From: Bacteroidota bacterium | GTDB taxonomy: Bacteria; Bacteroidota; Bacteroidia; Cytophagales; UBA9547 | Direction of reading: 5' to 3' | Assembly: GCA_004293915.1 (NCBI GenBank) | Contig: RDZG01000064.1 | Span: forward strand, 1-64,000 | DNA length: 64,000 bases | Position numbers and translations under genes: made by a program | Notes under the pieces: model-generated | Database searches by the model: none | Told to the model about the DNA's origin: nothing | What the model saw: the letters and a program-made list of their open reading frames with translations, nothing else | In this document: positions 1 to 64,000 of the stretch, one piece after another | Layout of the letters: every line of letters begins with the position of its first letter | Numbering within the stretch: the first letter of the stretch is position 1

Positions 1-128
1 AAAAATAGCTTTTCAAAACAAAACTTAAACTTTCATTCGTATTATTTTGTATTTTTGTTAAAATGTCATTTATCAATTTTTGGCACAATAATTGAAAAAT
101 TTATTAACCAAACTTTTTTAGGGTAAAA

Positions 129-2607
129 ATGAACAACGCAAAAGAAAACAAATTAAATAAAGGACTTATTGTTTCGGCAATTCCGCACGATGATGGCGAA
201 ATGATTCCTTTATTAGACCCAAGTTCTGATTTGTCGAAAATTAAAGTTCCAGAGCTTTTGCCAATTTTGCCAGTTCGCAATACGGTGCTTTTTCCAGGTG
301 TGGTTTTGCCTATTACCGTTGGTCGAGAAAAATCTATTAAACTAGTAAAAAAAGCCTATAAAGGTGATAAAACCATTGGCGTTGTAACCCAACAAATGCC
401 AGCCGAAGATGAACCAAATCCTGAAAATATTTATAAAATAGGTACACTTGCTCGCATTTTAAAACTTTTGGTTTTGCCTGATGGAAACACCACCATTATT
501 ATTCAAGGCATTAGCCGATTCAAAATCACTGAAATTGTTCAATCAGAGCCATATATCGTTGCAAAAACAGATTTATTAAAAGAAAATTTCCCTTCAAAGC
601 TCAATAAAGAAACCAAAGTTTTGTTTCAAAGTATTAGAGAAAATGCACTCAAAATCCTGAAACTAAATCCCGAAATTCCTCGTGAAGCCCAATTTGCACT
701 CGATAATATAGAAGCAAACGATTTTTTGATTCATTTTTTGGGTTCAAATGTAAATGCAGAAGTTACCGACAAACAAAAATTGCTCGAAACAAACGATGCG
801 ATTGAACGTGCAAAATTATTGCTCGAATTTTTATTAAAAGATATTCAACTACTTGAGCTTAAGCGAGAAATACAATCGAAAGCACATTCGGATATAGACC
901 AACAACAACGTGATTATTTTTTGCGTCAGCAAATGAAAGTGTTGCAAGAAGAGCTTGGTCAGGAAAGTTCGGATAAGCAAATAGAGGCACTTAGAGCAAG
1001 AGGTAAAAAGAAAAAATGGAATGAAACTGTTTTGAAAGTTTTTGAAAAAGAACTCGAAAAAACACAGCGAATGAACAACATGAGTCCTGAGTTTCCAATT
1101 GCGATGAACTATTTGGAATATTTACTGGATTTACCTTGGAACGAATATACAAAAGATAATTTTGATTTAAAAAGAGCCAAAAAAATACTCGATGCCGAAC
1201 ATGCAGGTTTAGACAAAGTAAAAGACCGAATAATAGAATATTTGGCTGTTTTGAAACTAAAAAACGACATGAAAGCACCAATTTTATGTCTTTTTGGTCC
1301 TCCTGGAGTTGGTAAAACTTCGCTCGGAAAATCTATTGCAAAGGCACTTAATCGAAAATATGTCAGAATGTCACTCGGTGGTTTGCACGATGAATCAGAA
1401 ATTCGTGGACACCGCAGAACTTATATTGGTTCGATGCCCGGAAAAATTGTGCAACATATTAAAAAAGCACAATCATCAAATCCTGTTTTTGTGTTAGACG
1501 AAATAGATAAAATTGGTAATGATTTTAGAGGCGATCCATCTTCGGCACTTTTAGAAGTGCTTGATCCTGAGCAAAACAACGAATTTTTGGATAATTATAT
1601 CGATATCAATTTCGATTTATCAAAAGTGATGTTTATAGCCACAGCAAATTCGCTAGATACCATTCAGCCTGCCTTGCGTGATCGTATGGAAATTATAGAT
1701 TTGAGTGGCTATACTACCGAAGAAAAAATGGAAATCGGAAAAAAACATCTTTTGCCAAAGCAAAAAACCGAAAACGGATTAGCTGAAAAAGATTTTTCGA
1801 TTGCTGATAAAGGCTATTTAAAATTGATACAAAGCTATACACGCGAATCTGGTGTTCGCCAATTGGAACGCCAAATTGGTAAAGTTTGTAGAAAAATAGC
1901 CAAAGCAAAAGCCTTTGACGAACCTTTTGATAAATTGATTCAAGATACCGAAGTGGTAAAACTACTTGGAATGGAGCTTTATGATAACGATACGTATCAA
2001 GGCAACGAACTGGCTGGAATTGTTACGGGTTTGGCTTGGACACAAGTAGGTGGAGAAATTCTAACTATTGAAACTTCGCTTAGTCGTGGAAAAGGAAAAT
2101 TAACCATTTCAGGACAATTAGGGGATGTAATGAAAGAATCCGCAATAGCTGCACTTTCGTATTTGAAAGCCAATTCTGACGAACTCGGAATTGATTATCG
2201 TGTTTTTGATCATTATGATTTGCATATTCATGTGCCAGCGGGTGCAGTACCAAAAGATGGACCTTCGGCAGGCATAACTATGCTTACTTCGTTGGCTTCG
2301 GTGTTTACACAGCGAAAAATAAAAGCAAAAATTGCAATGACAGGCGAAATCACATTGCGTGGAAAAGTATTGCCCGTTGGAGGTATAAGCCGCAAAAAGA
2401 GCTGGTATTTCTGAAATTATAATGTGTTACAAAAACCGAAAAGATGTTGAAGATATAAATCCAATATATATCAAAGGGCTTGATTTTCACTATGTTTCGC
2501 AAGCAGATGAAGTTTTGGAGTATGCACTATTGAAAGAAAAAGTTAAAAACCCGATTGCATTTATAATTCCTGAAGAGAAAAGAAAAATTGCTGAAATGGT
2601 TGAATAA
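129..2607 (+). pseudogene. lon: ATP-dependent protease Lon, frameshifted at the catalytic lysine
   Basis: Lon is the cytoplasmic ATP-dependent Ser-Lys protease for misfolded and regulatory proteins. The first frame (129-2414) has the N-terminal substrate-binding domain (about residues 38-240), a coiled linker, the AAA+ module with Walker A GPPGVGKT at 390-397 and Walker B FVLDEIDKI, and the protease domain with catalytic Ser713 in PKDGPSAG. At 2388 the reading breaks: family members read GGI-KEK-(I/V)L-AAKRAGI, but here GGI is followed by a single leftover base and then, in the next frame, AAKRAGISEIIM and an ordinary Lon C-terminus to a stop at 2605-2607. This fits a 14-base deletion that removes the KEK motif carrying the dyad lysine. 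Restored, the protein would be about 830 residues, normal for Lon. As it stands the product is truncated and should be proteolytically dead. An assembly error is the main alternative. Confidence 0.9.
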
Positions 2608-2694
2608 CTATTGTTGTTTTGTAGCATAATTTGTATTTTAAACCAACTATACTTTATTTGATAAAAACATTTTTTGCCTAATTAAAATAAAACC

Positions 2695-3255
2695 TCAATG
2701 ACTCAACCAATTGAGCATCATTAGTTCGCCATGCTCTGTCATTACAGATTCTGGATGAAATTGTACACCACGCACATCATACGTTTTGTGGCGAAGTGCC
2801 ATTACAATTCCGTTTGCATCCATTGCCGTAATTTCTAACTCTTTTGGCAAGTTTTTAACAGCCCAAGAGTGGTATCTTCCTGTTTTGAAAGTTTCGGGTA
2901 ATCCATTGAAAATATAATCTTTTGCTACAACTTTAGTCTCCAAAGCCTTGCCATGAATAACTTTTTGGATATTGTATAACTCGCTTCCAAAACTTTCGCC
3001 AATGGCTTGGTGTCCTAAACAAACGCCTAAAATTGGTTTTGTGGGAGCATATTTTTTTATCAAATCCATCAAAATTCCTGCTTCAACTGGAATTCCAGGA
3101 CCAGGAGAAAGAATGATTTTGTCGTATACTGCAACCTCATTAACCGAAATTTTATCGTTTCGAATCACATCAAGATTTTTATATCCTAATTTTCGTACTA
3201 TATGCACCAAATTATAGGTAAACGAATCGTAATTGTCTAATATTAAAATTTTCAT
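2695..3255 (-). CDS. trpG: Anthranilate/aminodeoxychorismate synthase component II (glutamine amidotransferase)
   Basis: Class I glutamine amidotransferase of 186 residues that releases ammonia from glutamine for anthranilate synthase (tryptophan) or aminodeoxychorismate synthase (folate). Seen directly: the N-terminal LDNYDSFTYNL, the oxyanion segment SPGPG, the nucleophile elbow GVCLGHQ with Cys79, and the HPES motif with His167 and Glu169, completing the triad. Length is typical. It lies 3 bases downstream of psd on the same strand, so the two are probably co-transcribed, although they share no pathway. No component I gene is in the window, so trpG and pabA roles cannot be separated; in many bacteria one such subunit serves both. 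Confidence 0.93.
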   Translation of the reverse strand: MKILILDNYDSFTYNLVHIVRKLGYKNLDVIRNDKISVNEVAVYDKIILSPGPGIPVEAGILMDLIKKYAPTKPILGVCLGHQAIGESFGSELYNIQKVIHGKALETKVVAKDYIFNGLPETFKTGRYHSWAVKNLPKELEITAMDANGIVMALRHKTYDVRGVQFHPESVMTEHGELMMLNWLSH

Positions 3256-3258
3256 CTT

Positions 3259-3915
3259 TTATAATTCAGCAATAATGGTTTCGCCACCTTTTGTTACTTG
3301 ATTTAGGTTTACTAAAACTTTTGAGGTAGTTGGCAAGAAAATATCAACACGAGAGCCAAATTTGATAAAGCCAAACTCTTCGCCTTGTGCCACAGCATCT
3401 CCTTCTTTTACATACCATTTAATACGTTTTGCTAATGCACCAGCAATTTGCCTAAAAAGTACTTCTACACCAGAATTATGTTTTACCACAACAGTTGTAC
3501 GTTCGTTTTCAGTACTTGCTTTTGGATGCCAAGCTACTAAAAATTTTCCAGGATGATATTTAAAATAACTTACTACACCAGCAATTGGATTGCGGTTTAC
3601 ATGCACATTGATTGGCGACATAAAAATTGAAACCTGTATGCGTTCGTCTTTCAAATATTCGTTTTCTTGCGTTTTTTCAATCACAACAACTTTGCCATCG
3701 GCAGGAGCAATTACATGTTTAGGATTAACAGGAATTTCAACACTTGGATTTCTAAAAAACTGAAAAAAGGTTAAAAAAATCATTGCAAAAAACAAAGAAA
3801 GGTACAAAAGGTAGTTTCCTTCGCCAAAAACATATTTGCAAATTACCAAAATGGCTAAAAATGAGATAAGGAGTGTTAAAAGTAACGTTCTGCCTTCTTT
3901 GTGAATATAGTTCAT
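3259..3915 (-). CDS. psd: Phosphatidylserine decarboxylase proenzyme, short form
   Basis: Pyruvoyl-dependent inner-membrane enzyme that converts phosphatidylserine to phosphatidylethanolamine. The 218-residue protein belongs to the short class. Two hydrophobic helices lie near the N-terminus (about residues 10-30 and 35-55), followed by APADGKV at 70-76, the NVHVNRNP segment at 103-110, and the self-cleavage site FGS at 186-188, where Ser188 would become the pyruvoyl group and separate beta from alpha chains. The ATG at 3915 gives the standard start. It is the first gene of a tight pair with the downstream amidotransferase (3-base gap). Confidence 0.93.
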   Translation of the reverse strand: MNYIHKEGRTLLLTLLISFLAILVICKYVFGEGNYLLYLSLFFAMIFLTFFQFFRNPSVEIPVNPKHVIAPADGKVVVIEKTQENEYLKDERIQVSIFMSPINVHVNRNPIAGVVSYFKYHPGKFLVAWHPKASTENERTTVVVKHNSGVEVLFRQIAGALAKRIKWYVKEGDAVAQGEEFGFIKFGSRVDIFLPTTSKVLVNLNQVTKGGETIIAEL

Positions 3916-4119
3916 AGAAAATGTAATATATTACAAATTAATACAATTGTTATCAAAATAAAAAATTTGAAAACAAAACTACTGTTTTAAATTTTTGGTT
4001 TGATATGCTTTACTATTATATATTGGAAATTTTCTAGTGGTTACATTTTTTAATCTCATTCCCCCAAAAATCTGTGTTTTCAAATTGTTAGTCAATTATT
4101 TATTAAAATGAAAAAATTA

Positions 4120-4152
4120 TTTGGAATTATTCTAAATTGTGTTTTATATTTG
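4120..4152 (+). promoter_or_regulatory. Bacteroidota-type promoter of the DUF4856-imelysin-HTTM operon
   Basis: TTTG at 4120-4123 and TATATTTG at 4145-4152, separated by 21 bases, match the known Bacteroidota housekeeping promoter (TTTG near -33, TAnnTTTG near -7). The ATG at 4182 lies 29 bases downstream of the -7 box. This is the clearest promoter in the window. It supports starting the DUF4856 gene at 4182, because an upstream in-frame start at 4137 would lie inside the promoter. Confidence 0.6.
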
Positions 4153-4181
4153 CACTATATTTATTTAAACCAATTCTAAAC

Positions 4182-5312
4182 ATGAAAAATATACCATACA
4201 TATTCTTGACATGTGCCTGTGGACCAAACAATCCAAAAACAGAAGTTAAACCAGTTTTGGAAGTTCCAACTGTCTATACAAGTGCAAACTATACAGCCAA
4301 TGTATCCACCGAAACTGCATTAAAAACACAATTAAAAGCATTTGTTGATAAAATTAAAACGGGCAGAACTACAGGAACAGTAATAACTTATAATGAACTA
4401 AATGCTTTATACACAGCAGGTTCGCCAAGCCTAAAATCAATCACAACACCATATTATGATATTTTGATTGTAAGTTATATGCGAGATTTGGCACAAGCAT
4501 CTGGTACAACTTTTGTACCTTCTGTAACCATTTCAGGACAAGGCGGTACTTTTGATGGCACTTCTGGAAGCACCTATTTATTTGACGAACATGGCATAGA
4601 GCCAGAACAAATTATAGAAAAAGGTTTGTTTGGCGCTGCGTTATATAACTATGTGGTTTCACTTACCAAAAACATATCTGATGCAAATTCGGTTGATAAA
4701 ATTATCGAAATATATGGCTCTAATCCAGTGTTTTCTAACAGCACAAAATTGGCAACTGGTTTTGTTCCAGAAACCAATGTGGCTTTATATGCAGCACGAA
4801 GAACCGATGTAAACGATGCAAATGGTGTGTATTTTAAAATTAAAAACAATATTTTAAAACTACAAAAAGCATTACAAATGGGCAGCCAATTTGCAACCGA
4901 ACGAGACGAAGCTATTGCAGAAATTAAAATAAATTTAGAAAAAGCTTTGATTGGTACAGTAATAAATTATTGCAAAGATGGTGTTTCTAAATTAAGTACT
5001 TCCACTGTATTGAGCATAAACATGGCTAAAGCATTGCACTCTTTAAGCGAGGCAGTTGGGTTTTTGCATGGTTTAAAAGGAATTTCAGCTGGAGATAAAA
5101 AAATAACAGATGCACAAATAGATGAAATTTTAGTTTTATTAGGAGCAAAGCCTAATCAAAATGCTGATTTCAATCGGTATGCTACCGAATCTGTTACAAA
5201 AGTTGCCGATTTGATTACAATTCAAAGCAAACTAAAAGCCATTTATGAATTTTCGGATGCTGAAATGACAAACTTTGGTACAAATTATATCGAAACTCAA
5301 AATAGAAAATAA
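4182..5312 (+). CDS. DUF4856 domain lipoprotein of an imelysin locus
   Basis: Protein of about 376 residues matching the Bacteroidota DUF4856 family, typically found beside imelysin genes and presumed to sit on the cell surface or in the periplasm. Recognisable parts are the conserved segment around YLFDEHGIEPEQIIEKGLFGA (about residues 126-146) and the repeated helical body after it. The start at 4182 lies just behind a good promoter. The N-terminus (MKNIPYIFLTCACGPN) looks like a lipoprotein signal with a very short hydrophobic stretch, so part of the signal may have been lost. It is followed after 5 bases by imelysin and then the overlapping HTTM gene. The biochemical role of the family is unknown; a link with iron or other metal acquisition is inferred from the imelysin neighbour. 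Confidence 0.82.
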   Translation: MKNIPYIFLTCACGPNNPKTEVKPVLEVPTVYTSANYTANVSTETALKTQLKAFVDKIKTGRTTGTVITYNELNALYTAGSPSLKSITTPYYDILIVSYMRDLAQASGTTFVPSVTISGQGGTFDGTSGSTYLFDEHGIEPEQIIEKGLFGAALYNYVVSLTKNISDANSVDKIIEIYGSNPVFSNSTKLATGFVPETNVALYAARRTDVNDANGVYFKIKNNILKLQKALQMGSQFATERDEAIAEIKINLEKALIGTVINYCKDGVSKLSTSTVLSINMAKALHSLSEAVGFLHGLKGISAGDKKITDAQIDEILVLLGAKPNQNADFNRYATESVTKVADLITIQSKLKAIYEFSDAEMTNFGTNYIETQNRK

Positions 5313-5317
5313 TAAAA

Positions 5318-6418
5318 ATGAAGTCGTATTTCAATGTAGTGTTTGCATTTTCTGTATTACTTTTCATAAGTTGTTGCACAAAAAAAGAAGACACAACTAA
5401 ACCAGAAGAAACAAATATTTCAAAACTATTTGTCGAAAATCAATATGATAACATTATTATTCCAGCATTTGCTGATTTAAAAAGCAATACTGATGTTTTG
5501 GCTATTCGTATTAATAATTTTGCAAACAATCCAACTCAAAGCAGTTTAGATTCGGCTCAAATAGCTTACGAAAATGCTGCCATTGCTTTTCAATATGTTG
5601 CACCATTAAATTTTGGTCCTTCAGAAGATGGAATCACAGGCTTGAAAGAAAATGTAAATACTTTTCCAGTAAATACAACGGATATTGAAACATTTATTAC
5701 AAATAATAATTTTAGTCTCAATGATTTTAGGAGAGAATGTCGTGGTTTAGGTGCAATAGATTACCTTTTGCACACTATCACAGGTTCTGATGCAGCTGTT
5801 TTGGCAAAATATGGAGCAGGTTCTGATAACAGAAAAAACTATTTGAAAGCTGTTGCAAACAAAATAAAATCGCAAGTTGATGCTGCCAACGACAAATGGG
5901 TTGCCTACCGAACCACATTTACAAGTGATTTATCAACCAATGCGAGTAGCTCAATTACAAAACTTTTCAATGCCATGTTGATTGCTCACGAAGATATAAA
6001 AAACTATAAATTAGCTTTGCCTTTAGGTTTGCGTGCCGGACAAACAAGCACTCAACCCACACAAGTTGAAGCATATTATAGTGGAATTTCGATGAAACTT
6101 ATAGAACACAACATCAAAGCAGTTGAAAATGTGTGGCAATGCAAGTCAAAATCGGGAACAAAAGGCAAAGGTTTTGACGAAAAACTGTTAGTAATTAATA
6201 AAAAAGACTTAATTGCAAATATTCAAAATCAATTTAATGCCATTTATTCGGCTTATCAAAAAGTTGAAACAGGTAGATTTTCAGATTTGATTGCTAATAA
6301 TGCCACAAATTCAACTGCCTTATTATCAAATGTTTCTGCACTAACTCGATTTATAAAATCAGATTTATCTTCTGCACTGGGATTAACAATTTCTTATACC
6401 AGCAACGATGGTGACTAA
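5318..6418 (+). CDS. Imelysin-family (M75) lipoprotein
   Basis: Imelysin-like protein of 366 residues. The family includes IrpA/ICMP-type proteins, regulated by iron in several bacteria and once described as peptidases. A lipoprotein signal ends at Cys19/Cys20 (LLFISCC). The body shows the helical imelysin pattern, including LNFGPSEDGITGLKENV (about residues 97-113), FRRECRGLGAIDYLLH, and a C-terminal repeat of the bundle (YSGISMKLIEHNIKAVENVW). The classical GxHxxE imelysin motif is not obvious, so binding rather than proteolysis is more likely. It lies between DUF4856 and HTTM with a 5-base gap upstream and an 11-base overlap downstream, in one operon. Confidence 0.85.
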   Translation: MKSYFNVVFAFSVLLFISCCTKKEDTTKPEETNISKLFVENQYDNIIIPAFADLKSNTDVLAIRINNFANNPTQSSLDSAQIAYENAAIAFQYVAPLNFGPSEDGITGLKENVNTFPVNTTDIETFITNNNFSLNDFRRECRGLGAIDYLLHTITGSDAAVLAKYGAGSDNRKNYLKAVANKIKSQVDAANDKWVAYRTTFTSDLSTNASSSITKLFNAMLIAHEDIKNYKLALPLGLRAGQTSTQPTQVEAYYSGISMKLIEHNIKAVENVWQCKSKSGTKGKGFDEKLLVINKKDLIANIQNQFNAIYSAYQKVETGRFSDLIANNATNSTALLSNVSALTRFIKSDLSSALGLTISYTSNDGD

Positions 6419-7739
6419 CTTATTTTCAAGCCTTAGAAAATACATTTCTGAACCCACACACATAGCACCACTAGCAATTTTTCGGATTGTTTTTGGTGCT
6501 ATGATGCTTTTTAGTACACTTCGTTTTTGGCTTTTGGGTTGGATCGAAACACAATACATCGAACCTACATTTCATTTTTCGTATTTTGGCTTCGATTGGC
6601 TGCCATATCCTAATCCGTTTTGTATATATCTTCTTTTTATAGGTTTATTAATCAGCAGTTTAGGTATATTTTTAGGTTTTTTTTACCGACTTTCTACCTT
6701 ACTATTTTTTATTACTTTTAATTATATCGAACTTTTAGACAAATCGTATTACCTCAATCACTACTATTTTGTGAGTTTGATAAGTTTACTTTTATTAGTG
6801 ATTCCAGCTCACAAAAACTATGCTTTCGATGCACTAATTTTTAAGAAAATAAGGTCAGATTTGGTTCCAAAATGGACAATTTATATCTTAAAATTTCAAC
6901 TATTTATTGTATATTTTTTTGCAGGAATTGCAAAAATAAACTCAGATTGGCTTTTGGATGCTATGCCTTTGCAAATTTGGCTTCCCGCACACTGCGACAT
7001 GCCCATTTTAGGTTTTTTATTTCATTATAAAGAAACTGCTTATCTGTTCAGTTGGCTTGGTATGTTGTTTGATTTGAGCATAGTATTTTTTATGTTCTTT
7101 TCTAAAACTCGTATTTGGGCATATTTTTCAATTTTAATATTTCACAGTTTCACAGGCTATTTATTTCAAATTGGTGTTTTTCCGCTCATCATGTCGGGCT
7201 GTATGCTTATCTTTTTTTCAGATAAATTTCATCAACATGTAATTAAAAAATTTTATATACAAACATCAGAAAATCAAGTATTTAAACCTATAAATAAATT
7301 ATTATTTGGATGTGTAATTTGCTACATTGTTTTTCAGATTTTATTTCCGTTTCGATATGTTTTGTATGATAAAAAATTGTTTTGGACAGAGCAAGGCTAC
7401 AGGTTTTCGTGGCGAGTAATGTTAATGGAAAAGGCGGGAACTGCAAATTTTTATGTCGAGAATCCATATAATAACAGCGAAGGAATGGTTGATAATAGCG
7501 AATTTTTGAACATTCACCAAGAAAAACAAATGGCATTTCAACCCGATATGATTTTGCAATACGCCAATTTTTTGCAACAGAAATATATAAAAGTATATAA
7601 AAAAGAAATCAAAAAAATTAGAGCCGAAGTGTATGTAACACTGAATGGAAGCGAAAGCAAATTGTTTTTCGATCCAAACCTAAATCTATTGGAACAAAAA
7701 GACGGATTTGAAGAAAAAAAATGGTTGAATGATTTTTAG
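6408..7739 (+). CDS. HTTM domain membrane protein (vitamin K-dependent gamma-carboxylase-like)
   Basis: A 443-residue polytopic membrane protein. The N-terminal part has about eight hydrophobic segments (roughly residues 15-300) with family landmarks APLAIFRIVFG near residue 20, the polar loop LLDKSYYLNHYYF (about 109-121), and a C-terminal soluble domain with FSWRVMLMEK. This is the HTTM fold of vitamin K-dependent gamma-glutamyl carboxylase and its bacterial relatives. Bacterial members have not been assigned a firm substrate. The ATG overlaps the end of the imelysin gene by 11 bases, indicating translational coupling and a shared function at the envelope. What the carboxylase-like protein modifies is not evident; the two lipoproteins of the operon are candidates. 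Confidence 0.85.
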   Translation: MVTNLFSSLRKYISEPTHIAPLAIFRIVFGAMMLFSTLRFWLLGWIETQYIEPTFHFSYFGFDWLPYPNPFCIYLLFIGLLISSLGIFLGFFYRLSTLLFFITFNYIELLDKSYYLNHYYFVSLISLLLLVIPAHKNYAFDALIFKKIRSDLVPKWTIYILKFQLFIVYFFAGIAKINSDWLLDAMPLQIWLPAHCDMPILGFLFHYKETAYLFSWLGMLFDLSIVFFMFFSKTRIWAYFSILIFHSFTGYLFQIGVFPLIMSGCMLIFFSDKFHQHVIKKFYIQTSENQVFKPINKLLFGCVICYIVFQILFPFRYVLYDKKLFWTEQGYRFSWRVMLMEKAGTANFYVENPYNNSEGMVDNSEFLNIHQEKQMAFQPDMILQYANFLQQKYIKVYKKEIKKIRAEVYVTLNGSESKLFFDPNLNLLEQKDGFEEKKWLNDF

Positions 7740-7816
7740 AACTCTCATATCGACAATTCCAATTTAATTTTGATTAACAATCAAAAAGCACTAATTATTT
7801 AGTTTTTTTCAAAATA

Positions 7817-7892
7817 CAACATGCACATTTTCAACTGCTTTTTTGTACACTTTTTCATAAAGTGGTAAAATGTTTGTGATGTCAAATTGTTT
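7817..7892 (+). repeat. Duplicate of the bshA 3-prime end (copy 1 of direct repeat)
   Basis: These 76 bases match 10353-10428, the coding end of bshA, with only two differences (G for C in both cases), in the same orientation. Here the sequence is non-coding and lies 77 bases after the HTTM stop. The two copies bracket a block of about 2.5 kb that contains the LuxR regulator, esterase and barrel genes. Confidence 0.9.
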
Positions 7893-7956
7893 TATAAAAG
7901 GCTAAAATTGCATTGAATTTTGAACTTTTATTTTTACTTTGTAAAAAAATACATCA

Positions 7957-8763
7957 ATGGAAATTGCTCAAATTGAGATTTTAAATACAGATGACTTTAA
8001 AAAAATATATAGTAAACAGTTATTAAATAATGCTGTTTTTACAAAAGATGTATCCGATTTTTTTATTTCTATTATCAATCAAATTCCCAAATTAGCATTA
8101 GGCGAGCATTATTGGCAAATATTCGACAATAATAAACCCATTCCTAAAATACTTTCGGTTGGTGGCGATGTAGAAAAAATGCTTCCTACTACTGCAAAAG
8201 ATATTTTAAGTTGGCATCCAGAAAAACTATTTTCTTACTATCATCCAGAGGATTTAACAAAAGCACTTACTTTTATAAACAAGATTTTTGAAATTCTTAA
8301 TCAAACGAATATAGAAAACAGAAAAGACTATAATTTTACTTTTTATGCAAGAATAAAAAATAAAGACAATGTATTTATTTGGAATAGCATTCAATATCCA
8401 GCCATTTTTTTTGATGATGATGGGCAGTTTACTTTTGGATTAGTTTTATACTCAAATATTAATCATTTGGTAAAACAAGATTTTGAACCTGTTTTAACTG
8501 TAATTAACTACTCGAACAGTCAAAATTTGCAGTTTAATTGTTATAATTCTAGTCAATTGATTCAAAACGAAAACATATTTCCAAAAGTATCTAAGCGAGA
8601 AAATGAAGTAATCGTACTTTTGAGTCAAGGTAAAAGCAGCAAACAAATTGCAGATATTTTGGGTATATCCAAAAATACTGTTGATAATCATCGACAAAGA
8701 TTATTAAAGAAATTTGAAGTAACTTCATCAGCGGAATTAGTTATCAAATATTTGAAAATCTAA
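7957..8763 (+). CDS. LuxR-family transcriptional regulator with PAS-like sensor domain
   Basis: DNA-binding regulator of 268 residues. The C-terminal 60 residues are a GerE/LuxR helix-turn-helix (SKRENEVIVLLSQGKSSKQI, then ADILGISKNTVDNHRQRLLKKF), about residues 208-255. The N-terminal 190 residues contain a PAS-like segment (MLPTTAKDILSWHPEKLFSYYHPEDL at about 68-93 followed by FYARIKNKDNVFIWN), an arrangement common in Bacteroidota regulators. No receiver domain is present, so it is not a classical response regulator. It is the first gene of the block bracketed by the bshA-derived repeat. The esterase and barrel genes downstream are plausible targets (inference only). Confidence 0.85.
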   Translation: MEIAQIEILNTDDFKKIYSKQLLNNAVFTKDVSDFFISIINQIPKLALGEHYWQIFDNNKPIPKILSVGGDVEKMLPTTAKDILSWHPEKLFSYYHPEDLTKALTFINKIFEILNQTNIENRKDYNFTFYARIKNKDNVFIWNSIQYPAIFFDDDGQFTFGLVLYSNINHLVKQDFEPVLTVINYSNSQNLQFNCYNSSQLIQNENIFPKVSKRENEVIVLLSQGKSSKQIADILGISKNTVDNHRQRLLKKFEVTSSAELVIKYLKI

Positions 8764-8774
8764 AAAGTGCCTTT

Positions 8775-8788
8775 AGTGATAAATCACT
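8775..8788. promoter_or_regulatory. Short perfect palindrome between LuxR gene and esterase
   Basis: AGTGAT-AA-ATCACT is a perfect 6-base inverted repeat 12 bases after the LuxR stop and about 50 bases before the lipoprotein signal start at 8837. It is followed by an A/T-rich run. It could be an operator for the esterase gene or a weak terminator; the sequence does not decide. Confidence 0.35.
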
Positions 8789-8836
8789 ATTTTTATTTAT
8801 CTTATATTTTTACTGTTTTGTAAAAATATTGAAAGT

Positions 8837-9660
8837 ATGAAAGGTGCATTTAGTTTTATTTTTATTATATTTTTTCTATTCAATTCATGTAAAATAATGA
8901 AAATTTAAACCCGAATTTGAAAAAGGAATTTTGGATAAAATCTAGTTTCAAAGAAAGGGATTATAGAATTTGGGTTTATTTGCCCGAAGGATATAATGCA
9001 AATGCAGAAGAATATGCGAGTATTTATGTACTCGATCCTGATGATGCTTGCGAAGGAGATAGCACAAATATTACTTTTGTAGCTAAAAAATGTCAAACGT
9101 ATAGTAAGAAATATAACAAACGAAATGTTGTAGTTTTTGGAATCAGACAAGGCGATTATAGAGAAATAGATTACACTCCAACAGCTTACAATGTGGGTGG
9201 ACTACAAGGCGAGGGTGGTGCAAATAAATTTTTGAGTTTTATAGAAAAAGAATTGTTTGACACCGCTCGTTTTTATTTTAATGTATCCAAAGAAAGAAGT
9301 AAAAGAGCCATTTTAGGACATTCTTTGGGTGGACTTTGTGGTTCTTATGCTTTTACTGCTTTTCCAAACGCTTTTGGAAACTATTTATTATTAAGTCCAA
9401 GTTTGATTTATGATAATGACATAATCTTACAATTTGAGCAAAAAGAAAGACAAAATTTAATAAAAAACAAGAATTTAGTTTTTTTGGCTGCAGGTAGCAC
9501 CGAACCAAACATGTTGCCGATTAACACCCTAAACGAGCGAATAAAAAAATATTATACTAGCACAAACTCCCTTTTATATATTTCTCCAGGTCGTGGACAC
9601 AATAGTTCAAAAGTAGATAATATTGAAAATGCACTAGACTTTTATTTCAAAAATCAATAA
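8837..9660 (+). pseudogene. Secreted esterase (alpha/beta hydrolase, esterase D/Fes type), frameshifted after the signal peptide
   Basis: The ATG at 8837 opens a lipoprotein signal (MKGAFSFIFIIFFLFNSCK) that runs into a stop after five more codons. In the next frame an esterase follows without an upstream ATG (an internal TTG at 8917 is the first usable start). One extra A in the run at about 8891-8894 would join both parts into a single lipoprotein of about 274 residues, so a one-base homopolymer deletion is likely. The enzyme part has the nucleophile elbow GHSLGG (about residue 135 counted from 8917), the acidic region, and a C-terminal GRGHNSS histidine, as in PF00756 esterases, which include siderophore esterases. 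The order LuxR-esterase-barrel protein suggests one transcription unit. Possible outcomes are an unexported enzyme from TTG, phase variation, or sequencing error. Confidence 0.78.
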
Positions 9661-9662
9661 TT

Positions 9663-10241
9663 ATGACAAAAAATATAATCATAGTTTTATGCTTTTTTTC
9701 GACATTTATATATGCGCAAGATAGCACAAAAATAAAATATGTATATAGTAAGCTCAGCGTTGAGCCAGCTTTAGGAACAAGAGTTAGTTCGATGATTGGA
9801 GCTGTTGATTTGCAATTGTCTGGCTTGGTACAATATAATTTGCATCCAAGATTTCATATTTTAAGCCACACCGCCATTTCGTATGATATTATAAAATACC
9901 CCATTTTTAATTCGGTAAGTATAAATCATAGCATGACAATATTCCAAAAAATAGGTTTTGGAACTTCGTTTTATACCAAAAAAATGGCAAACTCCTTAAA
10001 TTTTGTTTTAGGAATAAAATATTTTACCTACTCTGCCGAAACCAACAACGAAAGTTTAGAAGATAAAATTCCTGTTCAAATCAATGTTTTTTCCCCTGAT
10101 TATGGGCTTATGTACAACTTAAAAGTTGGCAGAAAAAAATACTTTTTTTCTGGAAGGATATATGCACCAGTTTTTAATGGCAAATGGTTTTTTTTAGAAA
10201 ATGCAAATATTGAATTAGGTTTTGGAATAAGGTTAAAATAA
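9663..10241 (+). CDS. Predicted outer-membrane barrel protein, unknown function
   Basis: A 192-residue protein starting 2 bases after the esterase stop. It has a signal peptide (MTKNIIIVLCFFSTFIYAQ, cleavage after AQ) and then alternating aromatic/hydrophobic strands (for example NSLNFVLGIKYFTYS and KKYFFSGRIYAPVF) ending in the strand NIELGFGIRLK, the usual end of a small outer-membrane beta barrel. No named family is recognised. Its tight coupling to the esterase suggests both act in the envelope. Confidence 0.7.
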   Translation: MTKNIIIVLCFFSTFIYAQDSTKIKYVYSKLSVEPALGTRVSSMIGAVDLQLSGLVQYNLHPRFHILSHTAISYDIIKYPIFNSVSINHSMTIFQKIGFGTSFYTKKMANSLNFVLGIKYFTYSAETNNESLEDKIPVQINVFSPDYGLMYNLKVGRKKYFFSGRIYAPVFNGKWFFLENANIELGFGIRLK

Positions 10242-10344
10242 TTTAATTAACGAGAGTCAAGTTATATTCCTGTCATCAATAAATTTTAAATTAGTAATAA
10301 TTTTAATTATATATTATAAAAAATTAAGATTCATTTTATCATTT

Positions 10345-11481
10345 TCAAACCCCAACATGCACATTTTCAACTGCTTTTTTGTACACTTTTTCATAAAGTG
10401 GTAAAATCTTTGTGATGTCAAATTCTTTGGCACGAGCCAATGCGGCTTTTTTGAATTTCGTTAGATTTTCGTCTTTTAGCACCCACAATGCATTTTTTGC
10501 CATGTCATCCACATCGCCAATATTACTCATAAAGCCACTCACTCCTTGAATATTTAATTCTGGAATGCCTCCAGCATTTGATGAAATCACGGGTACTTCA
10601 CAAGCCATTGCTTCGAGTGCCGAAAGTCCAAAACTTTCTGATTCTGAGGGTAATATAAACAAATCACCTACCGACAAAACTTCTTCAACCACATCAAGTT
10701 TTCCCAAAAAACGCACATCATCGCACATGTGCATCTCTCTGCACATAGTTTCTGCCATTTGCCTTTCGGGACCATCGCCAATCAAAATTAATTTTGCTGG
10801 AATCGCGGCTTTAATTTTATAAAAAACTTGCATCACATCTTGCACACGTTTAACTTTTCTAAAATTAGAAGTGTGAATAATTAATTTTTCGTCATTCGGA
10901 CAAATTGCTTTTTTGAAATGATCTTTTTTTTGTTTCGAAAAACGTGTTAAATCAATAAAATTTGGAATTACTTCAATATCACGGGTGATGTCGAAATGTT
11001 TGTAAGTATCGTTTTTCAAATCCTCAGACACCGAAGTTACAATATCTGATTGATTTATACTAAACGTAACCACAGGTTCGTACGATGGATTTTTACCTAC
11101 AAGCGTAATATCTGTGCCGTGCAAAGTTGTAATTACTGGAATTTCGATGCCTTTTGTTTTCAAAATTTGCTTTGCCATATACGCAGCCGATGCATGCGGA
11201 ATAGCATAATGCACATGCAACAAATCGAGTTTTTCGTACTCAACCACATTTACCATTTTGCTTGCCAAAGCCAACTCGTAAGGCGTGTAATCAAACAAAG
11301 GGTAACTGTAAGCATCTACTTCGTGATACGAAATATTTTCATTAAAAAAATCTAATCTACCTGGTTTTGAGTAGGTAATAAAATGTACATGATGTCCGTT
11401 TTTTGCCAATGCTTTGCCCAATTCCGTTGCCACAACTCCACTTCCACCAAAGGTTGGATAACACACTATACCTATATTCAT
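10345..11481 (-). CDS. bshA: N-acetyl-alpha-D-glucosaminyl L-malate synthase
   Basis: Family 4 glycosyltransferase that joins GlcNAc from UDP-GlcNAc to L-malate, the first step of bacillithiol synthesis. The 378-residue protein matches BshA throughout: N-terminal NIGIVCYPTFGGSGVVATELG (residues 2-22), LHVHYAIPHASAAYMAKQIL, TTLHGTDITLVG, the acceptor/donor loops, and the GT-B C-terminal motif PSESESFGLSALEAMACEVPVI with the conserved ESFGLSALEA. Its final 76 bases are duplicated at 7817-7892. No other bsh genes are in the window. Confidence 0.93.
   Translation of the reverse strand: MNIGIVCYPTFGGSGVVATELGKALAKNGHHVHFITYSKPGRLDFFNENISYHEVDAYSYPLFDYTPYELALASKMVNVVEYEKLDLLHVHYAIPHASAAYMAKQILKTKGIEIPVITTLHGTDITLVGKNPSYEPVVTFSINQSDIVTSVSEDLKNDTYKHFDITRDIEVIPNFIDLTRFSKQKKDHFKKAICPNDEKLIIHTSNFRKVKRVQDVMQVFYKIKAAIPAKLILIGDGPERQMAETMCREMHMCDDVRFLGKLDVVEEVLSVGDLFILPSESESFGLSALEAMACEVPVISSNAGGIPELNIQGVSGFMSNIGDVDDMAKNALWVLKDENLTKFKKAALARAKEFDITKILPLYEKVYKKAVENVHVGV
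10353..10428 (+). repeat. bshA 3-prime end, copy 2 of the 76-bp direct repeat
   Basis: The source copy of the repeat at 7817-7892, here coding (antisense to the + strand) for the last residues of BshA. 74 of 76 positions agree. Confidence 0.9.
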
Positions 11482-11591
11482 TTTTTAAAAATATTAACCT
11501 ATTTGTTTTAAAACCTATTTTTGTATAATTATGTTCCAAATACTAAGAATTACTTTAAAACATCAAAATATACTTTTTTGAAAAAATCAAT

Positions 11592-12071
11592 ATGAAAACC
11601 AAAAATAATGAACAAAATATTTATGCTAATCGACTGAGAGTGAGGGTTTGCGGCATACTAATTTTAGAAAATAAAATATTACTAGTAAAACACAAAAGTA
11701 TTACTAAATTAGGCACATTTTGGGCTCCACCAGGTGGCGGTTTAGAATTTGGCGAAACAACTGAAAATGCTCTAAAACGTGAATTTTTGGAAGAAACAGG
11801 TTTGGAAATCGAAGTTGTAAAATTTTTGTTTGTAAATGAGTTTTTAAATCCTCCTTTGCATGGAATCGAACTCTTTTTTGAAGTTAAAAAAACAGGTGGA
11901 ATTTTAAAAACAGGATTTGATCCAGAAATGGATTTGGAACATCAAATTATAGAAGAAACCCGATTTGTAGACTTAGATCAACTCTCAACACTTTGGCATT
12001 CAGAAAATTATCATGCTGTTTTAAAAAACATGAAAAGCAATAAAAAAATATTTTATGTGAATGGTCTGTAA
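11592..12071 (+). CDS. Nudix hydrolase
   Basis: Metal-dependent pyrophosphohydrolase of 159 residues. The full Nudix box G-x5-E-x7-REUxEExGU is visible at residues 49-71, with the catalytic REFLEETG helix at 63-70, preceded by the substrate-cover segment TFWAPPGGG. The substrate cannot be deduced; this compact type includes ADP-ribose and nucleotide-sugar hydrolases. It stands alone, divergent from bshA, with its own short upstream region. Confidence 0.9.
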   Translation: MKTKNNEQNIYANRLRVRVCGILILENKILLVKHKSITKLGTFWAPPGGGLEFGETTENALKREFLEETGLEIEVVKFLFVNEFLNPPLHGIELFFEVKKTGGILKTGFDPEMDLEHQIIEETRFVDLDQLSTLWHSENYHAVLKNMKSNKKIFYVNGL

Positions 12072-12158
12072 ATTCTATATTACAATTTTGATGTTTTCGA
12101 TAATATTTTAAAAATAATCAATTTAATCAGTACTTTTGTTACTTACAAAGCATACAAA

Positions 12159-13502
12159 ATGGAAGGTTTAATAATGGCAGCACAGCTTATTCTGGGCTTG
12201 TCGATTTTAGTAACATTACACGAATTAGGGCATTTTATTCCTGCCAAATTATTTAAAACAAAAGTCGATAAATTCTATCTTTTTTTCGATTTTCTTTTTC
12301 CACGACAAGATTTGCTCAATTTTTCGCTTTTTAAAATCAAAAAAGGAGATACCGAATATGGCATAGGGTGGTTTCCGCTTGGTGGATATGTAAAAATAAA
12401 TGGCATGATAGACGAGTCTATGGATAAAGAATTTTTAAAATCTGAGCCAAAACCTTACGAATATCGCTCCAAAAAAGTTTGGCAAAAATTGATAATTATG
12501 CTAGGTGGTGTTTTTGTAAATTTAGTAACAGGAGTTGTAATTTTTATTGCACTTACTTATTACTTAGGCGAAAATTATTTGCCAGCCAAAGAAGCAAAAT
12601 ATGGTATCGTTACACACGAACTAGCCGAAGAAATTGGACTAAAAACAGGAGATAAAATACTCAAAATCAACGGAAAAGAAATGGAACGATTCTACGACCA
12701 TCTCGATCCAGATGTGTTTCTAGAATCTGGAAGTTATTACACTATCGACAGAAATGGAACGCAAATGGATGTTTTTATTCCTTCGGATTTTATAAACAAA
12801 TTATCGGATAAAAAATACAAAAACTTACCTTTTATTGACCCAGCAATGCCATTTAAAGTGGGCAAAGTAGTTGCAGGCTTTCCTGCCGAAAAAGCGGGCT
12901 TAAAAGCCGATGATATTATCACAGCCATTGATTCGACAAAAATTTCATTTTTCCACGAATTGCAAAAAGTTTTAACAAACAAAAAAAGCCAAAACGTTAC
13001 AATTTCAATTCTTAGAAACAACCAGCCAATGGCATTAAATTGCCAAGTAAACGAAGAAGGCAAACTGGGTTTCGAAGTACAAAGTTTATTGAAATACGAA
13101 ACACACAAATTTGGACTTTTAGAATCTATGGGCAAAGGCACTGTAAAGGCATTTTCGTTTGTAGTGGTGCAAGCCAAAGGCTTCAAAAAACTATTTTCTG
13201 GCGATATAGACCCTTCAAAATCGCTTAGCGGACCAATAGGAATGGCTCAACAATTTGGTGGAAACTGGGATTGGATTCGTTTTTGGACCTTAACTGGTTT
13301 ATTATCCATGGTTTTGGCGTTTATGAATTTATTGCCAATTCCAGCACTCGATGGCGGACACGCATTGTTTTTGTGTTACGAATTGATTTCGGGTAGAAAA
13401 CCATCAGACAAATTTTATGAAATTTCGCAACGAATCGGAATGGCAATTTTACTTTCCCTGATGGTTTTTGCCATATTTAACGATGTAATTCGTTTGTTTT
13501 AA
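12159..13502 (+). CDS. rseP: Site-2 intramembrane metalloprotease RseP
   Basis: Inner-membrane zinc protease (447 residues) that cleaves anti-sigma factors or remnant signal peptides inside the bilayer. Seen: the HELGH zinc motif at residues 21-25 in the first membrane helix, an LDG motif (PALDGG, about 395-400) in a C-terminal membrane helix, and two PDZ-like domains between them (about 145-215 and 220-300). The upstream sequence TACTTTTG at 12131-12138 resembles the Bacteroidota -7 box. In many relatives rseP follows dxr, but here it stands alone. Confidence 0.93.
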   Translation: MEGLIMAAQLILGLSILVTLHELGHFIPAKLFKTKVDKFYLFFDFLFPRQDLLNFSLFKIKKGDTEYGIGWFPLGGYVKINGMIDESMDKEFLKSEPKPYEYRSKKVWQKLIIMLGGVFVNLVTGVVIFIALTYYLGENYLPAKEAKYGIVTHELAEEIGLKTGDKILKINGKEMERFYDHLDPDVFLESGSYYTIDRNGTQMDVFIPSDFINKLSDKKYKNLPFIDPAMPFKVGKVVAGFPAEKAGLKADDIITAIDSTKISFFHELQKVLTNKKSQNVTISILRNNQPMALNCQVNEEGKLGFEVQSLLKYETHKFGLLESMGKGTVKAFSFVVVQAKGFKKLFSGDIDPSKSLSGPIGMAQQFGGNWDWIRFWTLTGLLSMVLAFMNLLPIPALDGGHALFLCYELISGRKPSDKFYEISQRIGMAILLSLMVFAIFNDVIRLF

Positions 13503-13558
13503 AAAACTAAAAATGATTTTATTTTGATACACTTTTTGTGTATTGATTTAAAATAATT

Positions 13559-15475
13559 TTACTCTTCATCAAAATCTTTCATATCCTTTATTTCGCCTTT
13601 TTCGTCATAAAAAAACCATTTTCCTACTGTTACATCTTGTTCGTAAAGTCCTTCGGCTTCGAGCTTACCTGATTTGTAATAATATGCCCAAAATCCATCT
13701 TTCTTACCGTTTACCATCATGCCTGAAGATGTTAATTCGCCAGTGTCATAAAAATATTTCCAAACTCCAATTGCTAAACCATCTTTAAAATTTCCTGTTG
13801 CATTTATAGCTCCGTTTTCGTGGTAAGTTATTCGCGTTCCAGTACCATTTTTCAAACTTCCTTTAGGTAATTTTTTATGGTTTGGTAATTTAAAATCGCT
13901 GATATTCAATAGTTTACCCATTTGCCAAATTTCATTTTGAATAGTATCACCTGATGCCCAAAAATCTATCCAAAGTCCATCTTGCATTCCATTTATATAT
14001 GAACCAATGCTGATTAATTTTTGATTTGAGTTGTATTCTTTCCATTGGTTTTGTTCCATTCCAAAAGTATATAAACCTTCGTATTTTAGGTTTCCATTTT
14101 CGTGAAACATTTTCCAAAAACCTTGTTCAAAGCCATCTAAAAATTCGCCTTGCATGGCAATTTTTCCGTTTTCGTGGTATCCAATCCAACCACCATGTTT
14201 TTTTCCTTCTTTATAAAAACCTGTTGAAGACACACTACTGTCTCGGTAAAATTCTACCCATTTTCCGGTTTGTTTTCCTTGTTTATATGAGCCAATGGCA
14301 GCCATATTTCCGTTGTCATAAAATTCAAGCCAATCGCCTTCTTGCAAATCATTCACAAAATTTCCTTCAGAAAGAATTTTTCCATTTTCGTAATATTCTC
14401 GCCAAATACCATCTTCTTTTCCGGCTTTGTAATTTCCTTTTTCTTTAAAACCACCCGTTTCAAAAAACGATATAAATTCTCCATCTTCGATGCCATTTTT
14501 ATAATTTGTAAGTTGTCTAAATCTGCCATTTTCAAAATAATCGTAACTTATTCCTTCTAGTTTTTCGTTTTTATATTTTTTCTCGAAAAGTAATTTTCCA
14601 GATTTATAATAACCTTTTGCAAGCGAATCTATTACTCCATTTTTATAGCTGTATTCAATGTATTTTTCTGATGTGGGATAATATAAAATCCGTGTACCAT
14701 TTCCATCTTTTAAGTTTCCACGTGGCAGCGATTTTCCTTTTGGGTCGTAATAATTACTAATATTTAAAAGCTTTCCGCTATCTCTAATTTCGAGTTGTTT
14801 GAGTTGATTATTATTGTAAAAAAACTTTTGTTCGCCATGAAATTTGCCATTTTGATATGTTTTTTCGGATAATTTTGCCCCATTTTCATAAAAAGCCGAC
14901 CACAAACCTGTTTCGATTCCATTCAAAAAAGAACCTGTTTGAACAAGTTTTCCTTTTTCTGAAAATTCTTTCCAATCACCTGTTTCTTTGCCATTGTTAA
15001 AAAAAGAAATACTTTGGATTTTTCCAGACGGAAAATAAAGCTTCGCTTCGCCATTTAATTGCCCATTTTGGTAAATTTTTTCGGTTTTTTTTAAGCCAGT
15101 TGGATAAAATTCAGTCCATTTTCCAGTTAAAATACTGTCTTTGTAAACACAAATTAATTTCGGTTTTGTGTTAGGATAAAACTCTTTTGTGGTATCGTTT
15201 AAAACATCTTTTTTGTATGTCGAAATAGATTTTATAGCTCCATTTTCATAAAATTCTTTCCACGTACCATTAATGTTATCATCCTGATAATCAATTTGTT
15301 CTTTAGGTTTACCGTCAGCATAATTATATAACCAAGTGCCTTGTTTTTTGCCATTCAAAAACACGCCTTTGCTTTTTATAATTTTTGTAGAATCGAAGTA
15401 AAAAACTTTTTCTTGCGAAAAAACGGGTTCAAATATCCCAAAAGACAGAAAAATACATAAACAACTATATTTCAT
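13559..15475 (-). CDS. Large secreted MORN-repeat protein
   Basis: Protein of 638 residues built almost entirely from more than 20 MORN/YwqK-type repeats of about 23 residues (pattern G-x-W-x-EFYENG-x-L/I). Start chosen at 15475, because MKYSCLCIFLSFGIFEPVFSQ is a clean signal peptide; the upstream ATG at 15496 would add seven residues. Two non-MORN spacers (about residues 240-270 and 540-570, both reading LLNIS...LP(R/K)G(N/S)LK(D/N)G.GTRI) are related to each other, pointing to an internal duplication of half the protein. MORN sheets act as membrane or protein scaffolds; no enzymatic domain is present, so a surface or periplasmic binding role is inferred. Confidence 0.85.
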   Translation of the reverse strand: MKYSCLCIFLSFGIFEPVFSQEKVFYFDSTKIIKSKGVFLNGKKQGTWLYNYADGKPKEQIDYQDDNINGTWKEFYENGAIKSISTYKKDVLNDTTKEFYPNTKPKLICVYKDSILTGKWTEFYPTGLKKTEKIYQNGQLNGEAKLYFPSGKIQSISFFNNGKETGDWKEFSEKGKLVQTGSFLNGIETGLWSAFYENGAKLSEKTYQNGKFHGEQKFFYNNNQLKQLEIRDSGKLLNISNYYDPKGKSLPRGNLKDGNGTRILYYPTSEKYIEYSYKNGVIDSLAKGYYKSGKLLFEKKYKNEKLEGISYDYFENGRFRQLTNYKNGIEDGEFISFFETGGFKEKGNYKAGKEDGIWREYYENGKILSEGNFVNDLQEGDWLEFYDNGNMAAIGSYKQGKQTGKWVEFYRDSSVSSTGFYKEGKKHGGWIGYHENGKIAMQGEFLDGFEQGFWKMFHENGNLKYEGLYTFGMEQNQWKEYNSNQKLISIGSYINGMQDGLWIDFWASGDTIQNEIWQMGKLLNISDFKLPNHKKLPKGSLKNGTGTRITYHENGAINATGNFKDGLAIGVWKYFYDTGELTSSGMMVNGKKDGFWAYYYKSGKLEAEGLYEQDVTVGKWFFYDEKGEIKDMKDFDEE

Positions 15476-15675
15476 TTTGAATGCTTTATTAGTCAAATGT
15501 AGTGTTTATCCATTAATTTGACAAAAAAGTAAAAATAGTGTGGTTGCTGTTAGAATTGCAAGAAAAAAGATTCGTGAATTTATAAAATTAAAATTAAACA
15601 ATGTTGTAACTAACCATCCTAAAACCTTGATTTGAGCAAAATTTATATTACTAATTACGAATTAATTTACAAAAA

Positions 15676-16197
15676 TTACAAAAAAACTCTATTGTTTCCT
15701 TCTAATAGTTCTGCATTAAACTTATCATAAAAATATTTGTAAGCATTTTGCTTTGATGGCATGGCTGGTCGAGATGGCTTGTAACTCCAGCATTGAACCA
15801 AAATTCGTTTTTGAATTTCTAGAATAGCATTGTTTTCAAGACAATAGATAATTGTATCTTCAAGTTGCTTATTTATAGTTGTTTTATGTGCATTTCTATT
15901 CCTAAATGTATCTTTTATTTCTACAATGCAAAACTCATTTTTAGATATTATTGCGAAATCTGCCCTGCCTTCACCTTGGTTTTCATTGTCAAAAAGCAAA
16001 CATTTGTCAATGGCTAGAAAATATAATTCTGTATAATTTGGATTGCTAGCGAGAAAATGAAAGTCATCATATTCAATAATAATACATTTTGAATTATTTT
16101 GATCTAAGATTTTAGTTTCAAGATTATTTGTGATTTCTAATAAACACTGATTTGATTCACAAATTGGAAATGCTTTTTGAATAGTTTTGGCTATCAT
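15676..16197 (-). CDS. PD-(D/E)XK-like protein, second gene of an ATPase-nuclease pair
   Basis: A 173-residue protein of no named family that I recognise. The central part shows a PD-(D/E)XK nuclease pattern: GRADFAII with Asp80, then IVEIKD with Glu93 and Lys95, followed by a helix with Gln111 (KQLEDTIIYCL). There are no signals or membrane segments, so it should be cytoplasmic. Its ATG overlaps the ATPase stop by 4 bases, so the two are translationally coupled. The arrangement (P-loop ATPase plus small nuclease) recalls anti-phage modules such as Septu, but the nuclease class differs from the HNH PtuB. Function is inferred, not shown. Confidence 0.72.
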   Translation of the reverse strand: MIAKTIQKAFPICESNQCLLEITNNLETKILDQNNSKCIIIEYDDFHFLASNPNYTELYFLAIDKCLLFDNENQGEGRADFAIISKNEFCIVEIKDTFRNRNAHKTTINKQLEDTIIYCLENNAILEIQKRILVQCWSYKPSRPAMPSKQNAYKYFYDKFNAELLEGNNRVFL

Positions 16198-17357
16198 TTT
16201 TTATACAATTCCATTAAGTTATAAAAATCTTGCATAATGATTTCAGAAGCAGAATCTAATAAAGATTCTGCAATCATCTTTGTTTCTCCATCAAAAATGG
16301 AACTTGCATAGCCATCTGCGAGATTGTATGCAGCAAATTCTTCTGGATTGATCCACGATTTTTTGGGTATAATTTTGCTTACCTCTTCCTCTGAACCTAG
16401 TTTTTCGGCAGTTTGAAATGCTAAAAGTAAATTATTGAGCGAAGTTAAAATATATGGACTATGCGTTGTGATTATTAACTTGTTTGATAATTGAAGATCT
16501 TGGTTGCTATTTGTGCATTTTTGAGCCAAAATATAAAGAAATTTTTGCTGCATATCAGGAAAAAGATTAAGTTCTGGCTCTTCTACAACAAACAATTTGG
16601 CTTGATTTTTTATTTCTCTATTATTTTCAATTACAAGTATTAATGGAATTGTTGATTGAAATCCACTTGAAGTATATTTTAATAAAATTTCCTTATTATT
16701 TTCTATTTTAATTATATCTCGTTCTTCTCTATATTCATAAGAAGCATTTAAAAAGCCAATATTTATTTTTTTTAGTATTGCTCTAGCTTTTTCAAATTCT
16801 GCAACAAAGTTTAAAATTGGTTTTGGAATTTGGATGTTATTAACAATAAGTCCCGCTAAAGAACCAATAGCATAAGATGTAAAAGAACGTTCGGCAGGAA
16901 TATAAATTGGATAATTTATTTCATTGAGTATTTTATCTGTCTTTTCTTTGAAAGATATATCTGAAAACAATTTTTTTTCTATATCATAAAATGATTCTGC
17001 TTTATTTCTATTTTCTAAAATTTGGACATGAATATTGTATAATTCAGAACTAATTCCTTGAAGCTTAAAATCACCAAATGAAATAACAGTTTCTTTTTTT
17101 TCAATTTTAAAATGATAATAAATTCCCAAGAATTCAATGTAAGAATCGTTTTCTAAAAAGCTCTCAATTAAATAATCAGACAATAATTCTTCAAATGCTG
17201 AAACTCCTAAGACAAATCTTCTTGAATGAAAAATACTAATCAACTTAGCCAAAACACTTTTTCCAGTAGATTGTGTGCCAATAAAAACCATTGTTTTTTT
17301 TAGCTCAATGTCTATTTCTTTAATCGGTCCAAAATTCTTAACAATAAGTCTTTCCAT
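16194..17357 (-). CDS. ABC/SMC-class AAA ATPase (OLD/RecF-like), first gene of an ATPase-nuclease pair
   Basis: A 387-residue P-loop ATPase. Walker A GTQSTGKS at residues 27-34 follows an N-terminal beta strand typical of RecF/OLD-type proteins (LIVKNFGPIKEIDIEL). An ABC-signature-like segment YTSSGFQSTIPL is at 228-239, Walker B LFVVEEPELNLFP at 255-267, and the switch histidine in TTHSPY at 297-302. The middle (about 50-220) is helical and lacks the long coiled coil of SMC proteins. No TOPRIM domain follows, unlike OLD nucleases; the nuclease appears instead to be the overlapping downstream gene. It starts 40 bases after the carB stop on the same strand, so it may ride on carB transcription. 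Likely a defence or DNA-maintenance ATPase. Confidence 0.83.
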   Translation of the reverse strand: MERLIVKNFGPIKEIDIELKKTMVFIGTQSTGKSVLAKLISIFHSRRFVLGVSAFEELLSDYLIESFLENDSYIEFLGIYYHFKIEKKETVISFGDFKLQGISSELYNIHVQILENRNKAESFYDIEKKLFSDISFKEKTDKILNEINYPIYIPAERSFTSYAIGSLAGLIVNNIQIPKPILNFVAEFEKARAILKKINIGFLNASYEYREERDIIKIENNKEILLKYTSSGFQSTIPLILVIENNREIKNQAKLFVVEEPELNLFPDMQQKFLYILAQKCTNSNQDLQLSNKLIITTHSPYILTSLNNLLLAFQTAEKLGSEEEVSKIIPKKSWINPEEFAAYNLADGYASSIFDGETKMIAESLLDSASEIIMQDFYNLMELYKK

Positions 17358-17397
17358 CTTTTTTTAAAATTAGTTCTACCAGCCTACCAGCCCACCT

Positions 17398-20211
17398 TTA
17401 CCTACTCAAATACAAATTCCTTTCGCCATATACTTTTTGGAAAAAGTCGTCTTGCAAATCATCGATGAAATAAATGGCTTCGCCAGTTGATTTCATTTCG
17501 GGTCCTAATTCTTTATTTACGTTCGGAAACTTACTAAACGAAAATACAGGTATTTTTATAGCATAGCCTTTTTTGACAGGATTAAAATTAAAATCTGCCA
17601 CTTTATTGGCTCCTAACATTACTTTTGTGGCATAATTTACATAAGGTTCTTGGTAAGCTTTGCAAATAAATGGCACGGTGCGTGAAGCTCTCGGATTGGC
17701 TTCTATCACGTATACAATTTCGTTTTTAATCGCAAATTGTATATTTATCAAACCAACTACTTGCATGGCTTTTGCAATTTTAGTCGTAATTTCTTCGATT
17801 TGCTTAATCACATTTTCGCTCAAATCAAAAGGTGGAAGCACTGCATTTGAATCGCCAGAGTGTATTCCTGCTGGCTCGATATGCTCCATAATTCCAATAA
17901 TATACGAATGATTTCCGTCTGAAATGGCATCGGCTTCGGCTTCGATGGCTCCTTCGAGAAAATGATCGACCAAAATTTTATTTTCGGGCATATCTCTTAA
18001 AATATTTACCACATGTTGCTCCAATTCCGATTCGTTTATCACGATTTTCATACCTTGTCCACCCAACACATACGAAGGACGAACGAGCAATGGAAATCCT
18101 AAATTCTTACCTATCTCAATCGCTTCTTCGGCACTATCTACGGTGTCAAATTTGGGATATGGGATATTCAAATCTTTCAATAAAGTCGAAAATCTACCTC
18201 TGTCTTCTGCCAAATCTAAAGATTGAAAACTAGTTCCAATAATTTTAATACCATATTTATCGAGTTTTTCAGCCAGTTTCAAGGCTGTTTGCCCGCCAAG
18301 TTGCACAATTACACCTTCGGGTTTTTCATGCAAAATTATTTCATAAATATGTTCCCAAAATACTGGTTCAAAATAAAGTTTGTCGGCAGTGTTAAAATCG
18401 GTAGAAACGGTTTCGGGATTGCAATTTATCATAATAGTTTCGTAGCCACATTCTTTGGCAGCCAAAATGCCATGCACGCACGAATAATCAAATTCAATAC
18501 CTTGTCCGATGCGGTTTGGACCCGAACCCAACACAATAACTTTCTTTTTTGGAGTAACAATTGATTCGTTTTCTAAACCAAAAGTGGAGTAATAATAAGG
18601 AGTTTTTGCCTCAAATTCTGCTGCACAGGTATCCACCATTTTGAACACTCTTTTAATATCAAAATCATAGCGTTTTTTGAAAACTTCAGATTCTAAACAA
18701 TCTACAATATGAGCAATTTGCCTATCTGCATAGCCTTTTTGTTTGGCTTCGAGCATCATTTCTTTTGGAATTGTATCAATATCATATTTCTCCAATTCTT
18801 TTTCAAAACTCAACAAATCTTCGATTTGATGCAAAAACCAACGGTCTATTTTTGTAAGATTTTGAATTGTTTTAGCAGGTATTCCTAATTTATAAGCATC
18901 GTAAATATGGAAAAGGCGATTCCAACTTGGGTGTTTTAAACTATGCAAAATTTCGTCTTGATTTCTCAATTCTTTGCCATCAGCTCCAAGTCCATTTCTA
19001 CGAATTTCGAGCGACTGACAGGCTTTTTGCAAGGCTTCTTGAAAAGTTCTGCCAATGCCCATTACCTCGCCAACCGATTTCATTTGCAAACCCAAACTTC
19101 TATCAGCACCTTTGAATTTATCAAAATTCCATCGAGGAATTTTAACAATCACATAATCCAAAGCAGGCTCAAAATAAGCTGAAGTTGTTTTTGTGATTTG
19201 ATTTTTGAGTTCATCTAAATTATAGCCAATCGCCAATTTTGCAGCAATTTTTGCAATCGGGTAGCCCGTAGCTTTCGATGCCAATGCCGAGGAACGAGAA
19301 ACCCGTGGATTGATTTCAATCACAATGATTTCCTCCGTTTCGGGATGCATCGAAAATTGAATATTACAACCACCCGCAAACATTCCAATTCCGTTCATAC
19401 ACTTGATTGCTAAATCTCGCATTCGCTGATAAGCAGTATCTGACAAAGTCATGGCAGGTGCAACTGTTATAGAATCTCCTGTATGAATACCCATTGGGTC
19501 GAAATTTTCTATCGAACAAATAATGATTACATTACCAATATTATCTCTTAAAAGTTCTAATTCATACTCTTTCCATCCAAAAATTGATTGCTCAACCAAT
19601 ACTTCGTGTGTAGGTGAGGCGTGTAAACCTGTGTTGAGAGCAGCATCGAAATCTTCGGGTTTTTCTACAAAACCGCCACCTGTACCACCAAGCGTAAAGG
19701 AAGGACGAATAACCAATGGAAATCCTGTTTCTTGGGCAATTTCTTTGCCTTCGAGAAATGATTTTGCGGTTCTGCCTTTGCACACATTTGCTCCTAATTC
19801 AAGCATGCGCAACCTAAATTTTTCTCTATCTTCGGTTGTATGAATGGCATCGATATCTACACCAATAATTTCAACGCCATATTTTTTCCAAATGCCAGCT
19901 TTATCGCAATCGATACATAAATTGAGAGCAGTTTGTCCACCCATAGTTGGCAAAACGGCATCGATTTTATGTTTTTCAAGAATTTGAACAATATATTTCT
20001 TTTCGAGAGGGAGCAAATAAATATTATCAGCCGTAACGGTATCGGTCATGATAGTGGCAGGATTGGAGTTGATAAGCGTAACTTCAATGCCTTCATCTCG
20101 GAGCGATCGAGCCGCTTGCGAACCTGCATAATCAAACTCACACGCCTGACCGATGACAATTGGACCACTTCCTATGATTAAAACCGACTTTATTTTATTA
20201 TTTTTAGGCAC
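17398..20211 (-). CDS. carB: Carbamoyl-phosphate synthase large subunit
   Basis: ATP-dependent synthase that makes carbamoyl phosphate for pyrimidines and arginine, using ammonia from CarA. The 937-residue protein contains both ATP-grasp halves: the first with VLIIGSGPIVIGQACEFDYAG at the start and EINPRVSRSSALASKATGYP, the second with VLGSGPNRIGQGIEFDYSC (about 560) and EANPRASRTVPFICKAYQEP. It ends after the second carboxylase half and lacks the C-terminal MGS-like allosteric domain of the E. coli enzyme (1073 residues); this short form is usual in Bacteroidota and is not a truncation. carA is not adjacent. Confidence 0.95.
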   Translation of the reverse strand: MPKNNKIKSVLIIGSGPIVIGQACEFDYAGSQAARSLRDEGIEVTLINSNPATIMTDTVTADNIYLLPLEKKYIVQILEKHKIDAVLPTMGGQTALNLCIDCDKAGIWKKYGVEIIGVDIDAIHTTEDREKFRLRMLELGANVCKGRTAKSFLEGKEIAQETGFPLVIRPSFTLGGTGGGFVEKPEDFDAALNTGLHASPTHEVLVEQSIFGWKEYELELLRDNIGNVIIICSIENFDPMGIHTGDSITVAPAMTLSDTAYQRMRDLAIKCMNGIGMFAGGCNIQFSMHPETEEIIVIEINPRVSRSSALASKATGYPIAKIAAKLAIGYNLDELKNQITKTTSAYFEPALDYVIVKIPRWNFDKFKGADRSLGLQMKSVGEVMGIGRTFQEALQKACQSLEIRRNGLGADGKELRNQDEILHSLKHPSWNRLFHIYDAYKLGIPAKTIQNLTKIDRWFLHQIEDLLSFEKELEKYDIDTIPKEMMLEAKQKGYADRQIAHIVDCLESEVFKKRYDFDIKRVFKMVDTCAAEFEAKTPYYYSTFGLENESIVTPKKKVIVLGSGPNRIGQGIEFDYSCVHGILAAKECGYETIMINCNPETVSTDFNTADKLYFEPVFWEHIYEIILHEKPEGVIVQLGGQTALKLAEKLDKYGIKIIGTSFQSLDLAEDRGRFSTLLKDLNIPYPKFDTVDSAEEAIEIGKNLGFPLLVRPSYVLGGQGMKIVINESELEQHVVNILRDMPENKILVDHFLEGAIEAEADAISDGNHSYIIGIMEHIEPAGIHSGDSNAVLPPFDLSENVIKQIEEITTKIAKAMQVVGLINIQFAIKNEIVYVIEANPRASRTVPFICKAYQEPYVNYATKVMLGANKVADFNFNPVKKGYAIKIPVFSFSKFPNVNKELGPEMKSTGEAIYFIDDLQDDFFQKVYGERNLYLSR

Positions 20212-20359
20212 TATATATATATGTGTTAGGTTTTGGCAAAAATATTTTTTCTAAACAAATTGTGCAAAGGTAAATTATTTTTGGAAATACAGGTATTAAA
20301 AAATTATAAAGGAGATAAAAAGGTAAAATTGGCGGTGGAATTTATTATTATTTGAGTTT

Positions 20360-21043
20360 TTAAAATCTCACATAAGCACATAAATTTGTGCTAGTAAAAT
20401 GGTCAAATTTTCCAGTTTCGGGATAATACTCTGTTAGTTTTCCTACAACAACTGCATATTTTTGTTCTAAGCTAAAGCCAAAGTTTTTTGTAATTTCATT
20501 TATTATTCCAACTTTAGCTGAAATGTTTCCAGCTGGCAAAGAGTAAAATGAACTACCACCCGTTGAAATGCTATGAGAATGTATCATATAATCTACTCCC
20601 ATGCCAATTCCCCAATAAAAATATAGTTTTTCGCCAATTAATGGGATTTCATTTCTAAAACTATAGTGCAAAGTAATTATTTGTAAATTGCTAAGAGTTA
20701 GTATTATGTCCTTATCTTGATAAGTATTATTATTGTTATCAAAAATGGTTTCTTTGCCAATCACAAAACTTGCAGCCGAAGGTTGAAAACTTGAATACCC
20801 AAGTAAAATGCCACTCGAAACATATCTATTCATGGCTTCAGATTTTGTACGTTTTCTGTTTGTATATTGCAAAGCATAGCCAAAAGTAGGGTTGTATTTG
20901 CTTCCAAATTCTCCCAACCAAACTTGATAAAAGGGTGCAAAACCAATTTCATTATTTTTATATATTTTTTTGGCATTCGAATCGAATGCCAAAAAAACAG
21001 ACATAGCCAATAAAATCTTTACTAAAACAGTTTTAAGGTTCAC
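20360..21043 (-). CDS. Predicted outer-membrane beta-barrel protein
   Basis: A 227-residue protein with signal sequence (VKILLAMSVFLAFDSNAKKI, cleavage near residue 24) followed by a strand-rich body (GFAPFYQVWLGEFG, SGILLGYSSF, KLYFYWGIGMGVDYMI, GFSLEQKYAVVVGKL) and an aromatic C-terminal strand TNLCAYVRF, typical of outer-membrane barrels. No named family is recognised. It starts 6 bases after the neighbouring 165-codon reading frame, so these genes form one transcription unit of envelope proteins. Confidence 0.72.
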   Translation of the reverse strand: MNLKTVLVKILLAMSVFLAFDSNAKKIYKNNEIGFAPFYQVWLGEFGSKYNPTFGYALQYTNRKRTKSEAMNRYVSSGILLGYSSFQPSAASFVIGKETIFDNNNNTYQDKDIILTLSNLQIITLHYSFRNEIPLIGEKLYFYWGIGMGVDYMIHSHSISTGGSSFYSLPAGNISAKVGIINEITKNFGFSLEQKYAVVVGKLTEYYPETGKFDHFTSTNLCAYVRF

Positions 21044-21049
21044 TAAAGT

Positions 21050-21547
21050 TTACTTTTTTAATTTTTGATAATCTTTAATTTCCTCTTGAATATTTTTCAA
21101 TAGTTTTTCTTGAATAAAATAATTTCCAAATGTAGAACCAGCACTTTTTACCTTATTATAAAATAAAATTTTACCTTCATGATTTACGATTTCAAAAAAG
21201 CCTGGTAGTGCAATTTCATTGTCAGAATAATTACAACTTACAGAAACATAGACAGCATTAGTATCAACTTCTTGAACATTAAATAAATCCAAACATGTTT
21301 TAATCTCAAACTTATATGGAAATTCGTTTTTCATTGATTTCGTATCGTAATTTTCGTGTATAGCCTCTTTTAAGAATATAAATTTACTATTAATAACTTT
21401 ATTTAAGTTATTAATACTTGTTTCTTTTCTTGCTTTTTCATCGTCAACTTCTTTACCTGTTAATGCTTCAATTTCAATTTTTTTTATACCATAGTTTATT
21501 GCTTGTATTGCAGTAGATAAATTTAGTTTGCTAGGATATTTATTCAT
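21050..21547 (-). pseudogene. C-terminal part of a probably stop-interrupted exported protein
   Basis: The first ATG of this frame is at 21547 and gives 165 residues with no signal peptide and no recognised domain. However, the frame is open for another 46 codons upstream, with protein-like composition (for example SVLLFLNLIEDYGDLLIKNP) and no ATG, GTG or TTG, back to 21685. There it meets the TAA (21686-21688) that ends the preceding signal-peptide gene in the same frame. The simplest reading is one protein of about 343 residues (22081-21050) split by a single nonsense codon, this being its C-terminal part. If the stop is real, this part can only be made by readthrough or by an internal start. 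Confidence 0.6.
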
Positions 21548-21685
21548 TAATGAGGCTTTTTTAAAAGGATTTTTTATTAATAAATCCCCATAATCTTCAA
21601 TTAAATTTAAAAATAATAAAACACTTATTTGATTCTCAGAATTAGTTTTTTTATTCCGAATTTCATCTTTTTCTATATTTGTAAC

Positions 21686-22081
21686 TTAATTGAAAGGAAA
21701 GAAAAAATAATTAAAGCCTCTACCTGGTAAATCATTTCCAGTTACAGCCAGCATATTCAACACCAAATAACTTTTATCTTTCGTTTTTTTTATGGCTAAA
21801 ATCTCGTTGTTGGTTTTAAATTCGATTCCGCTTTTTCCAAAAGTGGCATATTTGGTCAAAACTTCTTTTATGTTTTCATTATATTTGGTTATTACATTCA
21901 AATAGGCTTCTTTGTCTTCAGGTTTCATTTTAGCAACCAAATCAACATTTGGTTCTTCAATCAAAACCAAAACTTTTCTTTTAATGGTTTCGGCTGGGTC
22001 TTCTTTTTTTAATTGTTCTGCAAAAACAAAAGATGATGTAGTTAATAATAGTACGGCAATACTTTTCTTAATAAAGTTCAT
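21686..22081 (-). CDS. Exported protein of unknown function, probably the N-terminal part of an interrupted gene
   Basis: Start chosen at 22081, because MNFIKKSIAVLLLTTSSFVFAEQ is a standard signal peptide cleaved after FAE/FA; the earlier ATG at 22114 adds eleven non-signal residues. The mature part (about 110 residues) is charged, with DPAETIKRKVLVLIEEPNVDLVAKMKPEDK and KDKSYLVLNMLAVTGNDLPGRGFNYFFFPFN, and no known domain is recognised. It ends in TAA at 21686-21688, after which the same frame stays open into the next coding segment, suggesting a nonsense mutation inside a longer protein. Confidence 0.65.
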   Translation of the reverse strand: MNFIKKSIAVLLLTTSSFVFAEQLKKEDPAETIKRKVLVLIEEPNVDLVAKMKPEDKEAYLNVITKYNENIKEVLTKYATFGKSGIEFKTNNEILAIKKTKDKSYLVLNMLAVTGNDLPGRGFNYFFFPFN

Positions 22082-22314
22082 AATTAGATTGTTGATGTTA
22101 AATTTTTTTTGCAATATATATATATCAAAAATAATACAAAAATTTAATTCACTAGATTGTAATATTTTCTAATTATATATCAAATCTAGTTTTTGAATTA
22201 CAAATGAAATAGTTTGGATTGCATAATTTTATTTTTATTTGCATTTTTGATGTTCTATAAACAAAATCAACATATTTTTATAGTTTTGCAAACCAAACTT
22301 AGCATTAGATTATT

Positions 22315-23892
22315 TTGCAATCGTTTCCATTATTATCTTTACTTGTTTTTTTTCCTATTTTAATTAGCTTAGTGCTTGTTTTTTTAACAAATCCAAAAGC
22401 TATTCGGTGGATTGCCATTTTTACTTGTGTTTTTGAATTGGCAATTGGCGTAGTTTTATACCTCAATTTCGATACGCAAGTTGCTAATTATCAATTTGTT
22501 GAAAAATTTGATTGGATTACACTTTCGCTCGGCAAAACGAGCCAACTTTCAATCGATTATATTTTGGCAATTGACGGTATTTCGCTGCCATTAATTTTGA
22601 TGTCTATTCTTGTTTTTTTGGTTGCCACGTTTGCATCTTGGTCTATCAAATCGAACATAAAAGGCTATTATGCACTCTTGATGTTGCTTTTAGGCACCGT
22701 TTTGGGCTGTTTTATGGCTTTAGATTTGTTTTTATTCTACTTGTTTTTTGAATTTATGCTTTTGCCCATGTATTTCTTGATTGGAATTTGGGGTGGCGAG
22801 GGCAGAGAAAAAGCGGCATTAAAATTTTTGCTTTACACACTTTTTGGTTCTGTTTTAATTTTGATTTCAATTATTGGTTTATATCTCTCGGGAACCGACC
22901 CAGTTGCAAGTGTTCCAGAAGCGATGCGAGTTTTTACATTTCGTATCGATTTTTTGTCTGATAATTTGAACATTATTCCTGATAGTATTTTGTCGCTTTC
23001 TTCTAGTTACAAGTTTTTTGGGCTTGGATTGCGAAACTGGGCTTTTATATTTTTGATGATTGGTTTTTTGATTAAACTTCCAGCTGTGCCGTTTCATACT
23101 TGGCTGCCCGAAGCTCATGTGGAAGCTCCAACACCTGTTTCGGTAATTTTGGCTGCTGTTTTACTCAAAATTGGTGCTTATGGTATGTTTAGAATTGCGT
23201 ATCCAATTTTTCCAGAAATGGCTACATTATATGCCACACCGATTGCAATTGTTGGCATGATTTCGATTTTATATGCTGCTTATTGTGCATTAGCCATGAC
23301 AGATTTAAAGAAAATGATTGCATATTCTTCGATTTCGCACATGGGATTTGTGCTTTTGGGATTGGCATCAGGCACAACCGAAGGTGTAAGTGGAGCTTTG
23401 TATCAGCTTGTTAGTCATGGATTTATATCGGCTGCTTTGTTTTTGATAGTTGGTGCAATTTATGAACGAACACATGACAGAAATATTATCAATCACAAAG
23501 GCTTAGCAAATCGGATGCCAAAACTCACGGCTGTGGTTGTGATTAGCTTTTTTGCTTCTTTAGGCTTGCCTGGCTTTTCGGGATTTGTTGCCGAAGCATT
23601 GGTTTTTATGGGCAGTTTCAAAACCTTACATTTTGCAACTTGGATTGCCATTGCATCAACTTTAGGACTGATTTTAGGCGCTGCATATTACCTTTGGGCT
23701 TTGCAACGCATGTTTTTTGGAAAATATTATATCAAACCAGGTTTAATCACAAATCCTATCGAGGATATTTCTACTAAAGAAATTTTGGCGTTTATACCCT
23801 TATTGTTTTTTGTTTTACTTTTAGGAATAATGCCAAGTTTATTAACTGATATATTTAATAGCAGTATAACTCGTTTTTTAGATTTTTTTTAA
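22315..23892 (+). CDS. nuoM: NADH-quinone oxidoreductase subunit M (isolated gene)
   Basis: Antiporter-like membrane subunit of respiratory complex I, 525 residues with about 14 membrane segments. Conserved landmarks are FEFMLLPMYFLIGIWGG with the proton-channel glutamate, the LPAVPFHTWLPEAHVEAPTPVSVILAAVLLKIGAYG segment, and MTDLKKMIAYSSISHMGFVLLG. There is no ATG at the N-terminus: an in-frame TAG at 22306-22308 leaves TTG at 22315 as the best start. TAGTTTTG at 22281-22288 resembles a -7 promoter box. The gene stands alone, with no nuoL before or nuoN after it, which is unusual because nuo genes are normally one operon. Confidence 0.93.
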   Translation: MQSFPLLSLLVFFPILISLVLVFLTNPKAIRWIAIFTCVFELAIGVVLYLNFDTQVANYQFVEKFDWITLSLGKTSQLSIDYILAIDGISLPLILMSILVFLVATFASWSIKSNIKGYYALLMLLLGTVLGCFMALDLFLFYLFFEFMLLPMYFLIGIWGGEGREKAALKFLLYTLFGSVLILISIIGLYLSGTDPVASVPEAMRVFTFRIDFLSDNLNIIPDSILSLSSSYKFFGLGLRNWAFIFLMIGFLIKLPAVPFHTWLPEAHVEAPTPVSVILAAVLLKIGAYGMFRIAYPIFPEMATLYATPIAIVGMISILYAAYCALAMTDLKKMIAYSSISHMGFVLLGLASGTTEGVSGALYQLVSHGFISAALFLIVGAIYERTHDRNIINHKGLANRMPKLTAVVVISFFASLGLPGFSGFVAEALVFMGSFKTLHFATWIAIASTLGLILGAAYYLWALQRMFFGKYYIKPGLITNPIEDISTKEILAFIPLLFFVLLLGIMPSLLTDIFNSSITRFLDFF

Positions 23893-23906
23893 TTTAAAAG
23901 CCTGAT

Positions 23907-24686
23907 TTATAGTGATTTAGAAATATACTCGGCTATATCCAAAACTTTAACTTCGCTTTCTTTTTCTTTGTTTTTTACACCATCAGTCATCATAACCATA
24001 CAAAACGGACAAGCTGTGGCAACATAATCGGCACCCGTTCCCAAAGCCTCTTCAATGCGTTCGATGTTGATGTCTTTTGTGCCTTTTTCGGGTTCTTTAA
24101 ACATTTGTCCACCACCAGCACCGCAACACAAACCATTTCGTTTGCTGCGTTTCATTTCTACTAAATCGGCATCAAGTATTTCGAGTACTTGGCGTGGAGC
24201 TTCATACACATTGTTAGACCTGCCCAAATAACACGAATCGTGGTAAGTGATTTTTTTACCTTTAAATTCGTTGGCATCCGAAAGTTTTATTTTGCCCGAA
24301 TTTATCAATTCTTGAATCAATTCTGAGTGATGAATAACCTCGTAATTTCCACCCAAATCGGGGTATTCGTTTTTGAGTGTATTGAAACAATGCGGACAAG
24401 CAGTTACAATTTTTTTAACATTATAGCCATTTAAAACCTGTATGTTTTGTACTGCTTGCATCTGAAACAAAAATTCGTTTCCTGTTCTGCGAGCAGGATC
24501 ACCCGTGCAACTTTCTTCGCTACCTAAAACGGCATAGTTTATGCCCACATGGTTTAAAATTTTTATAATCGAAAGTGTAACTTTCTTATATCTATCGTCA
24601 AAAGAACCCGCACAACCAACCCAAAAAACAATATCAGGATTTTTGCCTTGTGCAATCATTTCTGCCAATACAGGTACATTTTCCAT
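23907..24686 (-). CDS. (Fe-S)-binding oxidoreductase subunit with two cysteine-rich CCG domains
   Basis: A 259-residue protein of the heterodisulfide reductase/lactate oxidase (HdrB/GlcF/LutA) class. Two CCG-type cysteine-rich domains are visible: WVGCAGSFD (about residue 22), SEESCTGDPARR and ACPHCFNTL (about 110) for the first; HDSCYLGR, GLCCGAGGG (about 195) and ACPFCMVMM for the second. These bind non-cubane or 4Fe-4S clusters and pass electrons toward quinones or thiol-disulfide couples. In Bacteroidota it usually pairs with a second ferredoxin-like Fe-S protein, but that partner is not adjacent here. The specific donor is unknown. Confidence 0.85.
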   Translation of the reverse strand: MENVPVLAEMIAQGKNPDIVFWVGCAGSFDDRYKKVTLSIIKILNHVGINYAVLGSEESCTGDPARRTGNEFLFQMQAVQNIQVLNGYNVKKIVTACPHCFNTLKNEYPDLGGNYEVIHHSELIQELINSGKIKLSDANEFKGKKITYHDSCYLGRSNNVYEAPRQVLEILDADLVEMKRSKRNGLCCGAGGGQMFKEPEKGTKDINIERIEEALGTGADYVATACPFCMVMMTDGVKNKEKESEVKVLDIAEYISKSL

Positions 24687-24799
24687 GTTTTTATCTTTGA
24701 GTTAAAATAATTAAAATAGGTATAATGTTTTTCAGATATAGTTTACCTGATTTATAAAAAAATGTTTTAGGTTTTGAATGAAAATACGATTGAAAAAAG

Positions 24800-25471
24800 T
24801 TAAAATTTCAACGAATCGGTCAAAATCTCATTGCTCAAATTCAATTCACGGTCTTTTAATGTGATTTTGAATTTTACGGTTTTGCCCTTCAAGATTTGTG
24901 CTAAAGCTCCAGCCGTAATATTATACGTTAATAAGCCAGAAATTGGGCTTTTTCGATCTTCATTTCCTAACCGTGGGTATCTGCCAAAACTTCCTTTGCG
25001 AAATAAAGAATCGAGCTGATATGTTTTTTTAAATACAGCTTGTACTCTTTTGCTGTTTTGAAGCGTTTCGGTCAAACAATTCGGAATGTCTTTACATTCA
25101 GAAAATGTACCTGTAGCGTTTTTGAAAAGTATGCTAGCGTAATAATTGTAATAATTAATATTTGTGATAGCAGAAATGGTATCAATAATGTTAATTACCA
25201 TTTTGTCTTGATTCGGATTTTGTGGATCGTTTACAAATGTGGTATCATAAACTTTTACTTCAACATAATCGGGATCAAATTTCCCAGTAATATCGTTTTC
25301 GTTCAAGCCCATATCGCCATCGCCATCTGTAAAATTTAAGTTCACAATAATGTTTTGTGAAGTGGCATCATAGCGAATTGCATTAAAAGTTATCTGCGGT
25401 TGAAGCGGATAGTTTGGGTCTTTGCACGAATATAAAAATCCAAAAACGCATATTAAAACAATAAATCGCAT
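24800..25471 (-). CDS. Lipoprotein of unknown function
   Basis: A 223-residue lipoprotein with a signal ending in the lipobox LYSC (Cys16). The N-terminal segment NLNFTDGDGDMGLNENDITG (about residues 47-66) is an acidic Asp/Gly/Asn-rich stretch that resembles a calcium-binding loop. The rest is beta-rich with a GLLTYNITAGALAQILKGKTVKFKITLKD C-terminal region. Similar lipoproteins with the FTDGDGD motif are common in Bacteroidota but uncharacterised. It lies 17 bases after purQ on the same strand and is probably co-transcribed with it. Confidence 0.75.
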   Translation of the reverse strand: MRFIVLICVFGFLYSCKDPNYPLQPQITFNAIRYDATSQNIIVNLNFTDGDGDMGLNENDITGKFDPDYVEVKVYDTTFVNDPQNPNQDKMVINIIDTISAITNINYYNYYASILFKNATGTFSECKDIPNCLTETLQNSKRVQAVFKKTYQLDSLFRKGSFGRYPRLGNEDRKSPISGLLTYNITAGALAQILKGKTVKFKITLKDRELNLSNEILTDSLKF

Positions 25472-25488
25472 GGATTTAAAATTAATTT

Positions 25489-26178
25489 TTAGTGTACAAG
25501 TTGTAAAATAGACTCAAATAATGCTTGTCCGTCTGTGTTTTTTAAATCCGAATCTACTGCACGTTCTGGATGTGGCATCATTCCAAAAACATTTTTAGTT
25601 TTATTACACACACCAGCTATGTTTTTTAGCGAACCATTTGGATTTGAATTATCTGTAATTGAGCCATTTACATCGCAATATTTAAAAATAATTTGATCGT
25701 TATCTTCGAGTGATTTTATGGTACTATCGTCTGCAAAATACCTGCCATCGCCATGTGCAATTGGAATATTATAGGCTTTATTAAATTCCATATTTTGCGA
25801 AACCAATGCCGTTTTTGAAACTGGCGTGATAAATTGATTTTGGCAAATAAACAATCTGCCTGTATTGCGAATTAAAGCTCCTGGAAGCAAACCTGCTTCG
25901 GTCAGAATCTGAAAACCATTGCAAACACCCATCACATATCCACCCGAATTTGCATGCGAAATCACACTTTCCATAATAGGCGAAAAACGTGCAATTGCAC
26001 CCGAACGCAAATAATCGCCATACGAAAAACCACCTGGCACCATAATAAAATCGCAACCTTTTAGGTCTTTATCTTTATGCCAAAGTTTGGTTACAGATTG
26101 TCCCATCACTTCGCCAAGCGCATAAACCATATCTTCGTCACAATTTGAGCCAGGAAATACAATTACACCAAATTTCAT
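25489..26178 (-). CDS. purQ: Phosphoribosylformylglycinamidine synthase subunit PurQ
   Basis: Glutamine amidotransferase subunit of FGAM synthase (step 4 of purine synthesis), 229 residues. The class I triad is visible: the nucleophile elbow GVCNGFQIL (Cys about 87), and MPHPERA near residue 207 with His and Glu. The N-terminus VIVFPGSNCDEDMVYAL and PGGFSYGDYLRSGAIARFSP are PurQ signatures. A separate PurQ implies the small-PurL/PurS arrangement rather than the fused large PurL of proteobacteria; purL and purS are not in the window. Confidence 0.94.
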   Translation of the reverse strand: MKFGVIVFPGSNCDEDMVYALGEVMGQSVTKLWHKDKDLKGCDFIMVPGGFSYGDYLRSGAIARFSPIMESVISHANSGGYVMGVCNGFQILTEAGLLPGALIRNTGRLFICQNQFITPVSKTALVSQNMEFNKAYNIPIAHGDGRYFADDSTIKSLEDNDQIIFKYCDVNGSITDNSNPNGSLKNIAGVCNKTKNVFGMMPHPERAVDSDLKNTDGQALFESILQLVH

Positions 26179-26567
26179 CGTTTATTATTTTCTTTTTAAA
26201 TGTTGCTTTGCAAATATACACTTTTGAAAAAGATTTCAAAAGTGTATATTTTGAATTTTTGCTTTGATTAGTTTATATAAAAAATTAGAATATTATTTAT
26301 GTTCTTTAGCGCAAGCGTCCGCTTGTGTTCTAATGGTTCAACTATTTAAGTCTTTTAAATATTATGTTTGTTGGTGTTCTTTTCACCAACAAAACTTTTT
26401 CAATCTATGCAATGTTTAAAAATCCAAACTCCGAAGAAGTATCATCGGTTCTTTGAACCATTTCAACCGAAGGTACAAAAATTTAATTTACTTTTTCTAA
26501 TTCTACTCTATGGCAATTGGCACATTAGACATTATTTAAAGACTAAAATCAACATAATTTAAAAGCA
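26179..26567. other. Non-coding gap with several hairpins
   Basis: 389 bases between divergently ending purQ and murD with no convincing gene. It holds GCAAGC-GTCC-GCTTGT (26311-26326), a perfect 10-base inverted repeat TTTGTTGGTG / CACCAACAAA (26367-26376 and 26384-26393), and the small palindrome GGTTC-TTT-GAACC near 26449-26461. The spacing and density of palindromes resemble REP-type or other short interspersed palindromic elements more than a terminator, since purQ starts here and murD ends here. Confidence 0.5.
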
Positions 26568-27938
26568 TTAGCCCATTTTTTTTACCATTTCTTTAAACAC
26601 TTTTCCTCTATGTTCAAAATTATCATACAAATCATAACTCGCACAAGCTGGGCTTAAAAGAGCTACATCGCCTTCTATTCCTAATTCTAAACACCATTTT
26701 ATGGCTTCTTCCATGTGTTGCGTTTCTCTAATTTCGGGTATTTTTCCTTTAAAAGCGGTAAGTATTTTTTCGTTATCTTTTCCAATACATATCAATGCTT
26801 TTACATGGTTTTTTACTAATGTTAATAGCTGTTTGTAGTTATTGCCTTTGGTATCTTGTCCGCCAGCAATCCAAATCAACGGTTCTGAAAAAGTTTCTAA
26901 AGCCACTGTTACTGCACCAACAGTGGTAGCTTTGCTATCGTTTATAAATGTAATTCCATTAATAACGCCACATTTTTCTTGGCGATGTTCGGGTGGAGTA
27001 TAGGTTTCTAAAGCACGTTCTATTTTATTTTTTTCTATATTTAAAACCGAAGCTATAGTGCTGGCAACCATCATGTTATACAAATTATGTGTGCCTCTAA
27101 TGTTTGTAACTTTAGAAATATCAATTTCGGTTTCTTGGTTGTTTAGTTGAATCAAAATCGATTCTTTTTCTACTCCACAAGTGCCATCAAATTCGTCTGG
27201 AAAAACAGAAAAAGGCAATTCAACGGCTTCGGTATCAATTTCAACTAATTCGTTTTCTATTAATTCTGAATCTATTCCATAAATAAAGTAACAATTTTTA
27301 TCCATATTTTGTAACATTCTAAATTTTGATGCCACATATTTTTCGATTTTATAATCATATCTATCCAAATGATCGGGAGTGATGTTGGTTATCACTCCAA
27401 TATCTGCTTTAAAATCATACATATCATCGAGCATAAACGAACTAATTTCAAGCACATAAATTAGGTTGCTTTGTGGCTTATTTTTGATTTCATCTAAAAC
27501 CAATTCGGCAAAACTAAAACCAATATTTCCTGCTACACGCACATAGCAACCTGCTTCTTTCAAAATATGGTAAGTCAAAGATGTGGTGGTGGTTTTGCCA
27601 TCTGTACCTGTGATACAAACCATTTTTCCTTTGCTATATCTACCAGCAAACTCAATTTCGCCTATAATTTTAATTTTTTGCTTTATGGCTTTTTGTATAA
27701 TTTCAGATTTTTTTGGGTCGATACCCGGACTTTTTATAATTTCTGAAGCTACTAATATTTTTGATTCTGTATGTTTTCCTTCTTCAAAATCAATTTTTTC
27801 GTCTATTAATTTCTGACGATGATTTGGTTTTAATGTTCCTGCATCCGACAAAAAAACTTCAAAATTTAAGTATTTTGCTAATAAAGCAGCCCCAACTCCA
27901 CTTTCGCCACCACCGAGAATTACAATATTTTTAGACAT
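26568..27938 (-). CDS. murD: UDP-N-acetylmuramoyl-L-alanine:D-glutamate ligase
   Basis: Cytoplasmic Mur ligase (456 residues) that adds D-glutamate in peptidoglycan precursor synthesis. Visible: the N-terminal Rossmann segment IVILGGGESGVGAALLAKY, the ATP-binding GTDGKTTTTS at residues 111-120, NITPDHLDRYD with the conserved His/Asp, EHRQEKCGVINGITFINDSKATTVGA and the C-terminal domain with WIAGGQDTKGN. Length is normal. It stands apart from other mur genes. Confidence 0.94.
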   Translation of the reverse strand: MSKNIVILGGGESGVGAALLAKYLNFEVFLSDAGTLKPNHRQKLIDEKIDFEEGKHTESKILVASEIIKSPGIDPKKSEIIQKAIKQKIKIIGEIEFAGRYSKGKMVCITGTDGKTTTTSLTYHILKEAGCYVRVAGNIGFSFAELVLDEIKNKPQSNLIYVLEISSFMLDDMYDFKADIGVITNITPDHLDRYDYKIEKYVASKFRMLQNMDKNCYFIYGIDSELIENELVEIDTEAVELPFSVFPDEFDGTCGVEKESILIQLNNQETEIDISKVTNIRGTHNLYNMMVASTIASVLNIEKNKIERALETYTPPEHRQEKCGVINGITFINDSKATTVGAVTVALETFSEPLIWIAGGQDTKGNNYKQLLTLVKNHVKALICIGKDNEKILTAFKGKIPEIRETQHMEEAIKWCLELGIEGDVALLSPACASYDLYDNFEHRGKVFKEMVKKMG

Positions 27939-28140
27939 TTTTAGATAGACGTTTTTAAGATTTCAATCTTGATAATTTGGAATAAATTTATGTTTTTAGA
28001 ATTCTGGCTTTTATATCAACAAAGGTATAATAAATCATATAAATTACGACTAATTAAAAAAATCTATCATGGTTGATTGTGGCTAAAATATTTTCCAGAT
28101 TATAATTCAGATTTAAAAATCTCCAAAATCATTCCAAAAG

Positions 28141-29022
28141 CTAATCTAATTCTAATCGCAAATAAGGTTGAATTATTGCTCCAAATCCAGCATAAAATCG
28201 AGCTAATGTATCTATTGATGAGCCTTCGAAATCAATTACAAAATCTGTTTGAGCATACTTTTTAATTACATAATCGAGTAAAAAATGGTTTGAACCTATT
28301 TTTTTTCCAGCTTCGTTTGCTGCACCCATTGCATAAGTAATTCTGTTTTCGTGAATAAAGAAAATAGCTGCACATAGCGTTTTGTTTTCTTTCTCAACTG
28401 TTAAAGTAAAACATTTTTGTTTTTCTATTGCTGTTTGGCAAACTTGTTGAAAGTTTTGGATTTCTTTTTTTGAAATAGATTTGAAAACATGTGCCACATT
28501 TTGTTGATAAAATGCAATAACATTTGATACAGAAAGTTGATTTTCTGCAACATTTACTTGGTTTTGAATCGCCTTTTTTATATTTCTACGATGATTTTCT
28601 GTGTATGATTTATATAATTCTGGATACGAATAAGCAAGTTCTAAAATAAAATTATCTCTTTTAATAGTTTTGAAATCATTTAAAAACAGATTATTTGAAT
28701 AATTACAATTTACAAAAGATTTAAAAAAGGTTTTAGGAATTTGATTAAAAAAGACTTTAAAATCATCTTTTGAAATTTGTTTTTGGCTAAACAAACCCAA
28801 TTGTTGCACAAAATTTGGCTGATTTATTTTTACAAAACCCAATCTTTTTTTGAAACAAAGCGGAAAAACTGCTTGATAATCATCTTCTATTAGTGCCATC
28901 CAGTTTTCAGAAATTTGGTCTAAATACCAAGATTGGGCATAAATCAAAGGTGAGTGCGAATGATTGATGCAAAAATCCCATTGCTCACGGTTTATTTCAG
29001 CAGACTTGTATAGCTTAATCAT
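28141..29022 (-). CDS. FemAB/GNAT-like acyltransferase
   Basis: About 293 residues; start placed at 29022 (MIKLYKSAEINREQWD), five codons inside the longest frame, because the alternative start adds only MLFCL. The second half matches the FemAB-like GNAT fold (PF13480 type): NHRRNIKKAIQ (about 147-157), KCFTLTVEKENKTLCAAIFFIHENRITYAMGAANEAGKKIGSNHFLLDYVIKKYA, and DFEGSSIDTLARFYAGFGA, the acyl-CoA or aminoacyl-tRNA binding half. Such enzymes transfer amino acids or acyl groups, often in envelope synthesis. The substrate is unknown. It follows the SPOR-domain gene on the same strand after 45 bases. Confidence 0.8.
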   Translation of the reverse strand: MIKLYKSAEINREQWDFCINHSHSPLIYAQSWYLDQISENWMALIEDDYQAVFPLCFKKRLGFVKINQPNFVQQLGLFSQKQISKDDFKVFFNQIPKTFFKSFVNCNYSNNLFLNDFKTIKRDNFILELAYSYPELYKSYTENHRRNIKKAIQNQVNVAENQLSVSNVIAFYQQNVAHVFKSISKKEIQNFQQVCQTAIEKQKCFTLTVEKENKTLCAAIFFIHENRITYAMGAANEAGKKIGSNHFLLDYVIKKYAQTDFVIDFEGSSIDTLARFYAGFGAIIQPYLRLELD

Positions 29023-29067
29023 CAAGCAAAAAAGCAAAAAAGTAGCATCAATAAAAAACGGAATTTA

Positions 29068-31206
29068 TTATTTTTTTGTTGGTGCATTTATGGCAAATTT
29101 TTCCTTTACAATGATTTCGTAGCCATCTTTAATTAGTTTGTTTTTTACTACATCGGCTGCATCAAGTTCAGGACTTCCAAAAACGATTACGCGATTAAAA
29201 ACATAACTTTGAGAAGTTTTAAATCGAGATGCACTTCCACCAGATTCAACAGGCTGTACATAAACTTCGTATCCTTGGTTTTTCATTTTAGCCATCATTT
29301 GTTGCACATAAGCCAAATTTCTAAAAGAGCCAACTTGAAATGCAAATCCAACAATGGTTTTAGAATTTCCGTCTAAATCATATATTGAATTTACTTCCAT
29401 TGGTTTGGCAGCACCACTATATACTGGTTTTGTAACCGAAGCAGAAGCATCTTCTGTAGCTTTTTTTTCGGCCATTTTTCGAGCAAATTCCGTTTTTGGC
29501 TCATAACTTACAGACTTAACCAAAGTGTCGTTTTTTTCCATTTTCTTATCTGTCATTTCATAGATAATATCATTTTTTTCAGATGCTTTATCTATAAATT
29601 CAAAAGTTCCATCTTTGTTTGGAATCGAACGATCTATCACACGATTGTATTTATCAACTAAATCTAAATTTACTTTGTAAGCAGCAATAGTTCTATCCGA
29701 AAGTTCTAGTTTTCCTGCCATAAGTCGTGTGCCTTCGGAAGATTTACTTTTGAGCTCATTAAATGGAAAATCAACTCGGTTAACCAAACTATCTCTATTT
29801 GTTCTGATTTCGTATTCCATTCTTGATTGAATTTTTGGATTTCCAACATCGTATACCACTTTGTAATTACCTGGTTTGATGTTTGTAAAAGCAAAACTTC
29901 CGTTCGATTTTGTAGATTGACGAGATTTTATTGTTTTGCTGTTTTTATCAACCAACATTACGGTTACATTTTCTTTCACGGCATTTTTATCTTTAAATTC
30001 TAAAAACCCTTCTACATTGTAAGTCAACGAATCTTTTGAAACATCGTAAGTTGAGTTATGTTGTCCCTTTATTTTTCCTTCATTCACTTTATAAGTAAAA
30101 TCTGCTTCTTTACAAGGCGGTTGCAGCTCAAAAGCTACATTAAAGTTTCCATTTTCTAAGCCTTTAAAATTAACTTTGCCTTCTTTATCAGGTTTTTGGG
30201 TAGCTATTTTATTGCCAAATTCGTCATACAAAACTGCTAAAACAGGGCATGGGCTGGTAGAAGTATCTCTATCCATGTCTATGTTAATTTCTCCATTTTG
30301 TGCTGTTACTTGCACATTGTGTTTGGTTCCCTCACGAATATTTACTGCAAAACTAGCCTCACGACTAAGCATTTGAGCAGGTTGAACATCATCATCGGGT
30401 GGAGAAAGTGCAATAATTGGATCAGGAACTCTAACTGCATCTGAATCGGTTTCAAACTTCATTTTCTTAAATAGTCTTACCGTAATTCCTGCCTTAAATG
30501 CTAATAATCCAAGCGGGTTGTTTTCGTATTTTTCAAAATACTGTTGAATATTAAGTGCATTTACCATTGTGGTTTGCAAAGTTGCTTGTGTGAATAGCGA
30601 AATTTTTCGAGAAATTTTTATATCCAAGCCAACTCCTGCAATTGGTCCAATCATGGGTGCCATACGCAGATTTGGGTCGCCAAAATTTTGTGCAACTTGT
30701 GTAACTTGTATGCCATTGCCCCCAAAATTTTGATTTAAAATTAAAGTATCAGTTTCGGTAATTGTTGTAGATTTTTGATTATAGTTTACAAATGAACTAT
30801 TTACTCCTAAAATCAAAAATGGCGAAAACCGAGATTTTGAACTATTTAGCATGGTAATTTTTGCTATTAGGCTCAAATTAAAAGTATTCATAGAATTGAG
30901 TTCCCTACTAGAAGCAAAAAAACTTCCATCTGCACCTACCAAAATCCGTTTTTTAAGTTTTAAATAGGCAGCACAACCTATCATTGGACCTGGCTTGAAA
31001 TCCTGAAAGAGATTTTTTTGTTGCGTAAAAATATCATTATTAGCCAATAAAGCACTTGGAGGAAATATTACCAAACCAAGATATGGATTGATAGAAAGTT
31101 TGCGTTCTACTTTTTCTTGAAACACAATCTTCCCTTGCCCAAAACTTATTGTAATAAGCCCTAAATAAATAAGTAAAAAATAATATTTATAATTACTCCT
31201 GTTCAA
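29068..31206 (-). CDS. Outer-membrane protein with barrel-like N-terminus, repeat domains and C-terminal SPOR domain
   Basis: A 712-residue exported protein (signal YYFLLIYLGLITISFGQ). Residues about 30-255 look like a porin-type barrel. Residues about 285-570 hold successive beta-sandwich segments of the carboxypeptidase-regulatory or SpaA type (KVNFKGLENGNFNVAFEL, GSFAFTNIKPGNYKVVYDV, GTFEFIDKASEKNDIIYEM). The last 80 residues (VGFAFQVGSFRNLAYVQQMM and GYEVYVQPVE onward) are a SPOR domain, which binds denuded glycan strands of peptidoglycan. The protein could link outer membrane and cell wall. Barrel, regulatory repeats and SPOR together in one chain recall OmpA-like Bacteroidota anchors. 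Confidence 0.78.
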   Translation of the reverse strand: MNRSNYKYYFLLIYLGLITISFGQGKIVFQEKVERKLSINPYLGLVIFPPSALLANNDIFTQQKNLFQDFKPGPMIGCAAYLKLKKRILVGADGSFFASSRELNSMNTFNLSLIAKITMLNSSKSRFSPFLILGVNSSFVNYNQKSTTITETDTLILNQNFGGNGIQVTQVAQNFGDPNLRMAPMIGPIAGVGLDIKISRKISLFTQATLQTTMVNALNIQQYFEKYENNPLGLLAFKAGITVRLFKKMKFETDSDAVRVPDPIIALSPPDDDVQPAQMLSREASFAVNIREGTKHNVQVTAQNGEINIDMDRDTSTSPCPVLAVLYDEFGNKIATQKPDKEGKVNFKGLENGNFNVAFELQPPCKEADFTYKVNEGKIKGQHNSTYDVSKDSLTYNVEGFLEFKDKNAVKENVTVMLVDKNSKTIKSRQSTKSNGSFAFTNIKPGNYKVVYDVGNPKIQSRMEYEIRTNRDSLVNRVDFPFNELKSKSSEGTRLMAGKLELSDRTIAAYKVNLDLVDKYNRVIDRSIPNKDGTFEFIDKASEKNDIIYEMTDKKMEKNDTLVKSVSYEPKTEFARKMAEKKATEDASASVTKPVYSGAAKPMEVNSIYDLDGNSKTIVGFAFQVGSFRNLAYVQQMMAKMKNQGYEVYVQPVESGGSASRFKTSQSYVFNRVIVFGSPELDAADVVKNKLIKDGYEIIVKEKFAINAPTKK

Positions 31207-31373
31207 TAAGCAGTGATAAAATTTTGTTCATAAGAATAAAAAGCAACTTTTATGCTTGCATATAACGCTCAAAATACATTACACCATTAAACACAAATAC
31301 AGTTGTAGTAAAAATATAGAAAAAAAACCAAACTTTTTGTTATAAAAAAACTATAAATGTTACATCAAAAAAA

Positions 31374-32384
31374 TTAATCACAAGGGTTAATTCCAATAAA
31401 GGTACAAACATCAATGCCTAAATTTACTGATCCAGACCAAACACAATTAGTGCTTGCAGATTCGGCAAAATATTTATAAAACCCTTCGTTTTGAGTAAAG
31501 TTTGCATTACCATTTATGTTAGTATTTAAACAATCAAATGCAGCAATTGCAGGAGAAGAAGTAATAGTTTGTACATAAAAAGATGACAAATTTTGTCCAT
31601 TTAAGGTAATTATAATAGGCAAAATTGAGTTATTCAAAACATCAGTATAAAAAGTAATTTTTCCATTTGGACATTTCGATAAAGATACTGGCGAAGCCAC
31701 ACCTTTTGTAAGTGTAACATTTCCTTGCCAAGCACATCCATCGCTACTTTTAGCGTTATAAACATAGGTTCCAGGATCGTAGTTAAACCATGCAGAGCTA
31801 ATGTTATCTACAAAATTAGGGACTCCAGTGCCTGTAAATAAATTTATAATAGTTCGCTTTTGAACATTTCCCAGTGTACCAAAATTAGCTACAGTGATAG
31901 TAATTGGCATTCTATTAGTTGCAGAAGAGTAAAAAATTAAATTTCCATCGTAAGGTCCAACAACTATTTTTAATTTTATTACTGAACGAACAGGAAGTGC
32001 TTTTAATGGACCACTTAATCCAAAATTACTAATATTGATATTGCTAATATTATCAAATTTGTATGCATAAAGCCAGTATAATTGATTGGGATTTGAAACT
32101 CTAAATTTATAAACGCCAGGGCTTACTACTGAAACACTATTTGGTGCTAAAACAGATTTTGTTGAACTCTTGTTTCTAAATGCTTCTTCATATTCTAGCT
32201 CAGAACTTATTAAATATATTCCATTTTCGAATCCGCTAACAAGCTGACCGGCAGCATCTACAATTGTTAATTCCACTTCAGTATCATCAGGAGTAGAATC
32301 TGGTTTTCCACACGAAAACACAAAAAACGATGCAATAAAAATATAAGAAGTATAAAAAATATATTTCACTTTTTGGCTATTCAA
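31374..32384 (-). CDS. Lipoprotein of unknown function, paired with a T9SS cargo gene
   Basis: A 336-residue lipoprotein with lipobox VFSC (Cys25). The mature part is beta-rich and built from three related segments, each with a hydrophobic strand and a short WQGNV / CVWSGSVNL motif near paired cysteines (SDGCAWQGNVTLTKG, STNCVWSGSVNLGID), suggesting internal repeats. No named family is recognised. Its ATG overlaps the end of the T9SS-cargo gene by 8 bases, so both are made together and probably act together on the surface. Confidence 0.72.
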   Translation of the reverse strand: MNSQKVKYIFYTSYIFIASFFVFSCGKPDSTPDDTEVELTIVDAAGQLVSGFENGIYLISSELEYEEAFRNKSSTKSVLAPNSVSVVSPGVYKFRVSNPNQLYWLYAYKFDNISNINISNFGLSGPLKALPVRSVIKLKIVVGPYDGNLIFYSSATNRMPITITVANFGTLGNVQKRTIINLFTGTGVPNFVDNISSAWFNYDPGTYVYNAKSSDGCAWQGNVTLTKGVASPVSLSKCPNGKITFYTDVLNNSILPIIITLNGQNLSSFYVQTITSSPAIAAFDCLNTNINGNANFTQNEGFYKYFAESASTNCVWSGSVNLGIDVCTFIGINPCD

Positions 32385-33396
32385 AAATCAAATTTTTAAC
32401 AAACTTTTTATCTCCATCTGCTACTGTTAGTATGTATTTTCCTGATGGAAATTCTTGCCTATCAAACTTAACAATCAATTTTCCCCATTCGTTTTTAGCA
32501 AATTTACTGTTTACTAGTTTTCCTTCGGCATTATATACAGTCATTTGAACTGTGTTTTGATAAGGCGATTCGAAATCTACTGTAAATTCTTTTTGAACTG
32601 GAATTGGATAAACTGCCACTAATTTTGCATCATTGATTTTTCTAAATTTACTAAAATTAATAGTAGAATCGGTTGATTCAAAAACATATCTTCCAAAAGG
32701 CTCAAGCGTGTTATTAATTGGAGTATAAGGTACAGAATACGACACACACTGGTCGATAGTATTTATCTTTACATAATAACTTGCCATAAAATATGGTCTA
32801 AATGTTTGATTAGTTTCACCCACAATTGCCCTATGCTGACCATCTGGCGAAATCACATACCATTGATAACTGGCATATACTGCTGTTTTTAGCAATGTAT
32901 CTTGCGATGCCGAACCTTGTGTTGTAATGATTGGAATGATGTCTTTTCCGCTTAAATCTACCGAAAATGCTGAAGAAAGTAAAACACAGCCTGTGCTATC
33001 ACCCACAAAAACTTGATAATTACCACTTTTAGTTGGCAAATATTGATTTGATTTTTGATCTCCAAAAGTTCTATTGCCTGTTTTCCAACGATAAACATGA
33101 AAAATACCTGTGGTAGATAAAGTATAATGCAAACTACAAGAAGTTTCATTAAAAGAAGTAATTACTGGAAAAGTTTTACAAATCATAGGCTGATGAAAGC
33201 CTTGTGTAAAATTATATCCAGAATCTGTACCAGTAAAAACCACCAATTCGCCTATAGTCCACATGTGTGTTTCAGTGCCATTCAAGCCAAAGTTGCCAGC
33301 CGAACCGATTGTATGCGGTGCTTCTTTTGCAGGTCTGCCATATTGTGCAAACAATGAATATGAAAAAGTAAATAGTATAAAAATTAGGTTTTTCAA
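32377..33396 (-). CDS. T9SS-secreted protein with type A C-terminal sorting domain
   Basis: A 339-residue protein with signal peptide (LIFILFTFSYSLFAQ) and a C-terminal type A sorting domain from about residue 262 (VYPIPVQKEFTVDFESPYQ, then VQMTVYNAEGKLV and FPSGKYILTVADGDKKFVKNLIFE), the signal for type IX secretion and surface anchoring in Bacteroidota. The N-terminal 40 residues (GSAGNFGLNGTETHMWTIGE onward) match a segment common in Bacteroidota surface proteins. The middle has no recognisable catalytic domain. It forms an overlapping pair with the downstream lipoprotein. Confidence 0.82.
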   Translation of the reverse strand: MKNLIFILFTFSYSLFAQYGRPAKEAPHTIGSAGNFGLNGTETHMWTIGELVVFTGTDSGYNFTQGFHQPMICKTFPVITSFNETSCSLHYTLSTTGIFHVYRWKTGNRTFGDQKSNQYLPTKSGNYQVFVGDSTGCVLLSSAFSVDLSGKDIIPIITTQGSASQDTLLKTAVYASYQWYVISPDGQHRAIVGETNQTFRPYFMASYYVKINTIDQCVSYSVPYTPINNTLEPFGRYVFESTDSTINFSKFRKINDAKLVAVYPIPVQKEFTVDFESPYQNTVQMTVYNAEGKLVNSKFAKNEWGKLIVKFDRQEFPSGKYILTVADGDKKFVKNLIFE

Positions 33397-33800
33397 TTTT
33401 TTAAAAACTCAAATATACATTAATTATTTTTAATCAAATTATGTAACTCATTCCTTTTTTTAAATTTCTATTTTCTGAGTTTTTTGTCAATAAATTTAAA
33501 AATATATATTAGTGAAACAGATTGGCTATTTTAGAATATAATTAAAACTAAAATTTAGTTTATGGCAATAATCATACGAACTTCTATAATAATTTGAATA
33601 TTTCCTAATCTGATTTTAAGTCATTTTATAGTTTTTTTTGAATTAAAAGCTGCTGAATATCTAATATCCAAACACTTAAAACAATACATAATAATATACA
33701 TAACTTTATGTTTTCGGAAAAGTGTAGATTTATTTTCAAAAAAATGAATTTTTTAATGCCAATGAATGTATATATTTGCAAAAAAGTTCTTTAAAAATTT
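33397..33800. promoter_or_regulatory. Intergenic region with ssrA promoter
   Basis: 404 bases before the tmRNA without a supported gene; an antisense frame at 33736-33975 overlaps ssrA and is rejected. TATATTTG at 33771-33778 matches the Bacteroidota -7 box and lies 22 bases before the mature 5-prime end, followed by AGTTCTTT, a BoxA-like leader sequence seen before stable RNAs. No exact -33 TTTG is present at the expected distance. The remaining 350 bases are A/T-rich with no further structure seen. Confidence 0.5.
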
Positions 33801-34144
33801 GGGGCCGACCGGTATTGACAGCAGATGTTGTCGTATGTATAAGCATGTCGGGAGTTGAAGTTATCTCCTGTAAAAAATGACTCTCAAACAATAGCTGGCG
33901 AAGAATCTTTTGCCCTTGCTGCTTAATCGGAGTATTAACTAGCTTGTGTCGCGGTACTGATTTATCTTTCATCATCCTGAAAGATTGCGTTTCGTAAAGC
34001 TATAAATCGGAATTAAGATAAATAGCTAAGGTGTAGATTGGCCGTTTCCAGCCTGCCTATACTCGAAAATTAACCGGAAACTAAACATGTAGAAGGCATA
34101 TCGGTTGCTTTGTCTGGACCAGAGTTCGAATCTCTGCGGCTCCA
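33801..34144 (+). ncRNA. ssrA: Transfer-messenger RNA (tmRNA)
   Basis: tmRNA rescues stalled ribosomes and tags the product for proteolysis. The 5-prime end GGGGCCGACC at 33801 pairs with CGGCTCC at 34137-34143 to form the acceptor stem, and the TTCGAATC T-loop is at 34125-34132. CCA is not encoded. The tag frame reads GGC GAA GAA TCT TTT GCC CTT GCT GCT TAA (33897-33926), giving the tag GEESFALAA, with the ALAA end recognised by ClpXP. The resume codon is probably the GGC at 33897 (or the preceding GCT). One-piece, standard organisation. Confidence 0.95.
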
Positions 34145-34156
34145 CAAAAATTATTT

Positions 34157-34195
34157 CAAAAGGCTTCTTGTTTTACAGAAGCTTTTTGTGTTTTT
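34157..34195 (+). terminator. Terminator of ssrA
   Basis: A 12-base stem with one G-U pair (34157-34168 with 34177-34188), loop of 8, followed by TGTTTTT. It sits 12 bases after tmRNA and before tRNA-Ser, so the tRNA probably has its own promoter or reads through. Confidence 0.75.
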
Positions 34196-34200
34196 ATCCT

Positions 34201-34287
34201 AGAGAGGTGTCCGAGTGGTTGAAGGAGCACGCCTGGAAAGTGTGTATGCGGGAAACTGTATCGAGAGTTCGAATCTCTTCCTCTCTA
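34201..34287 (+). tRNA. tRNA-Ser(GGA)
   Basis: Class II tRNA with the long variable arm expected for serine. Acceptor stem AGAGAGG (34201-34207) pairs with CCTCTCT (34280-34286); anticodon stem-loop CACGC-CTGGAAA-GTGTG with anticodon GGA at 34235-34237; T-arm GAGAG-TTCGAAT-CTCTT. CCA is not encoded. The first pair is A-T and the discriminator base is A; bacterial serine tRNAs usually have G1-C72 and G73, so this is slightly unusual. Confidence 0.93.
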
Positions 34288-34299
34288 CATTTTTATTAT

Positions 34300-35571
34300 C
34301 TATTCTGCACCCATTCCTCTGCCTTTTACCTCCCAAATTTTATATTCTTCAGGCTCGTATTTAGGTTGTATAATTGGCTTACGCATATATTTAGGATCTT
34401 CAACCGATTTGTTTCTTCTAAATTTGCGGAGCATTTTCTTACGCAATCTTTCTTTTCCTTTTAACGAATTTTCGATTCTTCCTCCTCTATAAACTGCACT
34501 TGGGTGATTGCCTTTGGTTTTTGTGCTAACAATAATATCGCCTTTATAAGAAGTAGCTTTTTTGATTTTCTCCCGATTGCTGTTTTCTTTCGATTTGATT
34601 GTTTTTAGTAAAATATCACCAGTGTTTGTGGCAGCAATATGGCTTTCTTCTTTTGCTTTTTGCTGAATAGCTTTTATATCAACAGTGATTTTACCTCTAA
34701 AATTTACAATTTTTTCGTTGTTTGTTCGCTCTTTATCTCTTTTTGCCAAATACCCACCCACAATATCTCCTGTATTGCTACCCATCTCTTTATCAGACTC
34801 TTCCATGCGTTTTTTGATTTTTTGTAAAATGTCAGCATCGATTTTACCACTATAAGAGCCAGCAATTTTTCCTTTGTTTTTTTCTGTTGATAATTGTTTT
34901 TCATAAACTCCTTCCAAATCGCCAGACGAACTCGCAGCTTCTCTGCTTTGCATTCTAAGTTCTTTTTGATTATCAGTCATTTCAAACATTTTTAATCCCT
35001 TTGTAAGGTTTAATTTGCGTTTTTCAGGTGTAGGAATATCGCCAGTAGCATTATCTCGCATTTCTTTTGCCTTTTCATGTCGTAATGCTTTTTGATTATT
35101 TGGCAAAGCCAACCATTGCGGAACCATCGTTTGCATATGACTCCAACCTGCAGTTTCGGTTTGAATAATATCGCCTGTGCTATTGATTTTTAATTCTTCA
35201 ATTTTGGCTTCTCTATTTAATTTGGTAGTATTAGTGGTTCTTATCTTTTTTTCAATGTCCACATTTGGAAGTTTGCCAAGTTCGCCTTCGATATCGCCAG
35301 AACTGGAACCCATTTCTTTCGAACTTTTTATTTTTTCTTTTTTTGATAAACCAGCAGGAGGTTGTTTTTTGTTTTTATTTTCTTTTGAGCCTTTATTTTG
35401 ATAGTTTTTATAAACCGATTCATCGCCATTATCGTTTTCTTTCATTTCAAGTGCTTTTTTCTTCACACCCGTTTTTTTCTTATTTTTTTTTGTCAAATCG
35501 CTTTGTTGTGCATAAGAAAACGAGCAAAGCAGAAATATAAAAAATGAAATAAAGATAATTTTTGATTTCAA
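34300..35571 (-). CDS. Exported protein with about ten GDI-type repeats, unknown function
   Basis: A 423-residue protein with a signal peptide (MKSKIIFISFFIFLLCSFSYAQ) and a very basic, Lys-rich mature part. The short motif (S/T)GD(I/L), or its variants SGKI, RGKI and KGDI, recurs at residues 91, 132, 176, 216, 241, 267, 292, 317, 343 and 362. The first four copies are about 41-44 residues apart, the later ones 20-26 (mostly 25-26), suggesting one two-part unit that lost halves or one that expanded. Charged linkers (KEM.SS, KRMEESDKEMGS) separate them. No family is recognised. It follows a tiny lipoprotein by 2 bases on the same strand, indicating a shared surface function. It ends 12 bases from the 3-prime end of tRNA-Ser on the other strand. 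Confidence 0.72.
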   Translation of the reverse strand: MKSKIIFISFFIFLLCSFSYAQQSDLTKKNKKKTGVKKKALEMKENDNGDESVYKNYQNKGSKENKNKKQPPAGLSKKEKIKSSKEMGSSSGDIEGELGKLPNVDIEKKIRTTNTTKLNREAKIEELKINSTGDIIQTETAGWSHMQTMVPQWLALPNNQKALRHEKAKEMRDNATGDIPTPEKRKLNLTKGLKMFEMTDNQKELRMQSREAASSSGDLEGVYEKQLSTEKNKGKIAGSYSGKIDADILQKIKKRMEESDKEMGSNTGDIVGGYLAKRDKERTNNEKIVNFRGKITVDIKAIQQKAKEESHIAATNTGDILLKTIKSKENSNREKIKKATSYKGDIIVSTKTKGNHPSAVYRGGRIENSLKGKERLRKKMLRKFRRNKSVEDPKYMRKPIIQPKYEPEEYKIWEVKGRGMGAE

Positions 35572-35573
35572 GG

Positions 35574-35786
35574 TTAGTGTTTTCTATCGTAAAGGTTTTT
35601 GTCTTTTTTTCGTTTTATAAGACCAGTTTTTTTGTCTTTATCGGCTCTATAACCGCCTGTTAATCCGCTAGTTGAGTCCATCGACATACTCATTTTTGAG
35701 TTGTATGACGGACACGGGTAACTTGTTTTTTTACAAGAGAATAATAAAAAAAAGAGAATAAAAAGAGGTAAAATAGCCTTTAGCAT
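35574..35786 (-). CDS. Small lipoprotein preceding the GDI-repeat protein
   Basis: A 70-residue lipoprotein: signal with lipobox LFSC (Cys18), then a short, polar, basic tail with a second Cys in YPCPSYNSK and a C-terminal KKTGLIKRKKDKN. Small Bacteroidota lipoproteins of this kind are often encoded before larger surface proteins. Stop and next ATG are separated by 2 bases. Function unknown; an anchor or chaperone for the downstream repeat protein is a guess from context. Confidence 0.65.
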   Translation of the reverse strand: MLKAILPLFILFFLLFSCKKTSYPCPSYNSKMSMSMDSTSGLTGGYRADKDKKTGLIKRKKDKNLYDRKH

Positions 35787-35921
35787 CTTGTTAAATATAA
35801 ACTTATAAAAACAAAGCTAAATAAAAAATCTAAAAAAAATTTATAATCCTATTAAACCTTTCAATTTTGTTGCTGTCAAAGCATCATAATTCACATAAAA
35901 ACAATTTTAATTTATAAAGTC

Positions 35922-36815
35922 ATGAAAAGAAAATTTGTAGTATTTGTTGCAACTGCGGTGTCAGCTTCGGCAATGTTTTTAAGTTCTTGTAGTAAAACTC
36001 CTGATGCAGTTCCATCAGAAGATTCAGAATTGTCTGTCGCAACCAGCGATTCGGATGACAACAACGAAGTTGATGGAAGTGTAAATGATGTAATGGACAA
36101 AATGAGTTCTGATGGCACATTACTTCGTACCGAAACCGATGATTGCGGTGGTAGTTTAATTAAAGAAGGTACTACTAATAAAAAGTATAAAATTACATAC
36201 AATGGTACTTGTAATGAACGAGCAAAATCGGGAGAAATTACTGTAGAACTTACCAAAGGAGCTAATTTTAGAGAAATTGGTGCTGAATGGACTGTTCTTT
36301 ATACTAATGTTACTATTAACAATAGCAAGAAAAACAGAAAACTTGTTTTAAATGGCACTCATACAGTTACAAATGTTTCGGGTGGAAATAAAAATAGTTT
36401 AACAACTGCTGGATTTAGTTTAATACACAAAATTGTTGGTTCTATGACTGCTTCAATTAATGATACTTCTACTAGAACTTGGACTTTAAACCGCACCAAT
36501 ACTTGGACAAGCACTTCCTTAACAGTAAGTGCCGATGGCGAAGCTGATGGATTCAAAAACTTGGTTCGTTGGGGTACAAACAAAGCTGGAAATAAATTTT
36601 ATACAGAAATCACAACTCCAATAGTTTTTACAGTTGCTTGTGGCAAAAAACCTACAGCAGGTGTTAGAGTTCATACTGTAATACGTCCAGTTTTAGGAGA
36701 TTTAGTTACAACTCAAACTTTAGGATCAAACGGAAGTTGTGGAGACGATTATTCAATTGAAGTTGAAAACAAAAAATCAAAAAGAAAACAAACAAAATCA
36801 TCGTCAGTGATTTAA
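35922..36815 (+). CDS. Lipoprotein of unknown function
   Basis: A 297-residue lipoprotein with lipobox LSSC (Cys23). An acidic linker (SEDSELSVATSDSDDNNEVD, about residues 32-51) follows, then a beta-rich domain with repeated antiparallel strands (NREIGAEWTVLYTNV-like, KLVLNGTHTVTNVSGG, RTWTLNRTNTWTSTSLTV) and a conserved-looking disulphide pair (TVACGKKP... NGSCGDDYSI). Similar lipoproteins are frequent in Bacteroidota, and none is characterised as far as I know. It is monocistronic, with a strong terminator right after it. Confidence 0.75.
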   Translation: MKRKFVVFVATAVSASAMFLSSCSKTPDAVPSEDSELSVATSDSDDNNEVDGSVNDVMDKMSSDGTLLRTETDDCGGSLIKEGTTNKKYKITYNGTCNERAKSGEITVELTKGANFREIGAEWTVLYTNVTINNSKKNRKLVLNGTHTVTNVSGGNKNSLTTAGFSLIHKIVGSMTASINDTSTRTWTLNRTNTWTSTSLTVSADGEADGFKNLVRWGTNKAGNKFYTEITTPIVFTVACGKKPTAGVRVHTVIRPVLGDLVTTQTLGSNGSCGDDYSIEVENKKSKRKQTKSSSVI

Positions 36816-36830
36816 TCATTTTATTACTTA

Positions 36831-36864
36831 AAAAACCTCTCGAATGTGAATTTGAGAGGTTTTT
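36831..36864 (+). terminator. Rho-independent terminator
   Basis: AAAAACCTCTC (36831-36841) pairs perfectly with GAGAGGTTTTT (36854-36864) around a 12-base loop, followed by ATTTATTATATTT. It lies 15 bases after the lipoprotein stop. The rest of the gap to the histidine kinase (36865-37126) is A/T-rich with no feature seen. Confidence 0.8.
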
Positions 36865-37126
36865 ATTTATTATATTTCCTGTATTATTTTTTTAGTATTA
36901 AAATTTATTACACAAAATAATTCTCAAAGTTTTTGACTTGTTGCATTTTTTCATGATTTGGAGTTGATAATCTTAATAAGTATTCACCAACAGTAGTTAT
37001 CATTATTTTATATATTAGTTGTTTTTACCAATTTTTTTATTTTGATTTGAGAAACCTGCACAAAATAGAGAAGTATCTTATCTTTATAACCCAACAAACC
37101 TACCACAAAGGCTTACAATTTCCAAA

Positions 37127-38434
37127 ATGCTTTTAACGTATTTATTCAAATCCAGGCACAAAATAAAAAAATCTGCTGATGTAAAAGCAGAATTGCTGCG
37201 GCAGTTGTTTTCCATTCGTGTCAATGTTTTTGGTATTTTTGCCATTTTCTCATTGGCAATATTTGATTATAATTTTGGCTTGAGAATCATAGCAATTTCA
37301 AATTTCACTACAACTTTTATATTTATTTTTACTCTTTTTTTATTTTCAAAAGGGCATTCATATTTGCCTCGTACAATATTGTTTCTAACCACCTTTTCAA
37401 CTTTGGTTTTTGATTCTAGTTTCATAGGACCACATGCGGGTAGTGGTTATATTTGGTTTCCGCTATTATGTGCTGTTTTTTTATTATTTGATATGACCAA
37501 AAAAAAGTATGTTTATACTTTTTTGAGCTTAATTTTTATTGGAATAATATTTTTAGAAATTACTGATTACAGCCTATTTCTTTCTGTTCAACCAAGCAAT
37601 TTTTATATCAGATATTACAAAATAATTTGTTTTATTACAAGCTTATCTTTAGTTGGATTTTATGTTTATTCTTTGATTTTTACCAATTTAGATTTTATTG
37701 AAAAGCTACGAAAACTAAATTTAAGTTTCAAAAAATCAAACCAAGAACTAAGCAAAACGAATCAAGAACTCGATAGTTTTGTTTATAAAGCATCACACGA
37801 TTTGAGAGCACCGCTTACTTCGCTTTTGGGCTTGATTCAAATTTCGAGAATGGAAAACGACATCTCTAAAATCAATGAATATTTGAGTTTGAGTGAAAAA
37901 TCAGTTCGTAAATTAGATAGCTTTATTATTGATATTTTGAATATTTCCAAAAATGAAAGATTGGGATTAGAGCTAGAGTCGATACGTTTTGAGGATATGA
38001 TAAAAAGTATGTTTGAACAAATGGAACATTTCGAAAACGCATCAAAACTCAAGAGAAATATTAGAATAGATCAAAAAAACGAATTTTATACAGATTATAA
38101 AAGACTTTCGATAGTTTGTAATAATCTGATATCCAACGCCATATCGTATGCAGATTTGAACAAACCAACTTCTATTTTGAATATAAATATTGAAGTAACA
38201 GAAAAATATGCCGAATTATCTTTTATTGATAATGGAGTTGGAATAAAAGAGCAACAATTATCTAAAGTTTATAATATGTTTTACAGAGCTGCTACTGGTG
38301 GAAATGGCTCTGGATTAGGACTTTATATTGTAAAAGAAACTGTTGAAAAACTAAAAGGCACTATTGAAATTAACTCAGAATATGGTAAGTGGACGCATGT
38401 AAAATTGCACTTGCCTAATTTGAAGTCAATATGA
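37127..38434 (+). CDS. Membrane sensor histidine kinase
   Basis: A 435-residue kinase. About six hydrophobic segments fill residues 28-188 (7TM-like sensor with no large periplasmic loop), then a coiled linker (KKSNQELSKTNQELDSFVYKA), the HisKA H-box SHDLRAPLTS with phospho-acceptor His224, and a HATPase domain with N-box LISNAISYAD, G1 FIDNGVGI and G2 GNGSGLGLYIVKE. No receiver domain or adjacent response regulator is present, so it is an orphan kinase. The stimulus is unknown; a membrane-embedded signal is inferred from the sensor layout. Confidence 0.88.
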   Translation: MLLTYLFKSRHKIKKSADVKAELLRQLFSIRVNVFGIFAIFSLAIFDYNFGLRIIAISNFTTTFIFIFTLFLFSKGHSYLPRTILFLTTFSTLVFDSSFIGPHAGSGYIWFPLLCAVFLLFDMTKKKYVYTFLSLIFIGIIFLEITDYSLFLSVQPSNFYIRYYKIICFITSLSLVGFYVYSLIFTNLDFIEKLRKLNLSFKKSNQELSKTNQELDSFVYKASHDLRAPLTSLLGLIQISRMENDISKINEYLSLSEKSVRKLDSFIIDILNISKNERLGLELESIRFEDMIKSMFEQMEHFENASKLKRNIRIDQKNEFYTDYKRLSIVCNNLISNAISYADLNKPTSILNINIEVTEKYAELSFIDNGVGIKEQQLSKVYNMFYRAATGGNGSGLGLYIVKETVEKLKGTIEINSEYGKWTHVKLHLPNLKSI

Positions 38435-38504
38435 AATTCATCGTTTTTGATATTATTCACAACCTCAAAAATAGTGTGAAATAGCTATATTGGTTTATTT
38501 AGTA

Positions 38505-38512
38505 TATCTTTG
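38505..38512 (+). promoter_or_regulatory. -7 promoter box of rluB
   Basis: TATCTTTG matches TAnnTTTG 44 bases before the rluB ATG at 38556. The leader then contains CTGCA-GGGA-TGCAG and the tiny frame ATG CAG TAC TGA ending 3 bases before the real start. No -33 TTTG is seen at the ideal spacing. Confidence 0.4.
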
Positions 38513-38555
38513 TAAACTATTTATAAATTAAATCCTGCAGGGATGCAGTACTGAA

Positions 38556-40240
38556 ATGGGAAGATTCGATAACGATGATAGACCAAAATTTGGCTCAGGT
38601 GGCAAATTTGGTGGTCCAAAAAAAACAGGTTTTGGTTCAAAACCAGATGGTTTCAAAAAAGAGTATAAACCAAGAGGCGAAGGTGGTGGCTTTGGCGACA
38701 AACCACGTTTCAATAGCGATGACAGACCAAAACGCTCGTTTGGCGATAAACCAAGCGGTTCATACGGAGCAAAATCAGGCGGTTTCAAAACAAACCACGT
38801 TTCAATAGTGATGACAGACCAAAACGCTCATTTGGCGACAAACCAAGCGGTTCATACGGAGCAAAATCAGGCGGTTTCAAAAAAGATTTCAAACCAAGAG
38901 GCGAAGGTGGTGGTTTTGGCGACAAACCACGTTTCAATAGCGATGACAGACCAAAACGCTCGTTTGGCGATAAACCAAGTGGTTCATACGGTGCAAAATC
39001 TGGCGGTTTCAAAAAAGAGTATAAACCAAGAGGCGAAGGTAGTGGTTTTGGCGACAAACCACGTTTCAATACCGATGACAGACCTAAACGTTCTTTTGAA
39101 GACAAACCAAAAAGAACTTTTGGCGACAAATCTAGTGGCTTTAAAAAAGATTTCGACAAAACTGATGGTTTTGAAAAAAAACCAAGGACTGGGTATTTAA
39201 AAAAACCTGATGGTCCGTTTGGCGTTCAACCTTCGTTTTTCAAAAAATCTGAATCCGAAGATGCTCCTAAAACAACTCGTTTTTCGAGTCAAGATTCAGA
39301 AAAAAGAGGTTTAGGCAGAAAATCATTCAGAAAAGATAGCAACTCTGACGAAGTAAATGATGCTCCAAAAAGCAGATTTAGCAATTCAGACGAATCTAAA
39401 CCAAGATTTACTGAAAACAATATGGGCAAAAAGCCCAAATTATATTCTAAAAAGAAAGAAGAATTTTTTTCTAAAAACGAAGTAGAAACAGTTCATAAAC
39501 ACAAAGAAAGAGAACCAAAACCCTTGCAAGAAGATGGCATAAGGCTTAATCGTTTTATTGCAAATTCGGGTGTTTGTTCACGAAGAGAAGCAGATGTATT
39601 GATTCAAGACGGCATGATAAAAATCAATGGCAAAGTGGTGGATACATTGGGCTATATTGTGAAAGATGGTGACACTGTAAAATATGGCAGCAAAATATTA
39701 AACCGTGAAAAAATGGTTTATGTGTTGCTCAATAAACCAAAAGATTTTATCACTTCTACTACTGATCCACAAGAGCGTGAAACTGTGATGCAATTGGTAA
39801 AAAATGCGTGTAAAGAACGTATTTATCCCGTTGGCAGACTAGATAGAGCCACAACTGGATTATTGCTTTTGACTAACGATGGCGAATTGACCGAAAAACT
39901 CACTCACCCATCGCATAACATCAAAAAAATATACCAACTCGAACTAGACAGACCCATTTCTGTAGATGATGCAAATGCCATTTTAGAAGGTTTGTATTTT
40001 GAAGAAGGCAAAGCTGTGGTCGATAGTATGGCTGTTTTGGATTCTGAACGCAAAACAGTTGGAATCGAAATTCATATTGGTTGGAATAGAATTGTACGTA
40101 GAATGTTCGAAGCCAAAGGCTATGATGTGGTGAAACTTGATCGTGTTTTGTATGCAGGTTTAACTAAAAAAGATTTGCCTCGTGGACATTGGAAACATCT
40201 GACAGAAAAAGAAGTAGTGATGTTAAAACATTTTAACTAA
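38556..40240 (+). pseudogene. rluB: 23S rRNA pseudouridine synthase RluB-type with repeat-rich basic tail, frameshifted
   Basis: The C-terminal 270 residues are a complete RluB/RsuA-type enzyme: an S4 RNA-binding domain (IRLNRFIANSGVCSRREADVLI and MIKINGKVV) and the catalytic GRLDRATTGLLLLTNDGEL with its aspartate, modifying a uridine in 23S rRNA. In Bacteroidota this enzyme carries a long N-terminal Gly/Lys/Arg/Asp-rich extension, here made of 44-residue repeats (FGDKPRFNSDDRPKRSFGDK and so on). The ATG at 38556 opens the extension, but at about 38790 a 40-base deletion between repeat copies shifts the frame, and the remainder runs in another frame to 40240 with its first ATG at 39422. Product as written: a short scrambled peptide, plus possibly an enzyme started at 39422 (about 272 residues, still catalytic). 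Assembly collapse of the repeat is possible. Confidence 0.88.
38699..39118 (+). repeat. 132-bp coding direct repeats in rluB, first copy shortened by 40 bp
   Basis: The segment beginning CAAACCACGTTTCAATA occurs at 38699, 38791, 38923 and 39055. The last three are 132 bases apart (44 codons); the first pair is 92 apart, 40 bases less. The junction TTTCAAAACAAACC at about 38783-38796 fuses TTTCAAAA of one place in the unit with ACAAACC of another, the hallmark of slippage between short matches. Each unit encodes a basic Gly/Arg/Asp-rich stretch. Confidence 0.9.
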
Positions 40241-40288
40241 GCGTTTTTTTATCCGCAAACAACTGAAAACAGTATGTTATGTAATAAT

Positions 40289-40334
40289 AAACCCCCAAAT
40301 TGAGCTTTATCAAGTTCAATTCGGGGGTTTTTTT
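40289..40334 (+). terminator. Terminator of rluB
   Basis: AAACCCCCAAATTGA pairs with TTCAATTCGGGGGTTT (one mismatch) around a short loop and is followed by a run of eight or more T. It lies about 50 bases after the rluB stop and marks the border between housekeeping DNA and the accessory island. Confidence 0.85.
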
Positions 40335-40479
40335 TGAGCCGAAAACAATATAAATTCTAATGTATTTTATTTTTAGAAAGCAAAAAAAACTTTGTATGAA
40401 GATTAATAACTGATGTTCAAAATGGATTTTTTGTATTCTTTCAAAGACTTTTTCAAATTATATTGAAGCTCCATTTTCT

Positions 40480-40536
40480 ATGTAAATCCTTTGCACACAT
40501 GCGTATTAATTTTGAATCGAAAATAAAAAAAATTGG
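40480..40536 (+). repeat. Interspersed promoter-like repeat, copy A
   Basis: About 56 bases, shared with 42290-42344 and 49520-49562 at a few mismatches. The core is TGYAAATCCYTTGCACACWT, then TATTAATTTTGAATCGAAAA. It contains TAATTTTG (40507-40514), a Bacteroidota -7-like box 26 bases before the ATG at 40541. Confidence 0.8.
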
Positions 40537-40540
40537 AAAA

Positions 40541-41170
40541 ATGAATACGATAAAATCTTTAGAAATTACGAATGAGCTTTTGGTAGGTTTGGCAGGAGTG
40601 CCTTCGATAGGCAAAACCTCAACGCTTATTTATGCCACAACGCAATGGGCTGAAAAAGGCAAAAAAACATGGTTTTATTCTATTTCTAAGTCTAAAACCT
40701 ATGTTATAACTTTAGCAAAACGAAATTTAACGGAACAGGATTGGCAATTATTTTCTGAAAATGTTTTGATAATTGATGAAATAATAGAATCGCCAAATCA
40801 ATTAATTCATTTTATAAAAGGTGCTTTAGCGGTTTCAAAACCAGATTTTATTCTAATTGATACTGATAATTTTATTGAAATCTCAAAAGAATTAAGAAGC
40901 TTGGCTTTGGAATTTAATACGCCAATTATTACGAGTTCTTCTATGGAAACTCCCCATGAAATTGAAGAAAATTATAATCCACAATTGAATGAAATTCAGG
41001 ATAAATCTTTGGTTCAATATGCGGATAAAATTTTGGCTCTTTCAAGACCAAGCTATTTTGGAGTAGAAAATGAAAATCCTCATCAAATATATTTGATAGA
41101 ACTCTTAAACCGAAATTCTTACACTGATATGGAAGAGTTTATTTACAAAAAGATTTGTAAATTGGTTTGA
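40541..41170 (+). CDS. DnaB/KaiC-like P-loop ATPase, stand-alone
   Basis: About 209 residues from the ATG at 40541. This start is preferred over 40463 because the intervening codons lie in the non-coding interspersed repeat. Walker A GVPSIGKTS (about residues 15-23 of this start) and a following strand-helix pattern (KGKKTWFYSISKSKTYVITLAKR; NVLIIDEIIESPNQL; FILIDTDNFIE as Walker B; ALEFNTPIITSSSME) match the RecA-fold core of replicative helicase DnaB and related KaiC-type ATPases. The N-terminal DnaB domain is absent, so it is a short relative and not the replicative helicase. It heads the accessory island and has a promoter-like repeat shared with two other sites. Role unknown. Confidence 0.72.
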   Translation: MNTIKSLEITNELLVGLAGVPSIGKTSTLIYATTQWAEKGKKTWFYSISKSKTYVITLAKRNLTEQDWQLFSENVLIIDEIIESPNQLIHFIKGALAVSKPDFILIDTDNFIEISKELRSLALEFNTPIITSSSMETPHEIEENYNPQLNEIQDKSLVQYADKILALSRPSYFGVENENPHQIYLIELLNRNSYTDMEEFIYKKICKLV

Positions 41171-41220
41171 GAAAAAGTGAAAGAATCAAAAATGTATTTT
41201 TATATTAAAATTTATAAATA

Positions 41221-42219
41221 TTACTTATTATCAATTTTTATTTTTTGTATTTCTTTGTCAAAATCTGAAACTATTTTTTGCGATTTATTAAATATTTCAT
41301 ATTCTAAAACAGCTTTTTTGGCAGCTTGCAGTTTTGAAATCTTACCTTTATTTTCAAGAATTTCATAACGATTAAAAGTAAGAAATTCATTTACGCTTTC
41401 GGCTAATTGCATCATTGTAAACGTATTTTCCCTTTCAATTAGTCCTTCGATATAATCAAAATAGCCCGTAATAGTTCTTTCTAGTTGCTTTATTTCGTTT
41501 TCTAACAAATAATTTTTAGCAATAATTACGTCTGATTTCAAAATTCTGCCATCGGGAGCATTATTCCATGTACTCAATTCCATAAATTCTTTTTTGCTAT
41601 CTACATTCTTAAAAATGATTTCAGCAGCCGTATTACCTGTGATAGCAAAATGAAATTTATTTTGAATCATTGCATAAAAATATTTTGTAAGCTCTGAATT
41701 TTTGTCATAATCAATGCTACATTCGGCAAAAATATCGGTTATTTTTTGATAAATTCTACGTTCGCTTGATCGAATGCTGCGAACCCTTTGTAATAATTCT
41801 TTGAAATAATCTTTATTAAAAATAGCCTGTCCTTGTTTCAAACGCTTATCATCCATTACAAAACCTTTGATGATATATTCTTTCAAAGTTTGAGTTGCCC
41901 AAATTCTAAATTGAGTAGCTTTTGTCGAATTTACACGATAACCAACCGAAATAATGGCATCAAGATTATATACTTTTTGTATTCTTGAAACTTGTCTTCC
42001 GCCTTAGGTTTGAACTTGTAAAATATCTTTACAAGTTGCTAATTCTGCCAATTCATTTGATTCATACACATTTTTAATATGTATTGTTATGTTTTGAGGC
42101 GTAGTATCAAAAAGCAAACTCATTGCTTTTTGAGTAAGCCAAACGGTTTCGTTTTCGACAAATACATTAACTCTTACGTCTCCAGATGGCAAAGTATAAA
42201 TCAAAAAATTATTTTCCAT
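41221..42219 (-). pseudogene. RhuM-family protein, interrupted by one nonsense codon
   Basis: RhuM-type proteins (about 330 residues) are common in bacterial islands and near restriction-modification loci; their function is unsettled. The N-terminal DNA-binding-like part reads LPSGDVRVNVFVENETVWLTQKAMSLLFD to KDILQVQT, then TAA at 42004-42006, and the same frame continues GGRQVSRIQKVYNLDAIISVGYRVNSTKATQFRIWATQTLKEYIIKGF, the family signature, through the C-terminal helical domain to 41221. Homologues usually have a sense codon (Glu is common) where the TAA is, so a single GAA-to-TAA change is likely. Without readthrough only a 71-residue fragment is made from the start; the C-terminal part could restart at 41886. 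Confidence 0.88.
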
Positions 42220-42289
42220 TAAATTACGAATTATTAAATCAATATTGGATTTTAAAAATGCAAATATAAATTTTATTTTTTATTTCTCC

Positions 42290-42344
42290 TATGCAAATCC
42301 CTTGCACACTTGCCTATTAATTTTGAATCGAAAATAAAAAAATT
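42290..42344 (+). repeat. Interspersed promoter-like repeat, copy B
   Basis: CTATGCAAATCCCTTGCACA onward, the same element as at 40480 and 49520 (about five mismatches to copy A). It lies 70 bases upstream of rhuM but points away from it. No gene follows: the first ATG is at once closed by a stop. The remainder of 42345-42597 shows no supported gene, so this copy may have lost the gene it once served. Confidence 0.8.
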
Positions 42345-42597
42345 TGGAACATATAAATGATATAATCGACAAGGATATTAGTAAGAAGTGTTGGGAAGAA
42401 CAACAATAAATAATTAGGAAAATCGTAAAAAATTGAAATCCGTTAAAGTTTGTATCAATGAAAGGAATAGCAAGTACTACTGATACTTAGTAAAAAGTAA
42501 ACTGAATACAACAAATTAACTTTGTCACGTTTGATAAAATTATTTTTACTTCCTAAAGTTAAAAATATGTTTTGTTTGAGCTTTTAGTATTAGTTGA

Positions 42598-42681
42598 TCA
42601 TTTTTTATCTACATACAAAACCACATCTTTAATAACTAATTTTTGAAAGTCTAAAATTAGAGTATCTAAGAGAGCATAATT
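42598..42681 (-). pseudogene. Relic of an hsdS 3-prime end
   Basis: Reading on from the kinase stop (42682-42684) in the same frame gives 27 codons that encode NYALLDTLILDFQKLVIKDV followed by VLYVDKK and a stop. The intact S-subunit gene nearby ends DYALMQTFISAIQKLVVKDVVLYVDKK. The match covers only the C-terminal helix. This is the tail of a second, diverged S-subunit gene left behind the kinase gene. Confidence 0.85.
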
Positions 42682-43311
42682 TCAACTATAGAACTCATTT
42701 TTAATGTAAAAAACAGTATCTATAAAATAAAGTATTCCATTTGCAGTGAGTACATTTTCATCGTGCAAATCTTCTAAAATAATACCCAAACTCTTATTGT
42801 AGTAATCGTGATTTTTGGTGTTTTCAAAACCATTATTGAGTAAGTATTCTTTTACATTTTCTAATTTAGTTGGCTCTGTTGCTTCCACATAATTTTGCGA
42901 TACTAAAGCATAAATTATATTTGCATCTGATTTATAAAATCCCAATAATTCGTAGGCAGTGTCCGAAAAAAAATAATTGTGCAGCAAAAGATTTTGTAAA
43001 TAATCTAACCAAAAAGTGTAATAAATGGCATCGTTGAGTTTTAGAACCATGTTTTTGTTTTTTATAAACACTCTTTGTTCTGCACCTTCTGATAAAAATG
43101 AATTAAAATTTATGTCACAATTCCAAAGGTTATTTTTATTGATGAATTCAGTTAGCTTTTCTGTTTCTTTTTGTCGGTTGTACTGTTTTGTTTCAGCCAT
43201 TGCACCTGTTGGCGAGCTTTTTCTAAGGTAACTGGCTGTTGTTTTGATAAGTTCTCCATGGCTAACTTTGCCCGTTCCTGAAATGATATTTTTAAGTTCA
43301 TCTTTTAGCAT
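42682..43311 (-). CDS. Small protein kinase-like protein of the polyvalent-protein type, in an R-M operon
   Basis: A 209-residue protein resembling the Ser/Thr/Tyr kinase domain found in phage and mobile-element polyvalent proteins. Visible: the glycine-rich loop EGAEQRVFI (75-83), VLKLND with a candidate ATP-binding lysine at 91, ALVSQNYVEA as hinge, catalytic-loop-like ILEDLHDENVL (178-188), and YFIDTVFYI (195-203) in the place of the metal-binding DFG-type aspartate. Its ATG overlaps the hsdS stop (ATGCTAA), so it is translationally coupled to the restriction-modification genes. A kinase in this position is not part of the standard BcgI or type I gene set, and could regulate or guard the system (inference). 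A relic hsdS tail follows in frame. Confidence 0.75.
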   Translation of the reverse strand: MLKDELKNIISGTGKVSHGELIKTTASYLRKSSPTGAMAETKQYNRQKETEKLTEFINKNNLWNCDINFNSFLSEGAEQRVFIKNKNMVLKLNDAIYYTFWLDYLQNLLLHNYFFSDTAYELLGFYKSDANIIYALVSQNYVEATEPTKLENVKEYLLNNGFENTKNHDYYNKSLGIILEDLHDENVLTANGILYFIDTVFYIKNEFYS

Positions 43312-44513
43312 TTATTTTTCAAATTTACGTTTTTTTTGTCCACATACAAAACCACATCTTTTACAACCAGTTTTTGAATGGCAGAAATAAAGGTTTGCAT
43401 AAGGGCATAATCTGGAAGCCCCCTAACCCCCGATGGGGGAATTGAAATTGGTAATGAAACTTTGTCTGTTTGTATTTTTCGGTTGCTAATACTATCACCC
43501 CAAGAATATTTATGACCTAAACTTTTATTGATACAGCTTGCTAAAAAAATTTGTGTTTGTTTGCTTTTCTCTCTTTCATTTTTTAGATACAAAACTAAAT
43601 TATGACTGTCGTTCGAGTAAAAATCATTTTCTTGAAATGATACAACAAAAGTTTTTCCCCCAATAAAAACACAATTTCCTTTATCAAGATATTCCTCATT
43701 ATAAGAAATATAAGAACTTACGGCATTATTTTCTGCACTTGCACACAAATAAGGGACACTGCCGCTATTTTCTATAATGTCTCTTGACATTATATTTTTC
43801 GTATTTTTTACATTAAAAACATCTATAACATTAAATTCCTCCCATTCTACATTCTCAAAATCCTTCAAAACCTTTTCTTCCTCTGCTGTTAAAGTATAAT
43901 CTTTGAGATTATTTGCTACTAAATAGGCCTCTAGTTTTGCCATACGTTCTGCCTCCAGCTCCGCTATAAAACTTTCCATAAACTCAAAATCTATGTTGCC
44001 GTTTTTGGTGGGAAGTTGGATTTTGGTTAAAGCTATTGTTTCAACCGTTGAGCCAATTCCCCAACTAAAACTATTTAAAGATTTTTGAAAACAAGCTGTT
44101 AAATATTGCATAACTTTTTCGCTTTTTTTTTCAAATTTTGCTTTTAAAACCTTAACTTTATTACCTGTGAAGTATTTTTTTTTTTGATAGAAAACAGAAA
44201 AAGTGTCTTGTGCAAAAGAAAGAGTATTTCCATCATTTGCGTAAATTTCATTTTCAACTACATATCCTCTAATTCCATTATTTTGTGTCGTTCTGACTAC
44301 ATAAGGTAAACTGTTGTCAATTTGTTCATCAAATATTCTATCAATATCACTAGCGTGATAAATATTTTTGCTAGATGACACATCAAACAAGTCTGCTAAC
44401 TTAAACTCCCTCCACTCAACATTTTCTAATTTCTTGTCGAATGGGCTAGCTACTTTCCCAGGCTTTGTTCGGCTAAGGGCTTTTGTTCTTTGAGTAGTGT
44501 GCTTATTTCCCAA
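43305..44513 (-). CDS. Restriction-modification specificity (S) subunit
   Basis: A 402-residue S subunit with two target-recognition domains (about residues 30-170 and 225-370), each opening with a WREFKLADLFDV / WEEFNVIDVFNV motif and followed by a long helix (NIDFEFMESFIAELEAERMAKLEAYL and DYALMQTFISAIQKLVVKDV), the usual duplicated layout that recognises a bipartite sequence. The start at 44513 overlaps the end of the methyltransferase gene by 64 bases; no later ATG precedes the first recognition domain. The loop before the last helix contains an extra ISIPPSGVRGL peptide that is encoded by a C/G palindromic element (43417-43443). Confidence 0.88.
   Translation of the reverse strand: MGNKHTTQRTKALSRTKPGKVASPFDKKLENVEWREFKLADLFDVSSSKNIYHASDIDRIFDEQIDNSLPYVVRTTQNNGIRGYVVENEIYANDGNTLSFAQDTFSVFYQKKKYFTGNKVKVLKAKFEKKSEKVMQYLTACFQKSLNSFSWGIGSTVETIALTKIQLPTKNGNIDFEFMESFIAELEAERMAKLEAYLVANNLKDYTLTAEEEKVLKDFENVEWEEFNVIDVFNVKNTKNIMSRDIIENSGSVPYLCASAENNAVSSYISYNEEYLDKGNCVFIGGKTFVVSFQENDFYSNDSHNLVLYLKNEREKSKQTQIFLASCINKSLGHKYSWGDSISNRKIQTDKVSLPISIPPSGVRGLPDYALMQTFISAIQKLVVKDVVLYVDKKNVNLKNKC
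43417..43443. repeat. Palindromic CCCCTAACCCCCGATGGGGG element inside the S-subunit gene
   Basis: AAGCCCCCTAACCCCCGATG followed by GGGGAATT: the core CCCCC-GAT-GGGGG (43427-43439) is a perfect 5-base inverted repeat and strikingly G+C-rich in an A+T-rich gene. Related cccctaacccc...gggg elements are widespread between Bacteroidota genes. Here it stays in frame and adds about 10 residues before the C-terminal helix. Confidence 0.65.
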
Positions 44514-46489
44514 GCCAAATAGTCACTTACCGTTTTTTTGAAATCTTGCAGCGTAGGCTTGGTGTCTATCTGTGCGGCTTGGTTCCAGTCTGCCCCATTT
44601 TTGGGGTCTATGGTGCTTTCGTGGTATTCTTTGTGGGTAAAAATTTTGAGCTTTGAGTTCCCAAATCGCACCAAGTTTACCAATTCTTCGTATCGTTCTT
44701 TGGCTTGGTGGGTGTCTTTTAGATTGTTGCTCGATTTTTTGCGGTTGGTGCGGGTGTAGCCATCGTTGCTAAAATCAATAAACTTTACCCTTTCGTCTTT
44801 GTGGTGTTTTTCGTTTACTTTAAATACATAAATATTGGTTTGCACGCTCGATTTGCCTATAAAAATATCTATGGGCATTTTGATGCTTGCTATTAAAGTG
44901 TGTTTTTCTAATATTTTGGTGGTATATCCTTTAGCTTTGCCCGAGCCTGCGGAGTTTTGAATAATAATAGCGGCATAGCCTTTGTTCATCATACCAAGGG
45001 CTCTTTCCACAAAGTTCATACCATTGCCAAGTGCCGAATATGGTGGATTGAGTACAAAAGCATCTGCAGGGAATTTGCTATCTGTATTGCCAAAACCGTA
45101 ATTACCGTCAAAATCTTTTATCGAATCTTTATTTAAGATATTAGAGCTACCATCACCCATCAAAATCATATTGAGAATGGCTAGCATATACACACTTGAA
45201 AGCAACTCTAGCCCAAGCAATTGTTCGGCTTTTATTTTTATTTCCTTTTGGGTAAGTTCTTGGGGCGAGGTAATGGTGTTTTTGGCATCGTTGAGCATTT
45301 CATTCATTGCCGCAACTAATAAACCAGCCGATCCAGTGGCAAAATCCCAAACATAAGAATCTTTATTTACCCGTGCCAATTTTACCATCAAATTAGCAAC
45401 ATACGATGGGGTAAGTACCACATCGTTGAGTTTATCTTGGGTGAAACCAAGCCAACCATACATTTCGTTAAAAAGCTTGCCTGTAAAATCGGTAGTCAAA
45501 CCTATTTTGTAATAGATGCCTAAGTCATCTACAATTTTGGTAAAAACTCTTTTAAGTTGGCTTTCACCATTTTCTACTTTATTGATATTTTCGGTTAAAA
45601 GTGTGTTGGATAAAGTTCTAATGATTAATTCTTTCTTTTCTTGGGGCAGTTCTTTTTCAGCCAAAAAAGCATTAATTCTACCAATGATAATATCGCCATC
45701 TCGCCCACCAACAAATGCCAGAGATTTTAGTTCACTTTTATCAAGCACAGGCACTTTTTTTGGTATTCCGATAGTAGCAATAATAGAAGCAGCCACCAGA
45801 TATACACGGTCGTTTTCACCTAATCCTTTTTCATTTTCATAGATATCATTATTCAATTTTCTAAGGCTATCATCTATTTCCCTTTCACGCTGTTCTTTTA
45901 ATCTCTCTTTTTCTTCTTCTGAAAGGTTTAGTGCTTTTACTTTCTCAATAAAAGCATCAAAATTTAGAGGAGCCAAAAATGAAAAATCCGAATAATGTCC
46001 AACCGATTGACCAAAACCTAAATTACTTTTAGAAACATAATATACGCCTATCGAATGTTGAATATTTCCGGCTTCATCTTTATAGCCCGTCATACCAATA
46101 GCTATTATATCAGTAAAACTGGTATGATGCAAAACAGCATTGGCATAATGGACAGCTCCGTTTACAGCAAAAGAATTTATATTTTTAAAATGAGGTTCGT
46201 TTTTATTGGTTTTATTCTCTACTTGTTTGTTATCATCCAATTTTACAAGGCTATCTTTATAACCTTTATATTCTATGAGAATAGGGTAAAAATCTAAGTT
46301 TTTGTTTTGTAGCAGTATTTTTGCATCAGGTTTGTTGCCTCCAACACCGCCATTTTTAGAATAATAATATCCAAGTGCGTTATCTATTTCAGTATTTAGA
46401 GACTCGTGTTCTAATTTATAATCAAGTTTGTAGGATTTAAGCCAGCCGTTAGCTAAATCTGCAATGTTTGGTTCTACTGATTGTGTCAT
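44450..46489 (-). CDS. BcgI-like restriction-modification protein: nuclease-methyltransferase fusion
   Basis: A 679-residue protein usually annotated as an HsdM-type N6-adenine methyltransferase. The methylase half has motif I WDFATGSAGLLV (about residue 378), motif IV NPPY (about 481) and a conserved IIIQNSAGSGKA region. The N-terminal 180 residues are different from HsdM: KPDAKILL with Asp55, then ILIEYKG with Glu73 and Lys75, a PD-(D/E)XK nuclease pattern as in BcgI subunit A. Together with the separate S subunit and the lack of any hsdR gene, this fits a type IIB/IIG BcgI-like system in which one chain both cuts and methylates. It is the first gene of the operon; the S-subunit gene overlaps it by 64 bases, and the kinase gene follows. 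Confidence 0.85.
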   Translation of the reverse strand: MTQSVEPNIADLANGWLKSYKLDYKLEHESLNTEIDNALGYYYSKNGGVGGNKPDAKILLQNKNLDFYPILIEYKGYKDSLVKLDDNKQVENKTNKNEPHFKNINSFAVNGAVHYANAVLHHTSFTDIIAIGMTGYKDEAGNIQHSIGVYYVSKSNLGFGQSVGHYSDFSFLAPLNFDAFIEKVKALNLSEEEKERLKEQREREIDDSLRKLNNDIYENEKGLGENDRVYLVAASIIATIGIPKKVPVLDKSELKSLAFVGGRDGDIIIGRINAFLAEKELPQEKKELIIRTLSNTLLTENINKVENGESQLKRVFTKIVDDLGIYYKIGLTTDFTGKLFNEMYGWLGFTQDKLNDVVLTPSYVANLMVKLARVNKDSYVWDFATGSAGLLVAAMNEMLNDAKNTITSPQELTQKEIKIKAEQLLGLELLSSVYMLAILNMILMGDGSSNILNKDSIKDFDGNYGFGNTDSKFPADAFVLNPPYSALGNGMNFVERALGMMNKGYAAIIIQNSAGSGKAKGYTTKILEKHTLIASIKMPIDIFIGKSSVQTNIYVFKVNEKHHKDERVKFIDFSNDGYTRTNRKKSSNNLKDTHQAKERYEELVNLVRFGNSKLKIFTHKEYHESTIDPKNGADWNQAAQIDTKPTLQDFKKTVSDYLAWEISTLLKEQKPLAEQSLGK

Positions 46490-46833
46490 TTATTTCGTCA
46501 ATCGTTTTATAAATCTATTATTTGACAAATTTAGTTTTTTATTGATGCTATTTTAAAAATTTAAAATAAAAATTACAGAAGTAATAAAATTTGAGAAAAA
46601 ACGTATTAATTATTTTAAAGTTTTATAAGTAAAACTTTTTTGTATATAATAAAACTCAAAAGCAACTTCAGCATCTTAAAAGAGGAATTTCTAAACTTCC
46701 GCCAAGCGATTTTTCTGAATCTACAAATATGATTTCTTCCAAACACAACCCGCTTTTTGATTTTTATTGTGTTTAGTAAGCTATTATCAATAATAAATCC
46801 ACTAAATTTGCAAAATAAAAAAATGATTTTTCG
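46490..46833. other. Intergenic region upstream of the R-M operon
   Basis: 344 bases between divergent operons; it should hold the promoters of both. No intact gene. On the minus strand a short open stretch around 46665-46765 reads LEEIIFVDSEKSLGGSLEIP and stops, which looks protein-like and could be the tail of a lost upstream gene, but this is too short to identify. Confidence 0.35.
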
Positions 46834-48162
46834 ATGTCGGAATCACAAAATATTGAGTACAAACAAAGCTGGAGAGACGAATATCTGAAATGGATTTGCG
46901 GTTTTGCAAATGCCAATGGTGGCTCAATTTTTATTGGTAAAGATGATAACGGAAATACGGTGGGGTTGGCAGATGCCAAACGATTATTAGAGGAAATTCC
47001 TAATAAAATAAAAGATGTTTTAGGGATTTTAGCGGATGTAAATTTGATTAACGATGCCCAAGGCGATTGTATTGAAATTGTAATCGATGGCTATCCTTAC
47101 CCTGTCAATTACAAAGGACAATACCATTACAGAAGTGGTAGCACAAAACAAGAACTGAAAGGAGCGGCTTTAGATAAGTTTTTGTTGCAAAAAAAGGGTA
47201 AACGCTGGGATGGAGTGCCTATTCCGAAGGTTTTAGCTATAAATTTAAAACAAGAAACATTCGACTTTTTTAGGAAAAGAGCTATGAAAAGTCAGCGTAT
47301 TGAAGAAGATATTCTTACTGATTCTAACGAACTTTTACTTGAAAACTTACAATTAAAAGAGGCTGATTTTCTAAAGAGAGCAGCCATTTTGTTGTTTCAT
47401 TCCAATCCAGAAAGTTTTATTACAGGTGCGTTTATCAAAATTGGTTATTTTGAAACTGATGATGACCTAAAGTTTCAAGATGAAATTCACGGCAATTTAT
47501 TTGAGCAAATTGAGAAAACAATGGATTTGCTTTTTACTAAATATATTAAATCGATTATTTCTTATGAAGTAATAAATAGAATAGAAAAATATGAATATCC
47601 AAAAGATGCTATTCGTGAAACCTTACTAAATGCGATTGCCCACAAGGATTATTCAGGTGGTGTTCCTATTCAAATAAGTGTTTATAGTGATAAAATTATG
47701 TTTTGGAATCAAGGACAACTACCCGAAAACTGGACAATTAACAATTTATTAGAAAAACACGCTTCACGTCCTTTCAACCCCGATATTGCAAACGCATTAT
47801 TCCGCAGCGGCTACATAGAATCTTGGGGAAGAGGAACTTTAAAAATCATAAAAGAGTGCAAAGATGCTGGCATTCCTGATCCTGTTTTTAAATACGACTC
47901 CAGCGATATTTCTGTAGAATTTAAAAACGATTTTTATAATATTAATTATTTGAATAAATTGGGATTAAATGTAAGGCAATTAGATGCCTTAATTTATTTT
48001 AAATTTAAAAAACAAATTATTACTTCAGACTACGTAAAAAAATACAATATCAATGATAGAACCGCCAGAAGAGATTTGATAGAATTAGTAGAAAAAGGCA
48101 TTTTAATTAAACAAGGAGAAAACAAAACGTCAAAATATATTTATCCGCCAAATGTCCGATAG
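46834..48162 (+). CDS. AlbA/Schlafen-domain ATP-binding regulator (RecG-like COG2865 family)
   Basis: A 442-residue protein. An AlbA_2 (Schlafen-type) domain fills about residues 1-120 (NIEYKQSWRDEYLKWICGFA, then NANGGSIFIGKDDNGN, VNYKGQYHYRSGSTKQEL), followed by a HATPase-like domain (AIRETLLNAIAHKDYSGG at about 258-275, GYIESWGRGTLKIIKECKDAG) and a C-terminal winged helix (DYVKKYNINDRTARRDLIELVEKGIL). Proteins of this family are commonly annotated as transcriptional regulators or ATP-binding proteins and often sit in defence islands. An array of GTCCGAT motifs begins inside its last codons and continues behind the stop, so it may bind its own downstream region. Confidence 0.85.
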   Translation: MSESQNIEYKQSWRDEYLKWICGFANANGGSIFIGKDDNGNTVGLADAKRLLEEIPNKIKDVLGILADVNLINDAQGDCIEIVIDGYPYPVNYKGQYHYRSGSTKQELKGAALDKFLLQKKGKRWDGVPIPKVLAINLKQETFDFFRKRAMKSQRIEEDILTDSNELLLENLQLKEADFLKRAAILLFHSNPESFITGAFIKIGYFETDDDLKFQDEIHGNLFEQIEKTMDLLFTKYIKSIISYEVINRIEKYEYPKDAIRETLLNAIAHKDYSGGVPIQISVYSDKIMFWNQGQLPENWTINNLLEKHASRPFNPDIANALFRSGYIESWGRGTLKIIKECKDAGIPDPVFKYDSSDISVEFKNDFYNINYLNKLGLNVRQLDALIYFKFKKQIITSDYVKKYNINDRTARRDLIELVEKGILIKQGENKTSKYIYPPNVR

Positions 48163-48410
48163 AATGTCCGATAAATTTTTCTAAAAAACGCCTTAAAATC
48201 GCTTAAAAGCACTTTTTAGTAAATTTTTGTCCGATAAATGTCCGATAATAATAATTTCATTAATTAATATTTTATTACTTTTATAAAATAAGTATTTATA
48301 CATAATATTACTTTAGTGTCCGATAAATGTCCGATAAGATATTTTAAAAAACCATCTTAAAATCAATTATAAGTGCTTTTTGATTGATTTGTGTCCGATA
48401 TAAGTCCGAT
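48154..48410. repeat. Array of eight GTCCGAT motifs in four spaced pairs
   Basis: GTCCGAT occurs at 48154, 48166, 48229, 48240, 48318, 48329, 48393 and 48404, always as a pair 11-12 bases apart (one helical turn). Pair starts are 75, 89 and 75 bases apart, and the spacers of pairs 1-2 and 3-4 are related (CTTAAAATC... AGCACTTTTTA and CTTAAAATC... AGTGCTTTTTG). The array fills most of the 314-base gap between the AlbA-domain and WYL-domain genes, which converge here. No coding function seen. Confidence 0.85.
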
Positions 48411-48476
48411 AGATAGGTAATAAAATATTTTTTTACTTATAATTTATATTTTTTTAAATTTTAAGATAAAAAATCC

Positions 48477-49481
48477 TCAATAAACCTTCCCCATTTCCTC
48501 AATTTCATTTTTTATTTTTTCAATTAACGATGGCGGATGGATTACTTTTATACTGCTTCCGTGTGCCAAAATAAGTTTGATAAGTTCTTGGTTTATCATC
48601 ACATTGAGCCTTATTTCTAGGGTTTGAGCATCTAATCTGTGGTTTTTTTGGGTGCTGTGCCATGTTTTTGTTTCCACATAATTTGCGGTATTTCCCTTAA
48701 TTTGCAACACAATATTTTCGCAAACTGCATTTTCGGGTTTTGTAACGCCAATCATATCCTCAAAATAGTCGTTAAAATCAATTTCTGTGTTTTGGATATA
48801 GGAAATATCAGTAATATCAATGCTTTTTATACGATCAAAAGCAAGATTATAATCATACTTTTTTGAAAACGGGTTATATCCAAATACAAACCAACGATTG
48901 TTGTATTGTTTCAAGAAATAAGGATGAAATTCTACTATAAATGGTTCGGGTTTTGTGTAAGGTTGATAGCGTATTTTCAATACTTTTTTGTTAAATATAG
49001 CAAAATATAGTTCTCTTAAATGCTCAAAACCCACCAAATCTGAATTTTGGTCAAAGCTCATAAAATTATCTTTTTCCGAGGAATCTATACTAGTAAGTTT
49101 AGGAATTAAATCAAACATCCAATCATTGAGTGGTACTCCTTTGATGCGTTTGAGCATATCGAGCATAGATTTTAACTGAATCACTTCTTCGGGTTTGAGA
49201 GGCGAATTTTGGATGCTAAAGCTTGTGTCTGCGTATCTATAAATGGTTTTTTTGCCATTTTTTAAGGTTTCGTCAAGCTCTATTTCCCAACCTTTATCAC
49301 TTTTCATAAAGGCAATATCGCTTTGTATGGTTCGTTTTTTTACACCTGCCTCTACGCCAAACGCCTCTAATTTTCGGTTGCAGGTTTCGATTAAATCTTC
49401 TATTGTGTATTTTCGGTGCGTACTTCTGAAACATTCATCCAAAATTTTATATCGAGTAGTAGCGTTTTTTATTTCCGACAT
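48477..49481 (-). CDS. WYL-domain transcriptional regulator
   Basis: A 334-residue regulator with an N-terminal helix-turn-helix (YTIEDLIETCNRKLEAFGVE to KRTIQSDIAFMKSDKGW, about residues 24-76), a WYL sensor domain (KVLKIRYQPYTKPEPFIVEFHPYFLKQYNNRWFVFGYNP, about 165-205; the W-Y-L core appears as RWFVFGY) and a WCX C-terminal extension. WYL proteins bind nucleic-acid-type ligands and are frequent controllers of CRISPR and restriction systems. Its location next to the R-M operon and between two promoter-like repeats suggests it regulates the island (inference). Confidence 0.88.
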   Translation of the reverse strand: MSEIKNATTRYKILDECFRSTHRKYTIEDLIETCNRKLEAFGVEAGVKKRTIQSDIAFMKSDKGWEIELDETLKNGKKTIYRYADTSFSIQNSPLKPEEVIQLKSMLDMLKRIKGVPLNDWMFDLIPKLTSIDSSEKDNFMSFDQNSDLVGFEHLRELYFAIFNKKVLKIRYQPYTKPEPFIVEFHPYFLKQYNNRWFVFGYNPFSKKYDYNLAFDRIKSIDITDISYIQNTEIDFNDYFEDMIGVTKPENAVCENIVLQIKGNTANYVETKTWHSTQKNHRLDAQTLEIRLNVMINQELIKLILAHGSSIKVIHPPSLIEKIKNEIEEMGKVY

Positions 49482-49519
49482 TTGTAATTTTTATTCAAAA
49501 TTATATCTAATAACTTTTC

Positions 49520-49562
49520 TATGCAAATCCCTTGCACACTTGCTTATTAATTTTGAATCAGA
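49520..49562 (+). repeat. Interspersed promoter-like repeat, copy C
   Basis: CTATGCAAATCCCTTGCACA and TATTAATTTTGAATCA, identical to copy B over most of its length. TAATTTTG at 49548-49555 resembles a -7 box and lies 24 bases before the ATG at 49580, the same geometry as copy A before 40541. Confidence 0.8.
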
Positions 49563-49579
49563 AAAAAACATCAAACCCC

Positions 49580-50128
49580 ATGAAAACTATATTGATTAAA
49601 TTTGGATTATTCATTTCCGTAAGCTTATTTTCACAAAATTTGAATGATTTTAATACCCAACAAGACACCGTTAATAAAATATTTAACGAAATATTAACAC
49701 TTAGAAAGAATTTAAAAAAAGCAAGTGTAAAATATGGATTAAATCTTACAAAATATAACAGTTGTTGCTCAAAAGTTAAATTAGATATTAGACTTAATAA
49801 AGATTGCTATGATTATGCAAAATTTATGGCTAAATCAAATTATTTTGAACATTCTAAATTAAATTGTAATGAATCTCTTGCAATTATGTATCAAAATCAA
49901 CTTTTTTCTGTGGTTTATAATTTTATAAACGAAATTGCTAATAGCGATACAGATAGTGATGATGGTCATAGAAAACACATGATAGGGCATGAAGATTACC
50001 ATAAAGACGATACTGTCTTTGGTATAGGGTTGTATAAAGATGGTTCTGTAACTTATTATTGTATTAGAAGTGCTAATAAGTATACAATAGTACCTAAAGA
50101 TTATAATCAAAGTTTACTTAATAAATAA
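49580..50128 (+). CDS. Secreted CAP/SCP-domain protein
   Basis: About 182 residues from ATG 49580, chosen because MKTILIKFGLFISVSLFSQ is a signal peptide; the upstream in-frame start at 49532 lies within the promoter-like repeat. CAP-domain features: DCYDYAKFMAKSNYFEHSKLNCNESLAI (His of the CAP cavity in FEHS, Glu in NESLA) and DDGHRKHMIGHEDY (GHR-x-x-M), then FGIGLYKDGSVTYYCIRS. CAP proteins in bacteria are secreted and occur in toxic, lipid-binding or peptidase-like roles. The copy of the interspersed repeat before it links its expression to the 40.5 kb ATPase gene. The gene is short but all core motifs are present. Confidence 0.78.
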   Translation: MKTILIKFGLFISVSLFSQNLNDFNTQQDTVNKIFNEILTLRKNLKKASVKYGLNLTKYNSCCSKVKLDIRLNKDCYDYAKFMAKSNYFEHSKLNCNESLAIMYQNQLFSVVYNFINEIANSDTDSDDGHRKHMIGHEDYHKDDTVFGIGLYKDGSVTYYCIRSANKYTIVPKDYNQSLLNK

Positions 50129-50251
50129 TTGACCCAAATTGCGCATTAGGATGTTTTTTATTACTCCCGAACTCAACGAAAAAGTCTTCATAATCGTTGA
50201 ACAAAAGATTCCAACAGGAAATTAAAACTACATAGGTAAAGAAGGAATGAA

Positions 50252-50431
50252 TCTTTAGCTTGGTTAAATGATGGGTAAGATGCAATTAAAGCATGGATTG
50301 AAGAAGCAGGTTATGATGGAGATGGGCATCGTTTGCACATTATGAATATAAATGAATGTCATAAATCTGATGCTGAAAACAATATGTGGTTATTGTTTTC
50401 AGAACTAAGTAAGTTAATTTTATTCACATAA
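50252..50431 (+). pseudogene. Relic of a second CAP-domain gene
   Basis: A decayed reading frame: NESLAWLNDG, TAA, then DAIKAWIEEAGYDGDGHRLH and further to a stop at 50429-50431. NESLAW and GDGHR-x-x-I-M are the same CAP motifs seen in the gene just upstream, in the typical order and spacing. No start remains and a stop lies inside, so this is a remnant. The rest of the gap (50129-50251 and 50432-50481) shows nothing else. Confidence 0.6.
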
Positions 50432-50481
50432 CATTTACATTTTTAGCCACCAATTCACGAATAATCTAAAAAATACCACAC

Positions 50482-51222
50482 TCACATCAACAACTCAATA
50501 CCGATTGCTAAAATACCTGCTAAGGCAATTACAATCAGTTTTGAGCCTTTAAAGGTATGGTTTTGGGGTTCGGATTCAAAAAATATGGTGGTTGAAATAT
50601 GCAGAAAATTGCCTGCCACAAAGGCAAAAAGGTAAGTAAAAATTTCTACATTAGTGTTTAAGTTTTCGGACATATAATCGCTCAAAACCACTCCAAAAGG
50701 CGAAGCCAGGGCATATAAAAACAACAATCCCAAGACCCATTTTTTCTTTCCTAAATCGACTAACAATACGGCTGTGAGGGCAAATGCTTCGGGTATTTTG
50801 TGCAACATTAATCCAAAAAGCAAATGCCTAACTTCGCCATCGTGGTTGTGGGCATGTGGATGCACCAAAAGCGAACCTTCGAGCAAGGAATGTACAAAAA
50901 GCGAAACATAAAGCATGATTGTGCCTCTGCCCGAGTGTGCATGTGCGTGATGATGAATGTGTCCGTGTTCGATTCCTTCTGAAAAATAGTCGATTAAAAT
51001 CTGAAAATAAAAACCTGCCAAAACAAATATTCCAGTGTAAAGTGTGGCGTTTGAATGACTAAATAATTCGGGCAAAATATGAATTACGGTAATCGAAAAA
51101 AGATATGCTCCGCTAAATGAAAGCAGAATTTTGTAGTTTTTTTGTGTAACACTTGGTGTAAAAACAGTTACTAAAACTGCACCAAAGGTTAGAAAAAATA
51201 ATATAAGGCTATTGAAAAGCAA
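50482..51222 (-). CDS. ZIP-family metal transporter
   Basis: Inner-membrane divalent metal (zinc or similar) uptake protein of 246 residues with about seven or eight membrane helices. Landmarks: a histidine-rich loop HGHIHHHAHAHSG (about residues 86-98), the metal-binding helix SLFVHSLLEGSLLVHPHAHNHDGE and HKIPEAFALTAVLL, carrying the conserved HxxxEG and HKIPE motifs. Length is typical for the family. It lies 15 bases after the DivIVA-domain gene on the same strand, so the pair is likely co-transcribed, although no functional link is obvious. Confidence 0.9.
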   Translation of the reverse strand: MLFNSLILFFLTFGAVLVTVFTPSVTQKNYKILLSFSGAYLFSITVIHILPELFSHSNATLYTGIFVLAGFYFQILIDYFSEGIEHGHIHHHAHAHSGRGTIMLYVSLFVHSLLEGSLLVHPHAHNHDGEVRHLLFGLMLHKIPEAFALTAVLLVDLGKKKWVLGLLFLYALASPFGVVLSDYMSENLNTNVEIFTYLFAFVAGNFLHISTTIFFESEPQNHTFKGSKLIVIALAGILAIGIELLM

Positions 51223-51237
51223 AAGTGTGTCTATTAA

Positions 51238-51873
51238 TTAAAGTGTATCAAAAAACGAAACTTGTGCTTTTTCTCCCGATTCGGTTTTGGGCAAAGGCAA
51301 GGCATTTTCTTCTGCATTTTTTGTTTGTTTATGTTCTTGATTTTCGGTTTGTTTTTTGTTTTTTATGTTCATTTTATTTACTCGTTCCATGGTGTCGTTT
51401 GCTAGGTTTTTGAGTTCCATTAGCAAATTATCTTTTAGGTTTTCGATTTCTTTAAATTCTCGTGAGGCAATGCGTACATGGTCTTTGGCTTCTTCTTCCA
51501 TGTTTTTTGAGCGTGCTTCTGCTTCTTCCAAAATGGTTTTTGCATGATATTTGGCATCGTTCAAAACGGCATCGGCATTTATTTGAGCTTCTTTTAGTAT
51601 CAATTCTGCTGATTTGTTTGCTTGTTCAACCATAGTTGAGCCTGTGGTTTCGGCTGTTTTGAGGGTTTTATAAAGCGAGTTTTCTACTTCACGCATTTTA
51701 AGCAAATCTTTTTCTTGGGCTTCGGTTTTTGATTTTAGCTCACGCATATCGTCCAAAACTTTTTCCCACTCTACCGAAAGAGTAAGCAAATAAGCATCAA
51801 CTTCTTCTTTTTCGTATCCACGAAAGCCTTTTTCGAAAGTCTTTTGTCTGATTTCAAGTGGTGTAACACGCAT
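51238..51873 (-). CDS. DivIVA-domain coiled-coil protein
   Basis: A 211-residue protein with an N-terminal DivIVA domain (MRVTPLEIRQKTFEKGFRGY, EKEEVDAYLLTLSVEWEKVL, residues 1-40) followed by a continuous coiled coil to about residue 170 and a charged tail. The conserved RGYxxxEVDAYL motif is intact. DivIVA proteins bind curved membrane and place division or growth machinery; in Bacteroidota the function of these short versions is poorly known. It is transcribed ahead of the ZIP transporter. Confidence 0.88.
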   Translation of the reverse strand: MRVTPLEIRQKTFEKGFRGYEKEEVDAYLLTLSVEWEKVLDDMRELKSKTEAQEKDLLKMREVENSLYKTLKTAETTGSTMVEQANKSAELILKEAQINADAVLNDAKYHAKTILEEAEARSKNMEEEAKDHVRIASREFKEIENLKDNLLMELKNLANDTMERVNKMNIKNKKQTENQEHKQTKNAEENALPLPKTESGEKAQVSFFDTL

Positions 51874-52040
51874 AACACAAGTATTTTATGCAAAAATAAG
51901 AAAAAATTTGCTATATTTTTGAAAAAATATCTTTGAAATGGTATTGAAATTAACCCATAATATATTTTAAGATAGATTTTTAATCTAAACAATATTTCCT
52001 CAAAAACATTTACTTTGTACCAAAATCTATAAAGCAAACA

Positions 52041-53066
52041 GTGGTATACGATTCTAAATATATGTTTCGGGCTTTTGAACTTGCCCGATTGGGTTTGGGA
52101 AATGTAAGTCCAAACCCGATGGTAGGTTGTGTGATTGTGTGTGATAATAGAATTATTGGCGAGGGTTTTCATCAACAATTTGGGCAGGCACATGCCGAAG
52201 TAAATGCCATAAATAGTGTTAGCGATATGAGTTTATTGCCAAAATCGACACTTTATGTAACCCTCGAACCTTGTTGCCATTTTGGAAAAACTCCGCCATG
52301 TACCGATTTGATTATAAAACACAAGATTCAAAATGTAATAGTGTGCAACCCCGACCCAAATCCATTGGTGGCAGGCAAAGGAATATCAAAACTCGAAGCA
52401 GCAGGCATTCGGGTAATTTCTAATGTATTGGCAGCAGAGGGAAACGAACTTAACAAACGATTTTTTACATTTCATACCAAACACCGACCGTATATTTTAC
52501 TAAAATGGGCACAGACACAAGATAAATTTGTGGCAAAACAAAACTTCGATTCCAAATGGATTAGCAACCCATATGCTCGCCAACAGGTGCATCAAATGCG
52601 TGCAAACGAAGATGCTATTTTGGTTGGATTCAATACTGCATTTTACGACAATCCGAGTTTGACAGTGAGAGATGCAGCCGGAAAAAATCCTATTCGGGTG
52701 TTGTTAGACCCCAATTTAGAAATTCCAGAAACACATTTTATATACAATACCGAAGCCAAAACATTGGTTTTGAATCAAATCAAATCGGCAGAAAATCAAC
52801 ATATACATTTTATAAACTGCGGACAATCAGCCGAAAACATTATCGAAGTTTTATATCAACAAAACATACAATCGGTGATTATCGAAGGTGGTTCGGCAAC
52901 GTTGCAAAAGTTTATAAATGCTAATTTATGGGACGAAGCCCATGTTTTTGAATCCAAAACCCTTTTCAGACAAGGCATAAAAGCTCCAATAACAACTCAA
53001 AAAATGCTTTTAGAAACTAATTTGATGGGAGACAAATGGATGAAATATAAAAATGATTTACTATGA
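52041..53066 (+). CDS. ribD: Bifunctional riboflavin biosynthesis deaminase/reductase RibD
   Basis: 341 residues, GTG start at 52041 (MVYDSKYMFRAFELARLG), preferred over the ATG at 52062 because the family has a Tyr/His-Met pair before the first helix. The deaminase domain carries the zinc site HAEVNAI and PCCHFGKTPPC (about residues 50-90). The reductase domain (from about 145) has KWAQTQDKFVA, ILVGFNTAFYDNPSLTVR and a C-terminal IIEGGSATLQKFI NADPH-binding segment. The two domains give two consecutive steps of riboflavin synthesis. No other rib genes are adjacent. Confidence 0.93.
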   Translation: MVYDSKYMFRAFELARLGLGNVSPNPMVGCVIVCDNRIIGEGFHQQFGQAHAEVNAINSVSDMSLLPKSTLYVTLEPCCHFGKTPPCTDLIIKHKIQNVIVCNPDPNPLVAGKGISKLEAAGIRVISNVLAAEGNELNKRFFTFHTKHRPYILLKWAQTQDKFVAKQNFDSKWISNPYARQQVHQMRANEDAILVGFNTAFYDNPSLTVRDAAGKNPIRVLLDPNLEIPETHFIYNTEAKTLVLNQIKSAENQHIHFINCGQSAENIIEVLYQQNIQSVIIEGGSATLQKFINANLWDEAHVFESKTLFRQGIKAPITTQKMLLETNLMGDKWMKYKNDLL

Positions 53067-53122
53067 ATTATGCTAGTAAAGAAATGTTAGTTAATATTAA
53101 TCAATATTTATAAATTTGTGTT

Positions 53123-53944
53123 ATGAAATTTGTAGACATAAAAAACGATATTGCATTCCGCAAAATATTCGGAAACGAAAACAAGACCGAAGCATTGATT
53201 TCGTTTTTAAATGCTGTTTTATGTTTGCAAGAAAATAAAACTATTACGGATGTAATTATTTTGACACCTTATCAATTGCCCGAACTTCGTGGCGGAAAAG
53301 TTACCATAGTTGATGTAAAAGCAAAAGACAAATCAGGTAAAACGTATATTGTAGAAATGCAAATAGCCGAAGTCGATGGATTTCATAAACGAGTGCTTTA
53401 TTATGCATCTAAAAGTTATTCTTCACAAATTAATAGAGGCGATGATTACAAAAACCTAATGCCCACTTTTTTTATTGGTATTTTAGACTTTGTGGCAACC
53501 GAAAGCAAAAATTATATCAACAGACACATTGTAAAAAATGCTGAAACCGATGAACACTTTATAAAAGACATAGAATTTAACTTTATAGAACTTCCAAAAT
53601 TTAATAAAAATGTACACGAATTAAATTCTATTATCGACCAATGGGTTTATTTTATCAAAAATGCAGAAAACATAGAAGTTATTCCTGAAAATATTCAAGA
53701 CAAAGGACTTATTTTAGCCTACCAAGAAGCTGATAAACACAATTGGACTATCGAAGAGTTAGATGCTTACGACAAAATTTTTATCCGTGAGCAAGACGAT
53801 AGAGGTCGGATGGAAATTGCATTACGAAAAAACAACGAAGCCATTGCAAAAAAATTAATCAACAACAATTTTACAAACGAACAAATTGCTGATTACACAG
53901 AATTGAGCCTAGATGAGGTAATAATGTTAAGAAATGAAACATAA
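53123..53944 (+). CDS. Rpn-family PD-(D/E)XK nuclease/putative transposase
   Basis: A 273-residue protein of the Rpn/PDDEXK_2 family (recombination-promoting nuclease, formerly YhgA-like transposase). N-terminal NDIAFRKIFGNENKTEALISFLNAVL is the hallmark, followed by the active-site strands IVDVKAKDKSGKTYIVEMQI (Asp and Glu-x-Gln, about 68-87) and the helix KRVLYYASKSYSSQI. The C-terminus holds a small helical tail (NEAIAKKLINNNFTNEQIADYTELSLDEV) typical of the family. Such nucleases promote RecA-independent recombination and occur in many copies per genome. It lies 56 bases after ribD and has its own upstream region. Confidence 0.87.
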   Translation: MKFVDIKNDIAFRKIFGNENKTEALISFLNAVLCLQENKTITDVIILTPYQLPELRGGKVTIVDVKAKDKSGKTYIVEMQIAEVDGFHKRVLYYASKSYSSQINRGDDYKNLMPTFFIGILDFVATESKNYINRHIVKNAETDEHFIKDIEFNFIELPKFNKNVHELNSIIDQWVYFIKNAENIEVIPENIQDKGLILAYQEADKHNWTIEELDAYDKIFIREQDDRGRMEIALRKNNEAIAKKLINNNFTNEQIADYTELSLDEVIMLRNET

Positions 53945-53956
53945 TAAATACTAAAT

Positions 53957-54199
53957 ATGGCTGCTCAAAACTGGATAGAAAACAACAACAAACTCCAAAC
54001 AAATCTAAAATTTAAAACCACAATCGAAGCCTTAGATTTTATCAAAAAAGTTTCGCTTTTGGCAGATTCTGAAAATCATCATCCACGCATTGTGTTTCAA
54101 TATCGAACCGTTTTGCTCGAGTTGCAAACCCACGATGCCGGAAATATTATTACCAAAAAAGACTACGACTTGGCAAAAAAGATTGATATGTTGTTGTAA
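53957..54199 (+). CDS. Pterin-4-alpha-carbinolamine dehydratase-like protein
   Basis: An 80-residue protein resembling 4a-hydroxytetrahydrobiopterin dehydratase (PhhB/PCD), which recycles the pterin cofactor. Seen: NWIENNNKLQTNLKFKTTIEALDFI at the N-terminus, the active-site motif ENHHPRI with both histidines, and the C-terminal THDAGNIITKKDYDLAKKID. It starts 12 bases after the Rpn gene. The compact size is typical of Bacteroidota. No phenylalanine hydroxylase is in the window, and in many bacteria this fold has other uses. Confidence 0.85.
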   Translation: MAAQNWIENNNKLQTNLKFKTTIEALDFIKKVSLLADSENHHPRIVFQYRTVLLELQTHDAGNIITKKDYDLAKKIDMLL

Positions 54200-54294
54200 A
54201 TCAGTAATAAAAAAAACACAAAAGAAAAAAACCAAGTATATTGGCTTACTTTCAGGTATTTAAGTTGTATATATGCATACAAAATTCCTTTTTA

Positions 54295-55947
54295 TTGAAA
54301 AACATTACTAAGCTAATTTTCTGCTGTTTTTTAACTGTATTTACCTGCCAAGCTGCGTTTGAGTTTGATTCAAAAACCGCTAATTATGATTTATCTGGGC
54401 ATATTGGACTTTTTACAGATCAATCTCAAAAACTTTCAATTGATGATATAAAACTCAAAAACTTTCAACTAAATAGTAAAAGTAATTTTAATTTAGGCTA
54501 TTCAAATGCAAATTTTTGGTTCAAAACCGAACTCCGCAATACAGATATTTTAAATGAAACTTTTGCCATAAGCATCGAAATTCCGTTGCTTTCTCGTTTG
54601 CACTTTTATCTCTATGATCAAAATGGAAATCTAATAAAAAAACTAATAACAGGCTCCGAAACAGCTTATAAAACCAGAGAAGAAGGCATGAGGCATTTTA
54701 TGTTTTCTTTTTCGCCAATTCCAAACCAAAAATATACACTTTATACTCTTGCACACAACGATTTTGGCACCACAAATGTGCCATTCAAATTAGATAAAAA
54801 AGCTAATATTTTACAGTTTTATCAAAAAGAAACTTTTTTTTTAGAGCTTTTTCAGGGTTTGCTTATCGTTTGTTTTGTTATAACATTAGCTTTATTCTTA
54901 AACTTTAAAGACAAAGTTTATTTGTTTTATGCGATATATATTTTTGCAGTTTTTTGTTCTCGCATCACCATTTTTGGATTTATGTTTCAATATCTCCATC
55001 CCGAAAATCCAGAATTTATACCTATCACAAAAATTGTTTTTATTTTAGTAATGGCAACTTCGTTTATCAATTTTGTGCCTCTTGTACTCTCTTCTCAAAT
55101 TAAATATTTTATACGAACGCAAAAGTTTTTTTATATTCAATCAGCTATTTATTTGAGCCTTTTGGTTTACACCATTTCGCCTTTTAGAAGTCTTTTTTCT
55201 ACCGATTTCAATCGATATTTAATAAACTTTATGAATTTCAATTTCTTGCTTTCAATTATTTTAATTCTAACAATGGTTTACAAAAGTTTGAAACATAACT
55301 ATAAACCAGCAAAATATTTTGCATTAGCCATTTCTCCTTTAATGTTTATAATGATTTATTTGATGTTAAATAATTATTCTGTAATCAATTTAACTGGAAT
55401 AATTTATAGCTATCCGTTCGAAATTGGTTTTTCGCTCGAAATCTCTTTGCTTTTTGGTGCTTTAATAAATCGTTATAAAATAATAATGAACGAGCAAAAA
55501 CTCGATTATGAAACCAAAATAAAAACATTTGAAATGCAGTTTCAAAAAAATCAAGAACCTATCGAAAAGTACCAACATTCAAAATACTCGAATGTTGAAA
55601 TTATTGAAAACCATAAATTATTACAAAATTATATGCAACAACACAAACCTTATTTGAACCCAGAAATCAATTTAACAAATCTGGCAGAGCAACTCAATAT
55701 TCATCATAATTTGCTTTCGCAGGTTATCAATCAACTGGAAAACAAAAACTTTTTTGATTATATAAATTCGTACCGAATAGCCGAAGCCAAAGCCATGTTG
55801 CGTTCCGATAAATTTAATACTCTTTCTGCCGAAGGCATTGGCTACGAATGTGGATTTAATACAAAAGCTACTTTTTATGCCACATTCAAAAAAATTACTG
55901 GATTTTCGCCAGCCGAATACAAAAAAGCCGAAATGCTCGAAATTTAG
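54295..55947 (+). CDS. 7TMR-DISM sensor with C-terminal AraC-type DNA-binding domain
   Basis: About 550 residues, one chain joining a membrane receptor to a DNA-binding output. Start taken at TTG 54295 because KNITKLIFCCFLTVFTCQA is a signal sequence; an upstream in-frame TTG at 54241 adds 18 non-signal residues. A periplasmic 7TMR-DISM extracellular domain (FWFKTELRNTD, ETFAISIEIPLLSRLHFYLYDQNG) is followed by seven membrane helices (about residues 185-385), a coiled linker, then an AraC helix-turn-helix pair (NPEINLTNLAEQLNIHHNLLSQVIN and GIGYECGFNTKATFYATFKKITGFSPAEYKK). The ligand is unknown; a carbohydrate-like ligand is usual for DISM domains. The output must work while anchored in the membrane. 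Confidence 0.87.
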   Translation: MKNITKLIFCCFLTVFTCQAAFEFDSKTANYDLSGHIGLFTDQSQKLSIDDIKLKNFQLNSKSNFNLGYSNANFWFKTELRNTDILNETFAISIEIPLLSRLHFYLYDQNGNLIKKLITGSETAYKTREEGMRHFMFSFSPIPNQKYTLYTLAHNDFGTTNVPFKLDKKANILQFYQKETFFLELFQGLLIVCFVITLALFLNFKDKVYLFYAIYIFAVFCSRITIFGFMFQYLHPENPEFIPITKIVFILVMATSFINFVPLVLSSQIKYFIRTQKFFYIQSAIYLSLLVYTISPFRSLFSTDFNRYLINFMNFNFLLSIILILTMVYKSLKHNYKPAKYFALAISPLMFIMIYLMLNNYSVINLTGIIYSYPFEIGFSLEISLLFGALINRYKIIMNEQKLDYETKIKTFEMQFQKNQEPIEKYQHSKYSNVEIIENHKLLQNYMQQHKPYLNPEINLTNLAEQLNIHHNLLSQVINQLENKNFFDYINSYRIAEAKAMLRSDKFNTLSAEGIGYECGFNTKATFYATFKKITGFSPAEYKKAEMLEI

Positions 55948-56208
55948 CCAAATTCAAGGTATTTATTAAGTCCAAGATTATAAACTTGGACATTTACTAC
56001 TTATTTTAAGTGTAAAATTGTGTATTGTTTTACAAAAATCAAACACAATGCTTATGCTATATACTTATACATATTTCAACTCAAACACAATATCTAATAG
56101 AATGTATATTAGAAAAAAAGAAGATGGAAGAGAAATGAAAAAAGCTAGGAAAAATAAGATCAAAAATAAATATTTAGAATTTTCTTTTGAAGATATGGAT
56201 TAGTAAAC

Positions 56209-56250
56209 AAAAGCGAGGTTCTAACTTTAGTAAATTAAAACCTCGCTTTG
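56209..56250. terminator. Bidirectional terminator
   Basis: AAAAGCGAGGTT (56209-56220) pairs with AACCTCGCTTT (56239-56249) around an A/T-rich loop, with T-runs on the right and A-runs on the left. It separates the AraC-type gene (+) from etfA (-), whose stop is 14 bases to the right, and can serve both. Confidence 0.8.
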
Positions 56251-56263
56251 TAAATGAACAATT

Positions 56264-57208
56264 TTATGCCAATTTTTTTGCTGCTTCGGTAAGTTTTGGC
56301 AATATTTCAAAAGCATCGCCAACAATGCCATAATCTGCCGCTTTGAAAAACGGAGCTTCTGGGTCTTTATTTATAGCCACAATCACTTTTGATGAGTTTA
56401 CGCCAGCCAAATGTTGTATAGCACCTGAAATGCCAACTGCAATATAAATATTTGGACTTACTTTTACACCAGTTTGCCCCACGTGTTCGTGATGCGGACG
56501 CCAGTCCATATCCGAAACTGGTTTTGAACAGCCTGTTGCTGCTCCCAATGCTTTTGCTAAATTTTCTATCAAATGCCAGTTTTCTGGACCTTTTAATCCA
56601 CGTCCACCCGAAACCACAATTTCTGCATCTGTAAGTAAAATATCTCCAGTTGCTTTTTGTGTTTCTTTAATGGTAATATTAGTATCAGCCAACGATTGTG
56701 CCAAGATTTCAACTTCGGCTGTATTTGCAGAAGTTGTCAATGCAATAGCGTTTTTCTTAATTATCAATACTTTTTTAGCCGATTTTATTGCCACTTTTGC
56801 AAAAGCCTTGCCTGTGTATATACTTCGGTTTACACTAAAACCAGCCGAAACATCAGCCATTTCTGTAACATTGCTCACTATACTAGCACCTATTTTTATA
56901 GCCACTTTTGCAGCTACAGCATCAGCCGAAACCGATTTTGGAAACACAATTACATTAGCATTTTGTTCGTTAGCAATTTTTGCTACAAGCGAAGCCACAT
57001 CAACCGAAATCGAAGCTTGACTTTGCAGTGAAAATACTTTTTTTATGCCATAATTTCCCAAAACAGCCAGTTTTGATTGGTCTATTTTGCCAACAGCAAT
57101 GGCAAGAGCAGTTGTATTCAATTTTTGAGCCAGTACACTTCCGTACATGGCAACTTCCAACGAAGATTTTTTAATCTCATTATCAGCTATTTCTATATAT
57201 GCGACCAT
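56264..57208 (-). CDS. etfA: Electron transfer flavoprotein alpha subunit
   Basis: 314-residue ETF alpha subunit, soluble FAD-carrying electron shuttle between acyl-CoA dehydrogenases and the quinone pool. The C-terminal FAD domain shows VVSGGRGLKGPENW (about 209-222), AATGCSKPVSDMDWRPHHEHVGQTG and KVSPNIYIAVGISGAIQHLAGV, all conserved. Length is normal. Its partner etfB lies upstream on the same strand but is separated by a broken four-helix-bundle gene and tandem repeats, which is not the usual contiguous etfBA arrangement. Confidence 0.95.
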   Translation of the reverse strand: MVAYIEIADNEIKKSSLEVAMYGSVLAQKLNTTALAIAVGKIDQSKLAVLGNYGIKKVFSLQSQASISVDVASLVAKIANEQNANVIVFPKSVSADAVAAKVAIKIGASIVSNVTEMADVSAGFSVNRSIYTGKAFAKVAIKSAKKVLIIKKNAIALTTSANTAEVEILAQSLADTNITIKETQKATGDILLTDAEIVVSGGRGLKGPENWHLIENLAKALGAATGCSKPVSDMDWRPHHEHVGQTGVKVSPNIYIAVGISGAIQHLAGVNSSKVIVAINKDPEAPFFKAADYGIVGDAFEILPKLTEAAKKLA

Positions 57209-57234
57209 AATTATTAATTGTTAATGGTTAATTA

Positions 57235-57593
57235 TTAATTAGTTGTGTTAAGTTTTATTGATTTAATTATTGTAGTAATTATTTTTATTATTTCGATTGC
57301 ATCTTCATTGATGCTATCAAACTGTGCACTTGTTAAATATTCAGAATCTTTCAGTAGTTCAAGCCAATATATAGTCTCATTTGTTTCTTTTTGAGCAATT
57401 GCTAATTTATGTTTAAAATCTGCTTTGCTTTCTGCATGTTCTGATTCTCGAATCAATGCACCTATTGCAGTTCCAGATCTTAATAATTGTTTAGAAAGTA
57501 CAAATTCTTTTTTTCAATCTTTAAATATTGATTTAGTTTTATAATTCGAATTGCAAACTGATAACTTTTATTTTTTATTATATTTTCTTTCAT
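57235..57593 (-). pseudogene. Four-helix-bundle (23S rRNA intervening sequence-type) gene, frameshifted, inside the etf operon
   Basis: The frame from ATG 57591-57593 reads MKENIIKNKSYQFAIRIIKL, NQYLKIEKK and then breaks at the T-run 57508-57514. In the next frame the protein continues EFVLSKQLLRSGTAIGALIR, ESEHAESKADFKHKLAIAQK, ETNETIYWLELLKDSEYL to a stop at 57235. The joined product is the S23/four-helix-bundle family (about 119 residues) often encoded in rRNA intervening sequences and scattered through Bacteroidota genomes. One missing base in the homopolymer explains the break. Tandem TTAACAA repeats lie on the etfB side. Confidence 0.85.
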
Positions 57594-57605
57594 TATTTTT
57601 TCTTA

Positions 57606-57643
57606 TTAACAATTAACAATTAACAATTAACAATTAACAATTA
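57606..57643. repeat. Five tandem TTAACAA repeats
   Basis: TTAACAA repeats five times in succession (57606-57640), then TTA. It abuts the etfB stop codon. On the etfA side of the four-helix-bundle gene (57212-57241) the related sequence TAATTGTTAATGGTTAATTA occurs. Such repeats mark a slippage-prone or insertion-scarred spacer. Confidence 0.85.
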
Positions 57644-58384
57644 TTAAAGTACTTTTGCTTCAGATTTTAGTAATTCAAATAGTTTTTCAGGCGTTGCGGC
57701 ATCTATCATTTTGCAACCAGATTTTGCAGCTGGTAAATCAAATTGCATAGTTGAAGCACCCATTTCTGCACCAAAGGCTGGCAAAACTTCATACGGTTTT
57801 GTTTTTGCACTCATTATGCCACGCATGTTTGGAATTTTCCATTCTGCAATTGGTTCTTGGCAGCCTGCCACAAAAGGTAAATTTAATTCCACAATTTCTT
57901 TTCCACCTTCAATTTCTTTGGTCATAGTTGCTTTATTGCCAACTATATCGAGTTTCATTACAGGAGAAACCACAGGAATATTTAGCATTTCGGCAACCAA
58001 ACCATGCACCACATTTCCATTAAAATCAATAGATTCTCTACCCATTAAAATTAAATCATAGCTTTTTTTCTTTGCAATTTCAGCAATTTGAGTAGCAACA
58101 AAAACCGAATCTAAAGGTTCGGCATCTATCCGAATGGCATCATCGGCACCAATAGCCAAAGCCTTTCTAATGGTTGGCTCAGTATCAGCAGTGCCAATAT
58201 TTAATACAGTTAAGGTACTTCCAGCTATTGAATCACGCAATTCGACCGCACGAGCAAGTGCATAATCATCATACGGACCAATTATAAACTGTATATTTTG
58301 GGTATTAAATTTTGTGTTATTGTCGGTAAAGCTAATTTTAGAAACCGTATCAGGCACATGAGTGATACAAACCAAGATTTTCAT
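57644..58384 (-). CDS. etfB: Electron transfer flavoprotein beta subunit
   Basis: 246-residue ETF beta subunit, which binds AMP and docks with acyl-CoA dehydrogenases. Visible: MKILVCITHVPDT at the N-terminus, INPYD-type segment FIIGPYDDYALARAVELRD, ILMGRESIDFNGNVVHGLVAEML (the AMP-binding GxxxxDxxxxxVG region) and GGKEIVELNLPFVAGCQEP. It is the promoter-proximal gene of the split etf operon. Confidence 0.95.
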   Translation of the reverse strand: MKILVCITHVPDTVSKISFTDNNTKFNTQNIQFIIGPYDDYALARAVELRDSIAGSTLTVLNIGTADTEPTIRKALAIGADDAIRIDAEPLDSVFVATQIAEIAKKKSYDLILMGRESIDFNGNVVHGLVAEMLNIPVVSPVMKLDIVGNKATMTKEIEGGKEIVELNLPFVAGCQEPIAEWKIPNMRGIMSAKTKPYEVLPAFGAEMGASTMQFDLPAAKSGCKMIDAATPEKLFELLKSEAKVL

Positions 58385-58833
58385 AACTATGTTATTTTCA
58401 GATATATACCTAGATACTATGTCTGCTGAAATATGTTACATAACAAAGAAAAAATATTATTATTTTGTGTGGGATATTGGATTATTAAAATAAATTTTTG
58501 CCATTGAATTGTTCTAAAATAGATTTACAGTGTAATTTTATCTGCTATATACCACTATGAGGGTGTTTTAAAAACATATACTTTTAGTTTATTTTATTAG
58601 TTGAAAACGAAGGTCTCAACCAAACTCAGTCATATACGAGGTCAATTGTAGACTCTGTGCAACTCTGAGAAAGCTTTGAGAACTCTGTGTAACTCGTTAT
58701 AACACAAAGAACACGAAGATTCCAAAAAGGTTCACAAAGAATAAACTTAGTGCAACTCTGCGAAAGCTCAGTATCCTAAGTGGAATAAAAAAGTTGTTTC
58801 CATATAAGTTAGCCAAAAATTCTAAACTATACC
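58385..58833. other. Non-coding gap with imperfect internal repeats
   Basis: 449 bases upstream of etfB and downstream of purE. No gene. GTGCAACTCTG(A/C)GAAAGCT occurs twice (58657-58675 and 58750-58768, one mismatch), with related ACTCTGTGTAACTC and TTATAACACAAAGAACACGA between them. This CTCTG-rich sequence is of the kind repeated between genes in many Bacteroidota and looks like a degenerate interspersed element. Confidence 0.45.
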
Positions 58834-59349
58834 TTATTTCCCAGCATATTTTTCTTCTACTTCTTTGGCAGATTTTTCGACTATTTCGCTTTGTAAATGT
58901 CTGAATTTTCGTAAATTATTGGCAATTTCTAAATTTGATGTTGATAATATTTGTGCTGCTAGTATGCCAGCATTTTTTGCTCCATTAAGTGCCACAGTAG
59001 CTACTGGAACTCCTGCGGGCATTTGCAAAATAGAAAGCATAGAATCCCAGCCATCAATCGAATTGCTCGATTTTATTGGAACACCAATCACAGGCAAAAT
59101 ACACAACGAAGCCACCATGCCCGGCAAATGTGCTGCACCGCCTGCCCCAGCAATAATTACTTTTAAACCTCTATTTTCGGCTTCTTCGGCATATGTAAAC
59201 ATTCTTTTGGGTGTCCTATGTGCCGAAACGATAGAAATTTCATAAGGCACATTTAATTTATCTAAAACATCGGCAGCTTCTTTCATAATCGATAAATCAG
59301 AGCTGCTTCCCATTATTATTCCTACTAAAGCTTTTGTTTTTTGTGTCAT
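58834..59349 (-). CDS. purE: N5-carboxyaminoimidazole ribonucleotide mutase
   Basis: 171-residue class I PurE, which moves the carboxylate of N5-CAIR to form CAIR in purine synthesis. GIIMGSSSDLSIM at the N-terminus (phosphate and catalytic Asp), SAHRTPKRMFTYAEEAENRG with the catalytic His, AGAGGAAHLPGMVAS and LPVIGVPIKSSNSIDGWDSMLSILQMPAGVPVATVALNGAKNAG are all standard. No purK partner is adjacent. The ATG at 59349 gives the normal length. Confidence 0.96.
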   Translation of the reverse strand: MTQKTKALVGIIMGSSSDLSIMKEAADVLDKLNVPYEISIVSAHRTPKRMFTYAEEAENRGLKVIIAGAGGAAHLPGMVASLCILPVIGVPIKSSNSIDGWDSMLSILQMPAGVPVATVALNGAKNAGILAAQILSTSNLEIANNLRKFRHLQSEIVEKSAKEVEEKYAGK

Positions 59350-59483
59350 ATTTAATAAATAATTATAACCAAAAGTAATAATTAATAGTTATATTTCAAG
59401 TTCTCTAAAAATATTCATTTATTTTTGTTGAGAAAAACAATTATAAATGTTTATCTTGTTTTAGAATTCAACTTTTTTAAAAT

Positions 59484-61418
59484 ATGCTTATTGAGTCTGG
59501 CAAGTTATTAGCCCAAATCAATTCTCCCGAAGATGTAAGAAAACTCAACTACGATGAGGTGGTTTTGCTTTGTGGCGAACTAAGGCAATTTATTATTGAT
59601 AATGTTTCGATTTATGGCGGACATTTTGGAGCAAGTTTAGGCGTGGTAGAACTCACGGTGGCTTTGCATCATGTTTTCAATACACCTGACGATATGTTGG
59701 TTTGGGATGTTGGGCACCAAGCTTATGGGCACAAAATTTTGACTGGCAGAAAAGATAAATTTCATACTAATAGAAGATATAAAGGCATTTCTGGATTTCC
59801 AAAACGCAGCGAAAGCGAGTACGATGCATTTGGAGTTGGACACTCAAGTACCTCAATTTCAGCAGCTTTGGGAATGGCAGTGGCTTCGGCTTACAAAAAC
59901 GAAAAAGACAGACAGCATATTGCCGTAATTGGCGATGGTGCCATGACAGCAGGTATGGCTTTTGAAGCCATGAACCATGCAGGAGTTACAAACTCCAATT
60001 TGCTCATCATTTTGAATGACAATTGCATGGCAATCGACCCAAATGTGGGTGCTTTAAAGGATTATTTAACTGACATCACTACCTCGCACACTTACAACCG
60101 TTTTAGAGATGATATTTGGAAATTATTAGGTAAAATTTCAAAATTTGGTCCAAATGCTCAAGCCATAGCTTCGAATATGGAAGCAGCAGTGAAAACAGCA
60201 TTTTTAAAACAAAGTAATCTTTTTGAATCATTAAAACTACGTTATTTTGGACCTGTGGATGGACACGATGTGGGTCATTTGGTTTCTATTTTTAAAGATT
60301 TAAAAGATATTCAAGGTCCAAAACTATTGCATGTAATTACCAAAAAAGGAAAAGGGTATAAATATGCAGAAGAAGGCAATCCAACATTTTGGCATGCACC
60401 AGGCATGAAATTTGATAAAATAACTGGAGAATTACAAAAAAAATCGGTTGTTGGCAAACAAGCGCCACGTTATCAAGATGTTTTTGGCGAATCTATTGTT
60501 GAGCTAGCAAAAGCAAACGACAAAATAATGGGAATCACACCAGCAATGCCCACAGGTTCGTCTCTCAATTTGATGATGGCAACCATGCCCGACCGTGCAT
60601 TTGATGTTGGAATCGCAGAGCAACATGCCGTAACGTTTTCGGCTGGTTTGGCAGTGCAAGGTATGATTCCGTTTTGTAATATTTATTCAAGTTTTATGCA
60701 ACGTGCTTATGATCAAGTAGTTCATGATGTTTGTTTGCAAAATTTACATGTTATTTTTTGTTTAGATAGAGCTGGGTTGGCAGGTGCAGACGGACCAACA
60801 CACCATGGTGCGTATGACATTGCGTATATGCGTTGTTTGCCAAACATGATTGTTTCGGCACCGATGGACGAAATTGAATTACGAAATTTGATGTACACAG
60901 CCACCGAAACCAAACAACCTTTCTCGATTCGTTATCCTCGTGGACAAGGCGTAACTCCCGAATGGAAAGTGCCATTCCAAAAATTAGAAATTGGAAAAGG
61001 TAGAAAATTAAAATCGGGTAGTGATTTAGCCATTTTGAGTTTTGGAACAGCAGGAAATTTGGCTACAAAAGCCATCGAAAAACTCAGTTTAGAAGGAATT
61101 TCTGTTGCACATTATGATTTACGATTTGTAAAACCGCTTGATGCAGCTTTGCTCAACGAAGTTTTTAATACTTTTGATAAAATCTTAACCATTGAAGATG
61201 GCTGTTTACAAGGCGGATTTGGCAGTGCAATTTTAGAATATATGGCTGATAATCAGTTTGTAGCTGCTGTAAAAAGACTTGGAATTCCAGATTTAATTAT
61301 CGAACATGGCGAGCAAAACGAACTTTATGCTGAGTGTGGTTTCGATGAAAATATGATATGTGAAGAAGTTAAATCACTTTTATATCAAACTATAAAAAAT
61401 CAAGTTGTAGTTAGGTAA
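59484..61418 (+). CDS. dxs: 1-deoxy-D-xylulose-5-phosphate synthase
   Basis: Thiamine diphosphate enzyme that condenses pyruvate and glyceraldehyde 3-phosphate, first step of the non-mevalonate isoprenoid pathway. 644 residues, typical. Visible: YGGHFGASLGVVELTVALHHVFNTP, DVGHQAYGHKILTGR, the ThDP motif GDGAMTAGMAFEAMNHAG through ILNDN (about 155-183), HxxTKKGKGY, and the transketolase-like AEQHAVTFSAGLA with the catalytic glutamate. Monocistronic, with TATTTTTG (59420-59427) as a possible -7 box. Confidence 0.96.
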   Translation: MLIESGKLLAQINSPEDVRKLNYDEVVLLCGELRQFIIDNVSIYGGHFGASLGVVELTVALHHVFNTPDDMLVWDVGHQAYGHKILTGRKDKFHTNRRYKGISGFPKRSESEYDAFGVGHSSTSISAALGMAVASAYKNEKDRQHIAVIGDGAMTAGMAFEAMNHAGVTNSNLLIILNDNCMAIDPNVGALKDYLTDITTSHTYNRFRDDIWKLLGKISKFGPNAQAIASNMEAAVKTAFLKQSNLFESLKLRYFGPVDGHDVGHLVSIFKDLKDIQGPKLLHVITKKGKGYKYAEEGNPTFWHAPGMKFDKITGELQKKSVVGKQAPRYQDVFGESIVELAKANDKIMGITPAMPTGSSLNLMMATMPDRAFDVGIAEQHAVTFSAGLAVQGMIPFCNIYSSFMQRAYDQVVHDVCLQNLHVIFCLDRAGLAGADGPTHHGAYDIAYMRCLPNMIVSAPMDEIELRNLMYTATETKQPFSIRYPRGQGVTPEWKVPFQKLEIGKGRKLKSGSDLAILSFGTAGNLATKAIEKLSLEGISVAHYDLRFVKPLDAALLNEVFNTFDKILTIEDGCLQGGFGSAILEYMADNQFVAAVKRLGIPDLIIEHGEQNELYAECGFDENMICEEVKSLLYQTIKNQVVVR

Positions 61419-61474
61419 GCAAAAAACTTAGTGGTTAATATTCAATATTATATGAATACAAAGTTTTTGTATAA

Positions 61475-62461
61475 ATGATTAGCAGACAGAAAATGAATAG
61501 ACCAAATTACTTTGATGTTATTGAAGAACGCTTAAACCTTCTTGCTCTTAGGATAATTTCCAGAGGAAGGTTAAACATATTGGACTTTCATGGCCACTCC
61601 GAAAACTTCTACCAATATTTCTTAAATGAAGTTTATGGCTGGACAGTTACAAATGAAAATGATAACCAACAAAATGTTGAGGCAATTGATCTAATTGACC
61701 ATCCAAACAAGTTTGTTATTCAAGTTTCATCTACTTCGAGCAAACAGAAAATCGAATCTTCTCTTTCCAAGGATTCAATCAAAAAATATGTTGGATATAC
61801 ATTTAAGTTTGTTTCCATTGCAAGAGATGCTGACGACTTAAGAAAAGACACGTTCAAAAACCCTCACGGAATTAGTTTCACTCCCTCTGCTGACATAATC
61901 GATAAAAACTCCATCCTTTCAAAAATTAGAAGACTGCATATAAATGACCAAAAACGGATATACCAATTTGTGAAAGAAGAATTGGTGGCAGAAATTGACC
62001 CAATGAAATTGGAATCCAACTTAGCCGCTGTAATAAATATTCTTGCCAAAGAAGATTGGGACAAGTCAGAGTCAGTTGCTGAAATCAATAGCTTTGAGAT
62101 TGACCGAAAAATTTCCCACAACAATTTGAATGCTGCAAAAGTGATCATTGATGATTATACAGTTCATTATGGTAGGGTCGATAAAATCTACACAGAATTT
62201 GATTCACAAGGGAGCAACAAAAGCAGTTCTGTTCTCTCAACCATTAGACAGGAATATGCAAAAGCAAAAAGTAACTTGACTGATGACCAACTTTTCTTTG
62301 CTGTGATTTCTAAAGTGGAAGAAAAGATTTTGAATAGTTCCAATTATACTTCGATTCCATTTGACGAACTTGAACTTTGCATTAACATTCTTGTGGTAGA
62401 TGCATTTATTAGGTGCAAGATTTTTGAAAACCCAGACAGCTACAATTATGCTACTACCTGA
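61475..62461 (+). CDS. SMEK-domain protein of an ABC-three-component system
   Basis: A 328-residue protein opening with the SMEK domain (MNRPNYFDVIEERLNLLALR, then ILDFHGHSENFYQYFLNEVYGW, KFVIQVSSTSSKQKIESSL; the N(A/V)xxxDLID-type core NVEAIDLIDHPNK). SMEK domains are the N-terminal nuclease- or sensor-like part of effectors in the ABC-3C conflict systems described by Aravind and colleagues. The C-terminal 180 residues are a helical region with a coiled linker (HNNLNAAKVIIDDYTVHYGR). ATG at 61475 or 61493 is possible. It overlaps the middle-component gene by 14 bases, which overlaps the ATPase, so all three are one operon. Codon use looks richer in GAC, CTT and TCC than its neighbours, suggesting acquisition by transfer (by eye only). 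Confidence 0.82.
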   Translation: MISRQKMNRPNYFDVIEERLNLLALRIISRGRLNILDFHGHSENFYQYFLNEVYGWTVTNENDNQQNVEAIDLIDHPNKFVIQVSSTSSKQKIESSLSKDSIKKYVGYTFKFVSIARDADDLRKDTFKNPHGISFTPSADIIDKNSILSKIRRLHINDQKRIYQFVKEELVAEIDPMKLESNLAAVINILAKEDWDKSESVAEINSFEIDRKISHNNLNAAKVIIDDYTVHYGRVDKIYTEFDSQGSNKSSSVLSTIRQEYAKAKSNLTDDQLFFAVISKVEEKILNSSNYTSIPFDELELCINILVVDAFIRCKIFENPDSYNYATT

Positions 62462-62675
62462 TAACATACATCCTGACAACAGCATCTATTATAACGGTGC
62501 ATTTGTAATTGACTCTTTGAAAAAAGATACGAGTTACAAAATGCTTGACTTATATCAAGAAGTAAAATCAAAAAAGCAGATGTCATTTTCAGTATTTATT
62601 CTTTGTTTAGATTGGTTATATTTATTGGAAGTTGCAAAACTTAATCCTAAAGGCGAAATAGAATTATGTTCATAA
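62448..62675 (+). CDS. ABC-three-component system small middle component
   Basis: A 75-residue protein starting at ATG 62448, which lies inside the end of the SMEK gene (14-base overlap). N-terminus MLLPDNIHPDNSIYYNGAFV with IDSL matches the short middle components of ABC-3C operons (PDK.I.....LY.GA..L pattern, MC6-like). A helical remainder (MSFSVFILCLDWLYLLEVAK) ends LNPKGEIEL, as in winged-helix-type middle components. It is thought to bridge the effector and the ATPase. The last 10 bases overlap the ATPase ATG at 62666. Confidence 0.78.
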   Translation: MLLPDNIHPDNSIYYNGAFVIDSLKKDTSYKMLDLYQEVKSKKQMSFSVFILCLDWLYLLEVAKLNPKGEIELCS

Positions 62676-64000
62676 AATCATTAACAATAACAAGCGGTGC
62701 TAAAGTCATTCGTGAAATTGAATTTCACAAAGGGCTTAACTTGATTGTTGACGAAAGTGAACATCAAATAACAGGTAACAGCGTTGGTAAAACTACCGTT
62801 CTGAAATTGGTAGATTTTTGTTTGGGGGCTGATAATAAGAACATATATATTGACCCTGAAACGAAACGAGATGAGTATAAACTTGTGAAAGATTTTCTAA
62901 TTGAAAATAAAGTTCTAATTACTCTTACTTTAACATCTGATTTAGACAATCATGAAGCAAATGAAATTGTTATAGAAAGAAATTTTTTATCATCTGTAAA
63001 AGAAGGAATAAGAAGGATAAATGGCCAACAGATACTTGCAGAAAATTTTGAAATGGAGCTTGGCAAAACTCTATTCCCTGACCATCTTGAAGACAAACCT
63101 TCCTTCCGACAAATCATTTCCCACAACATCCGTTATAAAGACGAAAATATCAACAACACCCTCAAGACACTTGACAAATATACTTCTGATGCAGAATACG
63201 AAACACTTTATCTTTTTCTGTTTGGGTGTGAATTCACAAAAGGAAATAGCAAGCAGGAAATTTTGATCAAACTTAAACAAGAAGATACATACAAGAATCG
63301 ACTTGAAAAGAATCAAACAAAAACGGCTTATGAAACAGCTTTGTCCCTTATAAACAATGATATTGAAGAACTGAACAAGAAGAAAAGCAGTTTCAACTTA
63401 AATGAAAACTTTGAGAAAGATTTAGACAAACTGAATCAAGTAAAATATGAGGTCAATAAATTAAGTTCAAGTATTGGAAAACTTAACATTCGTAAAAACC
63501 TGATAAAAGAAACAGAAGCAGAACTTAAATCCAGCAAGTCAGATATTGACTTGCGACAATTGGAAATCATTTATGAACAAGCAACTACCAAAGTAAAGAC
63601 AATTCAAAAATCATTTTCAGACCTTGTTTCCTTTCATAACACAATGATTGAGGAAAAGGTAAAATATATCACCAAAGAATTACCCGCTCTTGAAAAATCT
63701 CTTGCAGAAAATAATAATTTTCTAAAGCGACTACTTGAGGAGGAAAAAAAAGTAGCATCTGCAATTTCAAAAAGTGATTCGTTTGAAGAACTTGAAAAAG
63801 TAATTGTGGAGTTGACCGAAAAGCATAGAAAGAAAGGCGAGTTTGAAAATATTATTCAACAATTGAATGAAGTTGATTCCAACATAAAAGAATTCAACAA
63901 ACAACTAAGTGAAATTGACAACGAGCTTTTCAGTGATAGTTTTGAACAAGTTGTAAAAACGCAGTTAAACAAATTCAACAAACATTTTGCTTCTATTTCA
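62666..64000 (+). CDS. ABC-three-component system ATPase (DUF2326-type), 3-prime end outside the window
   Basis: Open from ATG 62666 to the window edge (445 codons, no stop). N-terminus FIKSLTITSGAKVIREIEFH, KGLNLIVDE, then Walker A GNSVGKTTVLKLVDFCLG (residues 37-54), the DNA-recombination-type ATPase core with VIERNF, and RQIISHNIRYKDENINNTLKTLD with YLFLFGC as in DUF2326/RecN-like ABC ATPases. From about residue 205 a long coiled coil begins (LKQEDTYKNRLEKNQTKTAY onward) and continues to the end. The Walker B half should follow outside the window. As the partner of the SMEK and middle components it is the energy-converting, DNA-sensing part of the system. Confidence 0.83.
   Translation, partial: MFIKSLTITSGAKVIREIEFHKGLNLIVDESEHQITGNSVGKTTVLKLVDFCLGADNKNIYIDPETKRDEYKLVKDFLIENKVLITLTLTSDLDNHEANEIVIERNFLSSVKEGIRRINGQQILAENFEMELGKTLFPDHLEDKPSFRQIISHNIRYKDENINNTLKTLDKYTSDAEYETLYLFLFGCEFTKGNSKQEILIKLKQEDTYKNRLEKNQTKTAYETALSLINNDIEELNKKKSSFNLNENFEKDLDKLNQVKYEVNKLSSSIGKLNIRKNLIKETEAELKSSKSDIDLRQLEIIYEQATTKVKTIQKSFSDLVSFHNTMIEEKVKYITKELPALEKSLAENNNFLKRLLEEEKKVASAISKSDSFEELEKVIVELTEKHRKKGEFENIIQQLNEVDSNIKEFNKQLSEIDNELFSDSFEQVVKTQLNKFNKHFASIS

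Follow-up and report, generated by a model that had tools for sequence, protein, structure and literature searches.

Which kind of system is encoded by the two overlapping genes that follow carB in a 64,000-nt stretch of a Cytophagales genome (contig RDZG01000064.1, hereafter the window), and which part of it could recognise a phage? A first-pass annotation had called two open reading frames with a 4-base overlap between carB and a MORN gene and read them as an inserted defence module. Both frames, here genes A and B, were found on the minus strand, with the ATG start codon of B located inside the last codons of A (Table 1). The neighbours are indeed carB (NCBIfam, 1421 bits), upstream of A on the same strand, and a gene for a 645-aa MORN_2-repeat protein downstream of B, all four genes pointing in the same direction. 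As the gap between carB and A is only 40 bp, the pair is probably cotranscribed with carB. The G+C content of the pair is 27%, compared to 32% in the window and 37% in carB. No integrase or reverse transcriptase adjoins the pair in the window, and no helicase was identified among the ORFs beside A and B. Judged from sequence, the two genes are not chance ORFs: both reading frames are maintained in different phyla, and all members found share one gene order.

Table 1. Features of the A-B pair, in window positions.
Feature	Position	Strand	Remarks
Gene A	16194..17357	(-)	387-aa OLD/RecF-type ABC ATPase (AAA_15/AAA_21), PDC-M29A homologue
Gene B	15676..16197	(-)	173-aa PD-(D/E)XK protein, PDC-M29B homologue, proposed nuclease effector
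ATGA overlap of 4 bases, A stop/B start	16194..16197	(-)	
Walker A GTQSTGKS, A residues 27-34	17256..17279	(-)	G27, G32, K33 and S34 invariant
Hypervariable cassette, A residues ~44-147	16917..17228	(-)	between Walker A helix and YIPAER strand
PAER motif, A residues 154-157	16887..16898	(-)	R157 invariant
Signature-like SSGFQS, A residues 230-235	16653..16670	(-)	S231, G232 and Q234 invariant
Walker B region, A residues 255-267	16557..16595	(-)	E259, E260 and E262 invariant
H-loop TTHSP, A residues 297-301	16455..16469	(-)	invariant or nearly so
C-terminal extension, A residues 311-387	16197..16427	(-)	proposed docking platform for B
D80 of B	15958..15960	(-)	D in 80/82 homologues, E in the other two; start of strand 81-84
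E93-I94-K95 of B (ExK)	15913..15921	(-)	E93 in 82/82, K95 in 81/82; strand 88-95
Q111 of B, RecB-type Q motif	15865..15867	(-)	80/82; helix 101-121

Gene A matches the Pfam families AAA_15 (1.3e-24) and AAA_21, and its best PADLOC model is PDC-M29A (2.6e-44). In agreement with the first-pass reading of A as an OLD-like ATPase without TOPRIM, all four ATPase motifs are present, including a Walker B core of VVEEPE (residues 257-262), and their key residues are invariant or nearly so over the 44 sequences scored. In addition to the invariant Walker A, PAER and signature-like residues, the invariant positions include E259-E262, Q270 and T298-P301. Neither Pfam nor the predicted structure reveals a TOPRIM domain, the only part beyond the ATPase being a conserved C-terminal extension of ~70 residues. 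The predicted monomer (pLDDT 90.7) comprises a complete ABC head, a short, mostly helical insert and this extension, and its closest solved folds are PtuA of Septu/retrons and Rad50. Within A, covariation with B is strongest for residues 341-387 (r 0.65, 80 pairs), which fits docking of B at the C-terminus of A; from this covariation and by analogy, we propose that B docks on the C-terminal extension.

For B, no Pfam family match was obtained and a PDB sequence search with the B profile returned no match, while in PADLOC it matches only PDC-M29B models (8e-12). The commonest Pfam matches among its relatives, all sub-threshold, are PDDEXK_9, NERD and HSDR_N_2. The first-pass annotation had proposed a PD-(D/E)XK fold with Asp80, Glu93 and Lys95, residues that are conserved almost throughout (Table 1), and had considered that the small protein might instead lack a nuclease core. 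Such a core is predicted by AlphaFold2 (monomer, pLDDT 93.3, pTM 0.90), with a hairpin of strands 81-84 and 88-95 bearing D80 and E93/K95 and the following helix (101-121) bearing Q111. The top 11 Foldseek matches are all PD-(D/E)XK enzymes (among them Nt.BspD6I, RecU and Cdn1), followed by Mus81, Can2, BstEII, Hjc and Avs4 at lower ranks. As the Foldseek E-values are weak (best 0.019), the assignment of nuclease activity is based on fold class and motif, by which B is predicted to be a PD-(D/E)XK nuclease with the complete D-ExK-Q set. A Cys directly precedes the catalytic Asp in 68 of the 82 B homologues, and Cys18 and Cys66 are conserved as well; the B of the window has Ala at position 79 (15961-15963), a minority state that also occurs in L077, L094-L096 and L099.

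A and B were neighbours everywhere they were found, as befits the two-gene module of the first-pass annotation, which had raised the possibility that they do not co-occur in other genomes. Among the best loci of a genome_contigs search, B directly follows A in 80 of 80 (78 recognised by HMM, two by the ExK motif), with hosts from Bacteroidota, Cyanobacteria, Proteobacteria, Campylobacterota, Bacillota and other phyla. This search used the A alignment as query, the B alignment being too divergent to serve as a pattern. In phylum-wide samples, each B found is preceded by an A and each A found is followed by a B. The 4-base overlap is the commonest arrangement among relatives (27/81), and the identity matrices of A and B are correlated (Mantel r 0.66, 0 of 2000 permutations). 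The distribution is patchy, with the pair present in 11 of 395 genomes of the phylum sample (scored by B) and in only ~3-5% of genomes across the samples searched. No B relatives were detected in viral contigs, plasmids or phages; for L158-type A, two weak, unannotated fecal-phage records were the only hits, with none in plasmids. The distant ATPases L161-L165 were placed outside the family as no B lies beside them. In one genome (G249, L063:7167-8371), A is represented by two ORFs of 252 and 148 aa, followed by a B ORF; this copy is either broken or affected by a sequencing error.

The suggestion that this pairing may be undescribed did not hold, as it already exists as the PADLOC candidate PDC-M29 and its architecture is that of the published 'OLD-ABC ATPase + Novel REase'/WonAB family. 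Adjacent genes of the window match the A and B models of PDC-M29 in matching order, but score 150 and 43 bits compared to 589 and 198 bits for core members such as L066; by these matches, the pair is a divergent branch of PDC-M29. WonAB, from the Vibrio cholerae WASA-1 prophage, consists of an OLD-type ABC ATPase and a PD-(D/E)xK nuclease, both of which are required, and K34, R182, E300 and H333 of WonA and K71 of WonB are essential (PMC12137116). The system aborts infection without stopping phage DNA replication, overproduction of WonB halts translation without degrading the chromosome, and in the published model WonB sits on the dimerised C-terminal extensions of WonA (PMC12137116). According to its authors, WonAB belongs to the 'OLD-ABC ATPase + Novel REase' operons described in Krishnan et al. 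2020, a group reported to include every WonAB homologue (0.96% of genomes; PMC12137116). Attempts to isolate escape mutants of WonAB failed, and its trigger was not identified (PMC12137116, PMC12409358).

Judged from architecture, motifs and PADLOC models rather than from a direct sequence alignment, the window pair resembles WonAB in having an OLD-type ABC ATPase without TOPRIM followed by a small PD-(D/E)xK nuclease. Matched by motif, K34, R182, E300 and H333 of WonA correspond to K33, R157, E260 and H299 of A, and K71 of WonB to K95 of B. In contrast to WonA, A has only 124 instead of 148 residues between Walker A and PAER; the ExK motif of B lies 24 residues further from the N-terminus than in WonB, and the pair is chromosomal behind carB in a Cytophagales relative, whereas WonAB resides in a prophage. 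Published WonAB qPCR primers, used as patterns, had no match in viral_contigs or the fetched loci. The same two-gene plan is shared with the 'OLD-ABC ATPase + Novel REase' operons, as far as these are described where Krishnan et al. 2020 is cited in PMC12137116. On sequence grounds, the A-B pair is almost certainly a phage-defence system of a kind described before, in agreement with the probable defence role assigned in the first-pass annotation.

Other ATPase-nuclease systems are less similar. In PARIS, an AAA_15 ATPase (AriA) also gates a small toxic nuclease, and A matches the AriA model of PADLOC (4.8e-29), but AriB is a TOPRIM nuclease; PARIS membership was rejected, there being no TOPRIM effector and the fold of B being PD-(D/E)XK. 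Septu and retron-associated PtuAB likewise combine an ATPase with a nuclease, and PtuA ranks first among the structural matches of A. PtuB, however, belongs to the HNH nucleases, and with a PD-(D/E)XK partner in place of an HNH protein the pair was not assigned to Septu. Gabija, with an ATPase fused to TOPRIM and the helicase GajB, was rejected as A has no TOPRIM and no helicase adjoins. PD-T4-4 is also an operon of an ATPase and a small nuclease, but its model PD-T4-4_A matches A more weakly (9.8e-16) than PDC-M29A does, and its inserts and C-terminal extension differ (PMC12137116).

What is new here is a hypervariable cassette in A and its shuffling with effectors; both this segment and the preference of the pair for sites behind housekeeping genes (see below) had been missed in the earlier annotation. 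No report of cassette hypervariability was found in the literature searched, the coverage of which is incomplete, and on inserts the WonAB paper discusses only differences in insert regions between systems (PMC12137116). Compared to its nearest relative L077, A of the window is 100% identical over residues 1-43 and 82% over residues 148-175, while identity amounts to 23% over residues 44-95 and 12% over residues 96-147. At the DNA level, the alignment to a same-genus copy ends at 17229 and restarts at 16906. A alleles that are ~85% identical elsewhere mostly share 10-40% of their cassette residues, and in 42 A pairs with flanks >90% identical the cassette halves average 46% and 30%. RecF controls with similar flanks remain at 76-96% throughout, with only two RecF pairs at that flank identity; at a flank identity of 0.6-0.7, the middle is 45-73% identical in RecF versus 27-61% in A.

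In Flavobacterium, a fixed site 82-88 bp behind lysS harbours different alleles. Flanks of distinct alleles at this site are 81-89% identical and cassettes mostly 8-41% (up to 50%), with one pair being near-identical throughout. Three types of B protein can be distinguished among these alleles, with 24-56% identity from one type to another; the type of B shows almost no correlation with the cassette (r 0.14, p 0.13). L064 and L203 share 86% of B and 12% of the cassette; conversely, L064/L072 and L107/L201 have cassettes that are 50% and 40% identical and B proteins that are 27% and 30% identical. Because related cassettes recur with different effectors, cassettes appear to be exchanged, and the overall pattern is best explained by recombinational exchange together with fast divergence. 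Alternatively, the segment could be an unconstrained, fast-drifting surface without sensor function, in line with AlphaFold2 confidence in A being lowest at residues 91-150 and with the fourfold sites of the flanks being already well diverged, so that the alleles are not very young and recent exchange is not claimed. We regard this as rather doubtful, since nearly all alleles retain a cassette of about 60-170 residues instead of losing it, the RecF lobes stay conserved at equal flank identity, and the L064/L072 and L107/L201 pairs show exchange.

We infer that the cassette is an exchangeable sensor of a phage trigger. On balance, we lean slightly towards the view that the family constitutes a modular innate-immune locus, in which a constant ATPase scaffold carries an exchangeable sensor cassette and is combined with a likewise exchangeable PD-(D/E)XK effector, both being shuffled between alleles by recombination, in Flavobacterium at the fixed lysS site. 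If true, each Flavobacterium strain would possess a single detector out of a large pool, and specificity could be read from, and swapped with, the cassette. The cassette marks the part of A that may detect phage, and natural alleles differing mainly in this segment provide ready-made swaps towards the trigger. As a new pairing the locus is ordinary, its kind being already named and one member tested, and its value lies in the exchangeable cassette and effector. Furthermore, the pair extends the WonAB type, for which experiments come from a single V. cholerae prophage, to a large, diverse collection in Bacteroidota and other phyla.

As to the mode of action, it is quite likely that A serves as sensor and gate, with the cassette reading the trigger, the C-terminus of A holding B, and freed B cleaving nucleic acid so that infection is aborted. 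A would form a dimer with ATP at composite sites, its hypervariable insert would sense the phage trigger, and the C-terminal extensions, seen here in structures predicted for monomers, may keep B inactive or stabilise it. Upon triggering, B would be activated or released to cleave nucleic acid, and the infected cell would halt growth before phage production. By analogy with WonB, which stops translation and leaves the chromosome intact, the target of B would more likely be RNA (tRNA or rRNA) than genomic DNA. PD-(D/E)XK enzymes are mostly DNases, and B could instead act by direct restriction, with A sensing unusual phage DNA or DNA ends and B cutting phage DNA without abortive infection. The nearest solved folds of A, which include Rad50 and PtuA, and those of B (DNA nicking and restriction enzymes, resolvases) would suit this alternative, but we deem it unlikely in view of WonAB, the closest tested relative, which spares phage DNA replication and the chromosome and stops translation.

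In two genomes of the same genus, the pair follows metF (gap of 10-15 bp), and other genes occupy the place behind carB. Judged from this difference in site, the pair is mobile, in agreement with the earlier notion of an inserted locus. Elsewhere, it is located directly behind lysS, valS or dnaK, and in L137 it separates the two halves of a split transketolase. In five loci (L098, L103, L112, L116 and L138), it lies between sdhA and sdhB of succinate dehydrogenase, in two of which it overlaps the sdhB ORF by a few bases. A four-gene version of the system, considered for five loci with conserved genes on both sides, was dismissed, as these flanking genes are sdhA and sdhB and the pair is inserted into a housekeeping operon. 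In 60 of 76 loci, the gene upstream is on the same strand (median gap 88 bp). The housekeeping sites, the short distance to a co-oriented upstream gene and the low G+C content suggest that the pair is a passenger riding on housekeeping transcription.

Of 122 neighbours, only a few match defence models (DRT reverse transcriptases, AbiLi, SoFic and a type IV restriction enzyme), and an enrichment of defence genes is not claimed from this count. Most neighbours are housekeeping genes rather than parts of defence islands, which was counted against a defence explanation. Together with the Rad50-Mre11 plan of an ABC ATPase plus nuclease and Rad50 among the top folds of A, this location in housekeeping operons might indicate a DNA-repair pair analogous to SbcCD/Mre11-Rad50. 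A repair function is nevertheless highly improbable for a pair that is carried by so few genomes, occupies different sites in sister species, is low in G+C and contains a hypervariable segment in A.

The sister-genome metF protein has no match in the genome of the window (G000, rated 100% complete). In one same-genus genome (G645, L059:1930-5028), the region behind carB contains a tandem array of five Uma2-family genes (putative restriction endonuclease, ~195 aa), the first two of which encode near-identical proteins. Another genome (G646, L058:2777-4468) encodes a second OLD/AAA_21-type ATPase of 563 aa with a long C-terminal part, directly upstream of metF and next to the A-B pair; this ATPase is absent from the corresponding place in G645. 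The surroundings of metF are perhaps a small defence hotspot.
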